Under the pieces are notes generated by a model. That model did not search any database. It saw nothing but the letters and a program-made list of their open reading frames with translations, and had not been told where the DNA came from. Position numbers and translations under genes: made by a program. Source: Salinicoccus halitifaciens (lineage in GTDB: Bacteria > Bacillota > Bacilli > Staphylococcales > Salinicoccaceae). Taken from it: 64,000 bases of DNA. Positions 1-64,000 of this stretch are shown here, one piece after another. Location of the stretch: the NCBI RefSeq assembly GCF_021026095.1, contig NZ_JAJNCU010000003.1:310001-374000 (forward strand), written 5' to 3'. The first letter of the stretch is position 1; each line of letters opens with the position of its first letter.

Positions 1-1
1 C

Positions 2-595
<594 letters not shown>

Positions 596-621
596 TAATG
601 AAGATATCTTTTGGGGGGAAT

Positions 622-984
622 CCGCAAGGTTGGCCTGGAAACCCACACAGGGTTGCGAAAACCATGTCCAGATTCGTAAGGTTGGCTTGAAAATCCACAC
701 AAGGTTGCGAAAACCATGTCCGGATCCGCAAGGTTGGCCTGAAAACCCACACAGGGTTTCGAAAACCGGGGTCGGATCCGCAAGACTGGTCTGAAAACCC
801 ACACAGGGTTGCGAAAACCATGTCCGGATCCGCAAGATTGGCCTGAAAACCCACACAGGGTTGAGAAAACCATGTCCGGATCCGCAAGATTGGCCTGAAA
901 ACCCGCGCAGAGTTGCGAAAAGCGGGGCCGGATTCGCAAAGTTGGAACAGAACCTCACCTAGAGTTGCGAAAAATGACCGGCAT
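622..984. repeat. Seven tandem copies of a 52-bp intergenic unit
   Basis: Seven consecutive units of 52 bp fill the hutI-serS space. Each begins CCGCAAG-TTGG and contains AAAACCC, a short ACACA spacer, then GGGTTGCGAAAACC, so each can form a small AACCC/GGGTT hairpin. The outer units have diverged most. Units abut without unique spacers, so this is not a CRISPR. Minus-strand open frames crossing it translate to a repeated Cys-Gly-Phe pattern, which follows from the period and is probably not a protein. Confidence 0.9.
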
Positions 985-1018
985 ACAGCCCAAAACCCAC
1001 CACCCTCCCCTATCAGGC

Positions 1019-1045
1019 TTGCATTTTCCGGCGCCGCGTTATAAA
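1019..1045 (+). promoter_or_regulatory. Candidate sigma-A promoter for the serS leader
   Basis: TTGCAT at 1019-1024 and TATAAA at 1040-1045 are separated by 15 bp, a little short of the ideal 17. It sits where transcription of the T-box leader must start. Confidence 0.5.
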
Positions 1046-1049
1046 ATGG

Positions 1050-1290
1050 CACCAAGTCAATCGAATATTCACTGCTTTGAAGGAAACAGTAGCATGATCC
1101 AATTTCAGAGAGGCCATGGTCGGTGGGAATGGTCAGCGGACAATGTGAATTTCCATCCTTCGCACAAAAAGCAGTCGGCATTTCCAAGTGCCGTTAAACG
1201 AATGAGATGGTGCCGAGACGGCGCTAATTAGGGTGGCAACGCGTAATCCAAACCACGTCCCTTGCATAAGGGATGTGGTTTTTTATTTTA
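1050..1290 (+). promoter_or_regulatory. T-box leader of serS with intrinsic terminator
   Basis: The leader ends in the T-box sequence AGGGTGGCAACGCG (about 1230-1243) followed by a terminator hairpin at about 1250-1280 (AACCACGTCCC / AGGGATGTGGTT) and a T-run. Upstream is a long stem-rich region with the AGAGAGGCCATGG element typical of Stem I. The TGGC of the T-box would pair with the GCCA 3' end of uncharged tRNA-Ser, which fits the downstream gene. Uncharged tRNA-Ser should stabilise the antiterminator and allow read-through. Confidence 0.93.
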
Positions 1291-1297
1291 CAAATAA

Positions 1298-2596
<1,299 letters not shown>

Positions 2597-2611
2597 TGAA
2601 CCATAGTCAAT

Positions 2612-2637
2612 GCTCCTATTCTCTATAGGAGCTTTAT
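2612..2637 (+). terminator. Hairpin terminator after serS
   Basis: GCTCCTAT and ATAGGAGC form an 8-bp stem with a short loop, followed by a modest T-rich tail. Confidence 0.6.
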
Positions 2638-2659
2638 TGCGTATTGAAAGGGTGTTTAT

Positions 2660-3580
2660 TTGAAACCAAATGTTTCGCTGGGTCAGACGTTTCTTGCGAT
2701 TTTAATCAGCTTCGTATTCATTGCCATCACCACCATAAGCGTTTTACTCGGCGCGGTGATCCTGCCGCTCGTGGTCTATTATCTGCTTAATATAAAGCAT
2801 AAAAGTAATTATCATTTCTGGCTGATATTCATCAGCTTCCTGCTGCCTGCATTTCTGTTCCTCTCCCCCGTGATTTGGATGTGGTTTGTGGTATTATATA
2901 TACTGACTGCAGTGATCTATCATACTTTGAGCAAAGGTTTTTCACAGGAGCTCACGCTCTTCTACGGCACATTCGCACTGATGCTGAGTGTCGTGGGCGG
3001 ATTGAACCTGCTTCAGATGACAGGGGTCATCAATCCCCTGGCGGATACATATATGGATGTAAGGAACTGGTATGTCGAACAGGTTGAAGGCATGGGGGCC
3101 CTGAACTTTGCAGCACTTGACATCGATGTGTTCCGGATGGCGCTCGACCAGCTGTTCATCCAGCTGCCGGCTTTCATCACGATCATTTCATTTTTTGTCG
3201 TGCTCTACACCGTATTGATGTTAAGATTATTGTTACAGAATAAAGAACTCAAACCGTGGCCGTACCTGTCATTCAAAGACTGGGCGTTCCCGAGGTTCAT
3301 ATTATATTTATTTTTCATCTTGTATATAGTCTCACTCTTTACATCTCCTGAAGACACATTCGGGACGATCATCAGCAACGCCTATGTGGTGGTTGAATGG
3401 GCAGTGTTCCTGCATGGACTCAGTTTCGCCTATTTCTTCTTCCTTGAGAAGAACATGAATAAAGTCCTCGCCATCCTGCTGCTGATCCCGCTTGCGATAC
3501 TCAGACCCTTGACAGTCATAATCGGTCTTATGGAAATGGTCTTCAGATTCAGATTATCGATGAAACTAAAAAGGAAGTGA
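2660..3580 (+). CDS. YybS-like DUF2232 membrane protein
   Basis: An integral membrane protein of 306 residues with about eight hydrophobic segments and a short basic C-terminus. It matches the DUF2232 (YybS) family, which usually lies directly upstream of gdpP in Bacillota; its biochemical role is not established. The TTG at 2660 is preferred because GAAAGGGTG lies just upstream and the first residues lead straight into the first membrane segment. The stop codon lies directly before gdpP, so the two are probably translated together, in an operon running on to rplI and dnaB. Confidence 0.85.
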   Translation: MKPNVSLGQTFLAILISFVFIAITTISVLLGAVILPLVVYYLLNIKHKSNYHFWLIFISFLLPAFLFLSPVIWMWFVVLYILTAVIYHTLSKGFSQELTLFYGTFALMLSVVGGLNLLQMTGVINPLADTYMDVRNWYVEQVEGMGALNFAALDIDVFRMALDQLFIQLPAFITIISFFVVLYTVLMLRLLLQNKELKPWPYLSFKDWAFPRFILYLFFILYIVSLFTSPEDTFGTIISNAYVVVEWAVFLHGLSFAYFFFLEKNMNKVLAILLLIPLAILRPLTVIIGLMEMVFRFRLSMKLKRK

Positions 3581-3585
3581 AGCAG

Positions 3586-5562
3586 ATGTTCAACATTATA
3601 GATAAAAAGTTGATTTATATCCCGTTTGGAATAGCTGCGTTCCATATACTAGTGTTGAATATCTTTGTGATGGCCAATCACGTGCGTCTCGGCCTTATTG
3701 TACTGTTATTCAGCATCATTTTGATGCTTGCCGTGTTCATGTATCTTGCGCGTTCGATCACAAGCAGCGAAGAACGCTCGAGGAAGATCGTCTACGGCAT
3801 CGCCGGTTCACGGAAATATGCGGTCGATGAGCTGCCGGTCGGCCTGATCCTCCTGAACGATGATGACGAGATCGATTATATGAATCCCCAGATACTGGAA
3901 GAACTGACCGAAGAAAAGATCGGTGAACCGATCAACCGGATCTTCTCAAACATCATGACCGCACTCAAGGCGAACAACATGAAAGTGATCGAGTCCTCCC
4001 ACAACGGGAAGGACTACCGGATCTTCTGGGAAGAGGAGCACAAGGCGCTCCATCTGCTCGACATCAGCAAGCAGCGCCAGCTGGAGAGCCGTGTGGAGGA
4101 AAAGACGCCGGTCATCGGCATCCTTTATCTCGATAACTACGATGAAGTCACCCAGAACATGAGTGAGGCTTTGAAAAGTGAGCTGAACAACTCGGTCACG
4201 AATACGATCAACGACTGGGCGGACCGCCACCATGTCTATATCAGGCGCTTCTCACAGGATCGTTTCATCATCGTCCTGAACTCCAAAATACTGAAGGATA
4301 TCGAGGAGACGCGGTTCAACCTGCTGGATGAAGTCCGTGACCGTTCCGACGAGATCGGCGTGCAGATCACGCTCAGCATCGGCCTCGGGGAAGGCACGGA
4401 TGAGTTCATCGAAATCGGCGAGCTCGCCCAGTCATCTCTTGACCTTGCCCTCGGCCGCGGCGGCGACCAGGTGGCCATCAAGGCCGCCAACGGCAATGCG
4501 CGGTTCTACGGCGGCAAGACCGACCCGATGGAGAAACGCACGCGCGTCAAGGCACGTGTCGTCGCCCATGCGCTCCGGGACATACTGCTTGAAGGCGACA
4601 ACGTGCTCATCATGGGCCATAAGCGCCCGGATATGGATTCGCTCGGTGCTTCCCTCGGGGTGGCACGCCTGGCTTCGATGAACGACATAGAAGCGCGTAT
4701 CATTTTAAACGAGGAAGATATAGATGATACGATGCAGAGGGTGATGAATGAAGTCATCGAGCGCGAGGAATTGATGGAGAAATTCGTGACCAGCGAAGAT
4801 GCATGGGACCTGATGAATCCGAAGACGACGGTCGTCGTCGTGGATACACACCGTCCGGCGATGGTCCTTGATGAGGACATACTGAACAAGGCGACCCGTA
4901 AAGTGGTCATCGACCATCACAGGCGCGGGGATGACATCATCTCCAATCCCCTCCTCGTCTATATGGAGCCGTACGCGTCCAGTGCAAGCGAACTGGTCGC
5001 GGAACTGATCGAATACCAGAACGTCGAGAAGCGGCTGTCGCGGATCGAGGCGACGGTGATGCTGACGGGGATCATCGTCGACACGCGGAACTACACGCTG
5101 CGCACGGGTTCAAGGACATTCGACGCCGCAAGCTTCCTGAGGAGCCAAGGTGCGGACCCGGTGCTTGCACAGACATTCTTAAAAGACGACATCGATACGT
5201 TCATCGCACGGAGCGATTTGATCAAATCGGCGGAAATCCTCGACAACGGCGTCGCCATCGTCAAATCCGATGCATCGATGAGTTACCATCCGGTGACGGT
5301 CGCACAGGCGGCCGACCAGCTGCTTCAGATCGAAGGCGTCAAGGCATCGTTCGTCATGGCATACCGCGAAGATGATTCGGTCGGCATCTCCGCACGCTCA
5401 TTCGGCGAGATCAACGTCCAGCTCGTCATGGAGGCACTCGGCGGCGGCGGCCATCTGACGAATGCGGCGACCCGCATCCAGGACCGTCCAATCGACCTTG
5501 TATATGAAGATTTAGTGAAAGCAATCGACGAAGCTTTAGAAAACAGGAGTGAAGAAGAATGA
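3586..5562 (+). CDS. gdpP: Cyclic-di-AMP phosphodiesterase GdpP
   Basis: A membrane-anchored enzyme that hydrolyses c-di-AMP to pApA and so affects potassium and osmolyte balance and wall stress. Two membrane helices occupy about residues 8-55, followed by a PAS-like domain (about 80-150), a degenerate GGDEF domain (about 165-300) and a DHH/DHHA1 phosphodiesterase module (about 335-650). The DHH motifs are visible: [29 protein letters not shown] and the late GGGGH. A GTG at 3577 overlaps the previous stop, but the ATG at 3586 has AGGAAG nine bases upstream and is the better start. The stop overlaps the start of rplI. Confidence 0.96.
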
Positions 5563-6005
5563 AAGTAATTTTGTTGAGTGATGTAAAAAACCAGGGTAAA
5601 AAAGGCGAAGTCAAAGAAGTCGCAACAGGTTATGCGCAGAACTTCCTGATCAAAAAAGGCCTTGCCGAAGAAGCAACGCCTGCCAACCTCGAAAAGCTCA
5701 AAAAGCAGAAAGACCAGATGGCACAGGAAAAGGAACAGGAACTTGTGGATGCACAGCTTCTGAAGACGGAGCTCGAGTCCAAAGAAGTGGAAATAAAGAC
5801 CAAATCCGGCGAAGACGGCCGCCTGTTCGGCTCCATCAGCTCGAAGCAGGTTGTCGATGCGTTCGAAAAGCAGCACAACCTTAAGATCGACAAGCGGAAA
5901 CTGAACATGGACCAGCCGCTCAAAAGCCTCGGCTACCATAAACTGAAGGCGAAACTTCATCCGGAAGTCGAAGCTGAGATCAAAGTCCACGTTGTTGAAC
6001 AGTAA
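5559..6005 (+). CDS. rplI: Ribosomal protein bL9
   Basis: Large-subunit protein bL9, 148 residues, which binds 23S rRNA near the L1 stalk and projects a long helix from the ribosome. The N-terminal signature [22 protein letters not shown] is cut here as [19 protein letters not shown] and is diagnostic. A connecting helix rich in Lys, Glu and Gln follows, then the C-terminal domain. The ATG overlaps the gdpP stop (ATGA), and the preceding AACAGGAGTGAAGAAG supplies the ribosome binding site. The gdpP-rplI-dnaB arrangement is the standard one. Confidence 0.98.
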
Positions 6006-6032
6006 TATGCACAGTAAAGGAGGGGATTGATT

Positions 6033-7421
6033 ATGAATGGCAATCACCAGATGCCGCATGATGTTGAAGCGGAACAGTCGGTGCTGGGTGCGATTTTAGT
6101 CAATCCCGAAATTTTCATCACGATCCAGGAAAGGCTGGATCCCGAAGATTTCTACCGCAATGAGCATCAGCAGATATACCGCGCAATGGCGCTGTTGAGT
6201 GAAGAACGGACACAGATCGACCTCGTGACGCTGACCAACCAGCTGCGTACGATGGACCAGTTGAATGTGGTCGGCGGTCCCCGGTACCTCGGGGAATTGT
6301 CCGAATTCGTACCGACCAGTCTGAACTGGTCTTTTTATTCCGATATCGTCAGCAAGTACTCGCTGCGCAGGAAGCTGATCGAAACCGTGAGCCAGATCGC
6401 AACCGACGGCTTCTCTGAAGATGTTGAAATCGAGGACATCCTGAATGAGGCGGAATCGAAAATCATGTCGATTTCCGAATCCCGCCGCAACGAAGGGTTC
6501 AAATCGATGAAATCCGTCGTCCATGAAGTGTATGAACAGGTCGAGGCGCGGGCCGGCCAGAAGTCGCTGACCACCGGGATCCCGACGGGCTACCGGGACC
6601 TCGATTTCATGACATCCGGCTTCAACCGGAATGACCTCATCATCATCGCCGCCCGCCCTTCCATGGGTAAGACGGCGTTCGCACTGAATATCGCTGGCCA
6701 CGTCGGGACGTCACAGGATAAATACACTGTGGCGATTTTTTCCCTTGAAATGGGTGCCGATCAGCTGGTCACGAGGATGATATCCTCAAAAGGCATGATT
6801 GATGCCACCAAGCTCAGGCAGGGCAACCTTGAACATCAGGACTGGGATAACTTCACGACGGCCATCGGCCAGCTTGCGGATTCGAAGATATTCATCGACG
6901 ACACCCCGGGCATCCGGGTCACCGACATCCGTTCAAAATGCATGCGGCTGAAGCAGGAGCACGGGCTCGACATGGTCATCATCGACTATCTGCAGCTGAT
7001 CCAGGGCTCCGGTTCACGGGGCAGCGACAACCGCCAGCAGGAAGTCTCGGAGATTTCGAGGATGCTGAAGGCGCTCGCCCGTGAGATGGAATGCCCGGTC
7101 ATCGCCCTTTCACAGCTGTCGAGAAGTGTGGAATCGCGTCAGGATAAGCGGCCGATGATGAGTGACCTGCGTGAATCCGGTTCGATCGAGCAGGATGCGG
7201 ATATCGTCGCCTTCCTCTACCGGGAGGATTACTACACGCGCGGTGACGGCGAGGAAGAGGATGCCGGCGCCCAGAAGGAACAGGATGAAATCGAGATCAT
7301 CCTGGCCAAGCACCGTAACGGTCCGACGGGCACGGTCAATCTGATCTTCAATAAATCGTATAGTACGTTTTTTGACCAGGATACACGGGATTACGGGGAT
7401 GGATACATCCCGCCAAACTAA
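6033..7421 (+). CDS. dnaB: Replicative DNA helicase DnaB (DnaC of B. subtilis)
   Basis: The hexameric 5'-3' helicase that unwinds DNA at the replication fork and recruits primase. The N-terminal domain starts PHDVEAEQSVLGAIL; the RecA-like C-terminal domain carries Walker A (ARPSMGKT), Walker B (MVIIDYLQLI) and the SQLSRSVE segment. At about 462 residues it is full length. The ATG at 6033 is chosen over an in-frame TTG at 6027 because AAAGGAGG at 6016-6023 is correctly spaced for it. It ends the yybS-gdpP-rplI-dnaB cluster. Confidence 0.97.
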   Translation: MNGNHQMPHDVEAEQSVLGAILVNPEIFITIQERLDPEDFYRNEHQQIYRAMALLSEERTQIDLVTLTNQLRTMDQLNVVGGPRYLGELSEFVPTSLNWSFYSDIVSKYSLRRKLIETVSQIATDGFSEDVEIEDILNEAESKIMSISESRRNEGFKSMKSVVHEVYEQVEARAGQKSLTTGIPTGYRDLDFMTSGFNRNDLIIIAARPSMGKTAFALNIAGHVGTSQDKYTVAIFSLEMGADQLVTRMISSKGMIDATKLRQGNLEHQDWDNFTTAIGQLADSKIFIDDTPGIRVTDIRSKCMRLKQEHGLDMVIIDYLQLIQGSGSRGSDNRQQEVSEISRMLKALAREMECPVIALSQLSRSVESRQDKRPMMSDLRESGSIEQDADIVAFLYREDYYTRGDGEEEDAGAQKEQDEIEIILAKHRNGPTGTVNLIFNKSYSTFFDQDTRDYGDGYIPPN

Positions 7422-7465
7422 AATGCGAATTTTTTTATAGGGTGTCTATAAAAACGTTCGTATTT
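7421..7465 (+). promoter_or_regulatory. Candidate PurR operator (pair of inverted PurBoxes)
   Basis: A box resembling AWWWCCGAACWWT lies at about 7421-7433 (core GCGAAT). A second, inverted one lies at 7453-7465 (AACGTTCGTATTT, whose complement has core ACGAAC). The gap of about 19 bp is close to the 16-17 bp known for PurR-bound pairs. They sit just upstream of the purA -35 element, as in B. subtilis purA. Confidence 0.6.
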
Positions 7466-7469
7466 TTTG

Positions 7470-7498
7470 TTGCATCTTGCATGCTATATTGGTAGAAT
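7470..7498 (+). promoter_or_regulatory. Sigma-A promoter of purA
   Basis: TTGCAT (7470-7475) and TAGAAT (7493-7498) are separated by exactly 17 bp. Transcription would start near 7505, some 30 bp before the purA start codon. Confidence 0.75.
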
Positions 7499-7535
7499 GT
7501 AACGGTATTCTATTGAATAAATTGGAGGCTCTTAA

Positions 7536-8822
7536 ATGTCTGGTACAGTAGTGGTTGGAACGCAGTGGGGAGACGAAGGTAAAGGGAAGATAACGGATTT
7601 CCTGTCGGAGGATGCAAACATCATTGCACGTTTTTCCGGCGGCAACAACGCGGGTCACACGATTCAATTCGGCGGGGAGACTTATAAACTCCATCTCGTG
7701 CCGTCAGGTATATTTTATGATGATAAGCTGTCCCTGATCGGCAACGGCGTGGTCGTCGATCCATTATCCCTGATCAAGGAGCTGGACGGTCTGATCGAGC
7801 GCGGCATCGATGTCGACAACCTGCGCATCTCCAACAGGGCGCAGGTCATCCTGCCGTATCATCTTGCACAGGATGAACTGGAAGAAGAAGAACGCGGTGC
7901 AAACAAGATCGGTACGACAAAGCGCGGCATCGGCCCATGCTATGTGGACAAAGTCCAGCGCATCGGCATTCGCATGGCGGACCTCATAGACGATGAAGTG
8001 TTCAAGAAGCGTCTGGATGAGAACCTGCAGATCAAGAATAAAACGCTCAAAGCCCTGTACGGTCATGACGGTTTTGACTTCGAGGACATCTACATCCCTT
8101 ACCGGGAAGCGGCGAAACGTCTTGCACCTTATGTTGCAGATACTGCGAAAATCCTTGACGATGCCTTCCAAAATGATGAAAAAGTTTTATTTGAAGGTGC
8201 ACAGGGTGTGATGCTCGATGTCGACCACGGCACGTACCCGTTCGTGACTTCAAGCAACCCGATCGCAGGGAACGTCACAGTCGGCTGCGGCGTCGGCCCG
8301 ACGAACGTGAAGAATATCGTCGGTGTGTGCAAGGCGTATACATCACGCGTCGGCGACGGCCCCTTCCCGACCGAGCTGTTCGATGACCAGGGAGAGCACA
8401 TCCGCGAAGTCGGCCGTGAATACGGTACGACGACCGGACGCCCGCGCCGCGTCGGCTGGTTCGACACGGTCGTCGTCCGCCATTCAAGACGCGTGAGCGG
8501 CATCACGGACCTGTCCCTGAACTCGATCGACGTACTGAGCGGCCTCGAGACGGTCAAGCTCTGCACCGCCTATGAAATCGACGGCAAGGAGATCACCGAA
8601 TACCCTGCCACACTCGACGCACTCGAGCGTGCAAAACCGGTATATAAAGAACTGCCGGGCTGGAGCGAAGACATCACAGGCGTCAAACACCTCGATGAGC
8701 TCCCTGAGAACGCGCTCAACTACCTGCGCGAAATCGAAAGACTGTGTGATGTGAAAGTGTCGATCTTCAGTGTCGGCCCGGACCGCACACAGACCAACCT
8801 TCTGAAGGATTTCTGGAAATAG
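7536..8822 (+). CDS. purA: Adenylosuccinate synthetase
   Basis: Catalyses GTP-dependent condensation of IMP and aspartate to adenylosuccinate, the first committed step to AMP. The protein is 428 residues, the usual bacterial length. The N-terminal [14 protein letters not shown] loop, the NAGHT motif, the [13 protein letters not shown] stretch and the [18 protein letters not shown] segment are all present. The ATG follows TTGGAGG. It is monocistronic here, with its own promoter, putative PurR boxes and a strong terminator. Confidence 0.98.
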
Positions 8823-8834
8823 TATTTTGAATCG

Positions 8835-8858
8835 GACCCGCTGCTGCGGGTCTTTTTT
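8835..8858 (+). terminator. Intrinsic terminator of purA
   Basis: GACCCGC and GCGGGTC form a perfect 7-bp stem with a TGCT loop, followed by six T residues. Confidence 0.92.
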
Positions 8859-8870
8859 GTGTCCGGTGAA

Positions 8871-9062
8871 TTCGATTAAGTTGTCGATTCTGTGTGACTT
8901 AATCGATTTCGGTTACGTATTTCGATTAAGTTGTTGATTCTGTGTGACTTAATCGATTCCGGCTCCGCATTTCGATTAACTTGGAGATTTCCGGGGACTT
9001 AATCGATTTTGCCTCCACATTTCGATTAACTACCTGATTTCCCGCAACTTAATCGATTCCAC
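8871..9062. repeat. Four tandem copies of a 50-bp unit with inverted arms
   Basis: Units start exactly at 8871, 8921, 8971 and 9021. Each begins TTCGATTAA and carries ACTTAATCGA about 20 bp later, so the first two units form 10-bp stems (TCGATTAAGT / ACTTAATCGA). Loop and linker sequences vary while the arms are kept. The sequence is unrelated to the 52-bp array at 622. The 170 bp that follow, up to the tRNA genes, hold nothing else that I recognise. Confidence 0.9.
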
Positions 9063-9240
9063 CCCCCAGCCGAATAAACCCCGTCGCCCCCCTCCTCATT
9101 CACCTCCTCCACCCCGCCGCCAAACCGGGAAAATTTCACTCTCAACCCACCAAACTTAAAAAAATCTCATAAATCTGCTATAATCATATTGAAATCAAAA
9201 CCACCTTCATGTTATAATCAATCTTGTGCCATATGATGAT

Positions 9241-9312
9241 GGCCCGTTGGTCAAGTGGTTAAGACACCGCCCTTTCACGGCGGTAACACGGGTTCGAATC
9301 CCGTACGGGTCA
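9241..9312 (+). tRNA. tRNA-Glu (UUC)
   Basis: A full cloverleaf can be drawn. The 7-bp acceptor stem is GGCCCGT with ACGGGTC, containing one G-U pair. The anticodon stem is CCGCC/GGCGG around the loop CTTTCAC (anticodon TTC), and the T arm contains GGTTCGAATCC. The discriminator base is A and CCA is not encoded. The tRNA-Glu/tRNA-Asp pair before walR is typical of staphylococci. Confidence 0.96.
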
Positions 9313-9351
9313 CTTTTTTACAATTTCATATACTGACATCTTTAAAGATAT

Positions 9352-9424
9352 GGTCCCGTGGTGTAGCGGTTAACATGCCTGCCTGTCACGCAGGAGATCG
9401 CGGGTTCAATTCCCGTCGGGACCG
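9352..9424 (+). tRNA. tRNA-Asp (GUC)
   Basis: Acceptor stem GGTCCCG/CGGGACC with discriminator G. The anticodon stem CCTGC/GCAGG encloses anticodon GTC, and the T arm contains GGTTCAATTCC. CCA is not encoded. It is probably co-transcribed with the preceding tRNA-Glu. Confidence 0.97.
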
Positions 9425-9432
9425 TCTTCAGA

Positions 9433-9464
9433 AAGTCATCAACATACTTGTTGATGACTTTTTT
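9433..9464 (+). terminator. Terminator of the tRNA pair
   Basis: AAGTCATCAAC and GTTGATGACTT form an 11-bp stem with a 6-nt loop and a run of T residues. Confidence 0.92.
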
Positions 9465-9595
9465 GTAATCTCCAATTTTCAGGAAGATGGATAAATTCAT
9501 TCAAAAATGATACATTATGATTGGGTAATTTTATAATTTGGCCATTAATGTGAAAGAAATATCAATATAACCGATAATTAAAGTGAGGGAAGATA

Positions 9596-10297
9596 ATGCC
9601 AAAAAAAATAGTGGTCGTCGATGATGAACGTCCAATTGCGGACATACTGGAATTCAACCTGGAAAAGGAAGGGTATGAGGTCCACAGTGCATATGACGGC
9701 AATGATGCACTTGAGCTTATCCTGGAAGTGGTTCCGGATATAGTGCTCCTGGATATCATGCTGCCGGGCATGGACGGCATGGAAGTCTGCCGTGAAGTCA
9801 GGAAGAAACATGATATGCCGATCATCATGCTGACGGCAAAGGACTCCGAAATCGATAAAGTGCTCGGGCTTGAACTTGGTGCGGATGACTATGTCACCAA
9901 GCCTTTCTCGACGAGAGAACTGATCGCGAGGGTCAAGGCGAACCTGCGGCGCAACACCGCCCAGGCGAAAGTCGAAGAAGAACCTGAAAACAATAATATA
10001 CAGATCAAGGACATCACGATCATCCCGGAATCGTATGCGATCAAGAAAAACGGTGAAAGCATCGATCTGACACACCGGGAATTCGAGCTGTTCCATTATC
10101 TGACCCAGCACATCTCCCAGGTGATGACACGCGAACACCTGCTTGAGACTGTATGGGGCTATGACTATTTCGGGGATGTGCGGACGGTCGACGTGACTGT
10201 ACGCCGCCTGCGGGAGAAGATCGAAGATGATCCTTCCCATCCGGAATATCTGATGACACGCAGAGGTGTGGGATACTTCATCCAGGGCACCGAATAA
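9596..10297 (+). CDS. walR: Essential response regulator WalR
   Basis: OmpR/PhoB-type regulator of cell-wall hydrolase genes, partner of WalK. The receiver domain (residues 1-120) has the acidic pair D9/D10, phospho-acceptor D53 in [10 protein letters not shown] in MLTAKD and the KPF lysine. The C-terminal winged helix has the family signature [16 protein letters not shown]. The length of 233 residues is standard. It is the first gene of the walR-walK-yycH-yycI-walJ operon. A candidate -10 (TATAAT, 9532-9537) lies upstream, but the -35 is weak. Confidence 0.98.
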
Positions 10298-10310
10298 AGG
10301 AGCATAATAT

Positions 10311-12152
10311 ATGAAGCAGTTCTTAAGAAATCTGCAATCCCTGCATATTAAATTGGTCATTATATATGTGCTCCTGATTGTCATCGGGATGCAGATCATC
10401 GGTTTGTATTTTACAAACACCCTTGAACGTGAACTGACCGAAAATTTTCAGGATAACATCGAAACACAAGTGGATCTCATCGATACAAGGATTCAGGAGT
10501 TACATACCGAATATGAGGATGATCTGGGCACATTGAGCGAGGAAGTCCAGAGTCTGTTGTCCGAATTCGGGAACCGTCCTGAAATCGATGAGATCCGTTT
10601 TATCAACAGCGACAATATTCTGGTCGCCACCACCCGTATTTCAAACGAACCGAATATCGGTTCGCGCATCAACGAGCCTTTGACCCGGGAAGCCATTTCC
10701 ACGGGTTCAAGGAATGACGAGATATTCGTCAACGTCAACCAGGATAATCAGCGCACATGGCTGCTCAACCACCCGGTCGTAAGCAACGGCCAGGTGCTGG
10801 GTGCGGTTTACGTGTCGTCGAATATCGAAACCGTCTACCAGCAGCTCGAGGCGATCAACAACACATTCATCATCGCCACGATCATCTCGCTGATCATCAC
10901 AAGCATCCTCGGCATCTTCATTGCGAGGACCATCACCAAACCGATCACGGATATGAGGAACCAGGCGCTGATGATGTCCGAGGGGGATTACACCTCCCGG
11001 GTCAAGATCTACAGCAACGATGAGATCGGTGAACTCGCCGGCTCCTTCAACATCCTGTCGAAACGCGTCCAGGAAGCCCAGGCCAACACCGAAAGTGAAA
11101 GGAAGCGCCTGGATTCGGTCATTACGAACATGTCTGAAGGGATCATTGCGACCGACCGTAAAGGCCGGATCACGGTCATCAACGACATGGCCCTCGATAT
11201 GCTGAACATACCGAAAGATGAAGATCTTCACGGGAAGAATATGCTGAAAATACTGAGGCTCGACGAGGAGATGACGCTTGAAGACATCCAGGAGATGAAT
11301 GAAAGCCAGCTGCTCTTTACAGACAGTGATTATGAAGCAGCCATACGGGCAAACTTCTCGACCATATATAAAGATACAGGGTTCATGAACGGTTATATCG
11401 CCGTGCTCCACGATGTCACGGAACAGGAACGGATCGACAACGAACGCCGGGAGTTCGTGGCGAACGTGTCACATGAACTCCGTACACCGCTGACTTCGAT
11501 GCGTTCCTACATCGAGGCACTGCAGGAAGGCGCATGGCAGGATGACCAGCTTGCCCCGCGCTTCCTCAGCGTCACGCGGGATGAGACCGACCGCATGATC
11601 CGCCTTGTGGAGGATCTGCTCCAGTTATCCAGGATGGATAATGAAGCCGAGGAGATCAATAAAGAAATCGTCGACTTCAACATGTTCTTGAACCGGATCA
11701 TCGACCGCTTCGAAATGACGCACAAGGGGGAAGTCGAATTCATCCGTAATATACCGGACACCGCGATGTTCTCAGAGATCGCCATGGATAAGATGAGCCA
11801 GGTGCTGGATAACGTCATATCGAATGCGATCAAGTATTCGAACAGGGAAAACAAACGCGTGGAATTTCATGTGAAACAAAACGTCCTGTTCAACCGCATG
11901 ACCATCCGCATCAAGGATAACGGGATGGGCATACCGGCCAACAAAGTCGACCGCATATTCGAGCGTTTCTACCGGGTGGACAAGGCACGTGCGCGCAAAA
12001 AAGGCGGCACAGGCCTCGGCCTCGCCATCTCCAAGGAGATTGTAGAGGCGCACAACGGACGCATCTGGGCCAACAGCCTGGAGGGGGAAGGAACGACGAT
12101 ATTCATCAACCTGCCATGTGAGACACTTGGAGAGGATGGTTGGGATGAATAA
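10311..12152 (+). CDS. walK: Sensor histidine kinase WalK
   Basis: Membrane sensor kinase of the WalRK system, 613 residues. Two membrane helices (about 14-35 and 183-204) enclose an extracytoplasmic PAS-like domain. They are followed by HAMP (about 205-257), a cytoplasmic PAS domain (about 262-370), the HisKA domain with H388 in [13 protein letters not shown], and a HATPase domain ([15 protein letters not shown]). It signals on wall metabolism and phosphorylates WalR. RBS AAAGGAGC precedes the ATG. Its last codons overlap the start of yycH. Confidence 0.98.
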
Positions 12153-13458
12153 GGAGAATGTGAAATCAGTCGTCCTCCTCATCCTCGTCATCTCAAGCCT
12201 TGTCCTCACCCTCATGGTATGGAGCTATCAGCCTGAATTCTCCGAAGTGGAGACCGAAATAGAAAGGACCGCCAACCTCGGTCCGGGTGAACCCGTGCCG
12301 TTCCAATCAGTAATGCGCGCCTATCAGCTCGTCTGGGTGAATGATGAGAATGTTCAGGGGACGATCGAGGAAGAAGCGGTCGTCGGCATACGCGAATACA
12401 TCGACGGAACGGAAATCACGGACATCGATGTCTACAACAGCTTAAGCCGGCTGTCGCCGAGCAGGAATGAAGAAGACGATGAAGAGTTCCTCGTCGTGGA
12501 CTATGCATCCGATATGCCGACCCACTCACTTTTCGAAGTGCTTGATTTCGAGTATGAAGGTGATTATCCGGACTACAGCTACAACCGCATCATCGTGGAT
12601 CTGGTTGAGCCGGAAGTCAACTTCTATCTGATCAATGAAGACCTGGACAGGGTCGCCATCGCAAAGACCAATCTCGAAAGCGACTATTTGAAATCGCTGC
12701 TTGAAGCATACAGCGAATTGTTCGAAGACTATACGGCCGTGATCACCAATCAGCAGACATCCAACAATAAGACGGCGATTTACGGCCCCACCGCCCCCGG
12801 CGAGATGCCGGTCGAGACATTCCTCTACAATGTGATCAGTGTGGAGACCGTGAACAGCATGCTGTTTTTGGATGATGATTACACGATGGAAGGCAATGAC
12901 GGGCCGTACGTATATGAAGGTGAATCGAACATTGCGACATACAACAGCGACACATATGCCTACAGTTATAATAATCTGGAGGAATCCCTGACCGGCGGGA
13001 GCGATCCGCATCAGACGATACAGCTCAGTTTTTATTTCCTGAGGTCCCATATCGGGATCGACGAGCGGCACGTACTGTTCGACTACATCGGTGATGAGAA
13101 CAACTCGGTGTACCGATCTTCGATGAACGGTCATTTCGTCTTCAGCGATGAAATCTCCACGACGATCTCCGTCAAATACGGCGAACACGCCGTCTATGAA
13201 TACGTAAGGCCTCTGCTCCGGGTGAACGCCCAGGTGCCGGGGTCGGAGAGCAGTGAGCTGCCGCCGATCGAAAATGTCAGGTACGAAATCGCGCTGAATG
13301 AAAATTACGATCTGCAGCATGTGACGAAAATAACGATCGGCTATAATATGGCGTTTTCAACAGCCGAAAATGAAATCAACGTCGTTCAATATACACCTTC
13401 CTGGTACGTCAAATATGACGGCCAGTGGATGAGGTTCGATGAAGGGAGCCTGAACTGA
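12145..13458 (+). CDS. yycH: WalK-associated membrane protein YycH
   Basis: A single-pass protein whose N-terminal helix (about residues 7-27 from this start) anchors a large extracytoplasmic domain. YycH and YycI bind WalK in the membrane and modulate its activity; the effect is negative in B. subtilis and activating in S. aureus. The ATG at 12145 follows GGAGAGG with nine-base spacing. An upstream in-frame GTG at 12118 lies inside walK and is less likely. The sequence past the first helix is poorly conserved in the family, so the call rests on position, topology and length (437 aa). Confidence 0.9.
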
Positions 13459-14228
13459 TGGATTGGAAATTGACGAAGTCCCTCTATATCGTCGTCTTCC
13501 TTCTTATGAATATTGCCCTGATTTATATATATATGTATGAACACCGGGAGGCCGTGGATGAAATCGAGCAGTCGCCGGATATTTTAAGCCGCACGGACAT
13601 CAATATGGAAAACGTCGGAGCTTACGAGCCTGTCGAGATGAATATACTGACCGGTACGATCGAGGATTTTTCAAACGCGGATGATCTGCCTCCGGAGGTT
13701 GAAGCGGATGATATGACGGGCACGAAGATCACTGTGGAGTTCGATGAAAGCGGCCCGACGATGCTCGAGCAGAATCTTGAAAATTATACGGATGATTATG
13801 TTTACAGAGGGCAGGAGTACAAGTATGATGAAGTGATGAGTACACCCGAACAGTTCGTCTTCAACCAGGTGTATGAAGATTTTCCGATCTTCAACCATGA
13901 GGCGGCACGTATCGTCTTCCGGGGCGAAGGCCGGCAGGTCAAAGTCATGGAACAGACCCGGCTCACGAACCTCGTAGAGAACGAATACACCCTGGATCTC
14001 CCGGCCAAATCCCCGACGGAAGTGGTCGAGGAGCTGTATGAACTGGAGAAGATATCCGATGAGGCCGTGATCAATAAAGCCCGCCTCGGCTATTACATCA
14101 TCCTCGCAGATGACGGCAACGTGATGCTGAGACCCAAATGGGAACTCGCCATCACGGATCAGGAACTGGACAAGACGATGTATGTGGATGCGACGACGGA
14201 TTCAGGTGAAATAATTGAAAGTGAGTGA
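13458..14228 (+). CDS. yycI: WalK-associated membrane protein YycI
   Basis: 256 residues with an N-terminal membrane anchor (about 8-28) and an acidic extracytoplasmic domain. It partners YycH in controlling WalK. The ATG overlaps the yycH stop (TGATG), which indicates coupled translation. The downstream gene walJ starts before or at its stop codon. Recognition depends mainly on operon position and the anchored architecture. Confidence 0.9.
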   Translation: MDWKLTKSLYIVVFLLMNIALIYIYMYEHREAVDEIEQSPDILSRTDINMENVGAYEPVEMNILTGTIEDFSNADDLPPEVEADDMTGTKITVEFDESGPTMLEQNLENYTDDYVYRGQEYKYDEVMSTPEQFVFNQVYEDFPIFNHEAARIVFRGEGRQVKVMEQTRLTNLVENEYTLDLPAKSPTEVVEELYELEKISDEAVINKARLGYYIILADDGNVMLRPKWELAITDQELDKTMYVDATTDSGEIIESE

Positions 14229-15022
14229 GTGACATGAGAATGAGCGTGTTAGCCAGCGGATCATCAGGCAACAGCACTTATGTGGAAACAGAAAAAGGCA
14301 GCCTGCTCATCGACGTGGGACTGACGTGCAAAAGGATAGAAGAAGGGTTGAACCATATCGGCACCTCCCTTAATAATATAGATGCGATACTGATCACCCA
14401 TGAACATTCCGATCATATAAAAGGTCTGAAGGTCATCGCAAAACGATATGATATACCGGTCTTTGCGAATGCACAGACATGGCAGCAGCTTGACCGGAAG
14501 AACATAGAAGTGCCTTCGGAGCAGAAGTTCCATTTCAACCCGCTTGAAACGCGGGAAATCATCGGTATGGACGTCGAATCGTTCCACGTGTCCCACGATG
14601 CGATCGACCCGCAGTTTTATACATTCATGAAGGACGGCAAGAAACTTTCCGTTCTCACCGATACGGGTTATGTATCCGACCAGATGAAAGGCATCATCAA
14701 AGAAAGCGACTGCTTCATATTCGAAAGCAATCACGATGTGGACATGCTCAGGATGGGGAGATATCCCTGGGTGACGAAACAGCGCATCCTTTCGGACGTG
14801 GGCCACGTTTCAAATGAGGATGCGGCACATGCGATGAAGGACGTCATAACGGACCGGACGAAGCGGATCTATCTGAGTCACTTAAGCCTCGACAATAACA
14901 TCAAAGAGCTCGCCAAAATGAGTGTGGAGCAGATATTGAACCAGTATGACATCGATACGGATAACGATATCCAGCTGCATCATACGGACAAAAACACTCC
15001 GACGGAGATTTATACCATCTGA
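14225..15022 (+). CDS. walJ: Metallo-beta-lactamase-fold exonuclease WalJ (YycJ)
   Basis: Cytoplasmic metallo-hydrolase of the WalJ/YycJ family, reported to be a 5'-3' exonuclease involved in repair. The metal-binding motif ITHEHSDHIKGL and later SHDAIDP and YLSHLS histidines are visible. Its 265 residues are standard. The GTG at 14225 overlaps the yycI stop and gives MSDMRMSVLASGSSGN, matching the N-terminal pattern in staphylococci; ATG at 14234 is the alternative. It closes the wal operon. Confidence 0.94.
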   Translation: MSDMRMSVLASGSSGNSTYVETEKGSLLIDVGLTCKRIEEGLNHIGTSLNNIDAILITHEHSDHIKGLKVIAKRYDIPVFANAQTWQQLDRKNIEVPSEQKFHFNPLETREIIGMDVESFHVSHDAIDPQFYTFMKDGKKLSVLTDTGYVSDQMKGIIKESDCFIFESNHDVDMLRMGRYPWVTKQRILSDVGHVSNEDAAHAMKDVITDRTKRIYLSHLSLDNNIKELAKMSVEQILNQYDIDTDNDIQLHHTDKNTPTEIYTI

Positions 15023-15023
15023 C

Positions 15024-15267
15024 TTACCCACAGGCTGTGGATAAGTCCTGTTGATAACTGTGGATAAAAATATGCAGAAACGCCGCATCTTAATTAGAGG
15101 ATGCGGCGTTTTTTATTTGTAAACCCTGTCATATCAGGCTTCCGGTGTATCTTTTACAGAGTTATAAAATGAATATGCACCATCACCCGTATCGTTATCC
15201 ACAGAATGTCACAACATCTGTGGGTAAAGTGTATTTTTTGTGAATAGTTTGATAAGATTGTGGATAA
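15024..15267. promoter_or_regulatory. DnaA-box cluster, left part
   Basis: Seven 9-mers match TTATCCACA or its complement. Perfect copies are at 15036-15044, 15059-15067, 15195-15203 and 15259-15267; single-mismatch copies are at 15024-15032, 15049-15057 and 15219-15227. The sites lie both before and after the walJ terminator. A further set lies just beyond the next gene. Confidence 0.8.
15079..15114 (+). terminator. Terminator of the wal operon
   Basis: AACGCCGCATC and GATGCGGCGTT form an 11-bp stem followed by a T-run. Confidence 0.92.
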
Positions 15268-15304
15268 GTGAATGATTGATCAAAAACTTATTGGAGGAAT
15301 TGAA

Positions 15305-15652
15305 ATGGCGACTTTACCGAACTGTCCGAGCTGTGATTCGGAATATACGTATGAAGACAGCGGATTGCTCGTATGCCCGATGTGCGGCCATGAATGGACG
15401 AAAGCATCCGAACTGGAAGCTGAGGAAGAGGCTCTTGTGAAGGATGCGAACGGGAACGTGCTGAATGACGGCGACAATGTGTCTGTCATCAAAGATCTGA
15501 AGGTGAAAGGTTCTTCAAATGTCATCAAGCAGGGGACGAAAATCAAGGGGATCCGCCTTGTCGACCCGGATGACGGGCATGACCTCGACTGCAAAGTGCC
15601 CGGCTTCGGCAAGATGGCGTTGAAATCTGCCTTCGTCAAAAAGATAGACTGA
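15305..15652 (+). CDS. yjdM: YjdM/PhnA-domain zinc-ribbon protein
   Basis: A 115-residue soluble protein. The N-terminus (residues 1-35) has two CxxC pairs, CPSC and CPMC, forming a zinc ribbon; the C-terminal PhnA domain is a small beta-rich fold ending KSAFVKK. The family was named from the E. coli phn locus but lacks a proven role in phosphonate breakdown. The ATG at 15305 follows TTGGAGGAATTG; an in-frame ATG at 15272 lacks a good RBS. The gene stands alone, flanked on both sides by DnaA-box-like sites. Confidence 0.9.
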
Positions 15653-15668
15653 GGATAGTTTGATGAAT

Positions 15669-15734
15669 TTATCCACAGAATATTGTGTGTAACCTGTGCA
15701 TAACTGTGGATAACTGTGAAAAAATCGTGGATAA
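15669..15734. promoter_or_regulatory. DnaA-box cluster, right part
   Basis: Perfect sites at 15669-15677 and 15705-15713. TGTGCATAA at 15695-15703 and CGTGGATAA at 15726-15734 are one-mismatch forms. Spacing is close and mostly in one orientation. Confidence 0.8.
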
Positions 15735-15814
15735 GGCGAGTGGAACCCGCATGAATAGGGTTTTCATTCGCTTTTATGTTTTAATGTAAGTAATAAATAT
15801 AAGTGGTGATGTAT

Positions 15815-16570
15815 ATGACGGACTTGCTTGAAAATGAAGAGAAAATCAAAGACGTGGTGATGCTTGCGGCCCGGATTCTGCTCGAAGCAGGCGCCGAAGG
15901 CACCCGTGTGGAGGATACGATGACGTACATATCCTCAGCGTGCGGCTATAAGTCATCCAACAGTTTTGTCACGAACACGGTCATCACTTACCTGCTCCAT
16001 AACGGTACGCACCCGAGGATATACAGGATCCAGACGAGGGACACGAACCTCATCCGCATCTCGGAGACGAACCGCGTCTCCCGCCATATCGTTGAAGGGA
16101 AGATCACGCTGGATGAGGCATGGGATAAGCTGATATACATCAATGAAAAGATCGATGACCATCCCCTGCCCTTCAAGGCATTCGCAGGCGGCATGGTCGG
16201 GCTGAGCTTCCTATATCTCCAGGGCGGCCTGCTGATTGATGTACCGACCGCAATACTTGCCGGGGGAATCGGTTATTTCATCACGGAGTATTTATCGCAG
16301 AAGATCGAAGCCCAGTTCATTCCAGAATTCATCGGCTCATTCATCATTGCACTGCTCGCGGCCTTCGGCCATATGCTGGTGCCCGGCGGCGAGCTCTCCA
16401 TCATCATCATCTCGGCGGTCATGCCGATCGTGCCCGGGGTGCTCATCACCAATGCGATCCAGGATATGTTCGGCGGGCATATGCTGATGTCGATCACCAA
16501 ACTGCTGGAGGCGCTCGTCACCGCCTTCGGCATCGGTGCAGGCGTCGCGACGGTATTGATATTCTTATAA
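15815..16570 (+). CDS. ThrE-type exporter, larger subunit (DUF1212)
   Basis: Matches the N-terminal half of the threonine/serine exporter family ThrE. A cytoplasmic head of about 115 residues precedes roughly five membrane segments. In actinobacterial ThrE both halves are one protein; here they are two adjacent genes, as usual in Bacillota. The substrate is not known from sequence; export of a small amino acid is the family expectation. The ATG at 15815 is preferred over GTG at 15803. The partner starts 13 bp after the stop. Confidence 0.87.
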   Translation: MTDLLENEEKIKDVVMLAARILLEAGAEGTRVEDTMTYISSACGYKSSNSFVTNTVITYLLHNGTHPRIYRIQTRDTNLIRISETNRVSRHIVEGKITLDEAWDKLIYINEKIDDHPLPFKAFAGGMVGLSFLYLQGGLLIDVPTAILAGGIGYFITEYLSQKIEAQFIPEFIGSFIIALLAAFGHMLVPGGELSIIIISAVMPIVPGVLITNAIQDMFGGHMLMSITKLLEALVTAFGIGAGVATVLIFL

Positions 16571-16583
16571 AGGAGGGACGGCC

Positions 16584-17051
16584 ATGACATGGCTTTTGCA
16601 TTTGATATTCAGCTTCACTTCATCCTACTTCTTCGCCGTGCTCTTTGATGCACCGAGGCGCTTATTCTTCTACGCGGGCGTCACCGGTGCGACCGGCTGG
16701 ATGTTCAGCCGCATACTCCTTGAGGCGTTCAGCATGCACGAAGTCTATGCGACGGCGTTCGGCAGCCTTGTGCTCGGCATCATGTGCCATCTGATGGCGC
16801 GCATGCTGAAGGAGCCGGCGACGATGTTCATGGTGCCCGGCATCATCCCCTTCGTGCCGGGGGGCCTGGCCTATGAGGCAACGAGCCTCCTCGTCCAGTT
16901 CGAATACAGTGCATCACTCAACACCATGCTTGAAGTGATACTGATCGCAGGCGGTGTCGCAGTGGGTCTCCTGTTTGCGGACTTTCTCTCGAAGATGTTC
17001 ATCCACAGGAATAAAAACTATGCGGACGCGCGTTCAAGGAAGGTCGGCTGA
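16584..17051 (+). CDS. ThrE-type exporter, smaller subunit
   Basis: 155 residues with about four or five membrane segments, matching the C-terminal half of ThrE (ThrE_2/DUF3815). The MVPGIIPFVPGGLAYE stretch is the family's glycine-proline loop; a similar IVPGVLITN loop occurs in the larger subunit. ATG follows AGGAGGGACGGCC. It probably forms a complex with the protein encoded just upstream. Confidence 0.87.
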   Translation: MTWLLHLIFSFTSSYFFAVLFDAPRRLFFYAGVTGATGWMFSRILLEAFSMHEVYATAFGSLVLGIMCHLMARMLKEPATMFMVPGIIPFVPGGLAYEATSLLVQFEYSASLNTMLEVILIAGGVAVGLLFADFLSKMFIHRNKNYADARSRKVG

Positions 17052-17143
17052 CCTTTCATAACCTTTCTTTAATATTTTTGATTAATTTTCCATATTAAGG
17101 GGAAGAAGATTGGAAATCGAGAAGAAAAGGAGATATGGATATT

Positions 17144-18550
17144 ATGAGTGCGGATCAGATAGGGTTTGCATTACTTTACTTAGGATTGTTTTTACTGCTT
17201 GGGAAATGGATCAGAATGCATTCGACGCTGATGCAGAACCTCTTTCTCCCGGCTTCCGTCATCGGGGGATTCCTCGCACTGATAGTGGGCCCGGAAATCC
17301 TCGGCCGGATCATGCGGAACTTCACCGGGGAGGACTCATTTTGGGCGACGGGCCTGGTGACGCCTGAAATCATGGAAGTGTGGTCGGCCCTCCCCGGGCT
17401 GATGATCAACATCGTCTTTGCCACGCTCTTCATAGGCACGGTGCTCCCGAACCTGCAGAGGGTCTGGGATGTCGGTGGGCCGCAGCTCGCCTTCGGCTGG
17501 ACGCTCGGCTGGGGTCAGTATGTCGTCGGCATACTGCTTGCGATGCTTGTACTCGTGCCATTCTATGATATGCCGCCATTCATCGGTGCGCTCATCGAGA
17601 TCGGCTTTGAGGGCGGACACGGTACGGCAGCCGGATTGCAGGATACATTTGCGGACCTGGGATTCCCGGAAGCGTATGATATCGCCGTCGGTCTAGCCAC
17701 CGTCGGTATCTTGACAGGTGTCGTCGTCGGTATTGCACTGGTCAACTGGGGCGTCAGGAGAGGCAAGACTAAAATCATCACTGATGTGAAAGGCTTGTCA
17801 CCGACGCAGAAAGCAGGCATCGTTGAGCCTGAAGACCGCGGAAAAGGTGCTCAGAAGACGGTAAGACCCGAGTCGATTGATACATTCACTTTCCATTTTG
17901 CGATTGTGGGACTTGCGATCCTCGTCGGTTACATCATCCTCCAGGGCATTACATGGCTGGAAGTGACATTGTTCGGTTCGGATTTCATGACATATGTGCC
18001 TTTATTCCCGCTCGCGATGGTCGGCGGTTTCGTTGTACAGCTCTTCGTGAGCAAATTTGATACATCCAAGCTTGTGAACAGGGAGACCATAACCAGCATA
18101 CAAGGCTTCTCGCTCGACATATTAATCACGAGTGCGATCGCGACCGTCTCCATTGCGGTCATCGGTGATTACCTCATGCCGTTCCTGCTGCTCGCAGCGG
18201 TCGGTATCGCCTGGAACGTATTCGGATTCTTCGTCTTCGGTCCAAGGATGATGCCGGACTACTGGCTTGAAAGAGCCATCGGTGACTTTGGCCAGTCCAC
18301 GGGTGTCACGGCGACCGGTCTGATGCTGATACGCGTCGCCGACCCGGAGATCAAATCCCCGGCGACTGAAGGTTTCGGTTATAAACAGCTTGTGTTTGAA
18401 CCATTCCTCGGCGGCGGTCTCGTCACCGCACTATCCGCCCCGCTCATATTCATGTGGGGGCCGTGGCCGTTCCTCCTCCTCTCGGTCGTCATGACCGCGA
18501 TCGGCCTCGTCGTAGGACTATTCTACTTCGGGAAGAGGAAACTCAATTAA
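17144..18550 (+). CDS. gltS: Sodium/glutamate symporter (ESS family)
   Basis: A membrane protein of about 468 residues with ten or more hydrophobic segments in two repeated halves. The motif IEIGFEGGHGTAAGL near residue 150 and the later IGDFGQSTGVTATGLML segment are the paired re-entrant signatures of the ESS family of Na+:glutamate symporters. ATG at 17144 lies 11 bases after AAGGAG; ATG at 17135 is only two bases after it. The gene stands alone and ends in a strong terminator. Confidence 0.92.
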   Translation: MSADQIGFALLYLGLFLLLGKWIRMHSTLMQNLFLPASVIGGFLALIVGPEILGRIMRNFTGEDSFWATGLVTPEIMEVWSALPGLMINIVFATLFIGTVLPNLQRVWDVGGPQLAFGWTLGWGQYVVGILLAMLVLVPFYDMPPFIGALIEIGFEGGHGTAAGLQDTFADLGFPEAYDIAVGLATVGILTGVVVGIALVNWGVRRGKTKIITDVKGLSPTQKAGIVEPEDRGKGAQKTVRPESIDTFTFHFAIVGLAILVGYIILQGITWLEVTLFGSDFMTYVPLFPLAMVGGFVVQLFVSKFDTSKLVNRETITSIQGFSLDILITSAIATVSIAVIGDYLMPFLLLAAVGIAWNVFGFFVFGPRMMPDYWLERAIGDFGQSTGVTATGLMLIRVADPEIKSPATEGFGYKQLVFEPFLGGGLVTALSAPLIFMWGPWPFLLLSVVMTAIGLVVGLFYFGKRKLN

Positions 18551-18564
18551 ATGAAAGAATAAAA

Positions 18565-18602
18565 GGACGCTCCCCTGCTTCAGGGGGAAGCGTCCATTTT
18601 AA
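18565..18602 (+). terminator. Terminator of gltS
   Basis: GGACGC-TCCCCTG and CAGGGGGAAGCGTCC form an almost perfect stem, followed by ATTTTAATTT. Confidence 0.85.
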
Positions 18603-18670
18603 TTTGCAGCGGACATGGTAAAATAAGACCAAAGACATGGATGACGAACAGCCACTAGGGAGGAAGAAGA

Positions 18671-19150
18671 ATGAAAATCACTTTGATCACGGTGGGCAAG
18701 CTGAAGGAGAAATACTGGGTCCAGGCGGTGGATGAGTATAAGAAGCGGATCAGCAAGTACGCAAAAATCGAGCTCATTGGAGTCGCCGATGAAAAAGAGC
18801 CGAACAATGCCGGCGAGAAAGATATCGAACAGATCAAAAACAAGGAAGCGGACAGAATACTATCTAAAATAAAAGACAACCAGCACGTCGTAACGCTCGA
18901 GATACACGGAAGGACATATACAAGTGAAGAACTCGCAGCCGAATACCAGAGATGGATGAATACCGGCAAAAGCGACGTCGTCTTCATCATCGGCGGCAGC
19001 AACGGCCTCGGCGAAGCGGTGAAGAAGCGGAGCGACCAGGAAATCAGCTTCGGCACCCTCACCTATCCCCACCAGATGATGAAAGTCATGCTGATGGAGC
19101 AGTTATTCAGGGTGAATAAGATATTGAGGAATGAGAGTTATCATAAGTGA
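18671..19150 (+). CDS. rlmH: 23S rRNA pseudouridine-1915 N3-methyltransferase RlmH
   Basis: SPOUT-class methyltransferase that modifies pseudouridine 1915 of 23S rRNA at N3. 159 residues, full length. The C-terminal half has FIIGGSNGLGEAV and the closing YPHQMMKVMLMEQLFR segment, which form the trefoil-knot SAM site; the end NESYHK is usual. RBS AGGGAGGAAG. In staphylococci the last codons are the chromosomal attachment site for SCC elements; here they read GAGAGTTATCATAAGTGA. Confidence 0.98.
   Translation: MKITLITVGKLKEKYWVQAVDEYKKRISKYAKIELIGVADEKEPNNAGEKDIEQIKNKEADRILSKIKDNQHVVTLEIHGRTYTSEELAAEYQRWMNTGKSDVVFIIGGSNGLGEAVKKRSDQEISFGTLTYPHQMMKVMLMEQLFRVNKILRNESYHK
19133..19147 (+). other. 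SCC-type attachment site at the rlmH 3' end
   Basis: The terminal codons contain the TATCATAA core of the known SCC attB. A 14/15 direct copy occurs at 24409-24423. Confidence 0.55.
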
Positions 19151-19431
19151 TGAAGTTTTCCAAATATTACACAGTAAAATAAAAATAGAATTAATTTATG
19201 GATTAGTTTGTAATGAAAATTCGGCAGTTATAGAACCAATTCTAAATTTCATTATTCTATGATTCAGGATTTCAAGCAGTTCGGCTCCTTTGTGTTGTTT
19301 AAAGGAGCCAATCCTTTGCTTGCTGCACAGAACAAGCACGCTGAGTGACTTGTCAACCCTAAATCACTGACTCTTCCTGGAAAGAATGATAGTAATTTAG
19401 TTCATCTTATATACAGTGGATTTCTTCTCCA

Positions 19432-20901
19432 TTACATCTCAGAAAAGTCCGGCGTTTTATATCTCGCTGTCACGACTTTCCTTCTGGTATAGAAATCCAC
19501 GCCATCTTTTCCGTTCGCATGGAGGGAGCCATAGAAGGAATGCTTCCAGCCAGAGAACGGGAACACTGCCATCGGAGCCGGCACGCCAAGATTGATGCCG
19601 AGCATGCCTGCATCAATGTTTTCCCTGAAGTAACGGACACTGGAGGCACTATCTGTAAACAAGCATGCTCCATTGGCAAATTCGGACTGGTTGGCAATCC
19701 AGACTCCTTCTTTAAGGTCCTTCACTTTAATAACGCAAAGTACAGGAGCAAATATTTCATTTTTCCATATTTCCATGTCCGTGGTGACTCCCTCGAAGAT
19801 GGTCGGTCCGATAAAGTATCCTTCATCGGATGTTCTTTCACGCCCATCCATCAGCAGTTTCGCCCCTTCTTTTTCTCCTGATTCGATATAATCGACAGTA
19901 CGTTTCTTATTTTCTTCCCTGATGACCGGTCCGAGGAAGACGTCATCATCCAAACCGTTCCCCATCTTGATGTTTTTCGCTTCATTTTTCAGCCTGTCGA
20001 TGAAATCGTTATAGATCCCTTCCTCTACAGTGATGACGGCAGCGGCCATGCAGCGCTCGCCTGCTGAACCGAATGCTGCACTGATGATATCCTTGACTGC
20101 CTGATCAAGATTGGCATCATTCAGGACCACTGTATGGTTTTTGGCCCCGGTCAGGGCCTGGACACGTTTAAGATTGTCTGTTCCTTTTTTATAAACGTAT
20201 TCTCCAACTGGCTTGGAGCCGACGAAAGATACAGCTTTAATATGTTCATTTTCCAGAATGCCGTTGACTACATCATGTGCACCGTTGACTACATTGAATA
20301 CTCCATCGGGCAGACCGGCTTCTTCCAGATATTCGACCAGCTTTTCAACGAGCAGTGGCGTCTTTTCTGACGGCTTCAGTACAAATGTATTTCCCATGGC
20401 AATGGCCATCGGGAACATCCAGCAAGGCACCATCATCGGAAAGTTGAATGGCGTGATTCCGCCGACAACACCGACAGGATAGCGGTAGCTTGTCCCTTCG
20501 ATATCCGTTGCGATGGATGAGAGAGAATCCCCCATCATCAGAGACGGAGCACCTGCTGCAAATTCTACATTTTCAATGCCTCTTTGCACTTCGCCCAATG
20601 CTTCGTTGAAACTTTTGCCATTTTCCCTGGTGATGATCTCCGCAAGCACTTCTTTATTTTCCATAAGTATCTGCTGGTATTTGAAAAGAATGCGCGCTCT
20701 TTTTGGTACAGCAGTATTACTCCAGTCATGAAACGCATCCTGGGCGGCTCGAGCGGCACGATCCAGCTCTTCCTTTGTGGACTGCGGCACGTGGATCAGC
20801 ACTTCTCTGGTCGCAGGATTCACCACATCAACCATTTCTGTACTCCTGCTCTCAATCCATTTTCCATTGATATAATTTTTTAGCACTTTTACTTCTGACA
20901 C
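19432..20901 (-). CDS. mmsA: Methylmalonate-semialdehyde dehydrogenase family (CoA-acylating)
   Basis: A CoA-dependent aldehyde dehydrogenase of 489 residues, the family length. Members convert malonate or methylmalonate semialdehyde to acetyl- or propionyl-CoA with NAD+. The catalytic cysteine lies in [11 protein letters not shown], the NAD-binding fold contains [11 protein letters not shown], and [17 protein letters not shown] is present. The start is the GTG at 20901: AGGAGG lies nine bases upstream, whereas the ATG at 20940 has no site. It is the last gene of the S-box-controlled operon. Valine or inositol breakdown genes are absent nearby, which suggests another semialdehyde source. The 280 bp between this gene and rlmH are AT-rich, with one hairpin at 19282-19308. 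Confidence 0.92.
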
Positions 20902-20968
20902 TCTGCATCCTCCTAAATTATTGTTTAATATGCATTTCACAACTGCTCTCCCACTTTAACAGTAAGAC

Positions 20969-21064
20969 CTATTTGAAGTACCATTTCCATAGGGAAAAAC
21001 CAATGATGATCAAAGCGATGATGAAACCGTACAACCATATGGAAAGCATTTCATTAATGAACAT
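20969..21064 (-). CDS. 31-residue membrane peptide, candidate symporter subunit
   Basis: The ATG at 21064 overlaps the stop codon of the symporter gene (TGATG), and GGAGGG lies eight bases upstream. It encodes 31 residues: MFINEML, one hydrophobic helix (about residues 8-25) and a basic aromatic end, KWYFK. Small single-helix subunits are known next to some SSS and NSS transporters (MetS-like and symporter small accessory proteins). Position, overlap and RBS make it convincing; the function is inferred. Confidence 0.7.
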   Translation of the reverse strand: MFINEMLSIWLYGFIIALIIIGFSLWKWYFK

Positions 21065-22566
21065 CAGGACCCTCCTTCCTCTGCAGCCCCCATCTCAGAA
21101 GACGAAGCCGACCTGAGAATCCATGAGGCGATATTGATCGTTGCGATTCCTATGAATACGGACACGGCACCCGCCGACATTGTACTCGGTATGATACCGG
21201 TGAAGTATAGAAACAGATAGGAACCCAAACCGACAAACATTGAAAGCTCCGCTGCTCTTGCCGGTGCTTTCCTTTTCGCATAGACCGCCTGGAGGATCGG
21301 CCCCATCGTTCCTGCCGCAATTCCTGAAATACCGATCCACATCACATCTCCCATATATTCCGGCGGACGGATGACGATGAGCAGGGCCAACAAGCCGATG
21401 AATGGTACAGTCAGCCTGCTGATCTGGAATGCTATTTTCTCAGCCTTTTCATCACTGACTTTCACGATATTCCGCTTGACCAGGAACTTCAGGAAGATAT
21501 CATTCGCAAAAACGGTGGAGATTGATACGAATATCCCGTCTGTCGTGGACATCGCTGCTGCAAGTATCACGACACCGAACAGAGCAACGACGATGGCTGG
21601 GAATGCCCAGATGATATAGTCCATAAGTGCCAGGTCCGCTGCACTGGCTGTATCACCCAATGCCGCTCTGCTGTAAAGTCCGCCAAACAGTACGAGTACG
21701 GATAGTGCAGCAACCACTACATAGGTTGCAATCATCTTGCCCAGGTCCTGCTCATTCTTCAGCCCCAGTACTTTATTGAACAGATGGGGGGCTGATGCGA
21801 ATGCCCATTGTATTACGATGGCACCAATCACTGCTCCAATGGAATAGAAATGCAGGGATTCCGGATTAAATACCGCAACCAGATTCTCGTTCTGTGCAGC
21901 CAATTCATGGGAAATTCCTGCAAATGTATCGGAGATTCCACCTTTCCAGAAAATTACTATGCCTGAAATAAAAATCCCTATACCTGCAATCGCCATGATG
22001 AAAGCCTGTACTGCATCGGTATAGATGTCCGCAAGCGCACCGCCGGCATAGACATATATGACTACAATCAGGGCGATGAGTAGGAGTCCGCTTGTATAGG
22101 ACATTCCAAGCAGATATTCGAATATCTTTGCACCAGCGACGAATTGGGCAGCAATGTAGAATATGTTGAAAAGAAGAATCAGTCCCGTTCCGACGCGGAG
22201 GATGTCGCTCTTATAGAAATCACCCAGCCAGTCCGGAAGGGATAGGGACTTCTGTCCATTGTTCAGCTTTCTCACCTTTTTAGCCACCATCAGTACGCCG
22301 ATCGGGCCGCCGGCGATTATCGCCAGGAACAGCCAGAGATTCGACAGGCCCCATTCATATGACCAGCCGGGGTAACCCAGAAATGTCGCAGCGCTTAAAT
22401 AGGTTGCGGCAAACGAGAATCCAAGGACATATGGTCCAAGGGTCCCGCCGCCTGTAGCAAAATCCCTGATCGACTTCATCTTTTTCGAACTCAAATATCC
22501 TACAACGAGCATCAGCACTAGAAATACGGAAAAACCGATCCATGTATAGAGTGTAATCTGATCCAT
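21064..22566 (-). CDS. Sodium:solute symporter (SSS family)
   Basis: A 500-residue membrane protein with about 13 hydrophobic segments. It opens with an extracellular N-terminus, then ATYLSAATFLGYPGWSYEWGLSNLW, whose first half (ATYLSAATFLGYPG) is the family's sodium-site helix. A further signature is the ALADIYTDAVQAFIMAIAG stretch. SSS proteins couple Na+ entry to uptake of sugars, proline, carboxylates, pantothenate or choline-like compounds. The substrate cannot be read from sequence; context with a sulfur-regulated monooxygenase suggests an organosulfur compound or its carbon skeleton. Confidence 0.9.
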   Translation of the reverse strand: MDQITLYTWIGFSVFLVLMLVVGYLSSKKMKSIRDFATGGGTLGPYVLGFSFAATYLSAATFLGYPGWSYEWGLSNLWLFLAIIAGGPIGVLMVAKKVRKLNNGQKSLSLPDWLGDFYKSDILRVGTGLILLFNIFYIAAQFVAGAKIFEYLLGMSYTSGLLLIALIVVIYVYAGGALADIYTDAVQAFIMAIAGIGIFISGIVIFWKGGISDTFAGISHELAAQNENLVAVFNPESLHFYSIGAVIGAIVIQWAFASAPHLFNKVLGLKNEQDLGKMIATYVVVAALSVLVLFGGLYSRAALGDTASAADLALMDYIIWAFPAIVVALFGVVILAAAMSTTDGIFVSISTVFANDIFLKFLVKRNIVKVSDEKAEKIAFQISRLTVPFIGLLALLIVIRPPEYMGDVMWIGISGIAAGTMGPILQAVYAKRKAPARAAELSMFVGLGSYLFLYFTGIIPSTMSAGAVSVFIGIATINIASWILRSASSSEMGAAEEGGS

Positions 22567-22581
22567 AAATACCTCCTTGGG

Positions 22582-23961
22582 TTAATATCTTTCACTTAAT
22601 GTCTTCGTCCTTTTGGCAGGGTGGTTCCCGGCAAGATATCTTCTGCCTTTTCCGAACATGTTCTCCCTAAGCGTCTCACCTTCATATTCCGTTCTGTAGA
22701 TGCCCCGTTTCTGCAGTTCCGGTACCACATGATCCACAAACTCTTTAAATGTCCCGGGCGAATAGGTCTGGGCGATGTTGAAACCGTCTGCACCGCCGAC
22801 TTCGGACCACTCTTCGATCCTATCTGCAATCTGTTCCGGTGTACCGATAAACTTCACAGTACCATTCCCCAGCCCATGATTCTTCACCGCTTCGCGCAGT
22901 GTCCATCTGCGGTCGGGGTCCTTCGTATACATGTCCAGGTTGCCCTGCACCGCCTCTGTCTCGATATCCTCGATGTACTGGTCAGGATCATATTGTGAGA
23001 AATCGATGCCGGTATGCCCGGACAGGAGGGAGGCCGTACCTTCATAACTCACATTGTTCTGAAGGTCCTCATATTTCTGCCAGGCCTCTGCCTCGGTGGC
23101 ACCGATGATCGGTAGAATCATCGGGAAAATCAATACATCATCTGCATTCCTCCCTTGGGCTATGGTGCGCTCCCTGATATCGTTCGTATAGGCTGTCAGT
23201 GCATCCAGCGAATGGTTCTTCGTGAAGACCGCCTCCGCATGCTTTGCTGCAAAATCGCGCCCCTTTGGTGATGCTCCCGCCTGGAAAAGGACTGGTGTCC
23301 GCTGAGGGGAGGGCTCCACGAGGTGTGGTCCGGGAACATTGAAGAACTCTCCCTGATGATTGATCATATGTACTTTATCAGCATCAGCGAAAATATCTTT
23401 CTCCCTGTCGTGCAGAACCGCTCCCTCCTCCCAGCTGTCTTCCCAAAGTTTATAGACCACTTCCAGAAACTCATCTGCACGATCATATCTCAGCGCCTTC
23501 GGAAGACGCCCATCGAGACCCAGATTCACCGCTTCGCTTTCCAGGTAGGAAGTGACCACATTCCAGGCCACTCTGCCTTCCGTCAGATGGTCCAACGTGG
23601 ACAGCTGACGCGCCAGGGAATAGGGTTGGGCGTAAGTGGTAGAAATCGTCGGTGCAAACCCGAGATGCTCCGTTGCAGCAGCCATCGCCGGAATCACAAG
23701 CGTTGGATCATGTGCCGGCAGCTGGACAGCATGCCGGACCGCTGCGTCATGACTGTTTCCATAAACACTGTATGTCCCCAGGACATCTGCAATGAACATC
23801 GCATCAAACTTGCCACGCTCTAGTGTCTTCGCTGTATCAATCCAGTATTTCAGCCTGTTATGTCTGGTCCCCCTGTCATTCTCATGCTTCCAGAGCCCTG
23901 TTGAATGGGGAGATGGCGAATTCTGAATAAAACCGTTCAAGTGAATTTGTTTCTTTTTCAT
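22582..23961 (-). CDS. NtaA/SnaA/DszA-family FMN monooxygenase, DmoA-like
   Basis: A luciferase-fold enzyme of 459 residues that would use FMNH2 from a separate reductase and O2. Family marks include FDAMFIADVLG, PYSLARQLSTLDHLTEGRVAWN (shown by its halves PYSLARQLS and GRVAWNVVTSYL), EPSPQRTPVLFQAGAS and the C-terminal GGADGFNIA. The length and these segments recall dimethyl-sulfide monooxygenase and related C-S or C-N cleaving enzymes. The ATG at 23961 is seven bases after GGAGG. It is the first gene behind an S-box riboswitch, so expression should rise when SAM is low. No flavin reductase is adjacent. Confidence 0.88.
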   Translation of the reverse strand: MKKKQIHLNGFIQNSPSPHSTGLWKHENDRGTRHNRLKYWIDTAKTLERGKFDAMFIADVLGTYSVYGNSHDAAVRHAVQLPAHDPTLVIPAMAAATEHLGFAPTISTTYAQPYSLARQLSTLDHLTEGRVAWNVVTSYLESEAVNLGLDGRLPKALRYDRADEFLEVVYKLWEDSWEEGAVLHDREKDIFADADKVHMINHQGEFFNVPGPHLVEPSPQRTPVLFQAGASPKGRDFAAKHAEAVFTKNHSLDALTAYTNDIRERTIAQGRNADDVLIFPMILPIIGATEAEAWQKYEDLQNNVSYEGTASLLSGHTGIDFSQYDPDQYIEDIETEAVQGNLDMYTKDPDRRWTLREAVKNHGLGNGTVKFIGTPEQIADRIEEWSEVGGADGFNIAQTYSPGTFKEFVDHVVPELQKRGIYRTEYEGETLRENMFGKGRRYLAGNHPAKRTKTLSERY

Positions 23962-23989
23962 ATACATACCTCCAGTTTGATTGAATACT

Positions 23990-24028
23990 AAAAAGCCCCT
24001 TCTTCTTAAAAGATAAGAAGAAGGGGCT
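23990..24028 (-). terminator. S-box controlled terminator
   Basis: On the minus strand AGCCCCTTCTTCTT pairs with AAGAAGAAGGGGCT and runs into TTTTT. It lies between the aptamer and the monooxygenase gene, where the riboswitch expression platform belongs. Confidence 0.9.
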
Positions 24029-24049
24029 GAATATATAGATCAAGGGTTC

Positions 24050-24153
24050 TTCTCTTATCTTCTAGCAAAATGCTACTGGAATTGGCACAGTACCGTTACG
24101 GTCTGTTGCCGAGGCTTCAAAGGGCCAGTCCCTCCACCTCTCTGGATAAGAAA
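24050..24153 (-). promoter_or_regulatory. SAM-I (S-box) riboswitch aptamer
   Basis: Read on the minus strand, the region starts TTCTTATCCAGAGAGGTGG and continues GAGGGACTGGCCCTTTGAAGCC then TCGGCAACAG (given here as its parts), the conserved SAM-I core. P1 can form between TTCTTATC (24145-24152) and GATAAGAGAA (24051-24060). A terminator follows, so SAM binding should switch off the downstream operon. Confidence 0.95.
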
Positions 24154-24181
24154 ATTCTGAATTTATTAAGTTGTAATGCCT

Positions 24182-24210
24182 AATATATATCAAAAGAAAT
24201 TATATGTCAA
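24182..24210 (-). promoter_or_regulatory. Sigma-A promoter of the S-box operon
   Basis: Minus-strand TTGACA (24205-24210) and TATATT (24182-24187) are separated by 17 bp, and the start site would fall just before the aptamer. Confidence 0.85.
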
Positions 24211-24408
24211 CAAAATTTATAGTTTTTTAGTAGGAATAGAGAGGCGGGAAAACTCGAAACACTAGACAGTTTCTTGATTGCGCCCTTAAATTTAAAGAAT
24301 TATGAAGTGGTTAACCAAAAAAGAATCTCCAAGAAAAAACATAATAAATTTCTTGATTTGATTAAAGAGAATGATATTAGATAAAATCATATTATTCATT
24401 GATACACC

Positions 24409-24423
24409 GAAAGTTATCATAAG
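24409..24423 (+). other. Second copy of the rlmH attachment-like sequence
   Basis: GAAAGTTATCATAAG here and GAGAGTTATCATAAG at 19133-19147 differ at one of 15 positions and have the same orientation, as expected of left and right att sites around an inserted segment. No recombinase gene lies between. Confidence 0.4.
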
Positions 24424-24448
24424 CAGCGCCAGCATCCATGACTGGAGA

Positions 24449-24477
24449 TTTAAAAGCATCTGCGACCATGGTATAAT
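24449..24477 (+). promoter_or_regulatory. Extended -10 promoter in the AT-rich spacer
   Basis: TTTAAA (24449-24454), 17 bp, then TATAAT (24472-24477) preceded by TGG. It points towards the hairpins at 24545 and 24591. Confidence 0.6.
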
Positions 24478-24483
24478 ATTACT

Positions 24484-24616
24484 ATAAGGACAATGAAGAT
24501 TGATATTGAAAGCAATTAATTCAAACAAAGAAATCACTTTTGAGTTAAGGCATGCTACAGCCTTAAAATGATAAAATATATAAGAATAGGAGCAACTCGA
24601 AAGAGTTGCTTTTTTA
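24484..24616 (+). ncRNA. Candidate small RNA of about 130 nt
   Basis: A promoter ends at 24477 and an intrinsic terminator ends at 24616. Between them lies a stem TTAAGGC/GCCTTAA (24545-24551 with 24560-24566). The terminator is AGCAACTC, GAAA tetraloop, GAGTTGCT, then six T. No open frame with a ribosome binding site fits inside. It could be a free small RNA or an attenuated leader of the genes at 24685-25472. Confidence 0.5.
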
Positions 24617-24684
24617 TCTATCATCTTCAAAATGAGGAAATGATGGAATTGATTTTAATGCCGATTAATTTAGGAGAAATTACA

Positions 24685-24774
24685 ATGAAGTTTAGTATTA
24701 TGCTCAGAAAATTTGAAGAGTCAAACGAATATAAAACATGGTTTAAACCCAAGATGAAAGAGGGAAATTTATGA
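24685..24774 (+). CDS. Short 29-residue ORF coupled to the TVP38 gene
   Basis: ATG at 24685 has TTAGGAGA nine bases upstream. The 29 residues are basic and aromatic (MKFSIMLRKF ... FKPKMKEGNL) and the stop overlaps the next start (ATGA). It may be a coupled leader peptide or the end of a lost gene; I do not recognise it. Confidence 0.35.
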   Translation: MKFSIMLRKFEESNEYKTWFKPKMKEGNL

Positions 24775-25472
24775 GTTCGGGCGAAGATCGCAATAAGATA
24801 TTTTCCATAAATTCAATAGTATCACTGGCTACTCTGGTTGTGATTGTTGCCGGGCTGTTATGGGTGAGCTTCAACCTGAACCCACCACCGCCGGAGGAAA
24901 TGCGCGAGATCATACTCGGCTACGGCTGGGCCGGGTGGCTGGTGTTCCTCGGGATCATTGCAGCGATCGCCGTCACCCCCATCCCCATATCAGTGACTGC
25001 CTTGGTGGCGGGCTCCCTCTACGGTGTAATCGGCGGGACGCTGCTCTCCCTGACCGGGGTGATGATTGGCTCCTGGATCGGTTATTGGCTGGCCCGTGTT
25101 TTGGGCAAGCGCCTGACCTTCCGGCTCCTGGGACGCCACAGTTCCCTCGTGGAGGATTACCTCAGCAATGCAGGGTTCTGGGCTTTGTGCACTGTGAGGC
25201 TGATGCCCGCCCTGCCGTACTGGCCGGTGAATTACGGTGCCGGGGCCTTGGGTATAGGGCAGTACACATTCATCTCCGCGACTTTTTTGGCCTCCCTCCC
25301 CGGCCAGATCTCCCTGGTGGCTCTGGGGGCCTTTGTAGTGAACACTTCGGTATTCAATGGAGTCGTACTAGTCATTGCGTGGCTCGCAGTATTGGCTTTG
25401 ACGTGGGTTTCCTACCGCTACTGGCGCAGTACAGAATCTGATAAAAACGATTCAGAAGCAGCAGAGGAATAG
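24771..25472 (+). CDS. TVP38/TMEM64 (DedA-like, VTT domain) membrane protein
   Basis: 233 residues with an N-terminal helix (about 14-34), several further hydrophobic segments and the VTT core: TPIPISVTALVAGSLYG, the IGSWIGYWLARVLGK amphipathic stretch and RLMPALPYWPVNYGAGALG. Relatives are thought to move lipids or act in membrane homeostasis. The coding region is clearly richer in GC than the AT-rich DNA on either side, which fits recent acquisition. The start is fixed by GAGGGAAATTT and overlap with the short ORF. Confidence 0.88.
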   Translation: MSSGEDRNKIFSINSIVSLATLVVIVAGLLWVSFNLNPPPPEEMREIILGYGWAGWLVFLGIIAAIAVTPIPISVTALVAGSLYGVIGGTLLSLTGVMIGSWIGYWLARVLGKRLTFRLLGRHSSLVEDYLSNAGFWALCTVRLMPALPYWPVNYGAGALGIGQYTFISATFLASLPGQISLVALGAFVVNTSVFNGVVLVIAWLAVLALTWVSYRYWRSTESDKNDSEAAEE

Positions 25473-25559
25473 ATGCAAAATATATTACCGGTCAATCTAT
25501 TTTGACCGATGGCGGTATAGTCTACAGATAATTAATAAAAGAAGTTATATAGAAAGTGG

Positions 25560-25597
25560 AACACCCTTGATCAGTAGTCCTGAATCAAGGGTGTTTT
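25560..25597. terminator. Terminator between TVP38 and CPBP genes
   Basis: AACACCCTTGAT and ATCAAGGGTGTT form a perfect 12-bp stem with T-rich flanks; it can serve both converging genes. Confidence 0.85.
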
Positions 25598-25681
25598 AAA
25601 TAATATGGCATTCTAAGAAATATCCCATCTACTGAGCCGGTGAAAATCATTATAAAGAAGCTGAGGGCGTCTCCCCTGTTT

Positions 25682-26476
25682 TCAATGTAGAGGGTTTTTT
25701 TGGTTCCAGTCGTGGTTTGAATTGATAAATGATAGGACGGTTGCTCCAACGACACTCGGCAGTAAGATGAATGCAATAAATTGAAGTGTGAAAGTGCCAG
25801 TGACATCAAAGTGTCCGTGAACCGGTCCTAAAATCTGCATGGCAGTCATAATCGCAACATGAAATCCGATCGATGTCCAGACACTGCCTGATATCGCCCT
25901 GAACACACCTAAAATAATTGCGAAGCCGGGAATAAATTGCAGCTGTTCCACAGAGTAGATTGCTCCTATGAAATAGGCAAATAACGTGAACAACAACGCT
26001 TGTAAAATGATTGTACCCCAGTGGGGTAGCACCGTATTCAAGTAACGATATACATATCCCCTGAAAATAAGCTCTTCCGGCAAAGCTTCTATAAAAAATA
26101 CAGTGATGAATAAAATCAAAATACTCAAGAGAAGATAATTAAAATCGGTATACGCCGTTATTTCAACCCACCCAAGCATCAAACAAGCAAATAAGCCGAG
26201 AGTTGCAGGGATTGTCCAGAGGAAGAAACCAAGAAGAAATGAAGAGACGTTTGTTTTAAAAGTGGTCTGGCCCAAATCTTTCCATGAAATTTTGTCGATT
26301 TTTACCAGTAACTGCAAAAGAATAATAGTTAAAATGGTTGTGATAAGCGCAATTATGAAGTGATTCAGAGAATTGTATCTCTCTCCCATAAACGTTTCAC
26401 TCAGGTATGCAATAAAGTTCCAGATGATGATAGCCGATCCCAAGACGGCAATCATTCTTATAATTACATTTTTCAT
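25682..26476 (-). CDS. CPBP-family intramembrane protease
   Basis: 264 residues with about eight membrane segments. The catalytic motif PEELIFRGYVYRYL (EExxxR) lies at about residue 135, followed by the FxxxH-type element in GSVWTSIGFHVAIM. The family covers CAAX-prenyl-protease-like and bacteriocin self-immunity proteins; the substrate is unknown here. AGGAGG stands nine bases before the ATG. It converges with the TVP38 gene. Confidence 0.85.
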   Translation of the reverse strand: MKNVIIRMIAVLGSAIIIWNFIAYLSETFMGERYNSLNHFIIALITTILTIILLQLLVKIDKISWKDLGQTTFKTNVSSFLLGFFLWTIPATLGLFACLMLGWVEITAYTDFNYLLLSILILFITVFFIEALPEELIFRGYVYRYLNTVLPHWGTIILQALLFTLFAYFIGAIYSVEQLQFIPGFAIILGVFRAISGSVWTSIGFHVAIMTAMQILGPVHGHFDVTGTFTLQFIAFILLPSVVGATVLSFINSNHDWNQKNPLH

Positions 26477-26720
26477 TTTAATTTTTCCTCCTTAATACTT
26501 TTATTTTCTTATGGGTCAGAAAAAGTGAGCGGAACATGAACGTTATGTAAATAAAAATATGATTATCGAAGAAGAGGCCACACTTTCCAGATGACCTCTT
26601 CACTTGTCTAAGGAAGGAGGTATATGCCGAAGTGAGTGGATAACCGACTGAACCTCAATTAATCTTTTAAAAAAGAATGGAGTTTGTATATCCAGCCTCT
26701 TCATATTACTATATTGGATT

Positions 26721-26750
26721 TTGGACTATCATGATTAAAAGGCATATAAT
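26721..26750 (+). promoter_or_regulatory. Promoter of the Lrp-type regulator
   Basis: TTGGAC (26721-26726), 18 bp, TATAAT (26745-26750). The remaining 240 bp of the spacer back to the CPBP gene hold a GAAGAGG/CCTCTTC hairpin and nothing else recognised. Confidence 0.65.
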
Positions 26751-26785
26751 GTACCAAATATATAATCATGAAAGGAATAAATGGA

Positions 26786-27196
26786 ATGATTGATCATACA
26801 GACCAGGAAATACTGGCTATACTGTCGGAGAACAGCCGCATTTCCATGAAGGAACTCGGAGAGAGGGTGCACCTGACCGGGGCTGCGGCGGCTGCATGCG
26901 TGATGAAGCTTCTCGATAATGGTGTGATTACAAGCTGCAGCATCGAAGTGAATCAAATGAAAATCGGTTATCCGGTCCATGCGTTCATCAATATAATGAT
27001 ACCCGGCATCACTCATCAGAACTACCTTGAATTTTTGGATGAGTATCCTCAATTTGTCATCAATAACTATAAAGTGAGCGGAGAGGGCTGTTACTTGCTG
27101 GAGTCACGCTTTCCTTCAAACGAAGTGATGGATCAATTTTTGACGGACTTAAACAAATACGCAAATTACAAACTTTCCATCGTCATCGGCAAGTAA
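26786..27196 (+). CDS. Lrp/AsnC-family transcriptional regulator
   Basis: 136 residues from the ATG at 26786, which has AAAGGA upstream; an ATG at 26768 is in frame but lies within that site. An N-terminal winged helix (DHTDQEILAILSENSRISMKELG...VHLTGAAAAACVMKLLDNGVI, given as parts) precedes the RAM ligand-binding domain. Such regulators respond to amino acids. The LLM gene starting 115 bp downstream in the same direction is a plausible target. Confidence 0.88.
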   Translation: MIDHTDQEILAILSENSRISMKELGERVHLTGAAAAACVMKLLDNGVITSCSIEVNQMKIGYPVHAFINIMIPGITHQNYLEFLDEYPQFVINNYKVSGEGCYLLESRFPSNEVMDQFLTDLNKYANYKLSIVIGK

Positions 27197-27311
27197 TCTG
27201 GAACACTTTAAAAAATAAACTAAAACCTTATAATCTCTTTAATTGTTCTATGTAATATTCCACTTCAAATCTCTATCATTATGAATACAGATTAATTCAG
27301 AGGTGGAATTT

Positions 27312-28313
27312 ATGAAAAAATATGATTTATCTATGTTATCCGTGGCGCCTTTAAGGCAGGGCGAGACGATGAAGCAGGGTATCAACAATGCACTGAATCT
27401 TGCGCAGGCTGCAGAAAAGCAAGGTTATAAGCGCATCTGGTTTGCAGAGCATCATAATCACGATGCTTATGCGAGCTCGGCGACCGTGAACATCGTTCAG
27501 CATATATTGAATAATACAGAAAGCGTCCGTGTCGGTGCAGGCGGGATTATGCTGCCAAACCACTCTCCCTTAGTTGTGGCTGAACAGTTTGGAACGCTTG
27601 AGACCATCTATCCGGATCGTGTGGATCTGGCATTGGGACGTGCACCGGGCACGGATTCACAGACAGCGGATGTCATCCGCCGTTCGAATCATAACGGTGT
27701 GTTTTTATTCGAAAAAGAGGTCGGCCACACTTTACGTTACCTCGGTAATGAAGATGATCAGGGGCAGGTGCGTGCCTATCCCGGCCTTGATACAAACGTG
27801 CCTCTATATATTCTTGGCTCTTCGTCCGCATCCGCATCAATCGCTGCAAATCTCGGACTGCCGTATGCATTCGGCGCCCAGTTCTCCCCGGAGTCCATGG
27901 CCGAATCACTGAGCATTTACAGGAGGAACTTCAAACCGTCCAAATATTTAAAAGAACCGTATGTGATGGCATGCATCAACGTGGTTGCTGCGGATTCAGA
28001 AGAAGAAGCTGAATTTATTTCATCGACGCTTCTCCAGGTATACATTGATATTTACACAAATAACTTAAGCAAGCTGATTCCGCCCGTTGAGAATTTCATT
28101 GATACATTATCGCCGTCGGAACTGAACATCATCCGTCACCGTCTCGGCTACACCATTATGGGTGACAAGGACCGGATCAAACGTGAAGTGTTGGAGTTCC
28201 AGGAAATGTTCCAGGCTGATGAAATCATTGCTCTCACCAATATTTACGACCCCGACAGTGAAATCAGATCCTATGAAATCATGAAAGAAGTTTCTGATGA
28301 ACTGAATCAGTAG
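27312..28313 (+). CDS. LLM-class flavin oxidoreductase (MsnO8-like)
   Basis: A single-domain luciferase-like protein of 333 residues. It shows LSVAPLRQGE at the start, IWFAEHHNHDAYASS, GAGGIMLPNHSPLVVAEQFGTL (as halves GAGGIMLPNHSP and VVAEQFGTL), and DLALGRAPGTD, all typical of the MsnO8/alkanal-monooxygenase-like group. It probably binds FMN; the substrate is unknown. The ATG at 27312 is preceded by AGAGGTGG. It is unrelated in subfamily to the DmoA-like enzyme at 22.6 kb. Confidence 0.9.
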   Translation: MKKYDLSMLSVAPLRQGETMKQGINNALNLAQAAEKQGYKRIWFAEHHNHDAYASSATVNIVQHILNNTESVRVGAGGIMLPNHSPLVVAEQFGTLETIYPDRVDLALGRAPGTDSQTADVIRRSNHNGVFLFEKEVGHTLRYLGNEDDQGQVRAYPGLDTNVPLYILGSSSASASIAANLGLPYAFGAQFSPESMAESLSIYRRNFKPSKYLKEPYVMACINVVAADSEEEAEFISSTLLQVYIDIYTNNLSKLIPPVENFIDTLSPSELNIIRHRLGYTIMGDKDRIKREVLEFQEMFQADEIIALTNIYDPDSEIRSYEIMKEVSDELNQ

Positions 28314-28322
28314 CAGAAATAC

Positions 28323-28361
28323 AAAAGTCTTCAGTCCTTTAAAGGGATTGAAGACTTTTTG
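28323..28361. terminator. Bidirectional terminator between LLM gene and tadC
   Basis: AAAAGTCTTCAGTCC pairs with GGGATTGAAGACTTTT, flanked by T-runs on both strands. Confidence 0.9.
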
Positions 28362-28374
28362 ATTATTTAATTTT

Positions 28375-29295
28375 CTACATATCCTGCATTGCATCCAGGA
28401 ACTGCATGATTGCGGGGCTGAGCAGCACGATGAAAAGTGCCGGGAATATGAAGAGAACCATTGGAAACAACATCTTCACCGGTGCTTTCATCGCTTTCTC
28501 CTCGGCCCGCTGTTTCCTCAGTTCGCGTATCTCCTCGGTCTGCACACGCAGCACCGTGACCATGCCGATGCCGAGCTTTTCTGCCTGGATGATGCTGAAG
28601 ACCAGACTTTTCAGCTCTTCGACCGGCAGACGCTCAATCATCGCTGCAAGCCCCTGTCTTCTTGTTCTGCCGAGTCTCACCTCTTCAAGCACGAACTTGA
28701 ATTCTTCCGACAGCACGCCTGGTTTTTTCGCGACCACTTTGCTGAGCGCCGCATCAAAACCAAGGCCGGCTTCAAGACTGATCGTCAACAGGTCCAGAAA
28801 ATCGGGCAGTTCCTTCAGTGCCTGTGCCTGGCGCTTTTTCGCCTTCATGTTCATATTCATCTTGGGAAGGGTGATGCCTGCACCGATGCCTGTCAATATG
28901 AGCAGGATGCCATGAAAGACGCTGATATTCATGAATACCATCACCAGAACCGACAGTACGACCAGGCCGCCTGAGAGTATCCACTGCACCATCTTGAACT
29001 CGATCGGGCTGAGCTTCATACCGGCCTGCAGCAGGCGGACTTCCATCTTATCCACCTTGTCCTTGGCCAGTTTCCTCTGAAATTTCTTCTTGATGCTCTT
29101 CCAGCCCGGTTTGATCATCCGGTCCTTGAACGAAGCGCCTTCCATATCGATATTTATATCCTCCGACACATCTTCATCAGGGAAGTAGAGGGCGATACGT
29201 CCGGGAACCATCCGGTTTTTATAAGCGGGGATGGAAAAAACTGCGTAAATCATCAAAGTGATGGACAAAAAGAAACTGAGCGTCAGAAACAGCAT
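28375..29295 (-). CDS. tadC: Tad pilus inner-membrane protein TadC (T2SF domain)
   Basis: 306 residues with a membrane helix at the N-terminus, two near 105-150 and one at the C-terminus. The T2SSF domain contains LPDFLDLLTISLEAGLGFDAAL and LVFSIIQAEKLG (first motif given in the form LLTISLEAGLGFDAAL). With TadB it forms the platform on which the TadA ATPase drives Flp pilus assembly. It is the last gene of the locus, two bases after tadB. Confidence 0.92.
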   Translation of the reverse strand: MLFLTLSFFLSITLMIYAVFSIPAYKNRMVPGRIALYFPDEDVSEDINIDMEGASFKDRMIKPGWKSIKKKFQRKLAKDKVDKMEVRLLQAGMKLSPIEFKMVQWILSGGLVVLSVLVMVFMNISVFHGILLILTGIGAGITLPKMNMNMKAKKRQAQALKELPDFLDLLTISLEAGLGFDAALSKVVAKKPGVLSEEFKFVLEEVRLGRTRRQGLAAMIERLPVEELKSLVFSIIQAEKLGIGMVTVLRVQTEEIRELRKQRAEEKAMKAPVKMLFPMVLFIFPALFIVLLSPAIMQFLDAMQDM

Positions 29296-29297
29296 AT

Positions 29298-30221
29298 CTA
29301 CACCTCTATCATAGTCATTTTACGGATGAATATAAAACCGATCACTTCAGAGACGAGCGCTCCGGCGAGCAGCATGCGTCCGATCGGTTCAGTGACAAGC
29401 AGGCTCATGTAATCAGGGTTGATGATGTAGAGCAGAATGCCCACAACCAGAGGAAGCAACCCGATGATCAATCCTGAAAGTTTTCCCTGGGCGGTCAGTG
29501 TACGGAGCTGGTTTTCTATCCTTGTCCGTTCACGGATCGTTTCCAGTATCTTATCAAGCAGGTAGACGAGGTTACCCCCGACCTGCCGCTGGATCATGAT
29601 GGATTCGACCAGCATGTCGAGTTCCGCGCTCGGCATCCGCCGTTTCCAGTCCTGAAGCGCATCTTCAAGCCTTGTGCCGTACTGGAGCGTCTTCAGCACA
29701 TGCTGCACCTCTTCCTTCATGGGGGAATAGGATTCCTCCTCGACCATCTGCAGTGCCTGAAGCAGACTGAAGCCCGCCCGCAGAGAGCCGCTGATCGAAG
29801 TGATCATTCCGGGAAGCGCCTCGTTGAATTGCTTGATGCGGTTGCGTTTCTTCCTTTCAAGGAGAATACGCGGCACGAAGTAGCCGAAAAGGGCCCCCAG
29901 AAGGGACAGGATGAAGTCGTTTGAAATCATGTATATTATGCCCCCGGCTATGATGAAGGCCATCACCCTGAAAGCGGTGAACTCCTCCACCTTCATCAAG
30001 ACACCGGCCGCAGTCAGCTCACTTTCCAGTCTTTCACGCTTCCGGCTCTTCTTTCCCCTTTTGACAAGGAGGTTTTTAAGGGCAGTGTTGCCCTTCCTAA
30101 GGCCGCCTTTCAAAGAGAAAGGTTCTTCCGATTGCACGCCTTCCGGTGTCCTTGCGGCAGAGACGGCCATGAAAATAAGAAAGAACGTCATGAATGTACC
30201 TGTAATCAGGATGACTTCCAT
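29298..30221 (-). CDS. tadB: Tad pilus inner-membrane protein TadB (T2SF domain)
   Basis: 307 residues. An N-terminal helix, a pair of helices at about 88-125, the cytoplasmic T2SSF domain (ITSISGSLRAGFSLLQALQ, LVESIMIQRQVGGNLVYLL) and two C-terminal helices (about 245-300) follow the TadB pattern. GGAGTG precedes the ATG. The gap to tadA is four bases. Confidence 0.92.
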   Translation of the reverse strand: MEVILITGTFMTFFLIFMAVSAARTPEGVQSEEPFSLKGGLRKGNTALKNLLVKRGKKSRKRERLESELTAAGVLMKVEEFTAFRVMAFIIAGGIIYMISNDFILSLLGALFGYFVPRILLERKKRNRIKQFNEALPGMITSISGSLRAGFSLLQALQMVEEESYSPMKEEVQHVLKTLQYGTRLEDALQDWKRRMPSAELDMLVESIMIQRQVGGNLVYLLDKILETIRERTRIENQLRTLTAQGKLSGLIIGLLPLVVGILLYIINPDYMSLLVTEPIGRMLLAGALVSEVIGFIFIRKMTMIEV

Positions 30222-30225
30222 TCAA

Positions 30226-31641
30226 TCACTCCTTTTCCATGAACAGGGCAGCAGGCAGATCGATGCCTTCCTGTTCCAGCTGTTCGTAGAACTGGGGACG
30301 GATGCCTGTAGGCACCAGTTTGCCGATGATTTTTCCATCCCCACCGACACCGTCCTGTTTGAAGACGAATATGTCCTGGAGGACGATGACGTCCCCTTCC
30401 ATTCCCTGCACTTCCGTGATGCTGGTGATCCGCCTCGTACCATCGTTGAGCCGGCTCTGCTGGATGATCAGATGCAGCGCACCTGCAATCTGTTCGCGGA
30501 TGGCTTTGATCGGCAGATCCATGCCTGCCATCAGCACCATCGTTTCAAGCCGGGAGACCATGTCACGCGGACTGTTCGAGTGCCCTGTTGCGAGTGAGCC
30601 ATCATGTCCGGTGTTCATCGCCTGAAGCATGTCGAGGGCCTCACCGCTCCGCACCTCACCGATGACGATGCGGTCCGGACGCATACGGAGGGAGTTCCTC
30701 ACGAGGTCCCTGATCGTCACAGCACCCGTCCCCTCGATGTTCGCAGGTCGTGTTTCGAGCGACACCACATGTTCCTGGCCAAGCTGAAGTTCGGCCGCAT
30801 CTTCAATGGTGACGATGCGGTCTTTATTGGAAATAAAGGAAGACAATACGTTCAATGTCGTCGTCTTGCCGGAGCCTGTACCGCCGCTTACGAAAATGTT
30901 CAGTTTGCCTTCGACACATGCCTGGATGAATGCCGCCATCTCTTCGGTCAATGTACCGAAACGGATGAGGTCATGTATGGTGAATGGATCTTTCGCAAAT
31001 TTCCGGATGGTAATCGTCGGTCCGCCGAGCGCAAGCGGGGGAATGATCGCATTGACACGCGAGCCGTCCTTCAGGCGGGCATCCACCATCGGGCTGCTTT
31101 CATCCACCCGCCGTCCAAGCGGGGAGAGGATCTTCTCAAGCACTGCCATGACATGGTCATCATCCCTGAAAGTGACATCCGTCAGGGACAATTTCCCTTT
31201 GCGTTCCGCATAGACGTGCTTCGGGCCGTTGACCATCACTTCCGACACATCTTCATCCAGAAGCAGCGGGTTGATCGGACCGTAACCCGTCAGATCGTTC
31301 TTCAGTTCGACCTTCAGCTTCTCGATGTTTCCGATATTTTGAAGATGGTTGTTTTCCTGGAGGATGTCCTGGATGATTTCATCCATGTCCATGACGATGT
31401 CCTCAATATCTTCGTCCTTGCGTTCTTTCATGATGAACTTCAGTGTCAGATCCTTCAGCTCAAAATACTCGGCATCCGGTTCATCGATGGGTTTCGGTAC
31501 CGGCTTCAACGCTTTCTCCTGCCTGACCGGCGGCAGTTGGTCTTCTGCTTCTCCTACAGGCGCAATATCCACCGGTGTTTCTTTTTTACCGGCACTGCTG
31601 TCGCCCTTGTCTTTTGTCTGTAACCTGGCTAATAGGCTCAT
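30226..31641 (-). CDS. tadA: Tad pilus assembly ATPase TadA/CpaF
   Basis: Secretion-ATPase superfamily protein of 471 residues. Residues about 1-65 are variable. The N-terminal domain ends with [16 protein letters not shown]; the ATPase core has Walker A ([13 protein letters not shown]), the Asp box, Walker B region ([19 protein letters not shown]) and the [13 protein letters not shown] histidine box. It powers polymerisation of Flp subunits. Its start overlaps the tadZ stop (ATGA). Confidence 0.95.
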
Positions 31642-32387
31642 ACTTCAATCACCTGCTTTTTGTCGATTGTTTCAATGATATGATTGGCAATCTTCCTGAT
31701 TTTTTTTGAGAAACGGTGTTTCGGGCTGCTCGTAACAAAAGGGACGCCCCGATCCAGTGAATAGGATATTTCTTTCAGTGCATAAGGCAAATAAAATAAC
31801 TTGTCCTGTGCCACCTTCAGATGCTCATGCAGCTTCTTCGTTTCCATCAATGTCGGTATGGTGTTTTTATTGACGATAAGGCGCACCTTTTCCTCATGGT
31901 CAAGTGCATCAAGCGTCTCCACCATGAGGCGCGTATTCTTCAGGGCTGCGATGCCCGGTGTTGTAACGACCATGATGGAATCCGCCAGATCCATCAGCAC
32001 CATATTCTGTTCGGTCAGACCATGGTGCGTCTCCACGATGATTAAATCAGCCTGGGATTTCAGATTTCCAATTGCCAGGGAGAGGTCCTCTGCATCGACA
32101 AGGTCGGCATACTCCGGGCGCATCGGCGCAGGCAGCAGCCTCACACCTGAAGCGTGCATCGTACAGAATGCATGGATATTCGTAAAATCATTGCGTTCAA
32201 CTGCTTCCTTGATGCTGATGCCGGGTGTCAGATCGAGTGCCAGTGCCATATCACCGAATTGCAGATCGCCATCCACCAGTATCGTACGCTTCCCCCGATC
32301 CTGCATCGTCAGGGCGAGATTCGTCGCAATGACGGTCTTACCCGCACCTCCCACTGCACTTGCCACCAATATGATTTCAGCGGTCAT
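31638..32387 (-). CDS. tadZ: TadZ/CpaE-like ParA ATPase
   Basis: A MinD/ParA-type protein of about 249 residues with a deviant Walker A (ASAVGGAGKTVIATNLAL) and DGDLQFGDMA. TadZ localises Tad machinery at cell poles in other bacteria. There is no obvious N-terminal receiver-like domain, which longer CpaE proteins have. The ATG at 32387 is eight bases after AAAGGTG; GTG at 32396 is also possible. Confidence 0.88.
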   Translation of the reverse strand: MTAEIILVASAVGGAGKTVIATNLALTMQDRGKRTILVDGDLQFGDMALALDLTPGISIKEAVERNDFTNIHAFCTMHASGVRLLPAPMRPEYADLVDAEDLSLAIGNLKSQADLIIVETHHGLTEQNMVLMDLADSIMVVTTPGIAALKNTRLMVETLDALDHEEKVRLIVNKNTIPTLMETKKLHEHLKVAQDKLFYLPYALKEISYSLDRGVPFVTSSPKHRFSKKIRKIANHIIETIDKKQVIEV

Positions 32388-32408
32388 CGCCACCACACCT
32401 TTCTTCTA

Positions 32409-33374
32409 TCATTCATTCTCAAGCTTGATTATACGGCTGCTGATCCAGCCCTGATGTCCGGATTTCGTTTCCACATGCATCCAGACACGGCCGTCGACAT
32501 CAGTCTCTTCTTCGTTCTTCGTAATGAGAGAATCCCCCGCTTCCACCACTGTAAGCACATCCGCTTCAAGGGAAGGACCGCTTCTGACATGTGCCCGCTC
32601 AGGGAGCACGAGCATGTCCGGTGAATCTACTGCTTCTTCGCTCTGGGACTCTTCTTCATCAACTTCATCTGCCGGCATTTCCGATGCTTCAGCTTTTCCT
32701 TCAACGATATCTCCAGCCGTCTTCAATCTGCTGCTCAAAATCAGCTGCAGACTGCCCCGTCCACTTGCATCGACGACACCGACTGCATCTTCCTGTGTCA
32801 TCTCCAGCGTTACAGCGACATATTCCGCTGCGGCTTCACCTTCCGCCTTTTCACTCATGCGCTGGCCGACTGCCAGCACATTCACATCCGAAAATATTAT
32901 TTCTGCAGGCGGTCCTGCTTCCGAACTTTCTTCCGATGCTGAAAGTACGACGTCCACCCGATCTCCGGGTTCGATCATGTTCGATACGGATTTTACATAG
33001 TCCACACTGACTGATACGGCCCTGTAGCCCTCAGCCACTTTCTTGGATACCATATCCGCCTGCTCTTCCTGTTCGATACGCTGAGTGAGCAATACTTCAC
33101 CCGAAGCAAGTGATGCGTTCGTGTATTCCCCGACCGCTTTACTTTTGTCCCTGATTGCGGACGGATGCATTTCCGACTCCCGCACTTCAATCATTTTAAG
33201 GTTTTCTTCCGTAAGCTGTGTGTTCTCTTCGATATCCATGGCTGCAGCAACCACTTGGGTCATCACAGGCTGTTCCGTCTCGGCCGCACCGGTCTGCTGT
33301 ATGAATATGTAGAAGGCACCTGTCGTAAGCAGCCCCGACAGTACCGCCAGCATCAATATTTTTTTCGGTTTCAT
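32409..33374 (-). CDS. cpaB: CpaB/RcpC-like pilus protein with C-terminal SH3 domain
   Basis: 321 residues. A membrane helix at 7-25 anchors an extracytoplasmic SAF domain (about 40-110, VVAAAMDIEENTQLTEENL) and the RcpC/CpaB domain (about 110-215). A very acidic linker (about 220-250) leads to a bacterial SH3 domain (about 255-318, RAHVRSGPSLEADVLTVVE, W-rich end HQGWISSRI). RcpC sits in the periplasm of didermis; here the SH3 module suggests contact with peptidoglycan. Confidence 0.88.
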   Translation of the reverse strand: MKPKKILMLAVLSGLLTTGAFYIFIQQTGAAETEQPVMTQVVAAAMDIEENTQLTEENLKMIEVRESEMHPSAIRDKSKAVGEYTNASLASGEVLLTQRIEQEEQADMVSKKVAEGYRAVSVSVDYVKSVSNMIEPGDRVDVVLSASEESSEAGPPAEIIFSDVNVLAVGQRMSEKAEGEAAAEYVAVTLEMTQEDAVGVVDASGRGSLQLILSSRLKTAGDIVEGKAEASEMPADEVDEEESQSEEAVDSPDMLVLPERAHVRSGPSLEADVLTVVEAGDSLITKNEEETDVDGRVWMHVETKSGHQGWISSRIIKLENE

Positions 33375-33384
33375 TACATTCCAC

Positions 33385-34293
33385 CTACCGTGTCAATTTA
33401 ATCGTATATGCACCACGGTCCAGTGGTGCGTCTGAATCTGATTCTCCCGCGCCGACCCTCTTAATGAAAATGCCGCTGATGGAGTCATCCTTCGAATCCA
33501 TCGGCTTGGCGAGATAAAAATAAGCAAACCCTGTTATTTCTACACTTTTCACCTGTTTACCGTCCCCGCCGAGCGGCTTGTAGACCGGAATCAGCATAAT
33601 CCTTGAACAATCCCGCTGTTGATAGTCCCCATCCGGATAAGGGCAGTTATTTATCCTGTAGTTGACACCCTCTCTGGTTGCCCCTGCGATGTTGCCGGTC
33701 TGGGTATTGACGACATCGCCCACTTTGAGTTTTTCATCAAAGCCATGCTTGAGAGATTCTCCGTATGATTTCGCCCCGGGCCCTTCCAATGCCAGTATGC
33801 CGAAGTTTCCCATCTCGGAATCTCCTGCGTCCACCTTTAAGGTGTAGGTCTGCCCATACACCAGTGCCATCGATTCGTTCAACCCAAGCGGCACAGTACC
33901 GAAACCTGCGGTCATCGCATGCAGTCCGGCTTTTGCATCTGCACCGATCATTACACTGTCGACGCCGAATAATGATGAAAAGAAGAGTGGAACGTCCCTT
34001 CCGACCCCGACGTGAAGCTGGGACTCACCCTCTATATTGGAAAACAGGAGACTGTCCGATTCACCGTGGTGAGTGAGGATTTCACCGACCACCTGATTGA
34101 CCTTCTCACCTGAGTTGGGCAGTTCCTGTGCACCTGACAGTGCTGCTGCGTTGGCAGTCTTCTGCATATGACTCTTCGTCATATAAAGATGGCCTGCATC
34201 AACGACAAGGCCAAGCATTCCAAGTGCGAGCATCATGCCGAGGGCCATGAGGAGGAAGGCATTTCCATCTTCTTTTTTCAGAAAAATTCTCAT
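33385..34293 (-). CDS. TadG-like pseudopilin/assembly protein
   Basis: 302 residues. The N-terminus has an Flp/Tad-type basic-charged start (KKEDGNAFLLMALGMMLALGMLGLVVDAGHLYM), shown by KKEDGNAFLLMALGM: a hydrophobic helix with a Glu before it, followed by a large extracytoplasmic domain that contains two cysteines (NCPYPDGDYQQRDC) which could be disulfide-linked. This matches the Tad_N/TadG group thought to modify or anchor pili. GGAGTG precedes the ATG. Confidence 0.8.
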   Translation of the reverse strand: MRIFLKKEDGNAFLLMALGMMLALGMLGLVVDAGHLYMTKSHMQKTANAAALSGAQELPNSGEKVNQVVGEILTHHGESDSLLFSNIEGESQLHVGVGRDVPLFFSSLFGVDSVMIGADAKAGLHAMTAGFGTVPLGLNESMALVYGQTYTLKVDAGDSEMGNFGILALEGPGAKSYGESLKHGFDEKLKVGDVVNTQTGNIAGATREGVNYRINNCPYPDGDYQQRDCSRIMLIPVYKPLGGDGKQVKSVEITGFAYFYLAKPMDSKDDSISGIFIKRVGAGESDSDAPLDRGAYTIKLTR

Positions 34294-34297
34294 GACA

Positions 34298-34672
34298 TCA
34301 CTCCACTCTCGTCGTCGAACTCGTCTTCACTGTAAAGGGGAGGGCATAATCTCCAAGAGGATTGAAAATCTGCTCGGGGTAGGTAATTTCCACTGTGACA
34401 TAAGTCCCTGGATCCTTTTCTCCTGATGGAGACACACTCACACTGAGTTGTGAGGCATCACCCGCGTTAAAATTGTCGATTGCATATGACGTCACCATCG
34501 CATCCGACTCCCCGAGCCCCGCCATGCGTGCTGCATCCTGTGTCACGAGCTCCAACTGCAACTGTGAATGGATGACACGTCCAAAATCGACGACGCCGAT
34601 GAGCAGAAAAAAGATGAGCGGCACAAGAATCGCAAATTCTACAGTCGATTGACCATTCTCCCGCCTTATCAT
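34298..34672 (-). CDS. tadE: TadE-like pseudopilin
   Basis: 124 residues. The NGQSTVEFAILVPLIFFLLIG start is the TadE motif (cleavage-type segment GQSTVEF followed by a hydrophobic helix). TadE is processed by the prepilin peptidase and needed for Flp pilus formation. The start overlaps the prepilin peptidase stop (ATGA). Confidence 0.9.
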   Translation of the reverse strand: MIRRENGQSTVEFAILVPLIFFLLIGVVDFGRVIHSQLQLELVTQDAARMAGLGESDAMVTSYAIDNFNAGDASQLSVSVSPSGEKDPGTYVTVEITYPEQIFNPLGDYALPFTVKTSSTTRVE

Positions 34673-35109
34673 AGGAGTTCCACATCCATCAATAGTGCCA
34701 GAACAGCCCCGCCCGCAATCGCCACACCATACGGCATGCCGACACCAAGTGACTTCTTGAAACCGCCCCGCATGATAATGACGATAATCGCAAGCATCGC
34801 TCCGATCACTGCCGTATATATGAATGTCTCCAGTACAAAACCACTGCCTTTGAGCGCACCGATGAGACCGAGCAATTTAACATCCCCTGCACCCATTCCT
34901 CCCAGAATATAAGGGATGAGCAGCAGTGCCAGACCGGCAGCAAAGCCGAGTAAGGCATCACCGAGCCCGCTGAAGCCGGCGGATGCGATATTCAAGCTGA
35001 GAGCAACCAGTAATGAGGGAAATATTACTTTGTTATATATTTTTCTTTTGCGGAGGTCCGTGACCACGCAGACTGCAAGTACGACAATTAAAAAGACATT
35101 AATCAGCAT
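34669..35109 (-). CDS. tadV: Prepilin peptidase, TadV/CpaA type (A24)
   Basis: 146 residues with four to five membrane segments. The two catalytic aspartates are D18 (TDLRKRKI) and D76 (GAGDVKLL). It lacks the N-methyltransferase domain of PilD, as TadV does. It should cleave Flp, TadE and possibly the TadG-like protein. A terminator stands between it and flp, so it is read through from the flp promoter at a lower level. Confidence 0.92.
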   Translation of the reverse strand: MLINVFLIVVLAVCVVTDLRKRKIYNKVIFPSLLVALSLNIASAGFSGLGDALLGFAAGLALLLIPYILGGMGAGDVKLLGLIGALKGSGFVLETFIYTAVIGAMLAIIVIIMRGGFKKSLGVGMPYGVAIAGGAVLALLMDVELL

Positions 35110-35135
35110 ATATCCTCTTCCTTCCGGTCTTCTTA

Positions 35136-35169
35136 TAAAAAAACAGACCCATCAACGAGTGTGGGTCTG
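35136..35169 (-). terminator. Attenuating terminator behind flp
   Basis: On the minus strand CAGACCCA pairs with TGGGTCTG and runs into seven T. It lies inside the operon between flp and tadV. Confidence 0.85.
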
Positions 35170-35191
35170 CAGGTGAAGTGCTTAAAGTGAC

Positions 35192-35377
35192 TTAAACGCC
35201 GCCGCCGACTGCACCGTTTATCGCATTCACGATATTCTGGAAGATGTTCTCGAACTGATCTGTAAGCAGTGCAAAAGCGACTACGATTACGACAACGAGC
35301 ATTCCCAAAATCAGACCGTATTCCGTCATGCCCTGTCCTTCTTCTTCTAAAAATAAACCGTTAATGAAATTCATCAT
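35192..35377 (-). CDS. flp: Flp-type pilin
   Basis: 61 residues. The prepilin peptidase site is G14-Q15 in EEEGQGMTEYGLIL, with Glu and Tyr at +5 and +6 of the mature protein as Flp pilins require. A hydrophobic helix and a short glycine-rich tail follow. Mature pilin would be about 47 residues. AGGAGG with good spacing and the terminator right after the gene point to high expression. Confidence 0.93.
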   Translation of the reverse strand: MMNFINGLFLEEEGQGMTEYGLILGMLVVVIVVAFALLTDQFENIFQNIVNAINGAVGGGV

Positions 35378-35396
35378 ATGTACTTCCTCCTAATTT

Positions 35397-35771
35397 TTAA
35401 TGGCGTGCTTCCGGGTTACATTGTGGTATTTTTTCAGCAAATCCGAGGGTGTCACCGGTTGAGACTTTGTTTCCGAGTGTCCCTGCAGGCAGTTCGATGA
35501 CGGAGCGGGCTTTTTTGAACCTTCCGCCAATCTTCCCGGGTGTGAGGTGCCTTTCAATCCCGACGACCTCGTTCTCTCTATTGATGTAGATGACATCGAT
35601 GCCGAACTTCATGAAGAAGGTATGGATTGAACTGCAGGGACTGAGATGAAGTGCTGCGTGCCGGTTCATATCTCGCTTGAACATCAAACCTTTGAATCGG
35701 GTCCAGAAATTATGCGCCTGTCTGACGTCATCTGCGATCACGGTGCCGGTCGTGCAGTTGATCAGTTTCAT
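35397..35771 (-). CDS. DUF192 family protein
   Basis: 124 residues with the DUF192 marks FKGLMFKRDM, HTFFMKFGIDVIYINRENEV and the closing VIELPAGT. Many members have a signal peptide; this one does not. DUF192 genes are frequent next to tad loci, but their role is unknown. AAAGGAGG lies ten bases before the ATG. It appears to be the first gene of the pilus operon. Confidence 0.88.
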   Translation of the reverse strand: MKLINCTTGTVIADDVRQAHNFWTRFKGLMFKRDMNRHAALHLSPCSSIHTFFMKFGIDVIYINRENEVVGIERHLTPGKIGGRFKKARSVIELPAGTLGNKVSTGDTLGFAEKIPQCNPEARH

Positions 35772-35877
35772 CCGGATGGAGCCTCCTTTGGTGGGGTGGT
35801 CGTTTTGCTGTGTGATCTACAAGTCATATTATGCACTCATAACTCCTGAACAGATATCCCCCATCGCTCTCATTGTG

Positions 35878-35929
35878 GGAAGTGTGCTTCCAATAAGAGC
35901 AGGCTCCCATAAGGGGAGGAGCGGGCTCC
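35878..35929. repeat. Three short inverted-repeat stems upstream of the tad operon
   Basis: GGAAGTGTGCTTCC (35878-35891), GAGCAGGCTC (35897-35906) and GGAGCGGGCTCC (35918-35929) recur about every 20 bp with related linkers. They lie in the 257-bp space before the DUF192 gene. Confidence 0.55.
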
Positions 35930-35965
35930 TATTCCTGGGACCGCCGGTCGTTTCAGGGATTGCAT

Positions 35966-36007
35966 ACAAAAAGACAGGGAGTGAATGGTCACTCCCTGTC
36001 TTTTTGT
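35966..36007. terminator. Strong bidirectional terminator
   Basis: A 19-bp perfect stem (ACAAAAAGACAGGGAGTGA and complement) with an ATGG loop, flanked by T-runs on both strands. It ends the minus-strand regulator cluster before the tad operon. Confidence 0.95.
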
Positions 36008-36028
36008 GTCAACTATGCACTTCATTCG

Positions 36029-36271
36029 TCACGGGCCGATTTCAAACTCCGGAGAAATCTCCGGTTCCCGGTATCGGTAAACCTTGTGTTCCGCTTCCTG
36101 GATCTGTTTAATGATTCCCTGTTTGACAAGCAGGGAGATGACAGATTCCAGACATTCCGCCTTTTCGCCCAGACAGGCTGAGAGGTCTTCGAGTGAATGG
36201 GTGGATTGCGGGTCGGATTGAAACAACATCAGGCATTCCATCTGCAAAGGAAGGATCATCCTGTTATTCAT
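36029..36271 (-). CDS. Small winged-helix-like protein, unknown role
   Basis: 80 residues from the ATG at 36271, which has GAGGAGGGGAAGGG directly upstream. Residues about 8-60 look like a winged helix (MECLMLFQSDPQSTHSLEDL, SVISLLVKQGIIKQI), followed by a short acidic tail. I do not recognise a named family. It lies behind the LuxR-type regulator and the 32-residue ORF, in the same direction, and may help control the pilus genes. Confidence 0.65.
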   Translation of the reverse strand: MNNRMILPLQMECLMLFQSDPQSTHSLEDLSACLGEKAECLESVISLLVKQGIIKQIQEAEHKVYRYREPEISPEFEIGP

Positions 36272-36321
36272 CCCTTCCCCTCCTCTTCTGATCCGGCGAT
36301 CTTGACCCTGAGGGGCCCCGA

Positions 36322-36420
36322 TCACCTTTTCTGTTCTTTATAATATAATTTGAATCCGGGTCTGTCTTTATCATACCCATATTGTGCTGCCAGGTATATC
36401 CACTTCTGCTCCCATTTCAA
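36322..36420 (-). CDS. Short 32-residue ORF after the LuxR-type gene
   Basis: A TTG at 36420 preceded by AAAGAAAGG opens a 32-codon frame rich in aromatic and charged residues (LKWEQKWIYLAAQ, KLYYKEQKR). It starts 13 bp after the regulator stop. Composition looks coding, but the start codon and its spacing are weak. Confidence 0.4.
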   Translation of the reverse strand: MKWEQKWIYLAAQYGYDKDRPGFKLYYKEQKR

Positions 36421-36433
36421 GAACCTTTCTTTG

Positions 36434-38539
36434 CTAACGATTATAAATATTCCTATATACTTTTGAAATGGCATTCACCCTGTCGGATACATCAAGTTTA
36501 TTAAAAATCTTTGTGATATGGTTTTTGACTGTATGTGTACTAATGTACAGTGTTTCGGCGATTTCCTGATTATTTTTTCCCTCGGAGATGAGAAGGAGCA
36601 CCTCCTGTTCTCTCGGAGAAAGGTTTTCCATGGCTTTGACCGCGCTTTTGATATCCTGTGCATCCCCCTGGGCGGAATCAAGTTCAAGGTCGATTTCCGC
36701 TTCACTGACATGTGTCGTCCTTATCAACGATAAGAAAATATCGAGCACTTCCGGATTCATCGTTTCCAGCTGCATGGCTTCATCAATATTGTGGCTTCTG
36801 GTGTAGACCAGGCAGAGAGCATAAATGTAACCCGCCGTGCCAGCCGATTCCATCTCAGGCTCACTATTTTTCTCAAGTATCGCATTCCCTGTTCTCATCA
36901 CTGCTGCCACTTTACCATCAGGCAGCATTTTAAGTATGAAGGCCGGGGAATAATAGGAAAGCCGGCAGGCCTGAACTACAGATTGTGCGGTATCTGAAGG
37001 AAGTTCCAGCTGAGTCGCCATAAGGGCTGCCAACTCGGCACTTTCTTTTGAACATCTGTAAATGTCCTCATCAAATTCGGCAACCGCAAGCTGCAGCGCT
37101 TCAATCTTTTCCTCCTCGGCACCCGTCTCGCTCCGTCCGGCCAGCTGCAGTGACACGCTCCCGATGATGGAGAGCGTTTGAAGAAATGCCAGGTTTTCCT
37201 GCTTCTCGCGTTCGCCTGTCTCTGTCACACCGACGGAGAGGATGCCCATCATTTCACTGCCGTATGAAAGTGGAGCCTCTATCACTTTCCCTCCATTCGG
37301 CATCACCCGGATTTTCGGCTCACTGAACTCCCCTTCGGGAAAGCGGGACAGATGGCCGGTCCGTTCCATGACATCCTTTACGTACTGATTGATATCACCG
37401 TCGTAAGTTCCCCGGGTGATCAAACGGCCTTTATCCACCCGCTTGTCTTTAATGATGACCGAGGAGAAAGAACCTTCCACAAGGTTGATACTGATATCAA
37501 GCAGGATGAGGACCATCCGTCTTGGATCCGGTGTGGAAGCCATAAGGCTGCATATATCAATGAATGATGAAAGACGGCTCAGCTGCTGGGAATTCTCCCG
37601 GCGCAGTCCGCTGACCAGACGGCTCGATTCCACAAGTGTCGCCGTCATTTGTGCTGTATTTTTCATGGAGGCAGTCACTTTCCCTTTGAAGCAGCTGCCG
37701 CCGAACAGCACGGAAATCGAGCCGTCATGCCTTTCGATCGGATCTGTGAACAGACACTTCGGCTTTTTATCCAGGGAAGATAAAATCCTGGACCGCCTGT
37801 CCCCGTCGATATCTTCCCAGTATGACCGTTCTCCGCTCAATGCAGTTCTTCCCAAAAAACCTTCGCCGGCAAGGAACCTGGCATCCTGCAGAGTATCCGT
37901 TCCCTCTCCTTTAATTTTTGTAATGGTATATGCGTCTTCCCCGGTCTGTTCAGCCAAACCCATGAAATCGATGTCTCCCCCGCCATCTATCACCCGGGAG
38001 AACAGCTCAGTGACCGGGTCCTTGCTGCCTTTAATGCTGTCCCTCCATCCATCGGTGAAGATTTCCATCATTGGATTCCGCTCTTCATGACGGAGGCATA
38101 CGGAAGCCAGCTGTGCCAATCTATCGACAACCCGCAGCCAATCCTTTTTATTTTCCGCCTCCAGTATGGGGATGGAATAATCCTCATCATACCCGCACTG
38201 ATTCAGGAGTTTCTCTGTATGGTTGCCCTGTTCCACCAGGATGCCTGCCCATAAGTAATGGTATGTACCTTTACCGGTCGAGACGGGAGAGGCCATCATA
38301 TGCAGACCAGATTGAATTTCATAAGTGAGCGTCTTATGGAGGCGTTTATTATGTTTCAGCATCATCCGGATTTCAGGCAGGAGCCCGTCCTCTTGTTGCA
38401 ATAGAGTTTTACTCAATAAATTGTCATCCTCTGCTGAAGCAATCACCTCTCCTTTTTCGTCTGTCAGGAAAAATGTCAGACCGTACTGGGTTGCAAAGGT
38501 CATCTGTACTTTCTCAATCAATTCAATCGCTGAAACCAT
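36434..38539 (-). CDS. Large GAF-containing LuxR-family regulator
   Basis: 701 residues. The first 110 or so form a sensor-like domain (TFFLTDEKGEVIAS), followed by GAF-like regions at about 165-310 and 325-480, a helical region, and a C-terminal LuxR helix-turn-helix (LSPREQEVLLLISEGKNNQE, HTVKNHITKIFNKLDVSDR). The ATG at 38539 has GGCAGGGAG upstream; an ATG at 38584 is in frame but lacks a site. Its position directly upstream of the tad operon makes it the likely pilus regulator. The ligand is unknown. Confidence 0.85.
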   Translation of the reverse strand: MVSAIELIEKVQMTFATQYGLTFFLTDEKGEVIASAEDDNLLSKTLLQQEDGLLPEIRMMLKHNKRLHKTLTYEIQSGLHMMASPVSTGKGTYHYLWAGILVEQGNHTEKLLNQCGYDEDYSIPILEAENKKDWLRVVDRLAQLASVCLRHEERNPMMEIFTDGWRDSIKGSKDPVTELFSRVIDGGGDIDFMGLAEQTGEDAYTITKIKGEGTDTLQDARFLAGEGFLGRTALSGERSYWEDIDGDRRSRILSSLDKKPKCLFTDPIERHDGSISVLFGGSCFKGKVTASMKNTAQMTATLVESSRLVSGLRRENSQQLSRLSSFIDICSLMASTPDPRRMVLILLDISINLVEGSFSSVIIKDKRVDKGRLITRGTYDGDINQYVKDVMERTGHLSRFPEGEFSEPKIRVMPNGGKVIEAPLSYGSEMMGILSVGVTETGEREKQENLAFLQTLSIIGSVSLQLAGRSETGAEEEKIEALQLAVAEFDEDIYRCSKESAELAALMATQLELPSDTAQSVVQACRLSYYSPAFILKMLPDGKVAAVMRTGNAILEKNSEPEMESAGTAGYIYALCLVYTRSHNIDEAMQLETMNPEVLDIFLSLIRTTHVSEAEIDLELDSAQGDAQDIKSAVKAMENLSPREQEVLLLISEGKNNQEIAETLYISTHTVKNHITKIFNKLDVSDRVNAISKVYRNIYNR

Positions 38540-38907
38540 AGTCTCCCTGCCTTTCATGTTGATTATCCTGAAATGCCCCAACATTAAGTAATTTCACTCA
38601 ATTTCCTTCTATTTTAGATAAGCCTTATAAGGAGTGCAAGGAGAGAGAGTTAATTTAAGTTTTTATAAAAAGTTATCAGAATATTTTTTGTGAGAGGTAT
38701 CTGGATAGGCTGGAACCGTGAGAGGGTTCTTGATGGATAAAGCAAAATTGAAATCACTTTGGAATTGGAGAAGAATCCCATCGCATTTTAGAGGATATTT
38801 ATTTTACAGACATTGATTAAGGGTTCTGTCCGGTAAATTTGATTACATGCGATAATCCATTGTGAAAATCACCTTCATGACGGGCGACCTTGCCGATGAA
38901 GAAATGA

Positions 38908-38945
38908 AAACGGATAATCCTGACCCGGGTCAGGATTATCCGTTT
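38908..38945. terminator. 38-bp perfect palindrome, probable terminator
   Basis: Nineteen bases (AAACGGATAATCCTGACCC) are followed immediately by their exact complement. T-rich ends allow it to act in either direction. It lies in the 464-bp space between the LuxR-type and DUF302 genes, which otherwise holds no recognised feature. Confidence 0.6.
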
Positions 38946-39003
38946 ACTCTGCCGCATATTGTTTACGGCATGATTTTTCCCTGCAATAAATTCAGCAGAT
39001 CAT

Positions 39004-39387
39004 CTACACCGATTTGTTGATGCAGCCGATCAATCGCTCTTCGATATCCACGGCAGTTTTTTTCACGGAATCGTTCTGCACCATCTCAATCAGTGCACTT
39101 GGTTTTGGCATGCCGATTTTTGTCGTGTCATCTTCTTCATATACTACAATCTTGCAGGGAAGGAGGTAGCCGACCAGCAGATCTTCCGACAGGACCTGGT
39201 TCGCTTCCTCGGGGTTGCAGACTTCAAGCACTGTAAATGGTGTGTTGAAATCGGTGCCTTTCTCCTGAAGTTTGGCGGTCAAATCGAAGTTCCAGAGTAC
39301 ACCAAACTTTTCTTCCTTTAAATTTTCTTCAAGTGTACGGACGGCTTCTTCCCTGCCTTTCGATGTCTCCACTGTATAATGGAACAT
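39004..39387 (-). CDS. DUF302 family protein
   Basis: 127 residues with the DUF302 pattern: YTVETSKGREEAVRTLEENL, FGVLWNFDLTAKL, FTVLEVCNPEEANQVL and LLPCKIVVYEE. The two cysteines (CNPEEA and LPCK) are typical. Function is unknown; relatives often lie near rhodaneses and sulfur genes, as here. AGGAG is nine bases before the ATG. The upstream region has ATACCC/GGGTAT half-sites (39424-39431, 39490-39500) but not a clean CstR palindrome. Confidence 0.85.
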   Translation of the reverse strand: MFHYTVETSKGREEAVRTLEENLKEEKFGVLWNFDLTAKLQEKGTDFNTPFTVLEVCNPEEANQVLSEDLLVGYLLPCKIVVYEEDDTTKIGMPKPSALIEMVQNDSVKKTAVDIEERLIGCINKSV

Positions 39388-39699
39388 GCTTATTACTCCT
39401 CTCCTCGAATACTTGTACTATTGGTGAAATACCCTTTTTAAGAGTTGAAAAACGTCCGGATCCGGCATAGAAGACCCATTTGATCCACCCTCATAAGGGT
39501 ATCTTTTTACAATTTTCTCCTAAACTCTCTTCTTCAACATATCGGACTGTATTGAAAAAGGCGGTCGAGTCAGATCCATCAGGGTAAATTCCATATGAAA
39601 TATAAGGACTTATGATAAAATCGAACCAACCCATCTGCCCTGAAAACTGTTGTTCATTCAATGATGGGGCCATCACACAAAAAAGGAAGCGATAGAGAA

Positions 39700-39882
39700 A
39701 TGAAACTGCAATTGTTTTTAACACCAATCGTTCTTTTCGGTTTAATCGCAGGTATTCTGAATGCCGACACTACGATGGAAGCTATCATCTGGCCGATGAT
39801 CGGAATCGCCGGTCTGCTCGGTGTCGCGACGCTCGGGATGAGCAGCAGCCAGGTTGCCGAAAAAATAAAGAGCGCTTTTTAG
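39700..39882 (+). CDS. Small membrane protein, unknown
   Basis: 60 residues, two hydrophobic segments (about 3-22 and 27-45) and a short tail SSSQVAEKIKSAF. The ATG at 39700 follows AAAAAAGGAAG at somewhat long spacing. Not recognised. A repeat element starts nine bases after its stop. Confidence 0.6.
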   Translation: MKLQLFLTPIVLFGLIAGILNADTTMEAIIWPMIGIAGLLGVATLGMSSSQVAEKIKSAF

Positions 39883-39891
39883 AAAATCAGA

Positions 39892-40067
39892 GATGGAGCT
39901 GGGACAGAACTTGATATGAAAATTAAATCCGTACGCTTGCTTTCCTGGGGCATCACGCAAGCCTGTAGTCTTGCGCAGATGCTGTTCCCCTAGGAGTCAA
40001 ACGTACGGATTTTTCGTCTCTTTCATTCAATTTACACTTTCTTAAGGACTTATGTCCCAGCCCCATC
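39892..40067. repeat. 176-bp inverted-repeat element (MITE-like)
   Basis: The ends GATGGAGCTGGGACA and TGTCCCAGCCCCATC are inverted with two mismatches. Inside lie a second pair (AAATCCGTACG/CGTACGGATTT) and a third (GCATCACGCAAG / CTTGCGCAGATGC). Similar CTGGGACA-ended intergenic elements are known in staphylococci. It could fold into a long hairpin. Confidence 0.7.
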
Positions 40068-40089
40068 TTATGGCTATATCCTTATTCTT

Positions 40090-40449
40090 TTAAGACCAGC
40101 TGCTCATTCCGCCCCTGACATTGGAAATCTTCTTAAAGCCCATCTTCCTGAGCATCTTGGAAGCTCTCGTGCTCCTCATGCCGCTCTGGCAGATGACGAC
40201 GACTTCCTTGTCCTTATCCAGCTTATCCACTTTGCCGGAAAGGCTCTGAAGGGGGATATTCCTGAAGGGTTTCCGGTGGTTCACCTTATATTCCCCCGGC
40301 GTACGGACGTCGATGAATTGTACATCCTTGTCATTGAACTTGTCCTTCGCATCATGCACGCTTATATTGTTGATGCCCTTGGCGGGCATGAAACGGCTTG
40401 CGATCAATACGACGATTGCTGCGATTAAGATCCATGTGATCAAATCCAT
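40090..40449 (-). CDS. Membrane-anchored rhodanese
   Basis: 119 residues: an N-terminal helix (about 4-20) then a single rhodanese domain with the active-site loop CQSGMRS (the Cys carries the persulfide). FIDVRTPGEYK is present. It would move sulfane sulfur close to the membrane. It lies 56 bp after a second rhodanese gene in the same direction. Confidence 0.92.
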   Translation of the reverse strand: MDLITWILIAAIVVLIASRFMPAKGINNISVHDAKDKFNDKDVQFIDVRTPGEYKVNHRKPFRNIPLQSLSGKVDKLDKDKEVVVICQSGMRSTRASKMLRKMGFKKISNVRGGMSSWS

Positions 40450-40505
40450 TCTGAATCACTCCTGAACATTCATATTTTTTATTGAAGGCTTGCAAGGAAA
40501 GGGAA

Positions 40506-40802
40506 TTACTCCGTCTTACCTTCCCAACTGGACATGCCGCCTTCCATATTCGTCACATCATAGCCGTAATGGGAAAGGAATCCACATGCTCTGCTGCTTC
40601 TGCCGCCTGCGTGGCATGTCACATAATGATGCTTGTCCTTGTCGATCTCATCCAGGCGCTCTTCAAGCTCGCCAAGCGGAATATGCTTTGCACTCGGAAT
40701 CTTCCCTTCTGCGACTTCGTCGTCCTCCCTGACATCAATGATGTTCAGATCTTCTCCCACCGCCAACTTCTGTTCAAGTTCCTTCGCAGAAATTTGTTTC
40801 AC
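40506..40802 (-). CDS. Soluble rhodanese
   Basis: 98 residues from the GTG at 40802, eight bases after GGAGG; the upstream ATG at 40817 lies in that site. A single rhodanese domain with NIIDVREDDEVAEGKI and active loop CHAGGRS. The 36-bp operator palindrome at 40901 is about 100 bp upstream, so it is probably under CstR control. Confidence 0.9.
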   Translation of the reverse strand: MKQISAKELEQKLAVGEDLNIIDVREDDEVAEGKIPSAKHIPLGELEERLDEIDKDKHHYVTCHAGGRSSRACGFLSHYGYDVTNMEGGMSSWEGKTE

Positions 40803-40900
40803 TAAAGATACCTCCATAATTTTTAGTATTGATATTCAGATTTAAAGGAAGGTTCAGCGATCTCCATTGTTGTATAGTAACCGCCTAACTTTCCCGCTTG

Positions 40901-40936
40901 CCTTGATTATATACCCTACAGGGTATATAATCAAGG
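40901..40936. promoter_or_regulatory. CstR-type operator inside a 36-bp palindrome
   Basis: Seventeen bases, a two-base centre, and their exact complement; the core is ATACCC-TACA-GGGTAT. It sits between the divergent rhodanese and MFS genes. The same core occurs at the cstR promoter. Confidence 0.8.
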
Positions 40937-41076
40937 ATATTATACTCTTTCATTTCTCCTGGGACATCAAAGGAGGGCTGGTCATGGAGCCCCGTCGTTT
41001 ACATTAATGGGTAAGGATGGTAATATTTTTTGTCATGAATATCACGTAGAATTCCGAAGGTGGAGGTGAGGTCGAT

Positions 41077-42309
41077 ATGAGTCAACCCAAAATAGGTATA
41101 CACAACAACCTGCCGCAGTTCGTGCTCCTCGTGGTAGCGAATCTGTTCGTCGGTTCCATGGTCGGGATAGAACGGACGGTCCTGCCCCTGCTCGGTGAGG
41201 AGCAGTTCGGACTCGCCTCCACGAGTGCCGCGCTGAGTTTCATCATCAGCTTCGGTTTCTCCAAGGCGATCATCAACTATTTTGCAGGGGGCATTGCTGA
41301 TAAGTACGGCCGGAAGAAAGTGCTGGTGGTAGGATGGGTGGTCGGTTTGTTTGTTCCGGTGCTGATCATATTCGCCCACGCCTGGTGGGTGATCGTGCTC
41401 GCCAATGTGCTGCTCGGAATCAACCAGGGTCTCGCCTGGTCGATGACCGTGAATATGAAAATCGATCTCTCGAAGGCGAACCAAAGGGGTACGGCAGTCG
41501 GTCTGAATGAATTTGCAGGATACTCCGGGGTCGCCATCATGGCCGCTGTCTCAGGCTATGTGGCTTCCACTTATTCCTTACGTCCGGAACCTTTCTATAT
41601 AGGTCTCGCAATCGGAGTGATCGGCCTGCTCCTCGCTTTGATCGTGAAGGACACCGAAGGACACCTGAAAGTGCAGATGGCGGAGTCCCGGGAGGAGAAG
41701 AACAGCCTGTCGGCAAAACGTGTCTTCTTCAAGACGACATGGCAGGACCGGAACCTTTCGACGGCAAGCTTTGCAGGTATGGCGACCAACCTGAAGGATG
41801 GTATGGCCTGGGGGCTCTTCCCCCTCTATTTCACCACTGTCGGTCTGAGCGTCACCCAGATCGGTACGGTGGTTGCTATATATCCTGCAGCTTGGGGTAT
41901 TTTCCAGCTCTTCACCGGTGCTTTCAGTGATAAGGTCGGCCGGAAGAAACTGATTATTTACGGCATGTGGCTGCAGGCAGCCGCATTATGGTTCATTCTC
42001 GCTGTAGAGAGCTATCCGTTGTGGATTGCAGGCGCCGTCCTGCTTGGCATCGGTACGGCAATGGTCTACCCGACCCTGCAGGCGGCGATCAGTGATGTTG
42101 CCGCTCCGGGATGGCGGGCCTCATCGATGGGTGTATACCGATTCTGGAGAGACGCCGGGTATGCTTTCGGGGCGATACTGGCGGGGGTCATTGCGGATTT
42201 CATGGGCGTGGCGTGGGCCATTGGACTGGTGGCACTGATGCCATTCATCGCAGGACTGCTCGCCCGGTTCCGTCTCGAGGAGACATTGAAGAATGAAGAT
42301 GAAAAATGA
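41077..42309 (+). CDS. MFS transporter
   Basis: 410 residues with about 12 membrane segments. The first intracellular loop has GGIADKYGRKKV and the matching loop in the second half has GAFSDKVGRKKL, both the MFS signature. The ATG follows AAGGTGGAGGTGAGG. The substrate is unknown; divergent arrangement from a rhodanese across a CstR-type operator suggests export or import of a sulfur compound. Confidence 0.9.
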   Translation: MSQPKIGIHNNLPQFVLLVVANLFVGSMVGIERTVLPLLGEEQFGLASTSAALSFIISFGFSKAIINYFAGGIADKYGRKKVLVVGWVVGLFVPVLIIFAHAWWVIVLANVLLGINQGLAWSMTVNMKIDLSKANQRGTAVGLNEFAGYSGVAIMAAVSGYVASTYSLRPEPFYIGLAIGVIGLLLALIVKDTEGHLKVQMAESREEKNSLSAKRVFFKTTWQDRNLSTASFAGMATNLKDGMAWGLFPLYFTTVGLSVTQIGTVVAIYPAAWGIFQLFTGAFSDKVGRKKLIIYGMWLQAAALWFILAVESYPLWIAGAVLLGIGTAMVYPTLQAAISDVAAPGWRASSMGVYRFWRDAGYAFGAILAGVIADFMGVAWAIGLVALMPFIAGLLARFRLEETLKNEDEK

Positions 42310-42333
42310 CCGATCCCCGTGGATTGGTTTTTT
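42309..42333 (+). terminator. Terminator of the MFS gene
   Basis: ACCGATCC and GGATTGGT form a stem with a CCGT loop and six T. Confidence 0.75.
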
Positions 42334-42344
42334 ATTTTCTCCGT

Positions 42345-42533
42345 GTCACTGTTTATTCAAAGTTGATCATATCCCCCGGCGCAAAGCCGATCATGCCACC
42401 GAGCATCGGCGGTATCGATAAGCCCCATGTATTCTCCTTGCGCAATGTTGCAGACATAAGAAAGATAGATGAGTATATCGATGAGAATGATATAGGGTAC
42501 GTGTCAATCACCACGGAATATAACTTCAAATAG
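42345..42533 (+). pseudogene. Fragment of CoA-disulfide reductase
   Basis: The frame encodes YSKLIISPGAKPIMPP, GIDKPHVFSLRNVADIRKID and EYIDENDIG, the segment of CoA-disulfide (pyridine nucleotide-disulfide) reductases just before the second nucleotide fold. Both the FAD-binding N-terminus and the rest are missing, and the stop follows soon after. CDR genes often accompany CstA/CstB genes, so this is probably the relic of a former regulon member. Confidence 0.75.
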
Positions 42534-42606
42534 AGCAGTAACCAATCTGTATCAAAGATGAATCAGTGACCACACTCTCCGCTTATCAGAAACTGAGGAC
42601 GTGTAA

Positions 42607-42647
42607 AAACCGGTTTAGGGATTTTTCAAAAATTCCCAGACCGGTTT
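42607..42647. terminator. Hairpin behind the P-type ATPase gene
   Basis: AAACCGGT and ACCGGTTT flank an inner GGGATTTTT/AAAAATTCCC stem. Confidence 0.7.
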
Positions 42648-42707
42648 GATTATTTCCTATGATTTTTTGCACCTGCTCTTGGAGACCGCCAAAGCATACA
42701 AGAACTT

Positions 42708-44588
42708 CTAATCCCCGGCCTCCGCCAGAGTCATCGATTCCGCCGCTGTTTCTTCCTCACTGCCCTGGCGCAGCAGACGCAGGCCGTTCAGTATGACGAG
42801 TATGGTGGATCCTTCGTGGAAGAGCACAGCAAGCGGCAGGTTCAGCAGTCCGAATATATTCAGGGTGACAAGGGAGAGGATCACACTGATTGAGAATATG
42901 ACATTGCCCATGATGATCCGATTCAATCTATGGCTCAGCTTGAAACTGTAGAAAAGCTTTTGAAGGTTATTTTTTACGATCACCACTTCAGAAGATTCCA
43001 TTGCAATCGAAGATCCGCTGCCCATCGCAATGCCGATATCTGCATTCGCCAGAGCCGGGGCATCATTGATGCCATCACCAATCATGCCGGCGACTTTTCC
43101 TTTCTTCTGGCTTTCATTCACATACCTGATCTTGTCTTCGGGGAGGCAGCCTGCAGCATAGTCTGTGATCCCAACTTCTTCTGCGACCCTTTCGGCAACG
43201 GCTTCGTTGTCGCCGGTCAGAAGAGAGACCTGGATACCTTCCGACTGGAAGTTCCGGACAGCGTGAACGGCTTCTTTCCGTACGCGGTCGGCAAGTGAAA
43301 AGTAGCCGACGACCTGGTTATTCTTCCCTACGATGATATTCGTGTTGCCGGATATACCTTTGGCCATGTAGTCCATCGGGTCATCATAATCATTGAAAGC
43401 TGAAGGCTTTCCGACTTTGATGTCCCCTTTCTTCATACCGGAACCCGGGATTTCCTCGACGGGCTGTGTTTTATCGAGACCCTCGAGGTCCAGGTTTTTG
43501 AACCGGTTGACGATGGCTTCTGCAATGGGGTGTCCCGATTGCTGCTCGATATATATGACTTCTTTCAATATTTCTTCATCCGCAGCATGATCGACTACTT
43601 GGAAGTCACCATGAGTGAGGGTCCCTGTCTTATCACTGTACAGGATATCCATGGTGCTCAGTGCTTCCATCGCGGCACCGCCTTTGAACAGCACCCCGTT
43701 CCTCGCACCGTTACTGATGGCACTGAGTGTTGCCGGGGTGGCTGATGCCACGAGAGCACATGGGCTCGCCACCGTCAGCATGACCATCCCCCTGTAGAAA
43801 GATTCGCGGAAGGAAAGGTCGTTGAAGGTATAGAGTATGAATATGAAAATCGGCACGCCGACCAGCACACCGATGACATATCTTGATTCGATGCGGTCGA
43901 TGAACTTGGAGATTTTGGAAGGTCTATTCTGCGCCTCCTCCACCATCCGGATGATGTTTGAAAACACTGTGTCATCACTTGATTTGTTCACTTTAAGATA
44001 GAAAGAATTACCTTCATTGATCGTTCCGGCAAATACTTCCTTCCCTTTCACCTTCGTCACAGGTACGGACTCCCCCGTCAGGGCAGATTCGTTGACGAAC
44101 GTATCCCTGTCGGCATAACCGTCTATTGGAATCTGTGAACCCCTTGAGACGACCACCGTGTCCCCTGCAGTGAGCTCTACTGTGGGCACTTCCACGACAT
44201 CCCCGTTCTCTTTGAGCAACTGGGCAGTCGAGGGCACTTGCGACATCAACTCCGAAATGGCCCTGGTGGATTTACTTGATGCATAATCTTCCAGCACTTC
44301 AGATCCGGCAAAGATGAACAGAAGAAGCGCACCTTCCGATTCAAAGCCGATGATCACTGCGCCGATCGCAGCCAAAATCATCAACAGATCCACATTCGGG
44401 GATTTTGATCTGATGGTTTCCACCATGGCGTTTTTCGCTGCAAAGAATCCCAAAAAGAATATGGCTGCATAAAATGAGAGAGTGCTTCCAATGTCGGTGA
44501 AGAGCATGAGGATGAAGCCTGTAACTATGAAAATCATCCCCAGAAGGAGAAACTGACCGGCACGATTCTTGATCAGATAATTCATCAT
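42708..44588 (-). CDS. P1B-type metal-transporting ATPase
   Basis: 626 residues without an N-terminal metal-binding domain. The membrane motif is SPC (VASPCALVAS), the phosphorylation site is DKTGTLTHGD, TGES and GDGINDAPALAN are present, and the last membrane pair holds FHEGSTILVILNGL. SPC with HEG(G/S)T is the P1B-4 pattern (cobalt, iron or zinc efflux, as CoaT, PfeT and ZosA); the Ser in place of the usual second Gly is noted. Export of a transition metal is expected; the exact metal is open. Confidence 0.9.
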   Translation of the reverse strand: MMNYLIKNRAGQFLLLGMIFIVTGFILMLFTDIGSTLSFYAAIFFLGFFAAKNAMVETIRSKSPNVDLLMILAAIGAVIIGFESEGALLLFIFAGSEVLEDYASSKSTRAISELMSQVPSTAQLLKENGDVVEVPTVELTAGDTVVVSRGSQIPIDGYADRDTFVNESALTGESVPVTKVKGKEVFAGTINEGNSFYLKVNKSSDDTVFSNIIRMVEEAQNRPSKISKFIDRIESRYVIGVLVGVPIFIFILYTFNDLSFRESFYRGMVMLTVASPCALVASATPATLSAISNGARNGVLFKGGAAMEALSTMDILYSDKTGTLTHGDFQVVDHAADEEILKEVIYIEQQSGHPIAEAIVNRFKNLDLEGLDKTQPVEEIPGSGMKKGDIKVGKPSAFNDYDDPMDYMAKGISGNTNIIVGKNNQVVGYFSLADRVRKEAVHAVRNFQSEGIQVSLLTGDNEAVAERVAEEVGITDYAAGCLPEDKIRYVNESQKKGKVAGMIGDGINDAPALANADIGIAMGSGSSIAMESSEVVIVKNNLQKLFYSFKLSHRLNRIIMGNVIFSISVILSLVTLNIFGLLNLPLAVLFHEGSTILVILNGLRLLRQGSEEETAAESMTLAEAGD

Positions 44589-44712
44589 TTGACTGGATCC
44601 TTCCCTTCCTGTACTTTAATTCCATTATAGCCGAAATCATCATCGCCTTTTATAAAGCTGCCTTATTTTTCCTGCCAAAATATAAATATTCATCTTTCGG
44701 TGATAATTTTAT

Positions 44713-44757
44713 ATACCCGATAGGGTATTTGACAAAGTAAAAATGATGATTTATAAT
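44713..44757 (+). promoter_or_regulatory. cstR promoter with CstR operator
   Basis: Operator ATACCCGATAGGGTAT (44713-44728) abuts TTGACA (44729-44734); 17 bp later is TATAAT (44752-44757). A bound repressor would cover the -35 element. Confidence 0.9.
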
Positions 44758-44790
44758 ACAGTATATAATAAATTTTGGAAGGTGATCGTA

Positions 44791-45075
44791 TTGACCGGGC
44801 TTGAGGAAAAAACAGTATATGATAAAGCCGTGATTAACAGGATCAGCCGTCTCCAGGGACAGATAAATGGAGCGTTGAAGATGATGGAAGAAGGAAAGAA
44901 CTGTAAAGACGTGGTCACCCAATTGAGTGCAGCTAAGAATGCCCTCAACCGTACGATGAACATCATTGTCAGTGAAAACCTGGTTCAGTGCGTCAAAGAA
45001 ACGATGAACAATCCAGATGAAGATACAGATGAACTTGTTAAAGAAGCAGTAGAATTGTTGAATAAGAGCAGATGA
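44791..45075 (+). CDS. cstR: Persulfide-sensing repressor CstR (CsoR family)
   Basis: 94 residues, all-helical. C38 and C67 are the sensing pair, spaced 29 residues as in S. aureus CstR (C31/C60). The histidine that completes the Cu(I) site in CsoR is absent (NLVQC), so copper sensing is unlikely. Reactive sulfur species should crosslink the cysteines and release DNA. The TTG at 44791 is nine bases after GGAAGG; frames starting at 44743 lie within the promoter. Confidence 0.92.
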   Translation: MTGLEEKTVYDKAVINRISRLQGQINGALKMMEEGKNCKDVVTQLSAAKNALNRTMNIIVSENLVQCVKETMNNPDEDTDELVKEAVELLNKSR

Positions 45076-45105
45076 TTCCATCTGTTTTTATTTTTTCGAT
45101 AAAAA

Positions 45106-45164
45106 ATACCCCCGCAGGTATTTGACAAATTAAACGAGCGCTGTTATTATACCCCTATAGGTAT
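45106..45164 (+). promoter_or_regulatory. cstA promoter with two CstR operators
   Basis: Operator 1 ATACCCCCGCAGGTAT (45106-45121) abuts TTGACA (45122-45127). After 17 bp comes TATTAT (45145-45150), which overlaps operator 2 ATACCCCTATAGGTAT (45149-45164). Confidence 0.9.
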
Positions 45165-45190
45165 TAAAAGCAGGAGGATGATTCAAAAAT

Positions 45191-46291
45191 ATGAGTAACG
45201 CTAAAATAAAGTACCACATTAATGATGCCGACCGCCTGGTCGAAGCAAATGAATATCTGTTGGATGTAAGAGAACCTTTCGAATATGAAATGGGACACAT
45301 CGCTGAGGCGGACAATGTATCCGTGAATGAAATTGAAGATCGCCTCGATGAACTGCCGAAGGACAGAAAGATCCATGTATACTGCCAGCGCGGAAAACGC
45401 GGAGCAAATGCAGTGGAAATACTGAAGACCAATGGTTTTGATGCAGTGAACCTTGAAGAAGGCTACTCTGCATACACAGGTAAATATGACAGCGCACAGG
45501 AAACTGCAGCGACTGCTGAAGATGTTTCAGCCGATAATGTTGAAATTGATCCGAACCGGGTAAAGGTGGAAGCAAGCGGTCTCCAATGTCCGGGTCCCCT
45601 TCTTAAGGTTAACGAAGTGATGGGAGAACTCGAACCGGGACAGCAGATGGAAATCACGGTCACAGACTTCGGTTTCTGTACAGACGTTGAAGCATGGGCC
45701 CGCAAGACAGGGCATTCCGTCCTTAAAAATGAAAAAATGGAAAACAAAGTTGAGGTCGTATTGAGAAAGAACGCACCTCAGGCCAAAACAGCCGGCGAAG
45801 GCCATCAGATGGTCGAAACGAAAGACGGCGCGACGATGGTCGTATTCAGCGGGGATATGGATAAGGCACTGGCTTCATTCATCATCGCGACCGGTGCGAA
45901 AAGCATGGGCAAAGATGTCACGATGTTCTTCACTTTCTGGGGACTCAATGTCATCAAGGACCCGAAAGCACCGAAAAAGAACAAAACCGGCCTCGACAAG
46001 GCATTCAGCATGATGATGCCGAAGTCCGCCTCCAGACTTCCGATCTCCAACATGAACATGTTCGGCCTGGGATCCAAAATGATCCAATATGTAATGAAGA
46101 AGAAGAAAGTTGACGCGCTTACTGAAATGATAGAGAAAGCTGATAAACTCGGCGTCAAAATGGTCGCCTGCACGATGAGCATGGATATCATGGCGATCGA
46201 CGAAGATGAGCTTCTCCCCAACGTCAATTTCGGCGGCGTAGGCACCTATCTCGGTGATGCGGAAAACGGCAACCTGAACCTGTTCATATAA
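45191..46291 (+). CDS. cstA: Multidomain sulfurtransferase CstA
   Basis: 366 residues: rhodanese (about 8-100, active C65 in YCQRGKRG), TusA domain (about 122-195, C133 in GLQCPGP) and DsrE/peroxiredoxin-like sulfur-reductase domain (about 210-366, FFTFWGLNVIK). This order is that of S. aureus CstA, which relays persulfide sulfur between its cysteines. AGGAGG lies 13 bases before the ATG, a rather long gap. It starts the cstA-cstB-tauE run. Confidence 0.94.
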   Translation: MSNAKIKYHINDADRLVEANEYLLDVREPFEYEMGHIAEADNVSVNEIEDRLDELPKDRKIHVYCQRGKRGANAVEILKTNGFDAVNLEEGYSAYTGKYDSAQETAATAEDVSADNVEIDPNRVKVEASGLQCPGPLLKVNEVMGELEPGQQMEITVTDFGFCTDVEAWARKTGHSVLKNEKMENKVEVVLRKNAPQAKTAGEGHQMVETKDGATMVVFSGDMDKALASFIIATGAKSMGKDVTMFFTFWGLNVIKDPKAPKKNKTGLDKAFSMMMPKSASRLPISNMNMFGLGSKMIQYVMKKKKVDALTEMIEKADKLGVKMVACTMSMDIMAIDEDELLPNVNFGGVGTYLGDAENGNLNLFI

Positions 46292-46364
46292 TTGAACGGG
46301 GTTCAGCAGATCAGCTTCGGAAAAAACAAATAAAATCAATCAAAATTTCAAGGAGTGTATTTAA

Positions 46365-47726
46365 ATGTTCTTTAAACAATTCTTCGATAAAAAACTTGCA
46401 CAGACTTCCTACATGGTTGCCTGCCAGAAGACACAGGAGGCAATCATCATCGACCCGAAACGTGTCATTGATGAGTATGAGGAAGTGGCTAAATCAGAAG
46501 GCTTCAACATCACCCAGGTGACGGAGACACACATCCACGCAGACTTCGCTTCCGGTCTTCGCGATGCGGCAAAGCGCTTCAATGCGACAGCATATGTATC
46601 CGATGAAGGCGGCGAGAACTGGAAATATGAAAATATGCCGGAAGATACCGTCTACCTCAAAGACGGTGATATCATCAATGTCGGTAATGTAGAGCTTAAA
46701 GTCGTCCATACGCCGGGGCACACCCCTGAGAGCATTTCATTCGTATTGACCGACCGCGGCGGCGGAAGTGATGAGCCTATGGGCATCTTCACCGGAGACT
46801 TCCTCTTCGTCGGGGACATCGGTCGTCCAGATCTGCTCGAAGAAGCGGCAAAAATGGAAGGTACGACCGAAGAGGGCGCGAATGCGATGTTCGATTCCCT
46901 CAAAAAATTGAATGATTATCCAGACTTCATGCAGGTATGGCCTGGCCACGGTGCAGGCAGCGCGTGCGGCAAATCCCTCGGTGCAGTGCCATTGTCCACT
47001 CTTGGATATGAGCGCAAAAACAACTGGGTGTTCGAATATGAAAATAAAGATGCCTTCATCAAGGAGCTGACAAGTGATCAGCCTGAGCCGCCAAGCTACT
47101 TTGCACAGATGAAGAAGGTCAATAAGGCAGGCCTGCCTGAATTCAAGGTGAAGGAAGTCGAAGTCGGTACACCTGATAAGCTTCCAGGCCAGCTGTTCGA
47201 CCTCAGAAGCAAGGAAGAATTCAAAAAGGGATTCAAGAAAGGCGCCATCAACATCCCATACAATGACAAATTCCTTCAATTTGCAGGATGGTATGTAGAT
47301 TATGAGCAGCCGATGACAGTAATCGCCAATCCTGAATACAGCAAGACTCTCCAGGAAGATCTTGCATCCATCGGTTTCGACAACCTTAAGCTGATCGTCC
47401 CTGAAGATAAAGCGGACAAGTACTTCGATGATTCCTACGAAAATGTAACGCCTGAAGAGTTGGTTGAAAACCATGAAGATAAGCATATCCTGGACGTTCG
47501 TTCCACTTCCGAGTACAAGGAAGGCAACCTCGATAATGCACATCATATCCACTTTGGTCATCTCGATGAGAAAGAAGTGCCATTCAACACAGACGACACA
47601 ATATATGTCCACTGTCAATCCGGTGTACGTTCAGCCATCGCGATGAGTGCACTTAAAGCACGCGGCTTCGATAATGTCGTCAATATAGAAAAAGGCTATG
47701 CTGGCATTAAAGAAGCGATGAACTGA
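46365..47726 (+). CDS. cstB: Persulfide dioxygenase-sulfurtransferase CstB
   Basis: 453 residues. Residues about 1-245 are a metallo-beta-lactamase-fold persulfide dioxygenase (THIHADFASGLRD, HTPGHTPESI, GDFLFVGDIGRPD). A rhodanese-like domain without a clear active cysteine follows (about 265-350), then a C-terminal rhodanese with HCQSGVRS. CstB oxidises persulfides with non-heme iron and O2 to sulfite/thiosulfate. AAGGAG precedes the ATG and its stop overlaps tauE. Confidence 0.95.
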   Translation: MFFKQFFDKKLAQTSYMVACQKTQEAIIIDPKRVIDEYEEVAKSEGFNITQVTETHIHADFASGLRDAAKRFNATAYVSDEGGENWKYENMPEDTVYLKDGDIINVGNVELKVVHTPGHTPESISFVLTDRGGGSDEPMGIFTGDFLFVGDIGRPDLLEEAAKMEGTTEEGANAMFDSLKKLNDYPDFMQVWPGHGAGSACGKSLGAVPLSTLGYERKNNWVFEYENKDAFIKELTSDQPEPPSYFAQMKKVNKAGLPEFKVKEVEVGTPDKLPGQLFDLRSKEEFKKGFKKGAINIPYNDKFLQFAGWYVDYEQPMTVIANPEYSKTLQEDLASIGFDNLKLIVPEDKADKYFDDSYENVTPEELVENHEDKHILDVRSTSEYKEGNLDNAHHIHFGHLDEKEVPFNTDDTIYVHCQSGVRSAIAMSALKARGFDNVVNIEKGYAGIKEAMN

Positions 47727-48505
47727 TGGACATCACTTTTATAATCGTTATATTCCTGATCGGATTCATCGGTTCCTTCATCTCCGGGATGGTGGGAATC
47801 GGTGGCTCCATCATAAAGTATCCAATGTTGCTTTATATTCCATCCATGCTTGGAATCGCTGCATTCACTTCCCATGAGGTGGCGGGCATCAGTGCCGTAC
47901 AGGTTTTCTTTGCAACGATTGCCGGCGTATGGGCATATAAAAGCAGCGGTTATTTGAACATGAGATTGATTGCCTATATGGGTGGGGCCATCCTCATCGG
48001 CAGCCTGCTCGGTGGATACGGGTCGGAATTCCTCACTGAGACTCAGATAGACATCGTATATGCAATACTTGCAACAATTGCGGTAGTCATGATGTTCCTT
48101 CCAAAAAAGGAAGTGCCATTCAATCCAGGTGATGATCTCGATTTCAATGGTCCTCTGGCAGCTGCACTTGCATTCATCACCGGTGCTGCAGCAGGTATCG
48201 TTGGTGCTGCGGGTGCATTCATACTCGTACCGATTATGCTTGTAGTGCTTAAGATACCTACCAGGGTAACCATTGCCACAAGCCTTGCCGTCACGTTCAT
48301 TTCTTCCATTGGTACCACAATCGGTAAGGTTGTGACGGATCAGGTACTCTATGGGCCCGCAGTCATCATGATCATAGCCAGTCTCATTGCTGCACCTCTG
48401 GGTGCCAAGGCAGGCCAGAACATGAATACGAAGATTCTTCAATGGATACTTGCCCTGCTCATTTTGGGAACTTCTTTGAAAATATGGGGGGAGATTCTTT
48501 TCTAG
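47726..48505 (+). CDS. tauE: TauE/SafE-family sulfite exporter
   Basis: 259 residues with about eight membrane segments and the two internal repeats of the family (GMVGIGGSIIKYPML, GAAAGIVGAAGAFILVPIML). The ATG overlaps the cstB stop (TGATG). In the S. aureus cst locus the homologue is proposed to export sulfite produced by CstB; the same is inferred here. Confidence 0.93.
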   Translation: MDITFIIVIFLIGFIGSFISGMVGIGGSIIKYPMLLYIPSMLGIAAFTSHEVAGISAVQVFFATIAGVWAYKSSGYLNMRLIAYMGGAILIGSLLGGYGSEFLTETQIDIVYAILATIAVVMMFLPKKEVPFNPGDDLDFNGPLAAALAFITGAAAGIVGAAGAFILVPIMLVVLKIPTRVTIATSLAVTFISSIGTTIGKVVTDQVLYGPAVIMIIASLIAAPLGAKAGQNMNTKILQWILALLILGTSLKIWGEILF

Positions 48506-48559
48506 TTGTTTCCTGCCGACTGTAAAATTCCATATTAAATGCATCCATATAGCTGGATG

Positions 48560-48626
48560 GGCCATTTATGGTCACTCAAGGTGCTCTTCGATGAAGATAT
48601 TTTGAGTGGTTCATAAGTGGCCTTTT
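48560..48626 (+). terminator. Long hairpin after the cst operon
   Basis: GGCCATTTATGGTCACTCAA pairs imperfectly with the complement ending GTGGCC at 48602-48622, followed by TTTT. Confidence 0.5.
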
Positions 48627-48727
48627 ACATAAGTTTTAATTCTTAGTTCCGGCGGGACTTTAACGGCCTGCTCATGAGATGATATATTTAAATCATTACA
48701 AATGATAAAAAAGGCGGCTGTTTAATA

Positions 48728-49348
48728 ATGAAAATTTTAACTTTAGGCGCAACCGGACGGACCGGCAGCCATATATTGAAGTCTGCACTTGGTGATGGCC
48801 ACCATGTGACGGCCCTCGTGCGGGATGCAGAAAAAATCCAGGTGGAAAACAGCAATTTAACGGTGATGGAGGGCAATGCACTGAGTAAATCAGACATAGA
48901 GAATGCGGCAGCGGGCATGGATGTTGTAATCAGTGCGCTGGGTACAGACGGGACGACGACACTCTCAGAGAGCATGCCCTTTGTTATCAAAGCAATGGAA
49001 GAAGCGGGGATAAGACGGATCATCACCATCGGAACTGCGGGCATTCTGGACAGCAGGACCGAGCCCGGGAAATTACGCTACCAATCCAATGAATCAAGAA
49101 GAAGGACGACGCGGGCGGCAAAGGAACATCATAAAGTCTATGAGCTGCTTGAAAGGTCGAATTTGGATTGGACGATCGTCTGCCCGACCTACCTGCCGGA
49201 TGGTGAGTATACGGGTGAATATCGTGTGGAGCGGGATTTCCTGCCCGAAGAAGGGAAAATGATCTCCGTCCCTGACACGGCAGAATTTGCATACAGTCAG
49301 ATCGAAGACGACAGATTTATTAAATCACGTGTAGGTATTGCTTATTGA
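48728..49348 (+). CDS. NAD(P)-binding atypical SDR protein
   Basis: 206 residues. LTLGATGRTGSHILKSAL is the dinucleotide-binding motif of the NmrA/NAD(P)H-binding (PF13460) group; the middle holds VVISALGTDG and the C-terminus DWTIVCPTYLPDG. Such proteins act as reductases or redox sensors; no substrate can be named. A related, shortened gene lies at 52300. Confidence 0.85.
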   Translation: MKILTLGATGRTGSHILKSALGDGHHVTALVRDAEKIQVENSNLTVMEGNALSKSDIENAAAGMDVVISALGTDGTTTLSESMPFVIKAMEEAGIRRIITIGTAGILDSRTEPGKLRYQSNESRRRTTRAAKEHHKVYELLERSNLDWTIVCPTYLPDGEYTGEYRVERDFLPEEGKMISVPDTAEFAYSQIEDDRFIKSRVGIAY

Positions 49349-49394
49349 GACTCCACAAAAAATAGGGACTTTTGAAAGTCCCTCCTTGTCAATT

Positions 49395-49484
49395 TAGACG
49401 CTATTTTGCACCTGTTTTAAGCGCTATTTTGCCTTTAAGAATGTAACTAGCATAACCAGTTGAAGAACGCTATTTTATCGTCTT
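49395..49484. repeat. Three degenerate copies of a CGCTATTTTGC repeat
   Basis: GACGCTATTTTGCAC, AGCGCTATTTTGCC and GAACGCTATTTTATCG occur at irregular spacing. The following stretch to 50052 is AT-rich with no coding frame, promoter or RNA that I can support. Confidence 0.6.
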
Positions 49485-50052
49485 TGAGGAGTATTCAAAA
49501 TTGTATGTATACGAGGAGAAAATATTATTATGTTGAATTTCATTTAACTACCTATATTTAGTTTAAAACAAATAGAACGAAACTCCTTTTGAAGATTCAG
49601 GATAAATACACACAATATCACCTCAAATTAAAATTGAGAGTGTTAAATATGTTGGTCAAATGATCAGATAATAAAGAGAGCACTTTTTTAAGCTCAATAT
49701 ATCAGTTGACGATGTAGTTTTTAGTTGAATATTACTTAATTACTCAACAATGTAAACCCTATTTTTTAGCTAACTAGATGGCATTAGTAGTGTTTATCAA
49801 AACTATTCTATTCTCTTAAAACAAAGTGGAATATTGCTCTTCTATATTGATGTTCATAGTTGTACTTATGCAACTGCTAAACTAGACTCAAAAGTTGAGT
49901 TCTACTCGACGGTTACACACGTGAGCTCTAATACAGATTTAAGCATTGAAGTCTGTACTGGCCATAGTGGCTGTGAAAGTGATAGTTAATGTGATTTCAC
50001 TTTTATAAATAAGTATAATTACTCATTCTCTGGAATGATTCAGATAGTGTGA

Positions 50053-50099
50053 AATAAAAAGTAGTAGACCAACTGGAATAATGGTTGGTCTACTACTTT
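50053..50099 (-). terminator. Terminator of the CueP-like gene
   Basis: AAAGTAGTAGACCAAC and its complement form a 16-bp stem; the minus strand continues into a T-run. Confidence 0.9.
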
Positions 50100-50106
50100 A
50101 TTGAAT

Positions 50107-50613
50107 TTATTTAAGTTGCAAATCTGTTAAGCAGGTGCTGTCTCCTTCAAAAGTAGAGAAGTCATGGCTCACAGCTTTATCATGGTAACTGATTTCCATC
50201 GTATAATTTTTATCTCTTGGTAACCAGAAATCCAAAAATCCATTTTCAAGGGTGGTCAATGTCTCGTCAACATAAATCTCGCCTTCATCGTCTGTGATCT
50301 TTACATTCATCTTTTCGTTTGCCAGTTCACCTTGACAGCCTGTCAAGCTATGAAATTCGCACGGATGAGTGTATGTAAGATAAGGAGCCACCGAAACGAA
50401 AAACTCATCTTCAGGAAGAGTGTAAGTATCTTCATTGCTATCATCCTGTACAACAAGGGTCTTATCGTTAATAGAAGCCGACTCTACTGTATTACTGGCA
50501 CTTAATTCTGAAACAAGCTCTTTGATGTCTATTTCATTAGAAGTTGATTCATTTCCGCACCCAGCTATAATTAACGTTAATCCTAAAAAAATTGGCATTA
50601 AGTATTTCTTCAT
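50107..50613 (-). CDS. CueP-like copper-binding lipoprotein
   Basis: 168 residues. The signal peptide ends in the lipobox LIIAGC (C19), so the mature protein is membrane-anchored outside the cell. The segment HPCEFHSLTGCQGEL, with two cysteines and histidines, and a late CLTDLQL cysteine resemble CueP, the periplasmic copper protein that supplies Cu to superoxide dismutase in Salmonella. AAGGAGG precedes the ATG at 50613; an ATG at 50655 lacks a site. Confidence 0.78.
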   Translation of the reverse strand: MKKYLMPIFLGLTLIIAGCGNESTSNEIDIKELVSELSASNTVESASINDKTLVVQDDSNEDTYTLPEDEFFVSVAPYLTYTHPCEFHSLTGCQGELANEKMNVKITDDEGEIYVDETLTTLENGFLDFWLPRDKNYTMEISYHDKAVSHDFSTFEGDSTCLTDLQLK

Positions 50614-50774
50614 TAAAAAAACCTCCTTATATTTTATTGTATCAATTCGTGTCACTTGCTTTATAAGAGAATATAACGAATATATGAAATATTGATTTAA
50701 GAAAAGACAGACTATGACATTTACTTTCTTTTCTTAAATATTTTAAACGGGTTTTCCGGTTTTTGTATTTATAG

Positions 50775-50960
50775 CTAGAATCCTTGGAAATCCCCGAAGA
50801 AGGGCTGCAACCAAATGATGATCTGTGTTAAGCCATCGAAATACAACAGTACACCCATCAGAATCATGATCACGCCACCAACCTGCATAATTCTGTTTGA
50901 GTATTTCAACATCCAGCGTGTTCGGGATACAAAGAAACTCAAAATGAAGAATGGAACTGC
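50775..50960 (-). pseudogene. C-terminal remnant of a CcdA-like protein
   Basis: The minus strand encodes VPFFILSFF, RTRWMLKYSNRIMQVGGVIM and ILMGVLLYFDGLTQI up to a stop at 50775: the last two membrane helices of CcdA/DsbD-type thiol-disulfide transporters. No N-terminal part exists; the frame is lost at about 50960. Confidence 0.75.
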
Positions 50961-51061
50961 ACAACGGCAGGATGGAAGTCGAAAGTGAACCCGGTGAAGG
51001 AACAGTATTCAACATATCTTTGCCAAAGGAGAAGACGTATGAAAAAGGTATTATTGATTGA
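50948..51061 (+). pseudogene. C-terminal remnant of a sensor histidine kinase
   Basis: The plus strand encodes MELHNGRMEVESEPGEGT and VFNISLPKEK, the closing part of a HATPase domain, to a stop at 51059-51061 that overlaps the response-regulator start. The rest of the kinase is missing. Confidence 0.75.
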
Positions 51062-51710
51062 TGATGAAAACAGAATGCTGGAATTGTTGACTTTATATTT
51101 GCAACCTTACCATTACGAATGCAGAAGCGCCCTGGGGGCGAAGAAAGGACTTGAATACATCGAAGAAGAAAGATTCGACATCGTACTGCTCGACATCATG
51201 ATGCCTGACATGAATGGGTGGGCCGTATGCAAAGAAATCCGCCAGCATTCGGATGTGCCCATCATCATGGTGACTGCACGGGAGCAGAAGGCGGATATCG
51301 TCAAAGGCCTCAAATTGGGTGCAGATGACTATGTCACAAAACCTTTTGATGAAACAGAATTGATCGCACGAATTGAGGCACTGTTACGGAGAACACAGTC
51401 TGGCAATCAGATTGAAATGGACGGATTGGTATGGAATAAGAATCAATTTGAATTGTCCTTTAAGAGTCAGTATATCAAGTTGACACCAAAAGAATTTGCT
51501 CTCATTGGATTGTTTATGAAAAATTCGGGAAGAGTATTTACTAGAAATCAATTAATTGATTTGATATGGGGGATGGAATCTGAGACTGAGGGCCGAACAG
51601 TAGATTCACATATCAGAAATATTCGTGAAAAAATAAGAGTAACCGGTTTTCCCATTGACGAATATCTCCAGACAGTATGGGGATTTGGTTATAAATGGAT
51701 GAAGAAATAG
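51039..51710 (+). CDS. OmpR/PhoB-type response regulator (orphan)
   Basis: 223 residues, complete. The receiver domain has D8/D9, phospho-acceptor D52 (VLLDIMMPD), T in MVTARE and KPF; the winged helix has TVDSHIRNIREKIR. AAAGGAG is well spaced before the ATG at 51039. Its kinase survives only as the fragment overlapping its start. Neighbouring copper genes suggest a CusR/CopR-like role, which is inference. Confidence 0.88.
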   Translation: MKKVLLIDDENRMLELLTLYLQPYHYECRSALGAKKGLEYIEEERFDIVLLDIMMPDMNGWAVCKEIRQHSDVPIIMVTAREQKADIVKGLKLGADDYVTKPFDETELIARIEALLRRTQSGNQIEMDGLVWNKNQFELSFKSQYIKLTPKEFALIGLFMKNSGRVFTRNQLIDLIWGMESETEGRTVDSHIRNIREKIRVTGFPIDEYLQTVWGFGYKWMKK

Positions 51711-51711
51711 A

Positions 51712-51750
51712 ATAAGAAGCATACTGATCAGTTTTCAGTATGCTTCTTAT
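51712..51750. terminator. Bidirectional terminator
   Basis: A 16-bp stem (ATAAGAAGCATACTGA and complement) lies between the response regulator and the copper-storage gene, with T-rich ends. Confidence 0.88.
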
Positions 51751-51766
51751 TGATGGATACTTTTGA

Positions 51767-52093
51767 TTAGGCGATTTCTTTACAAGCCTCTGCACATTTG
51801 AAGCAAGCTTCTGCACATTTTTGACAATGATCATGGTCATGTTTTTTACATTCATTTCCACATGCCTCACATATTTTAGCGCATACTGCCGCCAGATCAG
51901 AAGCAAATGGTGAATTTCTTGTTAACGCTTGTTCTAAAAATGCGCATATATCCGCACATTCACGGTCCAGGCGGATGCACTCTGCCATCATTTTTACGTC
52001 TTCTTCCTTTAAACAGGCATCGTAACAATGGTTACACGCTTGCATACATTCATGTAACGTTTGAATCAACTGTTGATGTTGTTCATGAGCCAT
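51767..52093 (-). CDS. Four-helix-bundle copper-binding protein (Csp/DUF326)
   Basis: 108 residues with 15 or so cysteines at helical spacing: HECMQACNHCYDACL, ECADICAFLEQ, VCAKICEACGNECKKHDHDHCQKCAEACFKCAEAC (shown in parts: CAKICEACGNEC, CQKCAEACFKC). This is the Csp copper-storage fold, in which cysteines line the bundle and bind many Cu(I). No export signal is seen, so it is cytoplasmic (Csp3-like). Confidence 0.92.
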   Translation of the reverse strand: MAHEQHQQLIQTLHECMQACNHCYDACLKEEDVKMMAECIRLDRECADICAFLEQALTRNSPFASDLAAVCAKICEACGNECKKHDHDHCQKCAEACFKCAEACKEIA

Positions 52094-52124
52094 TTAAAAT
52101 CCCTCCTATGATTTTTAAAACGCT

Positions 52125-52318
52125 TACATTATTGTCATTTCCCGTTCATTTCGCACGTTGTCATTTTCGATGTTATTTTGCACTGATTTAGGCGATAATT
52201 TGCACTATAGTTAAGAAATCCTGCTAATTTTTCATAAAGACAGCTGGATTTTTAAAGTTGGTTATGCAAAATAACACTTAAAATATATGCAATTTACCGT
52301 CAAAAATGACACCCAGGC
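52125..52318. repeat. Degenerate TTATTTTGCA / TGTCATTTT repeats
   Basis: TTGTCATTTTCG, GTTATTTTGCAC and GATAATTTGCAC are followed by inverted copies TGCAAAATAACA and GTCAAAAATGACA. They resemble the repeats at 49395 and run into the 3' end of the next gene. Confidence 0.55.
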
Positions 52319-52764
52319 TTACTCACGGTCTTCACGGTCCGTATGACGGTATAGTCAAACCGGCTGTTCTCAATCCATTCCTCAGGTTTCTCCTTGGCGC
52401 CCGTCTCTTTTGATGCTTCAGACTCATCCAGCCGGACCGGGCTCAAATAGACGATGCGCCCGATATTTTGCTGCTGTGCCGCTTCAAGCGACTCGATCAC
52501 GGCACCATGGTCCACCAGCGCATCCTGCTCCCCGCCCGCACCGAAAGTCGCCGCCCCGATATAAATGATGGCCTGGACATCCATAATCGCTTTTGTGAAG
52601 TCCCCATCATCCGCAAGCATCACGTGCGCTGCGCCGAACATCTTCAGCTCTTCCGCCCTGTTTGTATTCTCCGCAACGGTCACAGCTTCATGCCCTTTTT
52701 CAGCCAGCTGCTTTAAAACGTATTCACCCAACGCCTCACTGCCGCCAAACAGAAACACCTTCAT
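52300..52764 (-). CDS. NAD(P)-binding SDR protein, probably truncated
   Basis: 154 residues. VFLFGGSEALGEYVLKQL is the nucleotide-binding start and DYTVIRTVKT is the usual late strand of the family, but members are normally about 205 residues. The final codons (GCHF) are encoded by the TGTCATTTTT repeat, so the true C-terminus seems to have been replaced. It may still fold, or may be decaying. Confidence 0.7.
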   Translation of the reverse strand: MKVFLFGGSEALGEYVLKQLAEKGHEAVTVAENTNRAEELKMFGAAHVMLADDGDFTKAIMDVQAIIYIGAATFGAGGEQDALVDHGAVIESLEAAQQQNIGRIVYLSPVRLDESEASKETGAKEKPEEWIENSRFDYTVIRTVKTVSKPGCHF

Positions 52765-52840
52765 CCGACCCCTTCTTTCCGCTTGTATATTTACACTTTC
52801 TACTTCCCCCTCCAGCCCTGCCGTAACCCTCTATGGTTTA

Positions 52841-52887
52841 AAAATAAAAACCCCCACCCTCGAGTGAACATGACTCGAGGATGGGGG
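52841..52887 (-). terminator. Terminator of the sulfatase gene
   Basis: On the minus strand CATCCTCGAGT and ACTCGAGGGTG with flanking C/G runs form a long stem followed by a T-rich tail. Confidence 0.92.
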
Positions 52888-52908
52888 ATGCTTTGCCGGT
52901 GGGGCTGT

Positions 52909-55230
52909 TTATTCCTGTATCGGGATGCCTTCTGTAGTCACTTCTTCTGAGATGATGTATTCAAGTTCTTCGAATTGATAATGCACATGCTCAATTTCGC
53001 CTGTGAACTCGAAGTCCCCTTCATCTTCATAGGCCGGACTGACCGGATACAGGAGATCTCTGCCGACATCCAGCCCTTCAAATGCAATCTTGAACGGCAG
53101 CGTCTCGACATCAGCTTCACCGACAGGTTCGTCATTTATATATAACGTGCCTGTACCCTGATTGTCGCCGGTGTTTTCAAAGTTGTACCTGATTTCATTT
53201 GCCCCTGCCTCGATGCCGGATGAAATGGTGTAACGTTCTGCACCGTTGTTGTATTCATAATGCAGCTCGCCGTCTTGGACATAGAACGTGTAGCCGCTGT
53301 TCCTGTTTCCGAGCGCAAGCAGCACACCTTCATCGCCTTCATCCAATTCAATCGGAATCGTGATTTCATAATTACGGTCCAGGGTGAGAGGTGAGGCGGA
53401 TTCGCTCAAATGTGACATGCCTGGATAAAGCGTGAAGGACTCCCTCGCTCTTAAGTTATCTGCCGGTAAATTCCCGAGTCCGTCCAGGAAATTTTCGGAG
53501 AGCGGCAGGGCGCCGTTCTTCTCTGCCTCGACATGCCATATATCAATCAGATTATTCAACACTTCCGGATACTCATCCGAAATGTCATTGAGCTCTGAGA
53601 AATCACTGGTCTGGTCAAAGAGCTTCCACTCATCTTCTGAAAAGTCCGTTCCCGGCTCATGGACGGATACCGCTTTCCAGCCGTCATGGTAGATCGTCCT
53701 ATGGCCGCTGTGTTCAAAGTACTGGGTGTCTTTTCCTGTGAATGCCTCAGGATCATCGAAACTTGCACTGAAGCTGACGCCCGTGATCTCCATCTGTTCA
53801 GTATCGTTCATATATGCAGGCGGTTCAATGCCGAGGACATCATAAACCGTCGCCGTCAGGTCGCTGACATGTGTGAACTGGTCCCTGACCTCGCCCTTTG
53901 ATTCGATGCCTTCAGGCCAGTGGACGATCAAAGGCAGTCGTATGCCTCCGGCGTGGGTGGTGCCTTTAAATTCCTCGAATGGCGTGTTGCTGACCTGTGC
54001 CCAGCCGGCCGGATAATCACTGCCGCCCCGCTCGCCGCCGATTTCATCCATATTTTCATACATATGGTCGAAATCCTGGAGCACTTTGTTGTAGGCCATG
54101 GCCTGGTTCATCGTGCCCTGTTCCCCGCCTGAGAAGCTGGCGCCGTTATCGGAGATCAGCATGATGAGTGTGTTGTCCAGTTCACCCATATCCTCCAGGT
54201 GATTCATCAGCTTCCCGATCTGCTCATCGGTGTGGGTCAGGAACCCTGCGTAAGTCTCCATGAATCTTGCGTATAATTCCTGTTGTTCCTCATTCAGTTC
54301 ATCCCATGCAGCGATGCCGTCTGCGCGGGGCGCCAGTTCTGCGTCTTCAGGGATCACACCCAGCTCTTTCTGCCTTTCAAACCTTTCTTCCCTGATGACA
54401 TCCCAGCCTTTATCGTACTCACCTTCGTACATCTCGATATACTCTTCCGGCACCTGATGCGGCATATGCTGCGCGCCGAAACCGAGGTACATGAAGAATG
54501 GATCATCGGGACGCAGTGAGGCATGGTCGGTTATGTACTGGATGCCGTTTTCGACGATGTCTTCTGAGTAATGATAGTCTTCTACATCGGGCACCGGAGC
54601 AGGGCTGTTGTCCCTGAACAGTTCCGGACGGTACTGGTCTGAAGAATCTTCGAGGTTGCCGTAGTACCTGTGGAAGCCCCTGCCGAGCGGCCATCTGTCA
54701 TACGGGCCGGCCGGTGAAAGTTCAACGGTCGGTGTGATGTGCCACTTGCCGAGGCCGAAGTTGGTGTAGCCGTTCTCACCGAGCACTTCAGTGACGAACC
54801 CCGCTTCTTCAGGTATTTTGGCCCGGCTGTTCGGCTGACCTTCACCGAAGTCGAAGTTTGCCACATTCCCCATCCCGACAGCATGGTTGTTCCTGCCGGT
54901 CAATAACGAAGCGCGGGTGGGTGAACATACCGGCGATGTATGGAAGTTGTTGTATTTCAATCCGTTCTCGGCAATCGCATCAATGTTCTCTGTATCAATC
55001 TCGGAGCCGAAACTCCCAAGGTCGGAAAACCCGGCATCATCAAGGATGATGTACATGACGTTCGTCTTGTCTTCCGTGCCTTCCGTACCCTGATGGCCGG
55101 CACCGCCGCCTCCGGCAGCCCCTGCCGTTTCCCCTCCGAGCAGCAGAGCGGCTGAAAGTGCGAGTGTGCTGAGTTTTGCGAACTTACCGACATACTTTTT
55201 CCAAGGCTTGTCTTCTCTTTTAACGTTCAA
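52909..55230 (-). CDS. Secreted arylsulfatase
   Basis: 773 residues. A signal peptide (about 1-39, hydrophobic STLALSAALLL) leads to a type I sulfatase: metal ligands D64/D65 (ILDDAG) and the formylglycine site C102-S-P-T-R followed by ASLLTGRN. Later come GKWHI, PHQVPEEY and ISDNGA. A C-terminal beta-rich extension (about 600-770) looks like a carbohydrate- or laminin-G-like module. It should remove sulfate from an external ester. Activation needs the formylglycine-generating enzyme encoded just upstream. Confidence 0.93.
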   Translation of the reverse strand: MNVKREDKPWKKYVGKFAKLSTLALSAALLLGGETAGAAGGGGAGHQGTEGTEDKTNVMYIILDDAGFSDLGSFGSEIDTENIDAIAENGLKYNNFHTSPVCSPTRASLLTGRNNHAVGMGNVANFDFGEGQPNSRAKIPEEAGFVTEVLGENGYTNFGLGKWHITPTVELSPAGPYDRWPLGRGFHRYYGNLEDSSDQYRPELFRDNSPAPVPDVEDYHYSEDIVENGIQYITDHASLRPDDPFFMYLGFGAQHMPHQVPEEYIEMYEGEYDKGWDVIREERFERQKELGVIPEDAELAPRADGIAAWDELNEEQQELYARFMETYAGFLTHTDEQIGKLMNHLEDMGELDNTLIMLISDNGASFSGGEQGTMNQAMAYNKVLQDFDHMYENMDEIGGERGGSDYPAGWAQVSNTPFEEFKGTTHAGGIRLPLIVHWPEGIESKGEVRDQFTHVSDLTATVYDVLGIEPPAYMNDTEQMEITGVSFSASFDDPEAFTGKDTQYFEHSGHRTIYHDGWKAVSVHEPGTDFSEDEWKLFDQTSDFSELNDISDEYPEVLNNLIDIWHVEAEKNGALPLSENFLDGLGNLPADNLRARESFTLYPGMSHLSESASPLTLDRNYEITIPIELDEGDEGVLLALGNRNSGYTFYVQDGELHYEYNNGAERYTISSGIEAGANEIRYNFENTGDNQGTGTLYINDEPVGEADVETLPFKIAFEGLDVGRDLLYPVSPAYEDEGDFEFTGEIEHVHYQFEELEYIISEEVTTEGIPIQE

Positions 55231-55272
55231 ATGTATTTCCCCCTGTTTTATGATTGAGCTCTGAAAGTCTTC

Positions 55273-56178
55273 CTAAACATCCGACACACAACGGAATCCT
55301 ATGTTCCCCGAAGCGCTGTCCGGTGTGTTCTGTGATCTTGCGGCCACCCTGTAGCGGTTGCAGTAGGACTCGTGGCAAAGGTATGATCCCCCTTTCATCA
55401 CACGGAATTCACCGGATTTCGGACCCTTGGGGTCCTTTCTTCCTCCCCTTTTATGCACGCTTTTGGAAAACCGGTCCGAGCACCACTCCCAGACGTTGCC
55501 TGTGATGTTGTACAGGCCGTAGCCGTTGGGAGGGAACGAGACGGCAGGCGCAGTCCCCTTATAGCCGTCTTCAGCCGTATTGTTTTTCGGGAATTCCCCC
55601 TGCCATATATTGCATAAATGTTCGCCTTCAGGCGTGAGTTCATCGCCCCACGGAAATTTTTTGCGCTCGAGACCGCCGCGCGCGGCGAATTCCCATTCAG
55701 CCTCCGTCGGCAGCCTTTTCCCGGCCCATTTTGTGTAGGCATTGGCATCATTCCAGGATACGTGCACGACCGGGTGGTCCATCCTGTTTTCGATATTGGA
55801 ATCCGGGCCTTCCGGATGTTTCCAGTATGCCCCCTGAACGACGAGCCACCACGGCGTCTGCTGAATCATCCTTTTGATCTTCCTCTTCGTCCGTTCACTG
55901 ACGAACTGATAAAAGACGAAGGACCATCCGAATGCCTCCGCCTCCGTCACATAACCCGTCTCCTCCACAAACGCCTGAAACTCCCGGTTGGTGACGGTAT
56001 GTACATCCATATAAAACGGGCTGACTTCAATTTTCTTCGAAGGCCCTTCCCCGTCCTGCGGATAGCCCTCCTTGCCGTTGGTGCCCATGAAGAAGCGCCC
56101 GCCGGGGATGTAAATCTGATCATTACTTTTTGTTCTTGGTGAAGCGGGCTTTATTTCCTCCACGGGTGTCTGGGTCAT
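55273..56178 (-). CDS. Formylglycine-generating enzyme (sulfatase-modifying)
   Basis: 301 residues, SUMF1/FGE fold. YIPGGRFFMGTN opens the domain, and the two active-site cysteines lie in SYLCHESYCNRYR, followed by AARSQNTPDSASGNIGFRC; both are kept as in true copper-dependent FGEs. It oxidises the sulfatase Cys to formylglycine in the cytoplasm before export. The ATG at 56178 follows GAGAGG; an in-frame GTG at 56247 is less likely. It is first in a two-gene operon with the sulfatase. Confidence 0.92.
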   Translation of the reverse strand: MTQTPVEEIKPASPRTKSNDQIYIPGGRFFMGTNGKEGYPQDGEGPSKKIEVSPFYMDVHTVTNREFQAFVEETGYVTEAEAFGWSFVFYQFVSERTKRKIKRMIQQTPWWLVVQGAYWKHPEGPDSNIENRMDHPVVHVSWNDANAYTKWAGKRLPTEAEWEFAARGGLERKKFPWGDELTPEGEHLCNIWQGEFPKNNTAEDGYKGTAPAVSFPPNGYGLYNITGNVWEWCSDRFSKSVHKRGGRKDPKGPKSGEFRVMKGGSYLCHESYCNRYRVAARSQNTPDSASGNIGFRCVSDV

Positions 56179-56398
56179 TGTACCTCTCACACCCGAAATA
56201 TCTTTTCTGTTCACGCTGCAGCATGCTGATCGCTCTATCGCTTCCACTTCCTTTCGAATAACTTATTGAAAACGCTATCAATTCAGATAATTCAAATAAA
56301 AGCATACTCATCATCAGTTGGCATATCTACGTATGTTTAGTACTAAAACATTAATAATATTAGTACTTTTAATTCTAATATGTAAAAAGAGTACAAAT

Positions 56399-56425
56399 TA
56401 AAAAAGCTTCCCGAAGGAAGCTTTT
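56399..56425. terminator. Terminator of the alcohol dehydrogenase gene
   Basis: AAAAGCTTCC and GGAAGCTTTT with a CGAA loop; T-rich on the minus strand. Confidence 0.88.
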
Positions 56426-56435
56426 CTCTCTATAT

Positions 56436-57404
56436 TTACTTTTCATCATCATAAATGGCGACCAGCCTGCCCTGGACTTCGCCGCGGGCGAGTCTCTCGA
56501 TCCCTTCCGGGATTTCGTCAGGGGTGATCTCCGACAGTGTCGGTGACAAATCTCCTGAAGCCATCAAGTCATAGATTGCTGCGATGTCTTCCTTGTTGCC
56601 GCCGACTGAAGCCAGCAGCTGTTTTTTATTGACGATGAAATCCGTCACGTTGATCGTCGTCTGCAGTTTACCCATGCCGACCAGCACGACCGTGCCTCCT
56701 GGTCTCACTGTCTCGAGGGCTTTGGAAGTCGTGACGTCAAATCCTGCATAGTCGACGACAAGGTCCAGCTCTTTATCGGCGAGTTCCGAAATATCGGATA
56801 CAACCTCTTTGGCACCGATTTTTTTCGCCAGTTCCTGGGCCCTCTCAGAAGTATCGACTGCATAGATGTCTTCGATACCCTGGGCGACTGCTGCCTGCAG
56901 TGCGAACTGACCGAGGCCGCCGATGCCGATCAATGCAATCTTCATGCCCTTTTCGGCTTTACCTCTTGTGAACAGTGCGTGGTAGGATGTCATACCGGCA
57001 TCCGTCGCTGAAGCAGCCTGTTCGATGGATAATTCATCCGGCACCGGAACGAGGTCGGATGCAGGCGCATGGATGTGCGTACCGAATCCGCCGTCGTAGG
57101 CATAGCCCGGTGCAAGACCAGACGGCCCGGTCGGACATATGGCCACGCGGTCGCCTTCCTTGAAGTCCGTCACACCTTCACCGACTTCGATGATGGTGCC
57201 TGCGTTCTCATGTCCCATGATGACCGGGGCATTCATTAAAGCCATCCAGCCTTCGTCTTCCATCGTACCAACGTCAGAGTGGCATAAGCCCACCGCCCCT
57301 GTCTTGATGACGACGTGGTCCTTCTCCGCTTTCGGAGTCTCTTTTTCGACCATTTCGAGTGGTTCGTGTGTTTTAGTGAATTGCCAACCTTTAATTTCAA
57401 ACAC
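56436..57404 (-). CDS. Zinc-dependent alcohol dehydrogenase
   Basis: About 320 residues. The catalytic zinc ligands are in GLCHSDVG and GHENAG; the NAD(P) fold has GIGGLGQFALQ. The structural zinc lobe with four cysteines is absent, so it belongs to the shorter class. It oxidises or reduces an unspecified alcohol/aldehyde. The long frame upstream is a shadow of the pirin gene. The family normally begins MKxWQFTKTHEP; here that position is an ATT codon at 57395, with AGGAAG eight bases upstream. The GTG at 57404 is the nearest standard start but overlaps the Shine-Dalgarno sequence. Confidence 0.88.
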   Translation of the reverse strand: MFEIKGWQFTKTHEPLEMVEKETPKAEKDHVVIKTGAVGLCHSDVGTMEDEGWMALMNAPVIMGHENAGTIIEVGEGVTDFKEGDRVAICPTGPSGLAPGYAYDGGFGTHIHAPASDLVPVPDELSIEQAASATDAGMTSYHALFTRGKAEKGMKIALIGIGGLGQFALQAAVAQGIEDIYAVDTSERAQELAKKIGAKEVVSDISELADKELDLVVDYAGFDVTTSKALETVRPGGTVVLVGMGKLQTTINVTDFIVNKKQLLASVGGNKEDIAAIYDLMASGDLSPTLSEITPDEIPEGIERLARGEVQGRLVAIYDDEK

Positions 57405-57554
57405 TTCCTTTCTGATGATGAATTTTATAAGATTCAACACTTTAATGATTCCCTTAATCTGTTTTTTAAAACATACAGGCGGGTGACCTACGGGGCTTGA
57501 TTGTCCGGGAAAAGGGAATAACAAATTAAAGCCTATCATTTTAAGGAGGATATT

Positions 57555-58319
57555 ATGCATATATTGAGAAATGACCAGTACTTCCGCTACGGGGATGAAG
57601 ACTTTCAGGTGCACACGAAGCGGCCGGGCCTGATATTCCAGGATTTCGACCGTGAAGATTATGCCTTCGGTCCTTTGAGCCGGATCGATCATGTCCATCT
57701 GTCGCAGGATTATCTCATAAAGATGCACCTGCATCATAATGATGAAATAATGAGCTACATTTACAAAGGTGAAATGCGCCATCGCGACACGGAGGATAAT
57801 GAAGTGGTGCTGACACCGGAGCGGCTGATGGTGATGAACGCCGGCCGTGAGTTTTATCATGAGGAATCCACACCGGATGCGGGCAATGAAATGCTGCAGA
57901 TACTGATTCGTCCGGAAAAGGAGGACCTCGAGCCCGATGTGCAGTTCTGGGAGCGTGAAATCAGGGATGATGCGGAATGGAATCTGATTGCGGGGCCTGC
58001 CTCCATGGATCCGCCAATGCGCATAAGGAATGAAGTGGCAGTGTTCGACGTGCATGGGAAGGCGGGTGACGAACCCGCCCTGCCCCGGGAAGAAGCCATG
58101 ACACCATGGCTCTATGTAATGGACGGCAGTGTTGAGATCCCGGGAGACGCGCTTAATAAAGGTGATGCAGTCACCGGCAGCCGTGAAGAATTGACATCGA
58201 TCAAACTGAAGGAAGACTCGACGCTTGTGCTGTTCCTCGTCGACCTGGATGCACCGATGACATTGAAAGGCAATTTCAGTGGCCATAAGAGGAATAATAT
58301 GAAAAGATATGGGAAATAG
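57555..58319 (+). CDS. Pirin-family cupin protein
   Basis: 254 residues, two cupin domains. The first carries the metal-binding set in KMHLHHNDEIMSYIYKGEM (HxH, late His and Glu). Pirins include quercetinases and redox-linked regulators; no specific role is assigned. AAGGAGG precedes the ATG. The second cstB copy begins 41 bp after the stop in the same direction. Confidence 0.85.
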   Translation: MHILRNDQYFRYGDEDFQVHTKRPGLIFQDFDREDYAFGPLSRIDHVHLSQDYLIKMHLHHNDEIMSYIYKGEMRHRDTEDNEVVLTPERLMVMNAGREFYHEESTPDAGNEMLQILIRPEKEDLEPDVQFWEREIRDDAEWNLIAGPASMDPPMRIRNEVAVFDVHGKAGDEPALPREEAMTPWLYVMDGSVEIPGDALNKGDAVTGSREELTSIKLKEDSTLVLFLVDLDAPMTLKGNFSGHKRNNMKRYGK

Positions 58320-58360
58320 GATCACACTGCCCAATCAAAAAATCCAAGGAGTGCATTCAA

Positions 58361-59722
58361 ATGTTCTTTAAACAATTCTTTGATAAGAAACTCGCACAGA
58401 ATTCCTATATGGTCGCGTGTCAGATGACGAAGGAAGCAATCATCATCGACCCGAAACGCGTCCTCGACGAGTACAGTGAAACGGCGGAAGCGGAAGGTTT
58501 CGATATCACCCATGTCACCGAGACGCATATCCATGCCGACTTCGCATCGGGGCTCCGTGATGCGGCAAAACGCTTCGGCGCGACGGCTTATGTATCCGGT
58601 GAAGGCGGTGATGACTGGCAGTAAGAGAACATGCCGGAAGATGCCGTCTACCTGAAAGACGGGGATATCATCAATGTCGGTAACGTCGAACTCAAAGTCA
58701 TCCATACGCCCGGTCATACGCCTGAAAGCATCTCTTTCATGCTGACCGACCGCGGCGCCGGGAGTGATGAGCCGATGGGCATCTTCACAGGAGATTTCCT
58801 CTTCGTCGGCGACATCGGCCGGCCGGATCTGCTCGAGGAAGCCGCCAAAATGGAAGGCACGACTGAAGAAGGCGCCAATGCGATGTTCGATTCCCTGCAG
58901 AAAATAAAAGACCATCCTGAATTTCTGCAGGTATGGCCGGGACACGGGGCAGGCAGCGCATGCGGTAAGTCACTCGGTGCCGTCCCGTTATCCACCCTTG
59001 GATATGAATTCAGGAACAACTGGGTCTTTGAATATGAGGATAAAGATGCATTCATCAAGGAATTGACGAGTGATCAGCCCGAACCGCCCAGCTACTTTGC
59101 GCAGATGAAGAAGGTCAACAAGGAAGGCCTGCCTGAATTCAAAGTGAAGGAAGTTGAAGTGGGCACACCGGATGAACTGCCCGGCCAGCTGTTTGATTTG
59201 AGAAGTAAGGAAGCATTCAAAAAAGGATTTAAAAAAGGCGCCATCAATATTCCATACAATGACAAATTCCTTCAGTTTGCAGGATGGTACGTGGATTATG
59301 ATCAGCCGATGACGGTCATTGCCAAGCCTGAAGACAGTAAAAGGCTTCAGAAAGACCTCGCATCCATCGGCTTCGACAACCTCAGGCTGATTGTGCCTGA
59401 AGACGAGGCAGACAGATATTTCGATGATTCATATGAAAACGTGTCAGTTGAGGACTTTATTCATAATCATGAGGAAAAGAAGATTCTTGACGTCCGGGCG
59501 AGGTCCGAATATGAGGCAGGCAATGTGGAGAACGCCCATCATATCCATTTCGGCCATCTCGATGAAAAAGAAGTGCCGTTCGATAAAGACGATACGATCC
59601 ATGTCCACTGCCAGTCCGGCATACGGTCGGCCATCGCAATGAGTGCACTCAAAGCCCGCGGTTATAACAATGTCGTGAATATAGATAAAGGCTACGCAGG
59701 CATTAAAAAAGCGATGAACTGA
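58361..59722 (+). pseudogene. cstB: Second CstB copy with an in-frame stop
   Basis: Residue for residue this parallels the CstB at 46365, with all domains and active-site motifs (THIHADFASGLRD, GHTPESI, HCQSGIRS). At 58622-58624 a TAA replaces the TAT (Tyr) codon of the other copy, after DWQ. The rest of the frame is open to 59722 and could only be made by reinitiation at ATG 58631 or by read-through. Many silent differences separate the two copies, so the duplication or import is old and the nonsense change recent. The RBS and leader match those of copy one. Confidence 0.88.
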
Positions 59723-59750
59723 TGGGCATCACCGTTACACATCGAATGAA

Positions 59751-59779
59751 AAAGAGGAACTTTTTTAAAGTTCCTCTTT
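59751..59779. terminator. Bidirectional terminator
   Basis: AAAGAGGAACTTT and AAAGTTCCTCTTT form a 13-bp stem between the cstB copy and the next minus-strand gene. Confidence 0.9.
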
Positions 59780-59786
59780 AATGTGT

Positions 59787-60158
59787 TTAGAATAACACCA
59801 TGGATATATATAATGTCAGGACCATGAAAAACATCGAAGAAGCGATCCCCGTGACCACTCCGGGAACAAGGATCGATCTTTTTGAAACGGAATTCCTGAT
59901 CAAAAAGACTGCAGCAATCAGGCTGCTGATGAGCCAGAGGACCATGAATTGAAAAGTGACATCTTCAATGTTTGAGATGGATGACAAAAAGTCGCTGTAA
60001 GCGATATAAATATAAAATGCGATCGCCAGCACCAGGATGATGGTACTGTATAAGTAATGGAAAAATGGCTCTTCCTTATTGATTGACTTCCTGACCCCGG
60101 CTGCGAGCAGATAAAGTCCGGCAGATGTGATTATGAATAATAATATGGCTAACAACAA
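59787..60158 (-). CDS. Small four-helix membrane protein, unknown
   Basis: 123 residues with four hydrophobic segments (about 3-22, 35-55, 67-88, 97-120). No family recognised. It stands between two terminators, so it is transcribed alone. Confidence 0.65.
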   Translation of the reverse strand: MLLAILLFIITSAGLYLLAAGVRKSINKEEPFFHYLYSTIILVLAIAFYIYIAYSDFLSSISNIEDVTFQFMVLWLISSLIAAVFLIRNSVSKRSILVPGVVTGIASSMFFMVLTLYISMVLF

Positions 60159-60280
60159 AACACCTCTTATATGCTAAAAGTTCCTTACTTTAAATGATAT
60201 CTTATCCGGAGATAAACTTCAGGGAGGATATCCATTCTTTTATGAACGATATATGACGTTTCATCTCTGGACACCGGTGC

Positions 60281-60322
60281 ATTAAAGAAGCATCCATACA
60301 ATTCTATGGATGCTTCTTTAAT
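60281..60322. terminator. Terminator of the sulP-uspA operon
   Basis: An 18-bp perfect stem (ATTAAAGAAGCATCCATA and complement) with a 6-nt loop. Confidence 0.9.
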
Positions 60323-60324
60323 GA

Positions 60325-60735
60325 TTATTTGACGATCATGACAGGGGCGTTTACGCGTTTGGCGACTTTGTGGCTGACACCCCCCATGACCATTTCCTGA
60401 AGGGTGTTCAGTCCCCTGCTGCCGAGGACGACGACACCATAACTGCCTGCATTTGCGAAATCGACGACCGTCTGTGCCGGCGTACCATGCTCGAACTTTA
60501 TCTTGTACGTGACATCATTTTCATCATAAAGGGCGATGATATCGGAGAGTTTCGCCTTCCTGTTGAAGGTGCTGCCTTCCCCGTGAAGCACTTCATCTTT
60601 TGAATCCTCCGCGTCGATGACATTGAGGATCGTCACCGTGGTGCCCTCCCCGATGAAGTTCAGCGTCTGCTGTGCTGCCCTGTAACTGTTGTCCGAACCG
60701 TCTGCTGCAAGTAAAATTGACTGATACATTTTCAT
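60325..60735 (-). CDS. Universal stress protein (UspA)
   Basis: 136 residues, UspA fold with the ATP-binding pattern G-2x-G-9x-G(S/T): VVLGSRGLNTLQEMVMGGVS. N-terminal ILLAADGSDNSYRA holds the other conserved Asp. It follows the SulP gene by nine bases with AAAGGAGG before the ATG and probably relates to its operation or stress control. Confidence 0.92.
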   Translation of the reverse strand: MKMYQSILLAADGSDNSYRAAQQTLNFIGEGTTVTILNVIDAEDSKDEVLHGEGSTFNRKAKLSDIIALYDENDVTYKIKFEHGTPAQTVVDFANAGSYGVVVLGSRGLNTLQEMVMGGVSHKVAKRVNAPVMIVK

Positions 60736-60744
60736 CTTCCTCCT

Positions 60745-62196
60745 TTATGTGAGGTGCTGTTCATTGAGCTGGCTGAGTTCTTTGACGATTTTCCGGCTGT
60801 CTTTATTCATTTGGCTGACATAAACGGTATTCCCTTTTTCTTCGAACTTCCTGACGATGGTGTCGACTGCATCGACTGCCGAATCATCCCATAGATGGGC
60901 GCCTCCAAAATCGAGATGTATATCTTTATCATACTTTTGGAACTCGATTTGTTCAATCGTCGTATCGATGGAAGCGAAAAAGATCTGGCCGACGAAGCGG
61001 AGTGTGATTGCATCGGCCGTCTCTTCAAGATGCACATCCACTTTTGAAATTTTCGTCGCGAAGAACAATGCACTGAATATGACACCGGCGACGACTCCAA
61101 TGGCAAGGTTGTCCGTCACGAGGACGATGAGCACCGTGATCACCATAACGAAGGCGTCCGTCCTTGGGGCTTTTGCCATGAACCGGAAAGAACCCCAGTC
61201 GAATGTGCCGATGGAGACCATGACCATGATGCCTGCTAAGATCGGCATCGGGATCTGCACGACCCATTCCCCAAGGACGATGATCATGAACATCAATACG
61301 ACACCGGCTGTGAATGTCGACAGCCTGGTCGTTGCACCGGATCTCACGTTGATGACCGACTGGCCGATCATTGCACAGCCCCCCATGCCGCCGAAGAAAC
61401 CTGTGACGAAGTTCGCGATGCCCTGTCCGCGGGATTCCCTGTTTTTACTGCTGTATGTGTCTGTCGCATTATCGACGATGCGTGCAGTCAATAAAGTCTC
61501 GACAAGCCCCACGACCGCCATGGACAATGAAAAAGGCAGTATGATCATGAGTGTTTCCATGGTGAACGGCACATCCGGGATGAAGAAGCTCGGAAGCGAC
61601 CGTTCGATCGTACCGAGGTCGCCGACCGTACCCACATTGGCACCGAAGGCGATATAGATGCCGGTCAGCACCACAAGCGCAATCAGCGGTGCCGGAATCT
61701 TCTTGAAGAAACGCGGCAATATATATAAAATCAACAATGTAGCGATCAGGTAGATATATGTATCTATCGAGATGCCGAAAATATGTTCAAGCTGCGACAT
61801 GAAGATCATGATGGCCAGTGCATTGACGAAACCGATCATGACAGAGTTCGGGATGAATTTCATCAGCTTCCCGACTTTGAGTATGCCGAGTATAATCTGT
61901 ATGACACCCATCAGAATCGTGGCGGCAAGCAGATAATCGACGCCGTATTCACTGACCAGCGGCACGACCAGGAGTGCGATCGCCCCTGTCGCTGCGGAAA
62001 TCATCGCAGGGCGTCCGCCGACGAACGAGATGATCACTGCAATAAGGAATGACGCATACAGTCCGACCATTGGATCGACCCCTGCAATGATCGAGAAGGC
62101 GATGGCTTCCGGAATCAGGGCGAGTGCAACGACGATTCCGGCCATTATATTGGTGCCCGGATCGGTCAGCCACTCCCTTTTAAACTTTTCTACCAT
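60745..62196 (-). CDS. SulP-family anion permease with STAS domain
   Basis: 483 residues. About 11-12 membrane segments ([19 protein letters not shown] is the SulP entry motif) and a short C-terminal STAS domain (about 390-475). SulP proteins take up sulfate, bicarbonate or other anions. In operon with uspA, and in a window with sulfatase and persulfide oxidation genes, sulfate is a reasonable guess but bicarbonate cannot be excluded. AGGAAGTG precedes the ATG. Confidence 0.9.
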
Positions 62197-62326
62197 AATT
62201 TAATACACTTCCTACTCTATAAATTGACTAAAGTCATTATAGCAGAAAAGTTTCATATGTATACCCCTTTTTGAGAAAAGCATGATGCAGTCATGTTATA
62301 ATATTGTAAAGACTGGAGGCCTTCCG

Positions 62327-62866
62327 ATGAAATACGGATACATAAGACCTGTTGAATTATATGACGATGTTGAAGGTCAGAAGAAAAAAATCCTTGAATA
62401 TACCGGGCATCTGTTCATTGAAGCACATGCCGACAATAAAAAGAGGACGGCACTTGAAGAGCTGCTGGAGACACTGGAGGACGGCGATGAATTATTTGTC
62501 ACCGATTTTTGCGTCCTTGCGGATTCAACGAAACAGCTTGTCGATATCATCGACTCATGTATGGATAAATCCGTGAAGATACGCATACTCAACCCCGATA
62601 TTCTGGTGGATGCCGGGACTCAGTACAGTTTCCAGAAAATCCTGAACGAAATCTCCAACTTCCAGAGCGATGCCGTGAAGTTCAGGACACAGTTGGGTGT
62701 GAGCAAGGCAATCAAAGACGGCAAAAAGATGGGACGGCCGAGACGGAGCGATGACAATATAAAGAAAGCCGTCGAAATGTACATGTCGAAGCAGTATACG
62801 CTTGATGAAATCAAGGAGAAAACGAACATCAGCAGAGCGACACTATACAGGCACCTGGAAAGCTGA
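62327..62866 (+). CDS. Serine-recombinase-like protein lacking catalytic residues
   Basis: 179 residues. The resolvase fold is recognisable: start MKYGYIRPVEL, IDSCMDKSVKIRIL, the long E-helix (FQKILNEISNFQSDAVKFRTQLGVSKAI), a GRPRR hinge and a C-terminal helix-turn-helix (YTLDEIKEKTNISRATLYRHL). The catalytic Ser of YxRVS is Val9 here, and the DRLGRS arginines are replaced (CVLADS). It cannot cut DNA by the known mechanism and is more likely a DNA-binding protein. GGAGG precedes the ATG at 62327. Confidence 0.85.
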   Translation: MKYGYIRPVELYDDVEGQKKKILEYTGHLFIEAHADNKKRTALEELLETLEDGDELFVTDFCVLADSTKQLVDIIDSCMDKSVKIRILNPDILVDAGTQYSFQKILNEISNFQSDAVKFRTQLGVSKAIKDGKKMGRPRRSDDNIKKAVEMYMSKQYTLDEIKEKTNISRATLYRHLES

Positions 62867-62897
62867 ACACCATATCAAGACTATCGGAAGTGATCGG

Positions 62898-63587
62898 ATG
62901 AGCATTAAGAGAAAGAAGATATACGAGGAAATCGTCGATATCATACTGGAAGATATAAAATCAGGTGAGTTGGAACCGGGTGACCGGCTGCCCTCCATCA
63001 CCGACATGGCCAAGGCGCATCAAGTATCTTCAGCTTCTGTCAGGGAAGCCTTGAACAGTCTCCGGGTGATGGATGTCATCGAGGTAAAGCATGGCCAGGG
63101 CTCGTTCATCAAACAGAAGATGCCGCTCGGTTTTGAACAGAATTTTGAAATCATCACACGTGCGGATATAGAAAATCTGCTGGAACTGAGAAAAATCATA
63201 GAAGTGGGATGCGCGAGGACTGCAGCCCGGAAAGTGGATGAGTCAGGACTCGGGAAAATCAAAGCGGCCCTTGATAAAATGCCGACGGCCCTTGAGAATA
63301 ATGAACTCGGCGAGCAGGCGGATTATGAATTCCATATCAGCATAGCGGAAGCAACAGGTAATCCCCTCCTGGTCAGCCTGCTTGAAGATGTCTCGGAAAC
63401 GATGCTCCGCACGATGAAGGAAACACGGCGGATCTGGCTCTATGAAGGCCATAAATCCATTGAAAAAATTCATAATGAGCATAAGCTGATCTATGAAGCG
63501 ATCAGAGCCGGCAGTGATGAAGCGGCTGCCGGCCATATGTACGACCACCTCCAAGGGGTGGAGGAATTATTATTGAAGCATTATTGA
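62898..63587 (+). CDS. FadR-type GntR-family regulator
   Basis: 229 residues. The N-terminal winged helix (LEPGDRLPSITDMAKAHQVS, SVREALNSLR) is GntR; the C-terminal FCD domain has the metal-binding His pattern (DYEFHISIAEATGN, HKLIYEAI, HMYDHL). FCD regulators sense small carboxylates such as lactate or gluconate. It lies directly upstream of a lactate permease with a palindrome at its promoter. The ATG at 62898 has only GAAGTGATCGG upstream. Confidence 0.9.
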   Translation: MSIKRKKIYEEIVDIILEDIKSGELEPGDRLPSITDMAKAHQVSSASVREALNSLRVMDVIEVKHGQGSFIKQKMPLGFEQNFEIITRADIENLLELRKIIEVGCARTAARKVDESGLGKIKAALDKMPTALENNELGEQADYEFHISIAEATGNPLLVSLLEDVSETMLRTMKETRRIWLYEGHKSIEKIHNEHKLIYEAIRAGSDEAAAGHMYDHLQGVEELLLKHY

Positions 63588-63612
63588 AGAGGCCGGGGCC
63601 TCTTCTTTCTTA
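63586..63612 (+). terminator. Terminator of the GntR gene
   Basis: GAAGAGGCC and GGCCTCTTC form a stem that begins within the stop region, followed by TTTCTT. Confidence 0.8.
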
Positions 63613-63649
63613 TATTTGACTGAAGATTCGTAAAACCTTCCAAAAGCCC

Positions 63650-63710
63650 TTGACAATCAGAAAGCGGTTACATATACTGTCGTTATATCTCTAGTCATCA
63701 GATGACTAGA
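63650..63710 (+). promoter_or_regulatory. Promoter and FadR-type operator of the lactate permease
   Basis: TTGACA (63650-63655), 17 bp, TATACT (63673-63678). The palindrome CTAGTCATC-A-GATGACTAG (63691-63709) covers the start of the transcript, where a GntR/FCD repressor would block it. Confidence 0.82.
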
Positions 63711-63738
63711 TGTCATGTGGAACAAAGGGGGAATTTTC

Positions 63739-64000
63739 ATGCTGGTGCTTTTAAGTCTTTTGCCGATCCTATCGATCTTCTTCTTCCTGGTCATCCTGAG
63801 ATGGCCGGCTAAGAAAGGGATGCTTTACAGTTTCATCATTACAATCCTGATCGCCTTCTTCGGCTGGCAGATGGGCGTCATTGAAATCGCGGCGGCCTCT
63901 TTCAAAGGGGTGATGACTGCCCTTGAAGTCGGCGTCATAGTATTCGGTGCAGTGCTGCTGCTCAATATGATGAAAGTGAGCGGTGCCGTCGACACCATCC
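63739..64000 (+). CDS. L-lactate permease, N-terminal part (cut by window end)
   Basis: The first 87 codons match the LctP/LldP family: LLSLLPILSIFFFLVILRWPAKKGM (given here by its part LVILRWPAKKGM), then AAASFKGVMTALEVG and VFGAVLLLNMMKVSGAV. It should import L-lactate with protons. AAAGGGGGAA precedes the ATG. The rest lies beyond the window. Confidence 0.88.
   Translation, partial: MLVLLSLLPILSIFFFLVILRWPAKKGMLYSFIITILIAFFGWQMGVIEIAAASFKGVMTALEVGVIVFGAVLLLNMMKVSGAVDTI

Follow-up and report, generated by a model that had tools for sequence, protein, structure and literature searches.

A SAM-I-preceded operon of Salinicoccus relatives, Bacillaceae and staphylococci with a possible role in scavenging sulfur from 3-thio carboxylates

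3-Thio-propionates arise from the breakdown of DMSP and of methionine. The DmdA-DmdBCD system, which demethylates and demethiolates DMSP, takes a 3-methylthiopropionate skeleton to methanethiol and malonate semialdehyde; both products appear at the DmdD step of 3-methylmercaptopropionate breakdown, and the malonate semialdehyde should then decay to acetaldehyde and CO2 (PMC3660561). Variovorax paradoxus TBEA6 catabolises another thio-propionate acid, 3,3'-thiodipropionate; malonate semialdehyde and a semialdehyde dehydrogenase figure in the routes proposed for it (PMC6370202). We compared with these systems an operon found in the window, that is, the whole 64,000-nucleotide stretch of DNA analysed. 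Its monooxygenase belongs to TIGR03860, as does DmoA, which shares the chemistry beside sulfur proposed here and is matched with 452 bits (6ak1); LadA, of the same family, is matched equally well (453 bits). The remaining relatives, IolA and the malonate-semialdehyde decarboxylase MSAD, have roles in inositol or haloacrylate breakdown.

Leader, genes and insertion site

The initial annotation had placed a SAM-I-controlled operon for a possible organosulfur pathway at 19432-24210. The coordinates are correct and the observation was confirmed, while the interpretation is supported in part. In the direction of transcription, the features are:

24182..24210, minus strand: sigma-70-type promoter TTGACA-17-TATATT, consensus match 11/12
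24052..24152, minus strand: SAM-I riboswitch aptamer (RF00162, full length 1-108, 92.9 bits, gathering score 44.4)
23994..24028, minus strand: intrinsic terminator (expression platform), 15 pairs, then T's
22582..23967, minus strand: NtaA/DmoA-family FMN-dependent monooxygenase, 461 aa (TIGR03860 over the whole protein, 575 bits, cut-off 279.7; PDB matches LadA/DmoA; tree)
21064..22566, minus strand: SSS-family sodium:solute symporter, 500 aa (PF00474)
20969..21064, minus strand: conserved hydrophobic peptide, 31 aa, overlapping the symporter stop codon; no family match
19432..20940, minus strand: IolA-like CoA-acylating (methyl)malonate-semialdehyde dehydrogenase, 502 aa (TIGR01722, 583.9 bits, cut-off 448.5)

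Aptamer, terminator and promoter had all been called in the initial annotation, and the search with the SAM-I model that it proposed as a check was run and bears out the call. Over the 881 bases scanned there are 9 promoter-like sites, compared with 3.2 in shuffled sequence; terminator-like sites number 3, compared with 0.5, and the leader fold has a z of -5.5, with none of 200 shuffles equally stable. By eye, the 5' arm of the terminator pairs with the 3' strand of aptamer helix P1, which is the expected antiterminator. In SAM-I logic, low SAM favors the antiterminator and the operon is transcribed; judged from its sequence, the window riboswitch would bind SAM and repress, with regulation presumably running in this direction. 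Inspection by eye of the 14 Salinicoccus/Bacillaceae-type loci found a hairpin between aptamer and first gene in each, followed by at least 4 T's in 13 of them (the exception is L026); in the four staphylococcal loci with SAM-I, the hairpin at this place covers the ribosome-binding site (also by eye).

The monooxygenase frame has a second Met at residue 3, a possible true start. Its top PDB match is LadA, ahead of DmoA by 0.9 bits, followed by HcbA1 (367 bits), DszA (344), YtnJ (274), an NTA-like enzyme (239), an EDTA enzyme (174) and SfnG (59); assignment as SfnG, the dimethylsulfone monooxygenase, falls below the TIGR04021 cut-off (84.4 against 382.95 bits). In a quick tree without bootstrap, with branch support given as SH-aLRT, the enzyme lies inside a separate 32-row Bacillales clade, with DmoA in a 79-row branch outside it (91 and 88); LadA is also outside the clade. 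DmoA identity was thus ruled out by the tree, and LadA identity on context. The DmoA/NtaA-type label of the initial annotation holds insofar as the enzyme sides with LadA and DmoA within the family and is well separated from the NTA and EDTA enzymes, but its grouping with DmoA does not. The clade has charged residues of its own, for example Lys249 and Lys156 (numbered from residue 2 of the frame), which may bind a carboxylate. Among the operon's genes, none was recognised as a flavin reductase.

Solved structures nearest to the symporter are remote, with 36 bits at best. At all 23 distinct orthologous loci the symporter is followed by a peptide 31-44 aa long that carries the motif F[VI]NxML[ST][IV]W[LI]YG. 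Over 30 codons, differences summed over all pairs of 14 loci were 792, 335 and 1448 at codon positions 1, 2 and 3. This universal presence and the bias of substitutions to position 3 indicate that the 31-aa peptide is real, as the initial annotation had supposed. By eye it appears to form one membrane helix, and it is probably an accessory subunit of the symporter.

The operon lies in an insertion at rlmH, delimited as follows:

18671..19150, plus strand: rlmH, flanking gene and insertion site (NF000985, 216.9 bits)
19136..19147, plus strand: 12-bp direct repeat AGTTATCATAAG, within the rlmH 3' end
24412..24423, plus strand: second exact copy of AGTTATCATAAG, beyond the operon promoter
24771..25472, plus strand: 233-aa membrane protein, TVP38/DedA-like by eye, no NCBIfam match

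The 233-aa membrane protein adjoins rlmH directly in two sister-genus genomes and is therefore taken as the right flank. For a word picked after being seen, 0.0007 exact matches to AGTTATCATAAG are expected by chance in 5.6 kb, both strands; we take it to be an SCC-type attachment core. SCC elements have the same rlmH 3'-end site and a direct repeat containing TATCATAA. Their ccr serine recombinase carries a Recombinase domain, and PF07508 has 0 matches in the whole genome; a self-mobile SCC element was ruled out, since the genome has no large serine recombinase. Plasmid origin was also rejected, a plasmid search at E <= 1e-100 having returned 339 records, every one below 60% identity.

A conserved core and an exchanged last gene

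Using thresholds of E <= 1e-220 for the monooxygenase and E <= 1e-150 for the symporter, we found that the same 20 genomes, out of 157 from the order, carry orthologues of both, side by side. SAM-I precedes 18 of the 23 distinct loci read: all 14 of the Salinicoccus/Bacillaceae type, the window included (in L024 and L025 a CMD-family gene sits between riboswitch and monooxygenase), and four of the nine staphylococcal ones. At the other five it was not found at the gathering score. Directly upstream of four staphylococcal loci (L224-L227) are a second SAM-I and an O-acetylhomoserine sulfhydrylase (MetY, an identity confirmed by HMM in L224). Together, the SAM-I before 18 of 23 loci and the SAM-I/MetY pair upstream of four argue for a role in sulfur supply, which upholds what the initial annotation had drawn from SAM-I control. 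In L219-L223, a conserved ACTATTCTTAT element is found 195-209 bases before the start of the monooxygenase gene, and in L228 a palindrome surrounds it; as a lead for further work, the element in staphylococcal loci lacking SAM-I is a candidate CymR operator.

The core consists of switch, monooxygenase, symporter and peptide. The initial annotation had treated all four genes as one unit; this does not hold, for the dehydrogenase lies outside the core and occurs at two loci only. Alongside these conserved parts there is a swap of the last gene. In the window and at the Salinibacillus locus it is the dehydrogenase. The window enzyme is 73.6% identical to B. subtilis IolA (PDB 1t90, 834.7 bits) and retains the RGIENVEF and GERCM motifs, which presumably hold the catalytic Cys and two carboxylate-binding Arg; the IolA alignment begins only at residue 16, which makes an internal true start probable. 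The two copies are 66.8% identical to each other, and 85% (window) and 78% (Salinibacillus) identical to copies in other operons. They look like different lineages, as judged from identities and not from a tree, and the gene was thus probably recruited twice. The window dehydrogenase is the sole TIGR01722 match of its genome at E <= 1e-130. No iolD above cut-off was found in this genome (233.5 against 715 bits), by which an inositol role was ruled out.

At all nine staphylococcal loci, a homologue of MSAD stands right behind the peptide. One of these, searched against the PDB, matches MSADs only (best E 1.9e-34, 2aag), and Pro1, Asp37, Arg73, Arg75 and WSF, which we take to be the catalytic residues of MSAD, are conserved in every one of the 13 homologues aligned to 2aag. 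The staphylococcal last gene is thus predicted to decarboxylate malonate semialdehyde. A further 11 genomes of the order encode an MSAD homologue but have no orthologous monooxygenase. Of 22 places with an MSAD homologue, 4 have a class II aldolase beside it (3 by HMM, 1 by eye), and one of these also has an iolD C-terminus; inositol breakdown yields malonate semialdehyde. At 9 of the 22 places the context, read over 1.5-kb flanks, could not be linked to this compound. Unrelated enzymes for one compound, malonate semialdehyde, thus seem to occupy one operon position. At 12 of the 23 loci neither enzyme adjoins the core, and in ten genomes among these (g6) both TIGR01722 (at E <= 1e-130) and MSAD (at E <= 1e-10) are absent genome-wide. 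Consequently, carriers can do without the carbon step, which may be a side issue.

Proposed pathway and rival explanations

On balance we favor the view that the operon is a SAM-repressed scavenging unit for an organosulfur compound, a 3-thio carboxylate, whose thiol feeds methionine supply. When SAM is low, the antiterminator would form and the operon be transcribed. The symporter and its small partner would import a small carboxylate with sulfur on carbon 3 (R-S-CH2-CH2-COO-); that the monooxygenase comes with a symporter makes a charged substrate likely. The monooxygenase, using FMNH2, would hydroxylate the carbon next to sulfur, and collapse of the hemithioacetal would give the thiol and malonate semialdehyde. 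O-acetylhomoserine sulfhydrylase would turn the thiol into methionine or homocysteine. Malonate semialdehyde would become acetyl-CoA and CO2 through the IolA-type dehydrogenase in the window and Salinibacillus, become acetaldehyde and CO2 through the decarboxylase in staphylococci, and decay spontaneously at the other loci. Substrate and reaction are those that the parts suggest, the first candidate being 3-(methylthio)propionate, which would give methanethiol, followed by 3-mercaptopropionate and thiodipropionate. Several points weigh against this view: the loci with neither malonate-semialdehyde enzyme, the MSAD homologues in genomes without the monooxygenase or in contexts not linked to the compound, the five staphylococcal loci where SAM-I was not found at the gathering score, the lack of a recognised flavin reductase, the LadA score as high as that of DmoA, and the remoteness of the symporter's solved relatives. 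The initial annotation had likewise proposed uptake and cleavage of a DMSP-like or thioether compound, and uptake with C-S cleavage of a thio compound of a three-carbon acid is the best reading. There is no need for the acrylate or 3-hydroxypropionate route that it suggested, since neither a DMSP lyase nor a 3-hydroxypropionate dehydrogenase was recognised by eye in the loci read; direct formation of malonate semialdehyde is simpler.

We put forward the complete route only tentatively. It would use 3-(methylthio)propionate, or a similar 3-thio acid, with O2 and independently of CoA: symporter and 31-aa partner would import the acid, one FMNH2-dependent step would split it to methanethiol and malonate semialdehyde, and the methanethiol would enter methionine by direct sulfhydrylation, with SAM-I in most carriers. 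Salinicoccus relatives, Bacillaceae and staphylococci would share this route, and malonate semialdehyde would be removed in up to three ways, each recruited independently. Titles and abstract openings among the literature matches listed describe neither such an operon nor a flavin monooxygenase for 3-methylthiopropionate.

S-alkyl cysteine derivatives are handled by YtnJ/YxeK pathways, and the core might act on another thioether, for example one of these, with the last gene a hitchhiker whose dehydrogenase or decarboxylase serves other substrates. The loci without either enzyme speak for this, as does the 85% relative of the window dehydrogenase, which is found in G012, a genome without an orthologous monooxygenase. 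However, enzymes for one compound were apparently recruited three times to one position, and no YtnJ-type N-acetyltransferase or deacetylase was recognised inside the operon, though some of the g6 loci have M20 hydrolases in their vicinity; we consider this explanation unlikely. In G012 the dehydrogenase neighbors a 402-aa gene without NCBIfam match and ABC-transporter genes (named by eye). The exchange of the last gene would be explained equally well if the substrate were a propionate sulfonate or sulfinate (3-sulfopropionate, 3-sulfinopropionate), because SsuD-style release of sulfite leaves the identical carbon product, and an SsuA-like sulfonate ABC protein is found under another SAM-I of the same genome (L015). 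Yet the named sulfonate enzymes are distant from the monooxygenase (28.6 to 49.3 bits, and 98.9 for the SsuD-like 7e36_A, against 453 for LadA and 452 for DmoA), and MetY upstream of four loci suggests a thiol or sulfide product rather than sulfite, which leaves this substrate class rather improbable.

More improbable still is a DMSP/DMS operon, in which a DmoA-like DMS monooxygenase is joined by a dehydrogenase finishing acrylate or 3-hydroxypropionate. Of the solved enzymes, DmoA is one of the two that match best, and the host is probably a halophile from its kinship with Salinicoccus, but the tree places DmoA in a different branch, DMS is small and neutral and should need no symporter, the lyase and dehydrogenase of that route were not recognised by eye in the loci read, and MSAD as the alternative last gene better fits direct formation of malonate semialdehyde. 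To an alkane oxygenase operon of LadA type with no sulfur role we give hardly any credence: LadA does lead the PDB matches, by less than one bit, but it is outside the monooxygenase clade, and SAM-I before 18 of 23 loci, the MetY neighbor in four and a soluble-solute symporter in all 23 argue against it.

Comparison with known systems

If the 3-thio carboxylate reading is true, an aerobic one-step C-S cleavage joins the known fates of 3-thio-propionates, and their cleavage is tied to methionine supply in Gram-positive bacteria. The reading makes a specific prediction (3-thio acid to thiol plus malonate semialdehyde), suggests which class of substrate is used by a monooxygenase clade that bears only a family name here, and proposes a conserved partner peptide of 31-44 aa for an SSS transporter.

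The operon differs from DmoA and LadA in that its monooxygenase forms a separate clade; SAM-I control and a symporter partner further set it apart from DmoA, and regulation and neighbors that concern sulfur from LadA. The relatives of IolA and MSAD are here placed in a sulfur operon. Compared with SCC elements, the insert lacks a large serine recombinase and is 5.3 kb with metabolic cargo only. DmdBCD work through CoA activation, an acyl-CoA dehydrogenase and a crotonase; the window operon, in which no such genes were recognised, would need one FMNH2/O2 step. The proposals for TBEA6 are CoA-dependent and include a 3-mercaptopropionate dioxygenase, and thiodipropionate is a carbon source there (PMC6370202), whereas SAM-I indicates sulfur supply here.

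The operon and its conserved core

The initial annotation had described an operon in which a SAM-I riboswitch precedes genes for a monooxygenase, a symporter, a short peptide and a dehydrogenase. Every part was borne out, including the SAM-I aptamer, which is complete, and the operon leader folds much more stably than its shuffled versions (z = -5.5).

Features of the operon in the window
24210-19432, minus strand: whole operon (promoter, SAM-I, terminator, four genes)
Upstream end of 24210-19432, minus strand: promoter of the operon
Minus strand: full SAM-I aptamer, 92.9 bits
Minus strand: terminator, between the aptamer and the monooxygenase gene
Minus strand: NtaA/DmoA-family FMN monooxygenase, 575 bits
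Minus strand: SSS symporter
20969-21064, minus strand: 31-aa peptide, its start overlapping the symporter stop
Minus strand: IolA-like dehydrogenase, 583.9 bits; 834.7 bits to 1t90

All counts refer to the genome set compared here. Monooxygenase orthologues (E <= 1e-220) were found in 21 of the 157 genomes of the order and symporter orthologues (E <= 1e-150) in 20, all of them among the 21; the sole monooxygenase-positive genome lacking the symporter, G069, has a monooxygenase that is 69% identical. The 23 distinct loci comprise the window, ten from the sister genus g6, three from other Bacillota families (L024, Oceanobacillus; L025, Salinibacillus; L026, Bhargavaea) and nine staphylococcal loci, placed by kinship in family f4, genus g14, which is presumably Staphylococcus. 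L022 shares its genome with L138, and L023 with L140; each pair was counted once. Left out were L229 (a second copy in G130, 68%) and L228 (the G069 copy); a symporter match was sought at both and none was found. The order monooxygenase, symporter, peptide is kept in all 23 loci. The peptides form a family of 31-44 aa (FVNEMLSIWLYG) that accompanies the SSS symporter in the window and the 22 orthologous loci, with the motif F[VI]NxML[ST][IV]W[LI]YG and a first residue that is I in L025 and M in the others; Pfam and NCBIfam gave no match for the window copy. In Salinicoccus carnicancri (L140/L023) the symporter lies in two overlapping reading frames, which points to gene damage or to an error in the sequence, and in some g6 loci AbgT-family and M20-type genes follow the operon.

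Compared with solved proteins, the window monooxygenase scored 453 bits with LadA, 452 with DmoA, 367 with HcbA1, 344 with DszA, 285 with riboflavin lyase, 274 with YtnJ, 239 with an NTA-like enzyme, 174 with an EDTA enzyme and 59 with SfnG. In a tree of 113 rows, made by a quick method without bootstrap, with DszA as outgroup, YxeK, YtnJ, NtaA and SfnG left out and long branches for L105 and several references, the 23 core and staphylococcal rows and the paralogues L228 and L229 form a 25-row clade (SH-aLRT 99) that joins L018-type paralogues (SH-aLRT 88). LadA, DmoA and HcbA1 fall on the opposite side (SH-aLRT 91); in this tree the enzyme does not group with DmoA.

The last gene and the proposed chemistry

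In all nine staphylococcal loci the peptide is followed by a gene of 129-136 aa. PF14552 matched each of the four of these nine scanned with Pfam, and for one compared with the PDB, malonate semialdehyde decarboxylases (MSADs) were the only matches (best 1.9e-34). Pro1, Asp37, Arg73, Arg75 and WSF, which we take to be the MSAD catalytic residues, are kept in the nine and in four MSAD homologues from other contexts. In the window and L025 a CoA-acylating dehydrogenase occupies this position. Since these two enzymes are 66.8% identical to each other, against 85.4% between the window enzyme and a copy in G012 (L231) and 78% between that of L025 and copies beside PRK07678-type aminotransferases (L230, L232), their sequences suggest that they were probably recruited separately. 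At 12 of the 23 loci the operon has neither dehydrogenase nor decarboxylase, and the ten g6 genomes among these lack both genome-wide (TIGR01722, E <= 1e-130; MSAD, E <= 1e-10). A two-domain CMD-family protein is additionally present in L024, L025 and L026 (L025 by Pfam, the others by eye).

MSAD homologues (E <= 1e-10) number 22, spread over 20 of the 157 genomes: nine in this operon, four beside a class II aldolase (L257, L258 and L259 by HMM, L260 by eye) and nine elsewhere, as judged from 1.5-kb flanks. At L259 an iolD fragment adjoins the MSAD gene (223.7 bits over the C-terminal part). When inositol is degraded, the aldolase yields malonate semialdehyde, and IolA turns this into acetyl-CoA. 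Given this chemistry, the MSAD genes beside the aldolase and the shared position in the operon, IolA and MSAD appear to interchange in two contexts that have malonate semialdehyde in common. The window genome has one TIGR01722 match only (E <= 1e-130) and no iolD above cut-off.

When a luciferase-type monooxygenase hydroxylates a carbon next to sulfur, a thiol and an aldehyde result; DmoA converts DMS to methanethiol and formaldehyde. The operon's monooxygenase would likewise hydroxylate the carbon beside sulfur, releasing a thiol and malonate semialdehyde; if this is the aldehyde, the substrate must be R-S-CH2-CH2-COO-. In L224-L227, four staphylococcal loci, an O-acetylhomoserine sulfhydrylase gene (metY) behind its own SAM-I lies directly upstream of the operon (L224, TIGR01326, 676.8 bits; the other three by eye), which suggests that the sulfur product is a thiol or sulfide. 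For DmoA, PMC13352529 mentions the resulting formaldehyde in its text and gives DMSO as product in a figure legend; for DmdD, PMC3660561 gives methylthioacryloyl-CoA as the source of the same products, methanethiol and malonate semialdehyde. Because of the required R-S-CH2-CH2-COO- form, the DmdD products and the upstream metY, we tentatively put forward 3-(methylthio)propionate as the first candidate substrate. We infer all three: the operon's regulation, its substrate and its product.

SAM-I control across loci and genome

SAM-I lies upstream of the operon in all 14 non-staphylococcal loci and in four of the nine staphylococcal ones (L224-L227); a search at gathering threshold gave none in L219-L223. 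By eye, 13 of the 14 non-staphylococcal expression platforms have a hairpin with a run of four or more T's behind it, L026 has the hairpin and lacks the T-run, and in L224-L227 a hairpin covers the Shine-Dalgarno sequence. In L219-L223 a conserved ACTATTCTTAT element, which is part of a palindrome in L228, precedes the monooxygenase gene by some 200 bases; it is perhaps the operator of another sulfur regulator.

The window genome (2.68 Mb, 11 contigs) belongs to the Salinicoccus family, genus group g1, and the Salinicoccus loci compared belong to g6. It has 11 SAM-I elements, against 5-8 in the other five g1 genomes and 5-11 in g6. Three of its four TIGR03860 monooxygenases above cut-off stand directly behind SAM-I (the window, L012 and L018).

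Other SAM-I targets in the window genome
L014, L021: metNPQ-like sets (by eye)
L016: metK (by eye)
L015, L017: OAH-sulfhydrylase-like genes (L015 a PLP enzyme by Pfam; L017 by eye); L015 also has an SsuA-like protein and an acetate-CoA ligase (NCBIfam)
L013: thiolase (Pfam), SSS symporter (by eye), acetoacetyl-CoA synthetase (acetoacetate-CoA ligase by NCBIfam)
L019: enolase-superfamily protein (Pfam), tripartite-type transporter (by eye), amidohydrolase (NCBIfam)
L020: no obvious gene in the next kilobase

The gene sets at L013 and L019 are unusual for SAM-I and may point to additional organosulfur routes. It is pure speculation that at L013:8803-13865 the same chemistry turns a 3-thio-butyrate into acetoacetate, which would account for SAM-I control of the thiolase and the acetoacetyl-CoA synthetase. 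Within 52909-58334 of the window, inspection by eye shows a formylglycine-generating-enzyme-like gene (55273-56247) beside a large exported protein; a similar gene lies at L020 beside a sulfatase-like gene and SAM-I. A published survey (PMC3766115) places various genes of probable cysteine and methionine metabolism or transport under SAM riboswitches in Bacillales, and the SAM-I regulon as such is therefore unsurprising; the surprise lies in the proposed pathway.

Insertion at rlmH

In two g6 genomes (L236, L237), rlmH and a 233-aa membrane gene are adjacent, with a gap of 85 to 90 bp. The window has the operon between these two genes and an exact copy of the SCC-type direct repeat AGTTATCATAAG on each side of it, one inside the rlmH 3' end; 0.0007 chance matches are expected on both strands of 5.6 kb under a first-order model, the word having been chosen post hoc. 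At the insertion's right edge, a promoter-like site (24449-24477) whose -10 is preceded by TG, and then a terminator-like hairpin (24588-24613), could form a small RNA or leader. The other five g1 genomes, of which G013 is about 80% complete, lack the symporter (E <= 1e-150) and monooxygenase (E <= 1e-220). By eye, rlmH is followed in this genus by restriction-modification-like genes in G012 (L233), by other genes in G015 (L234) and by about 10 kb of other genes in G011 (L235), the only one of the three in which the window's right flank was then seen.

The rlmH site is common to the window islet and SCC elements. A mobile SCC has a recombinase, whereas a PF07508 search of the window genome gave no large serine recombinase; because of this, and of the repeats at the rlmH site, the insertion fits an SCC-site islet rather than a mobile SCC.
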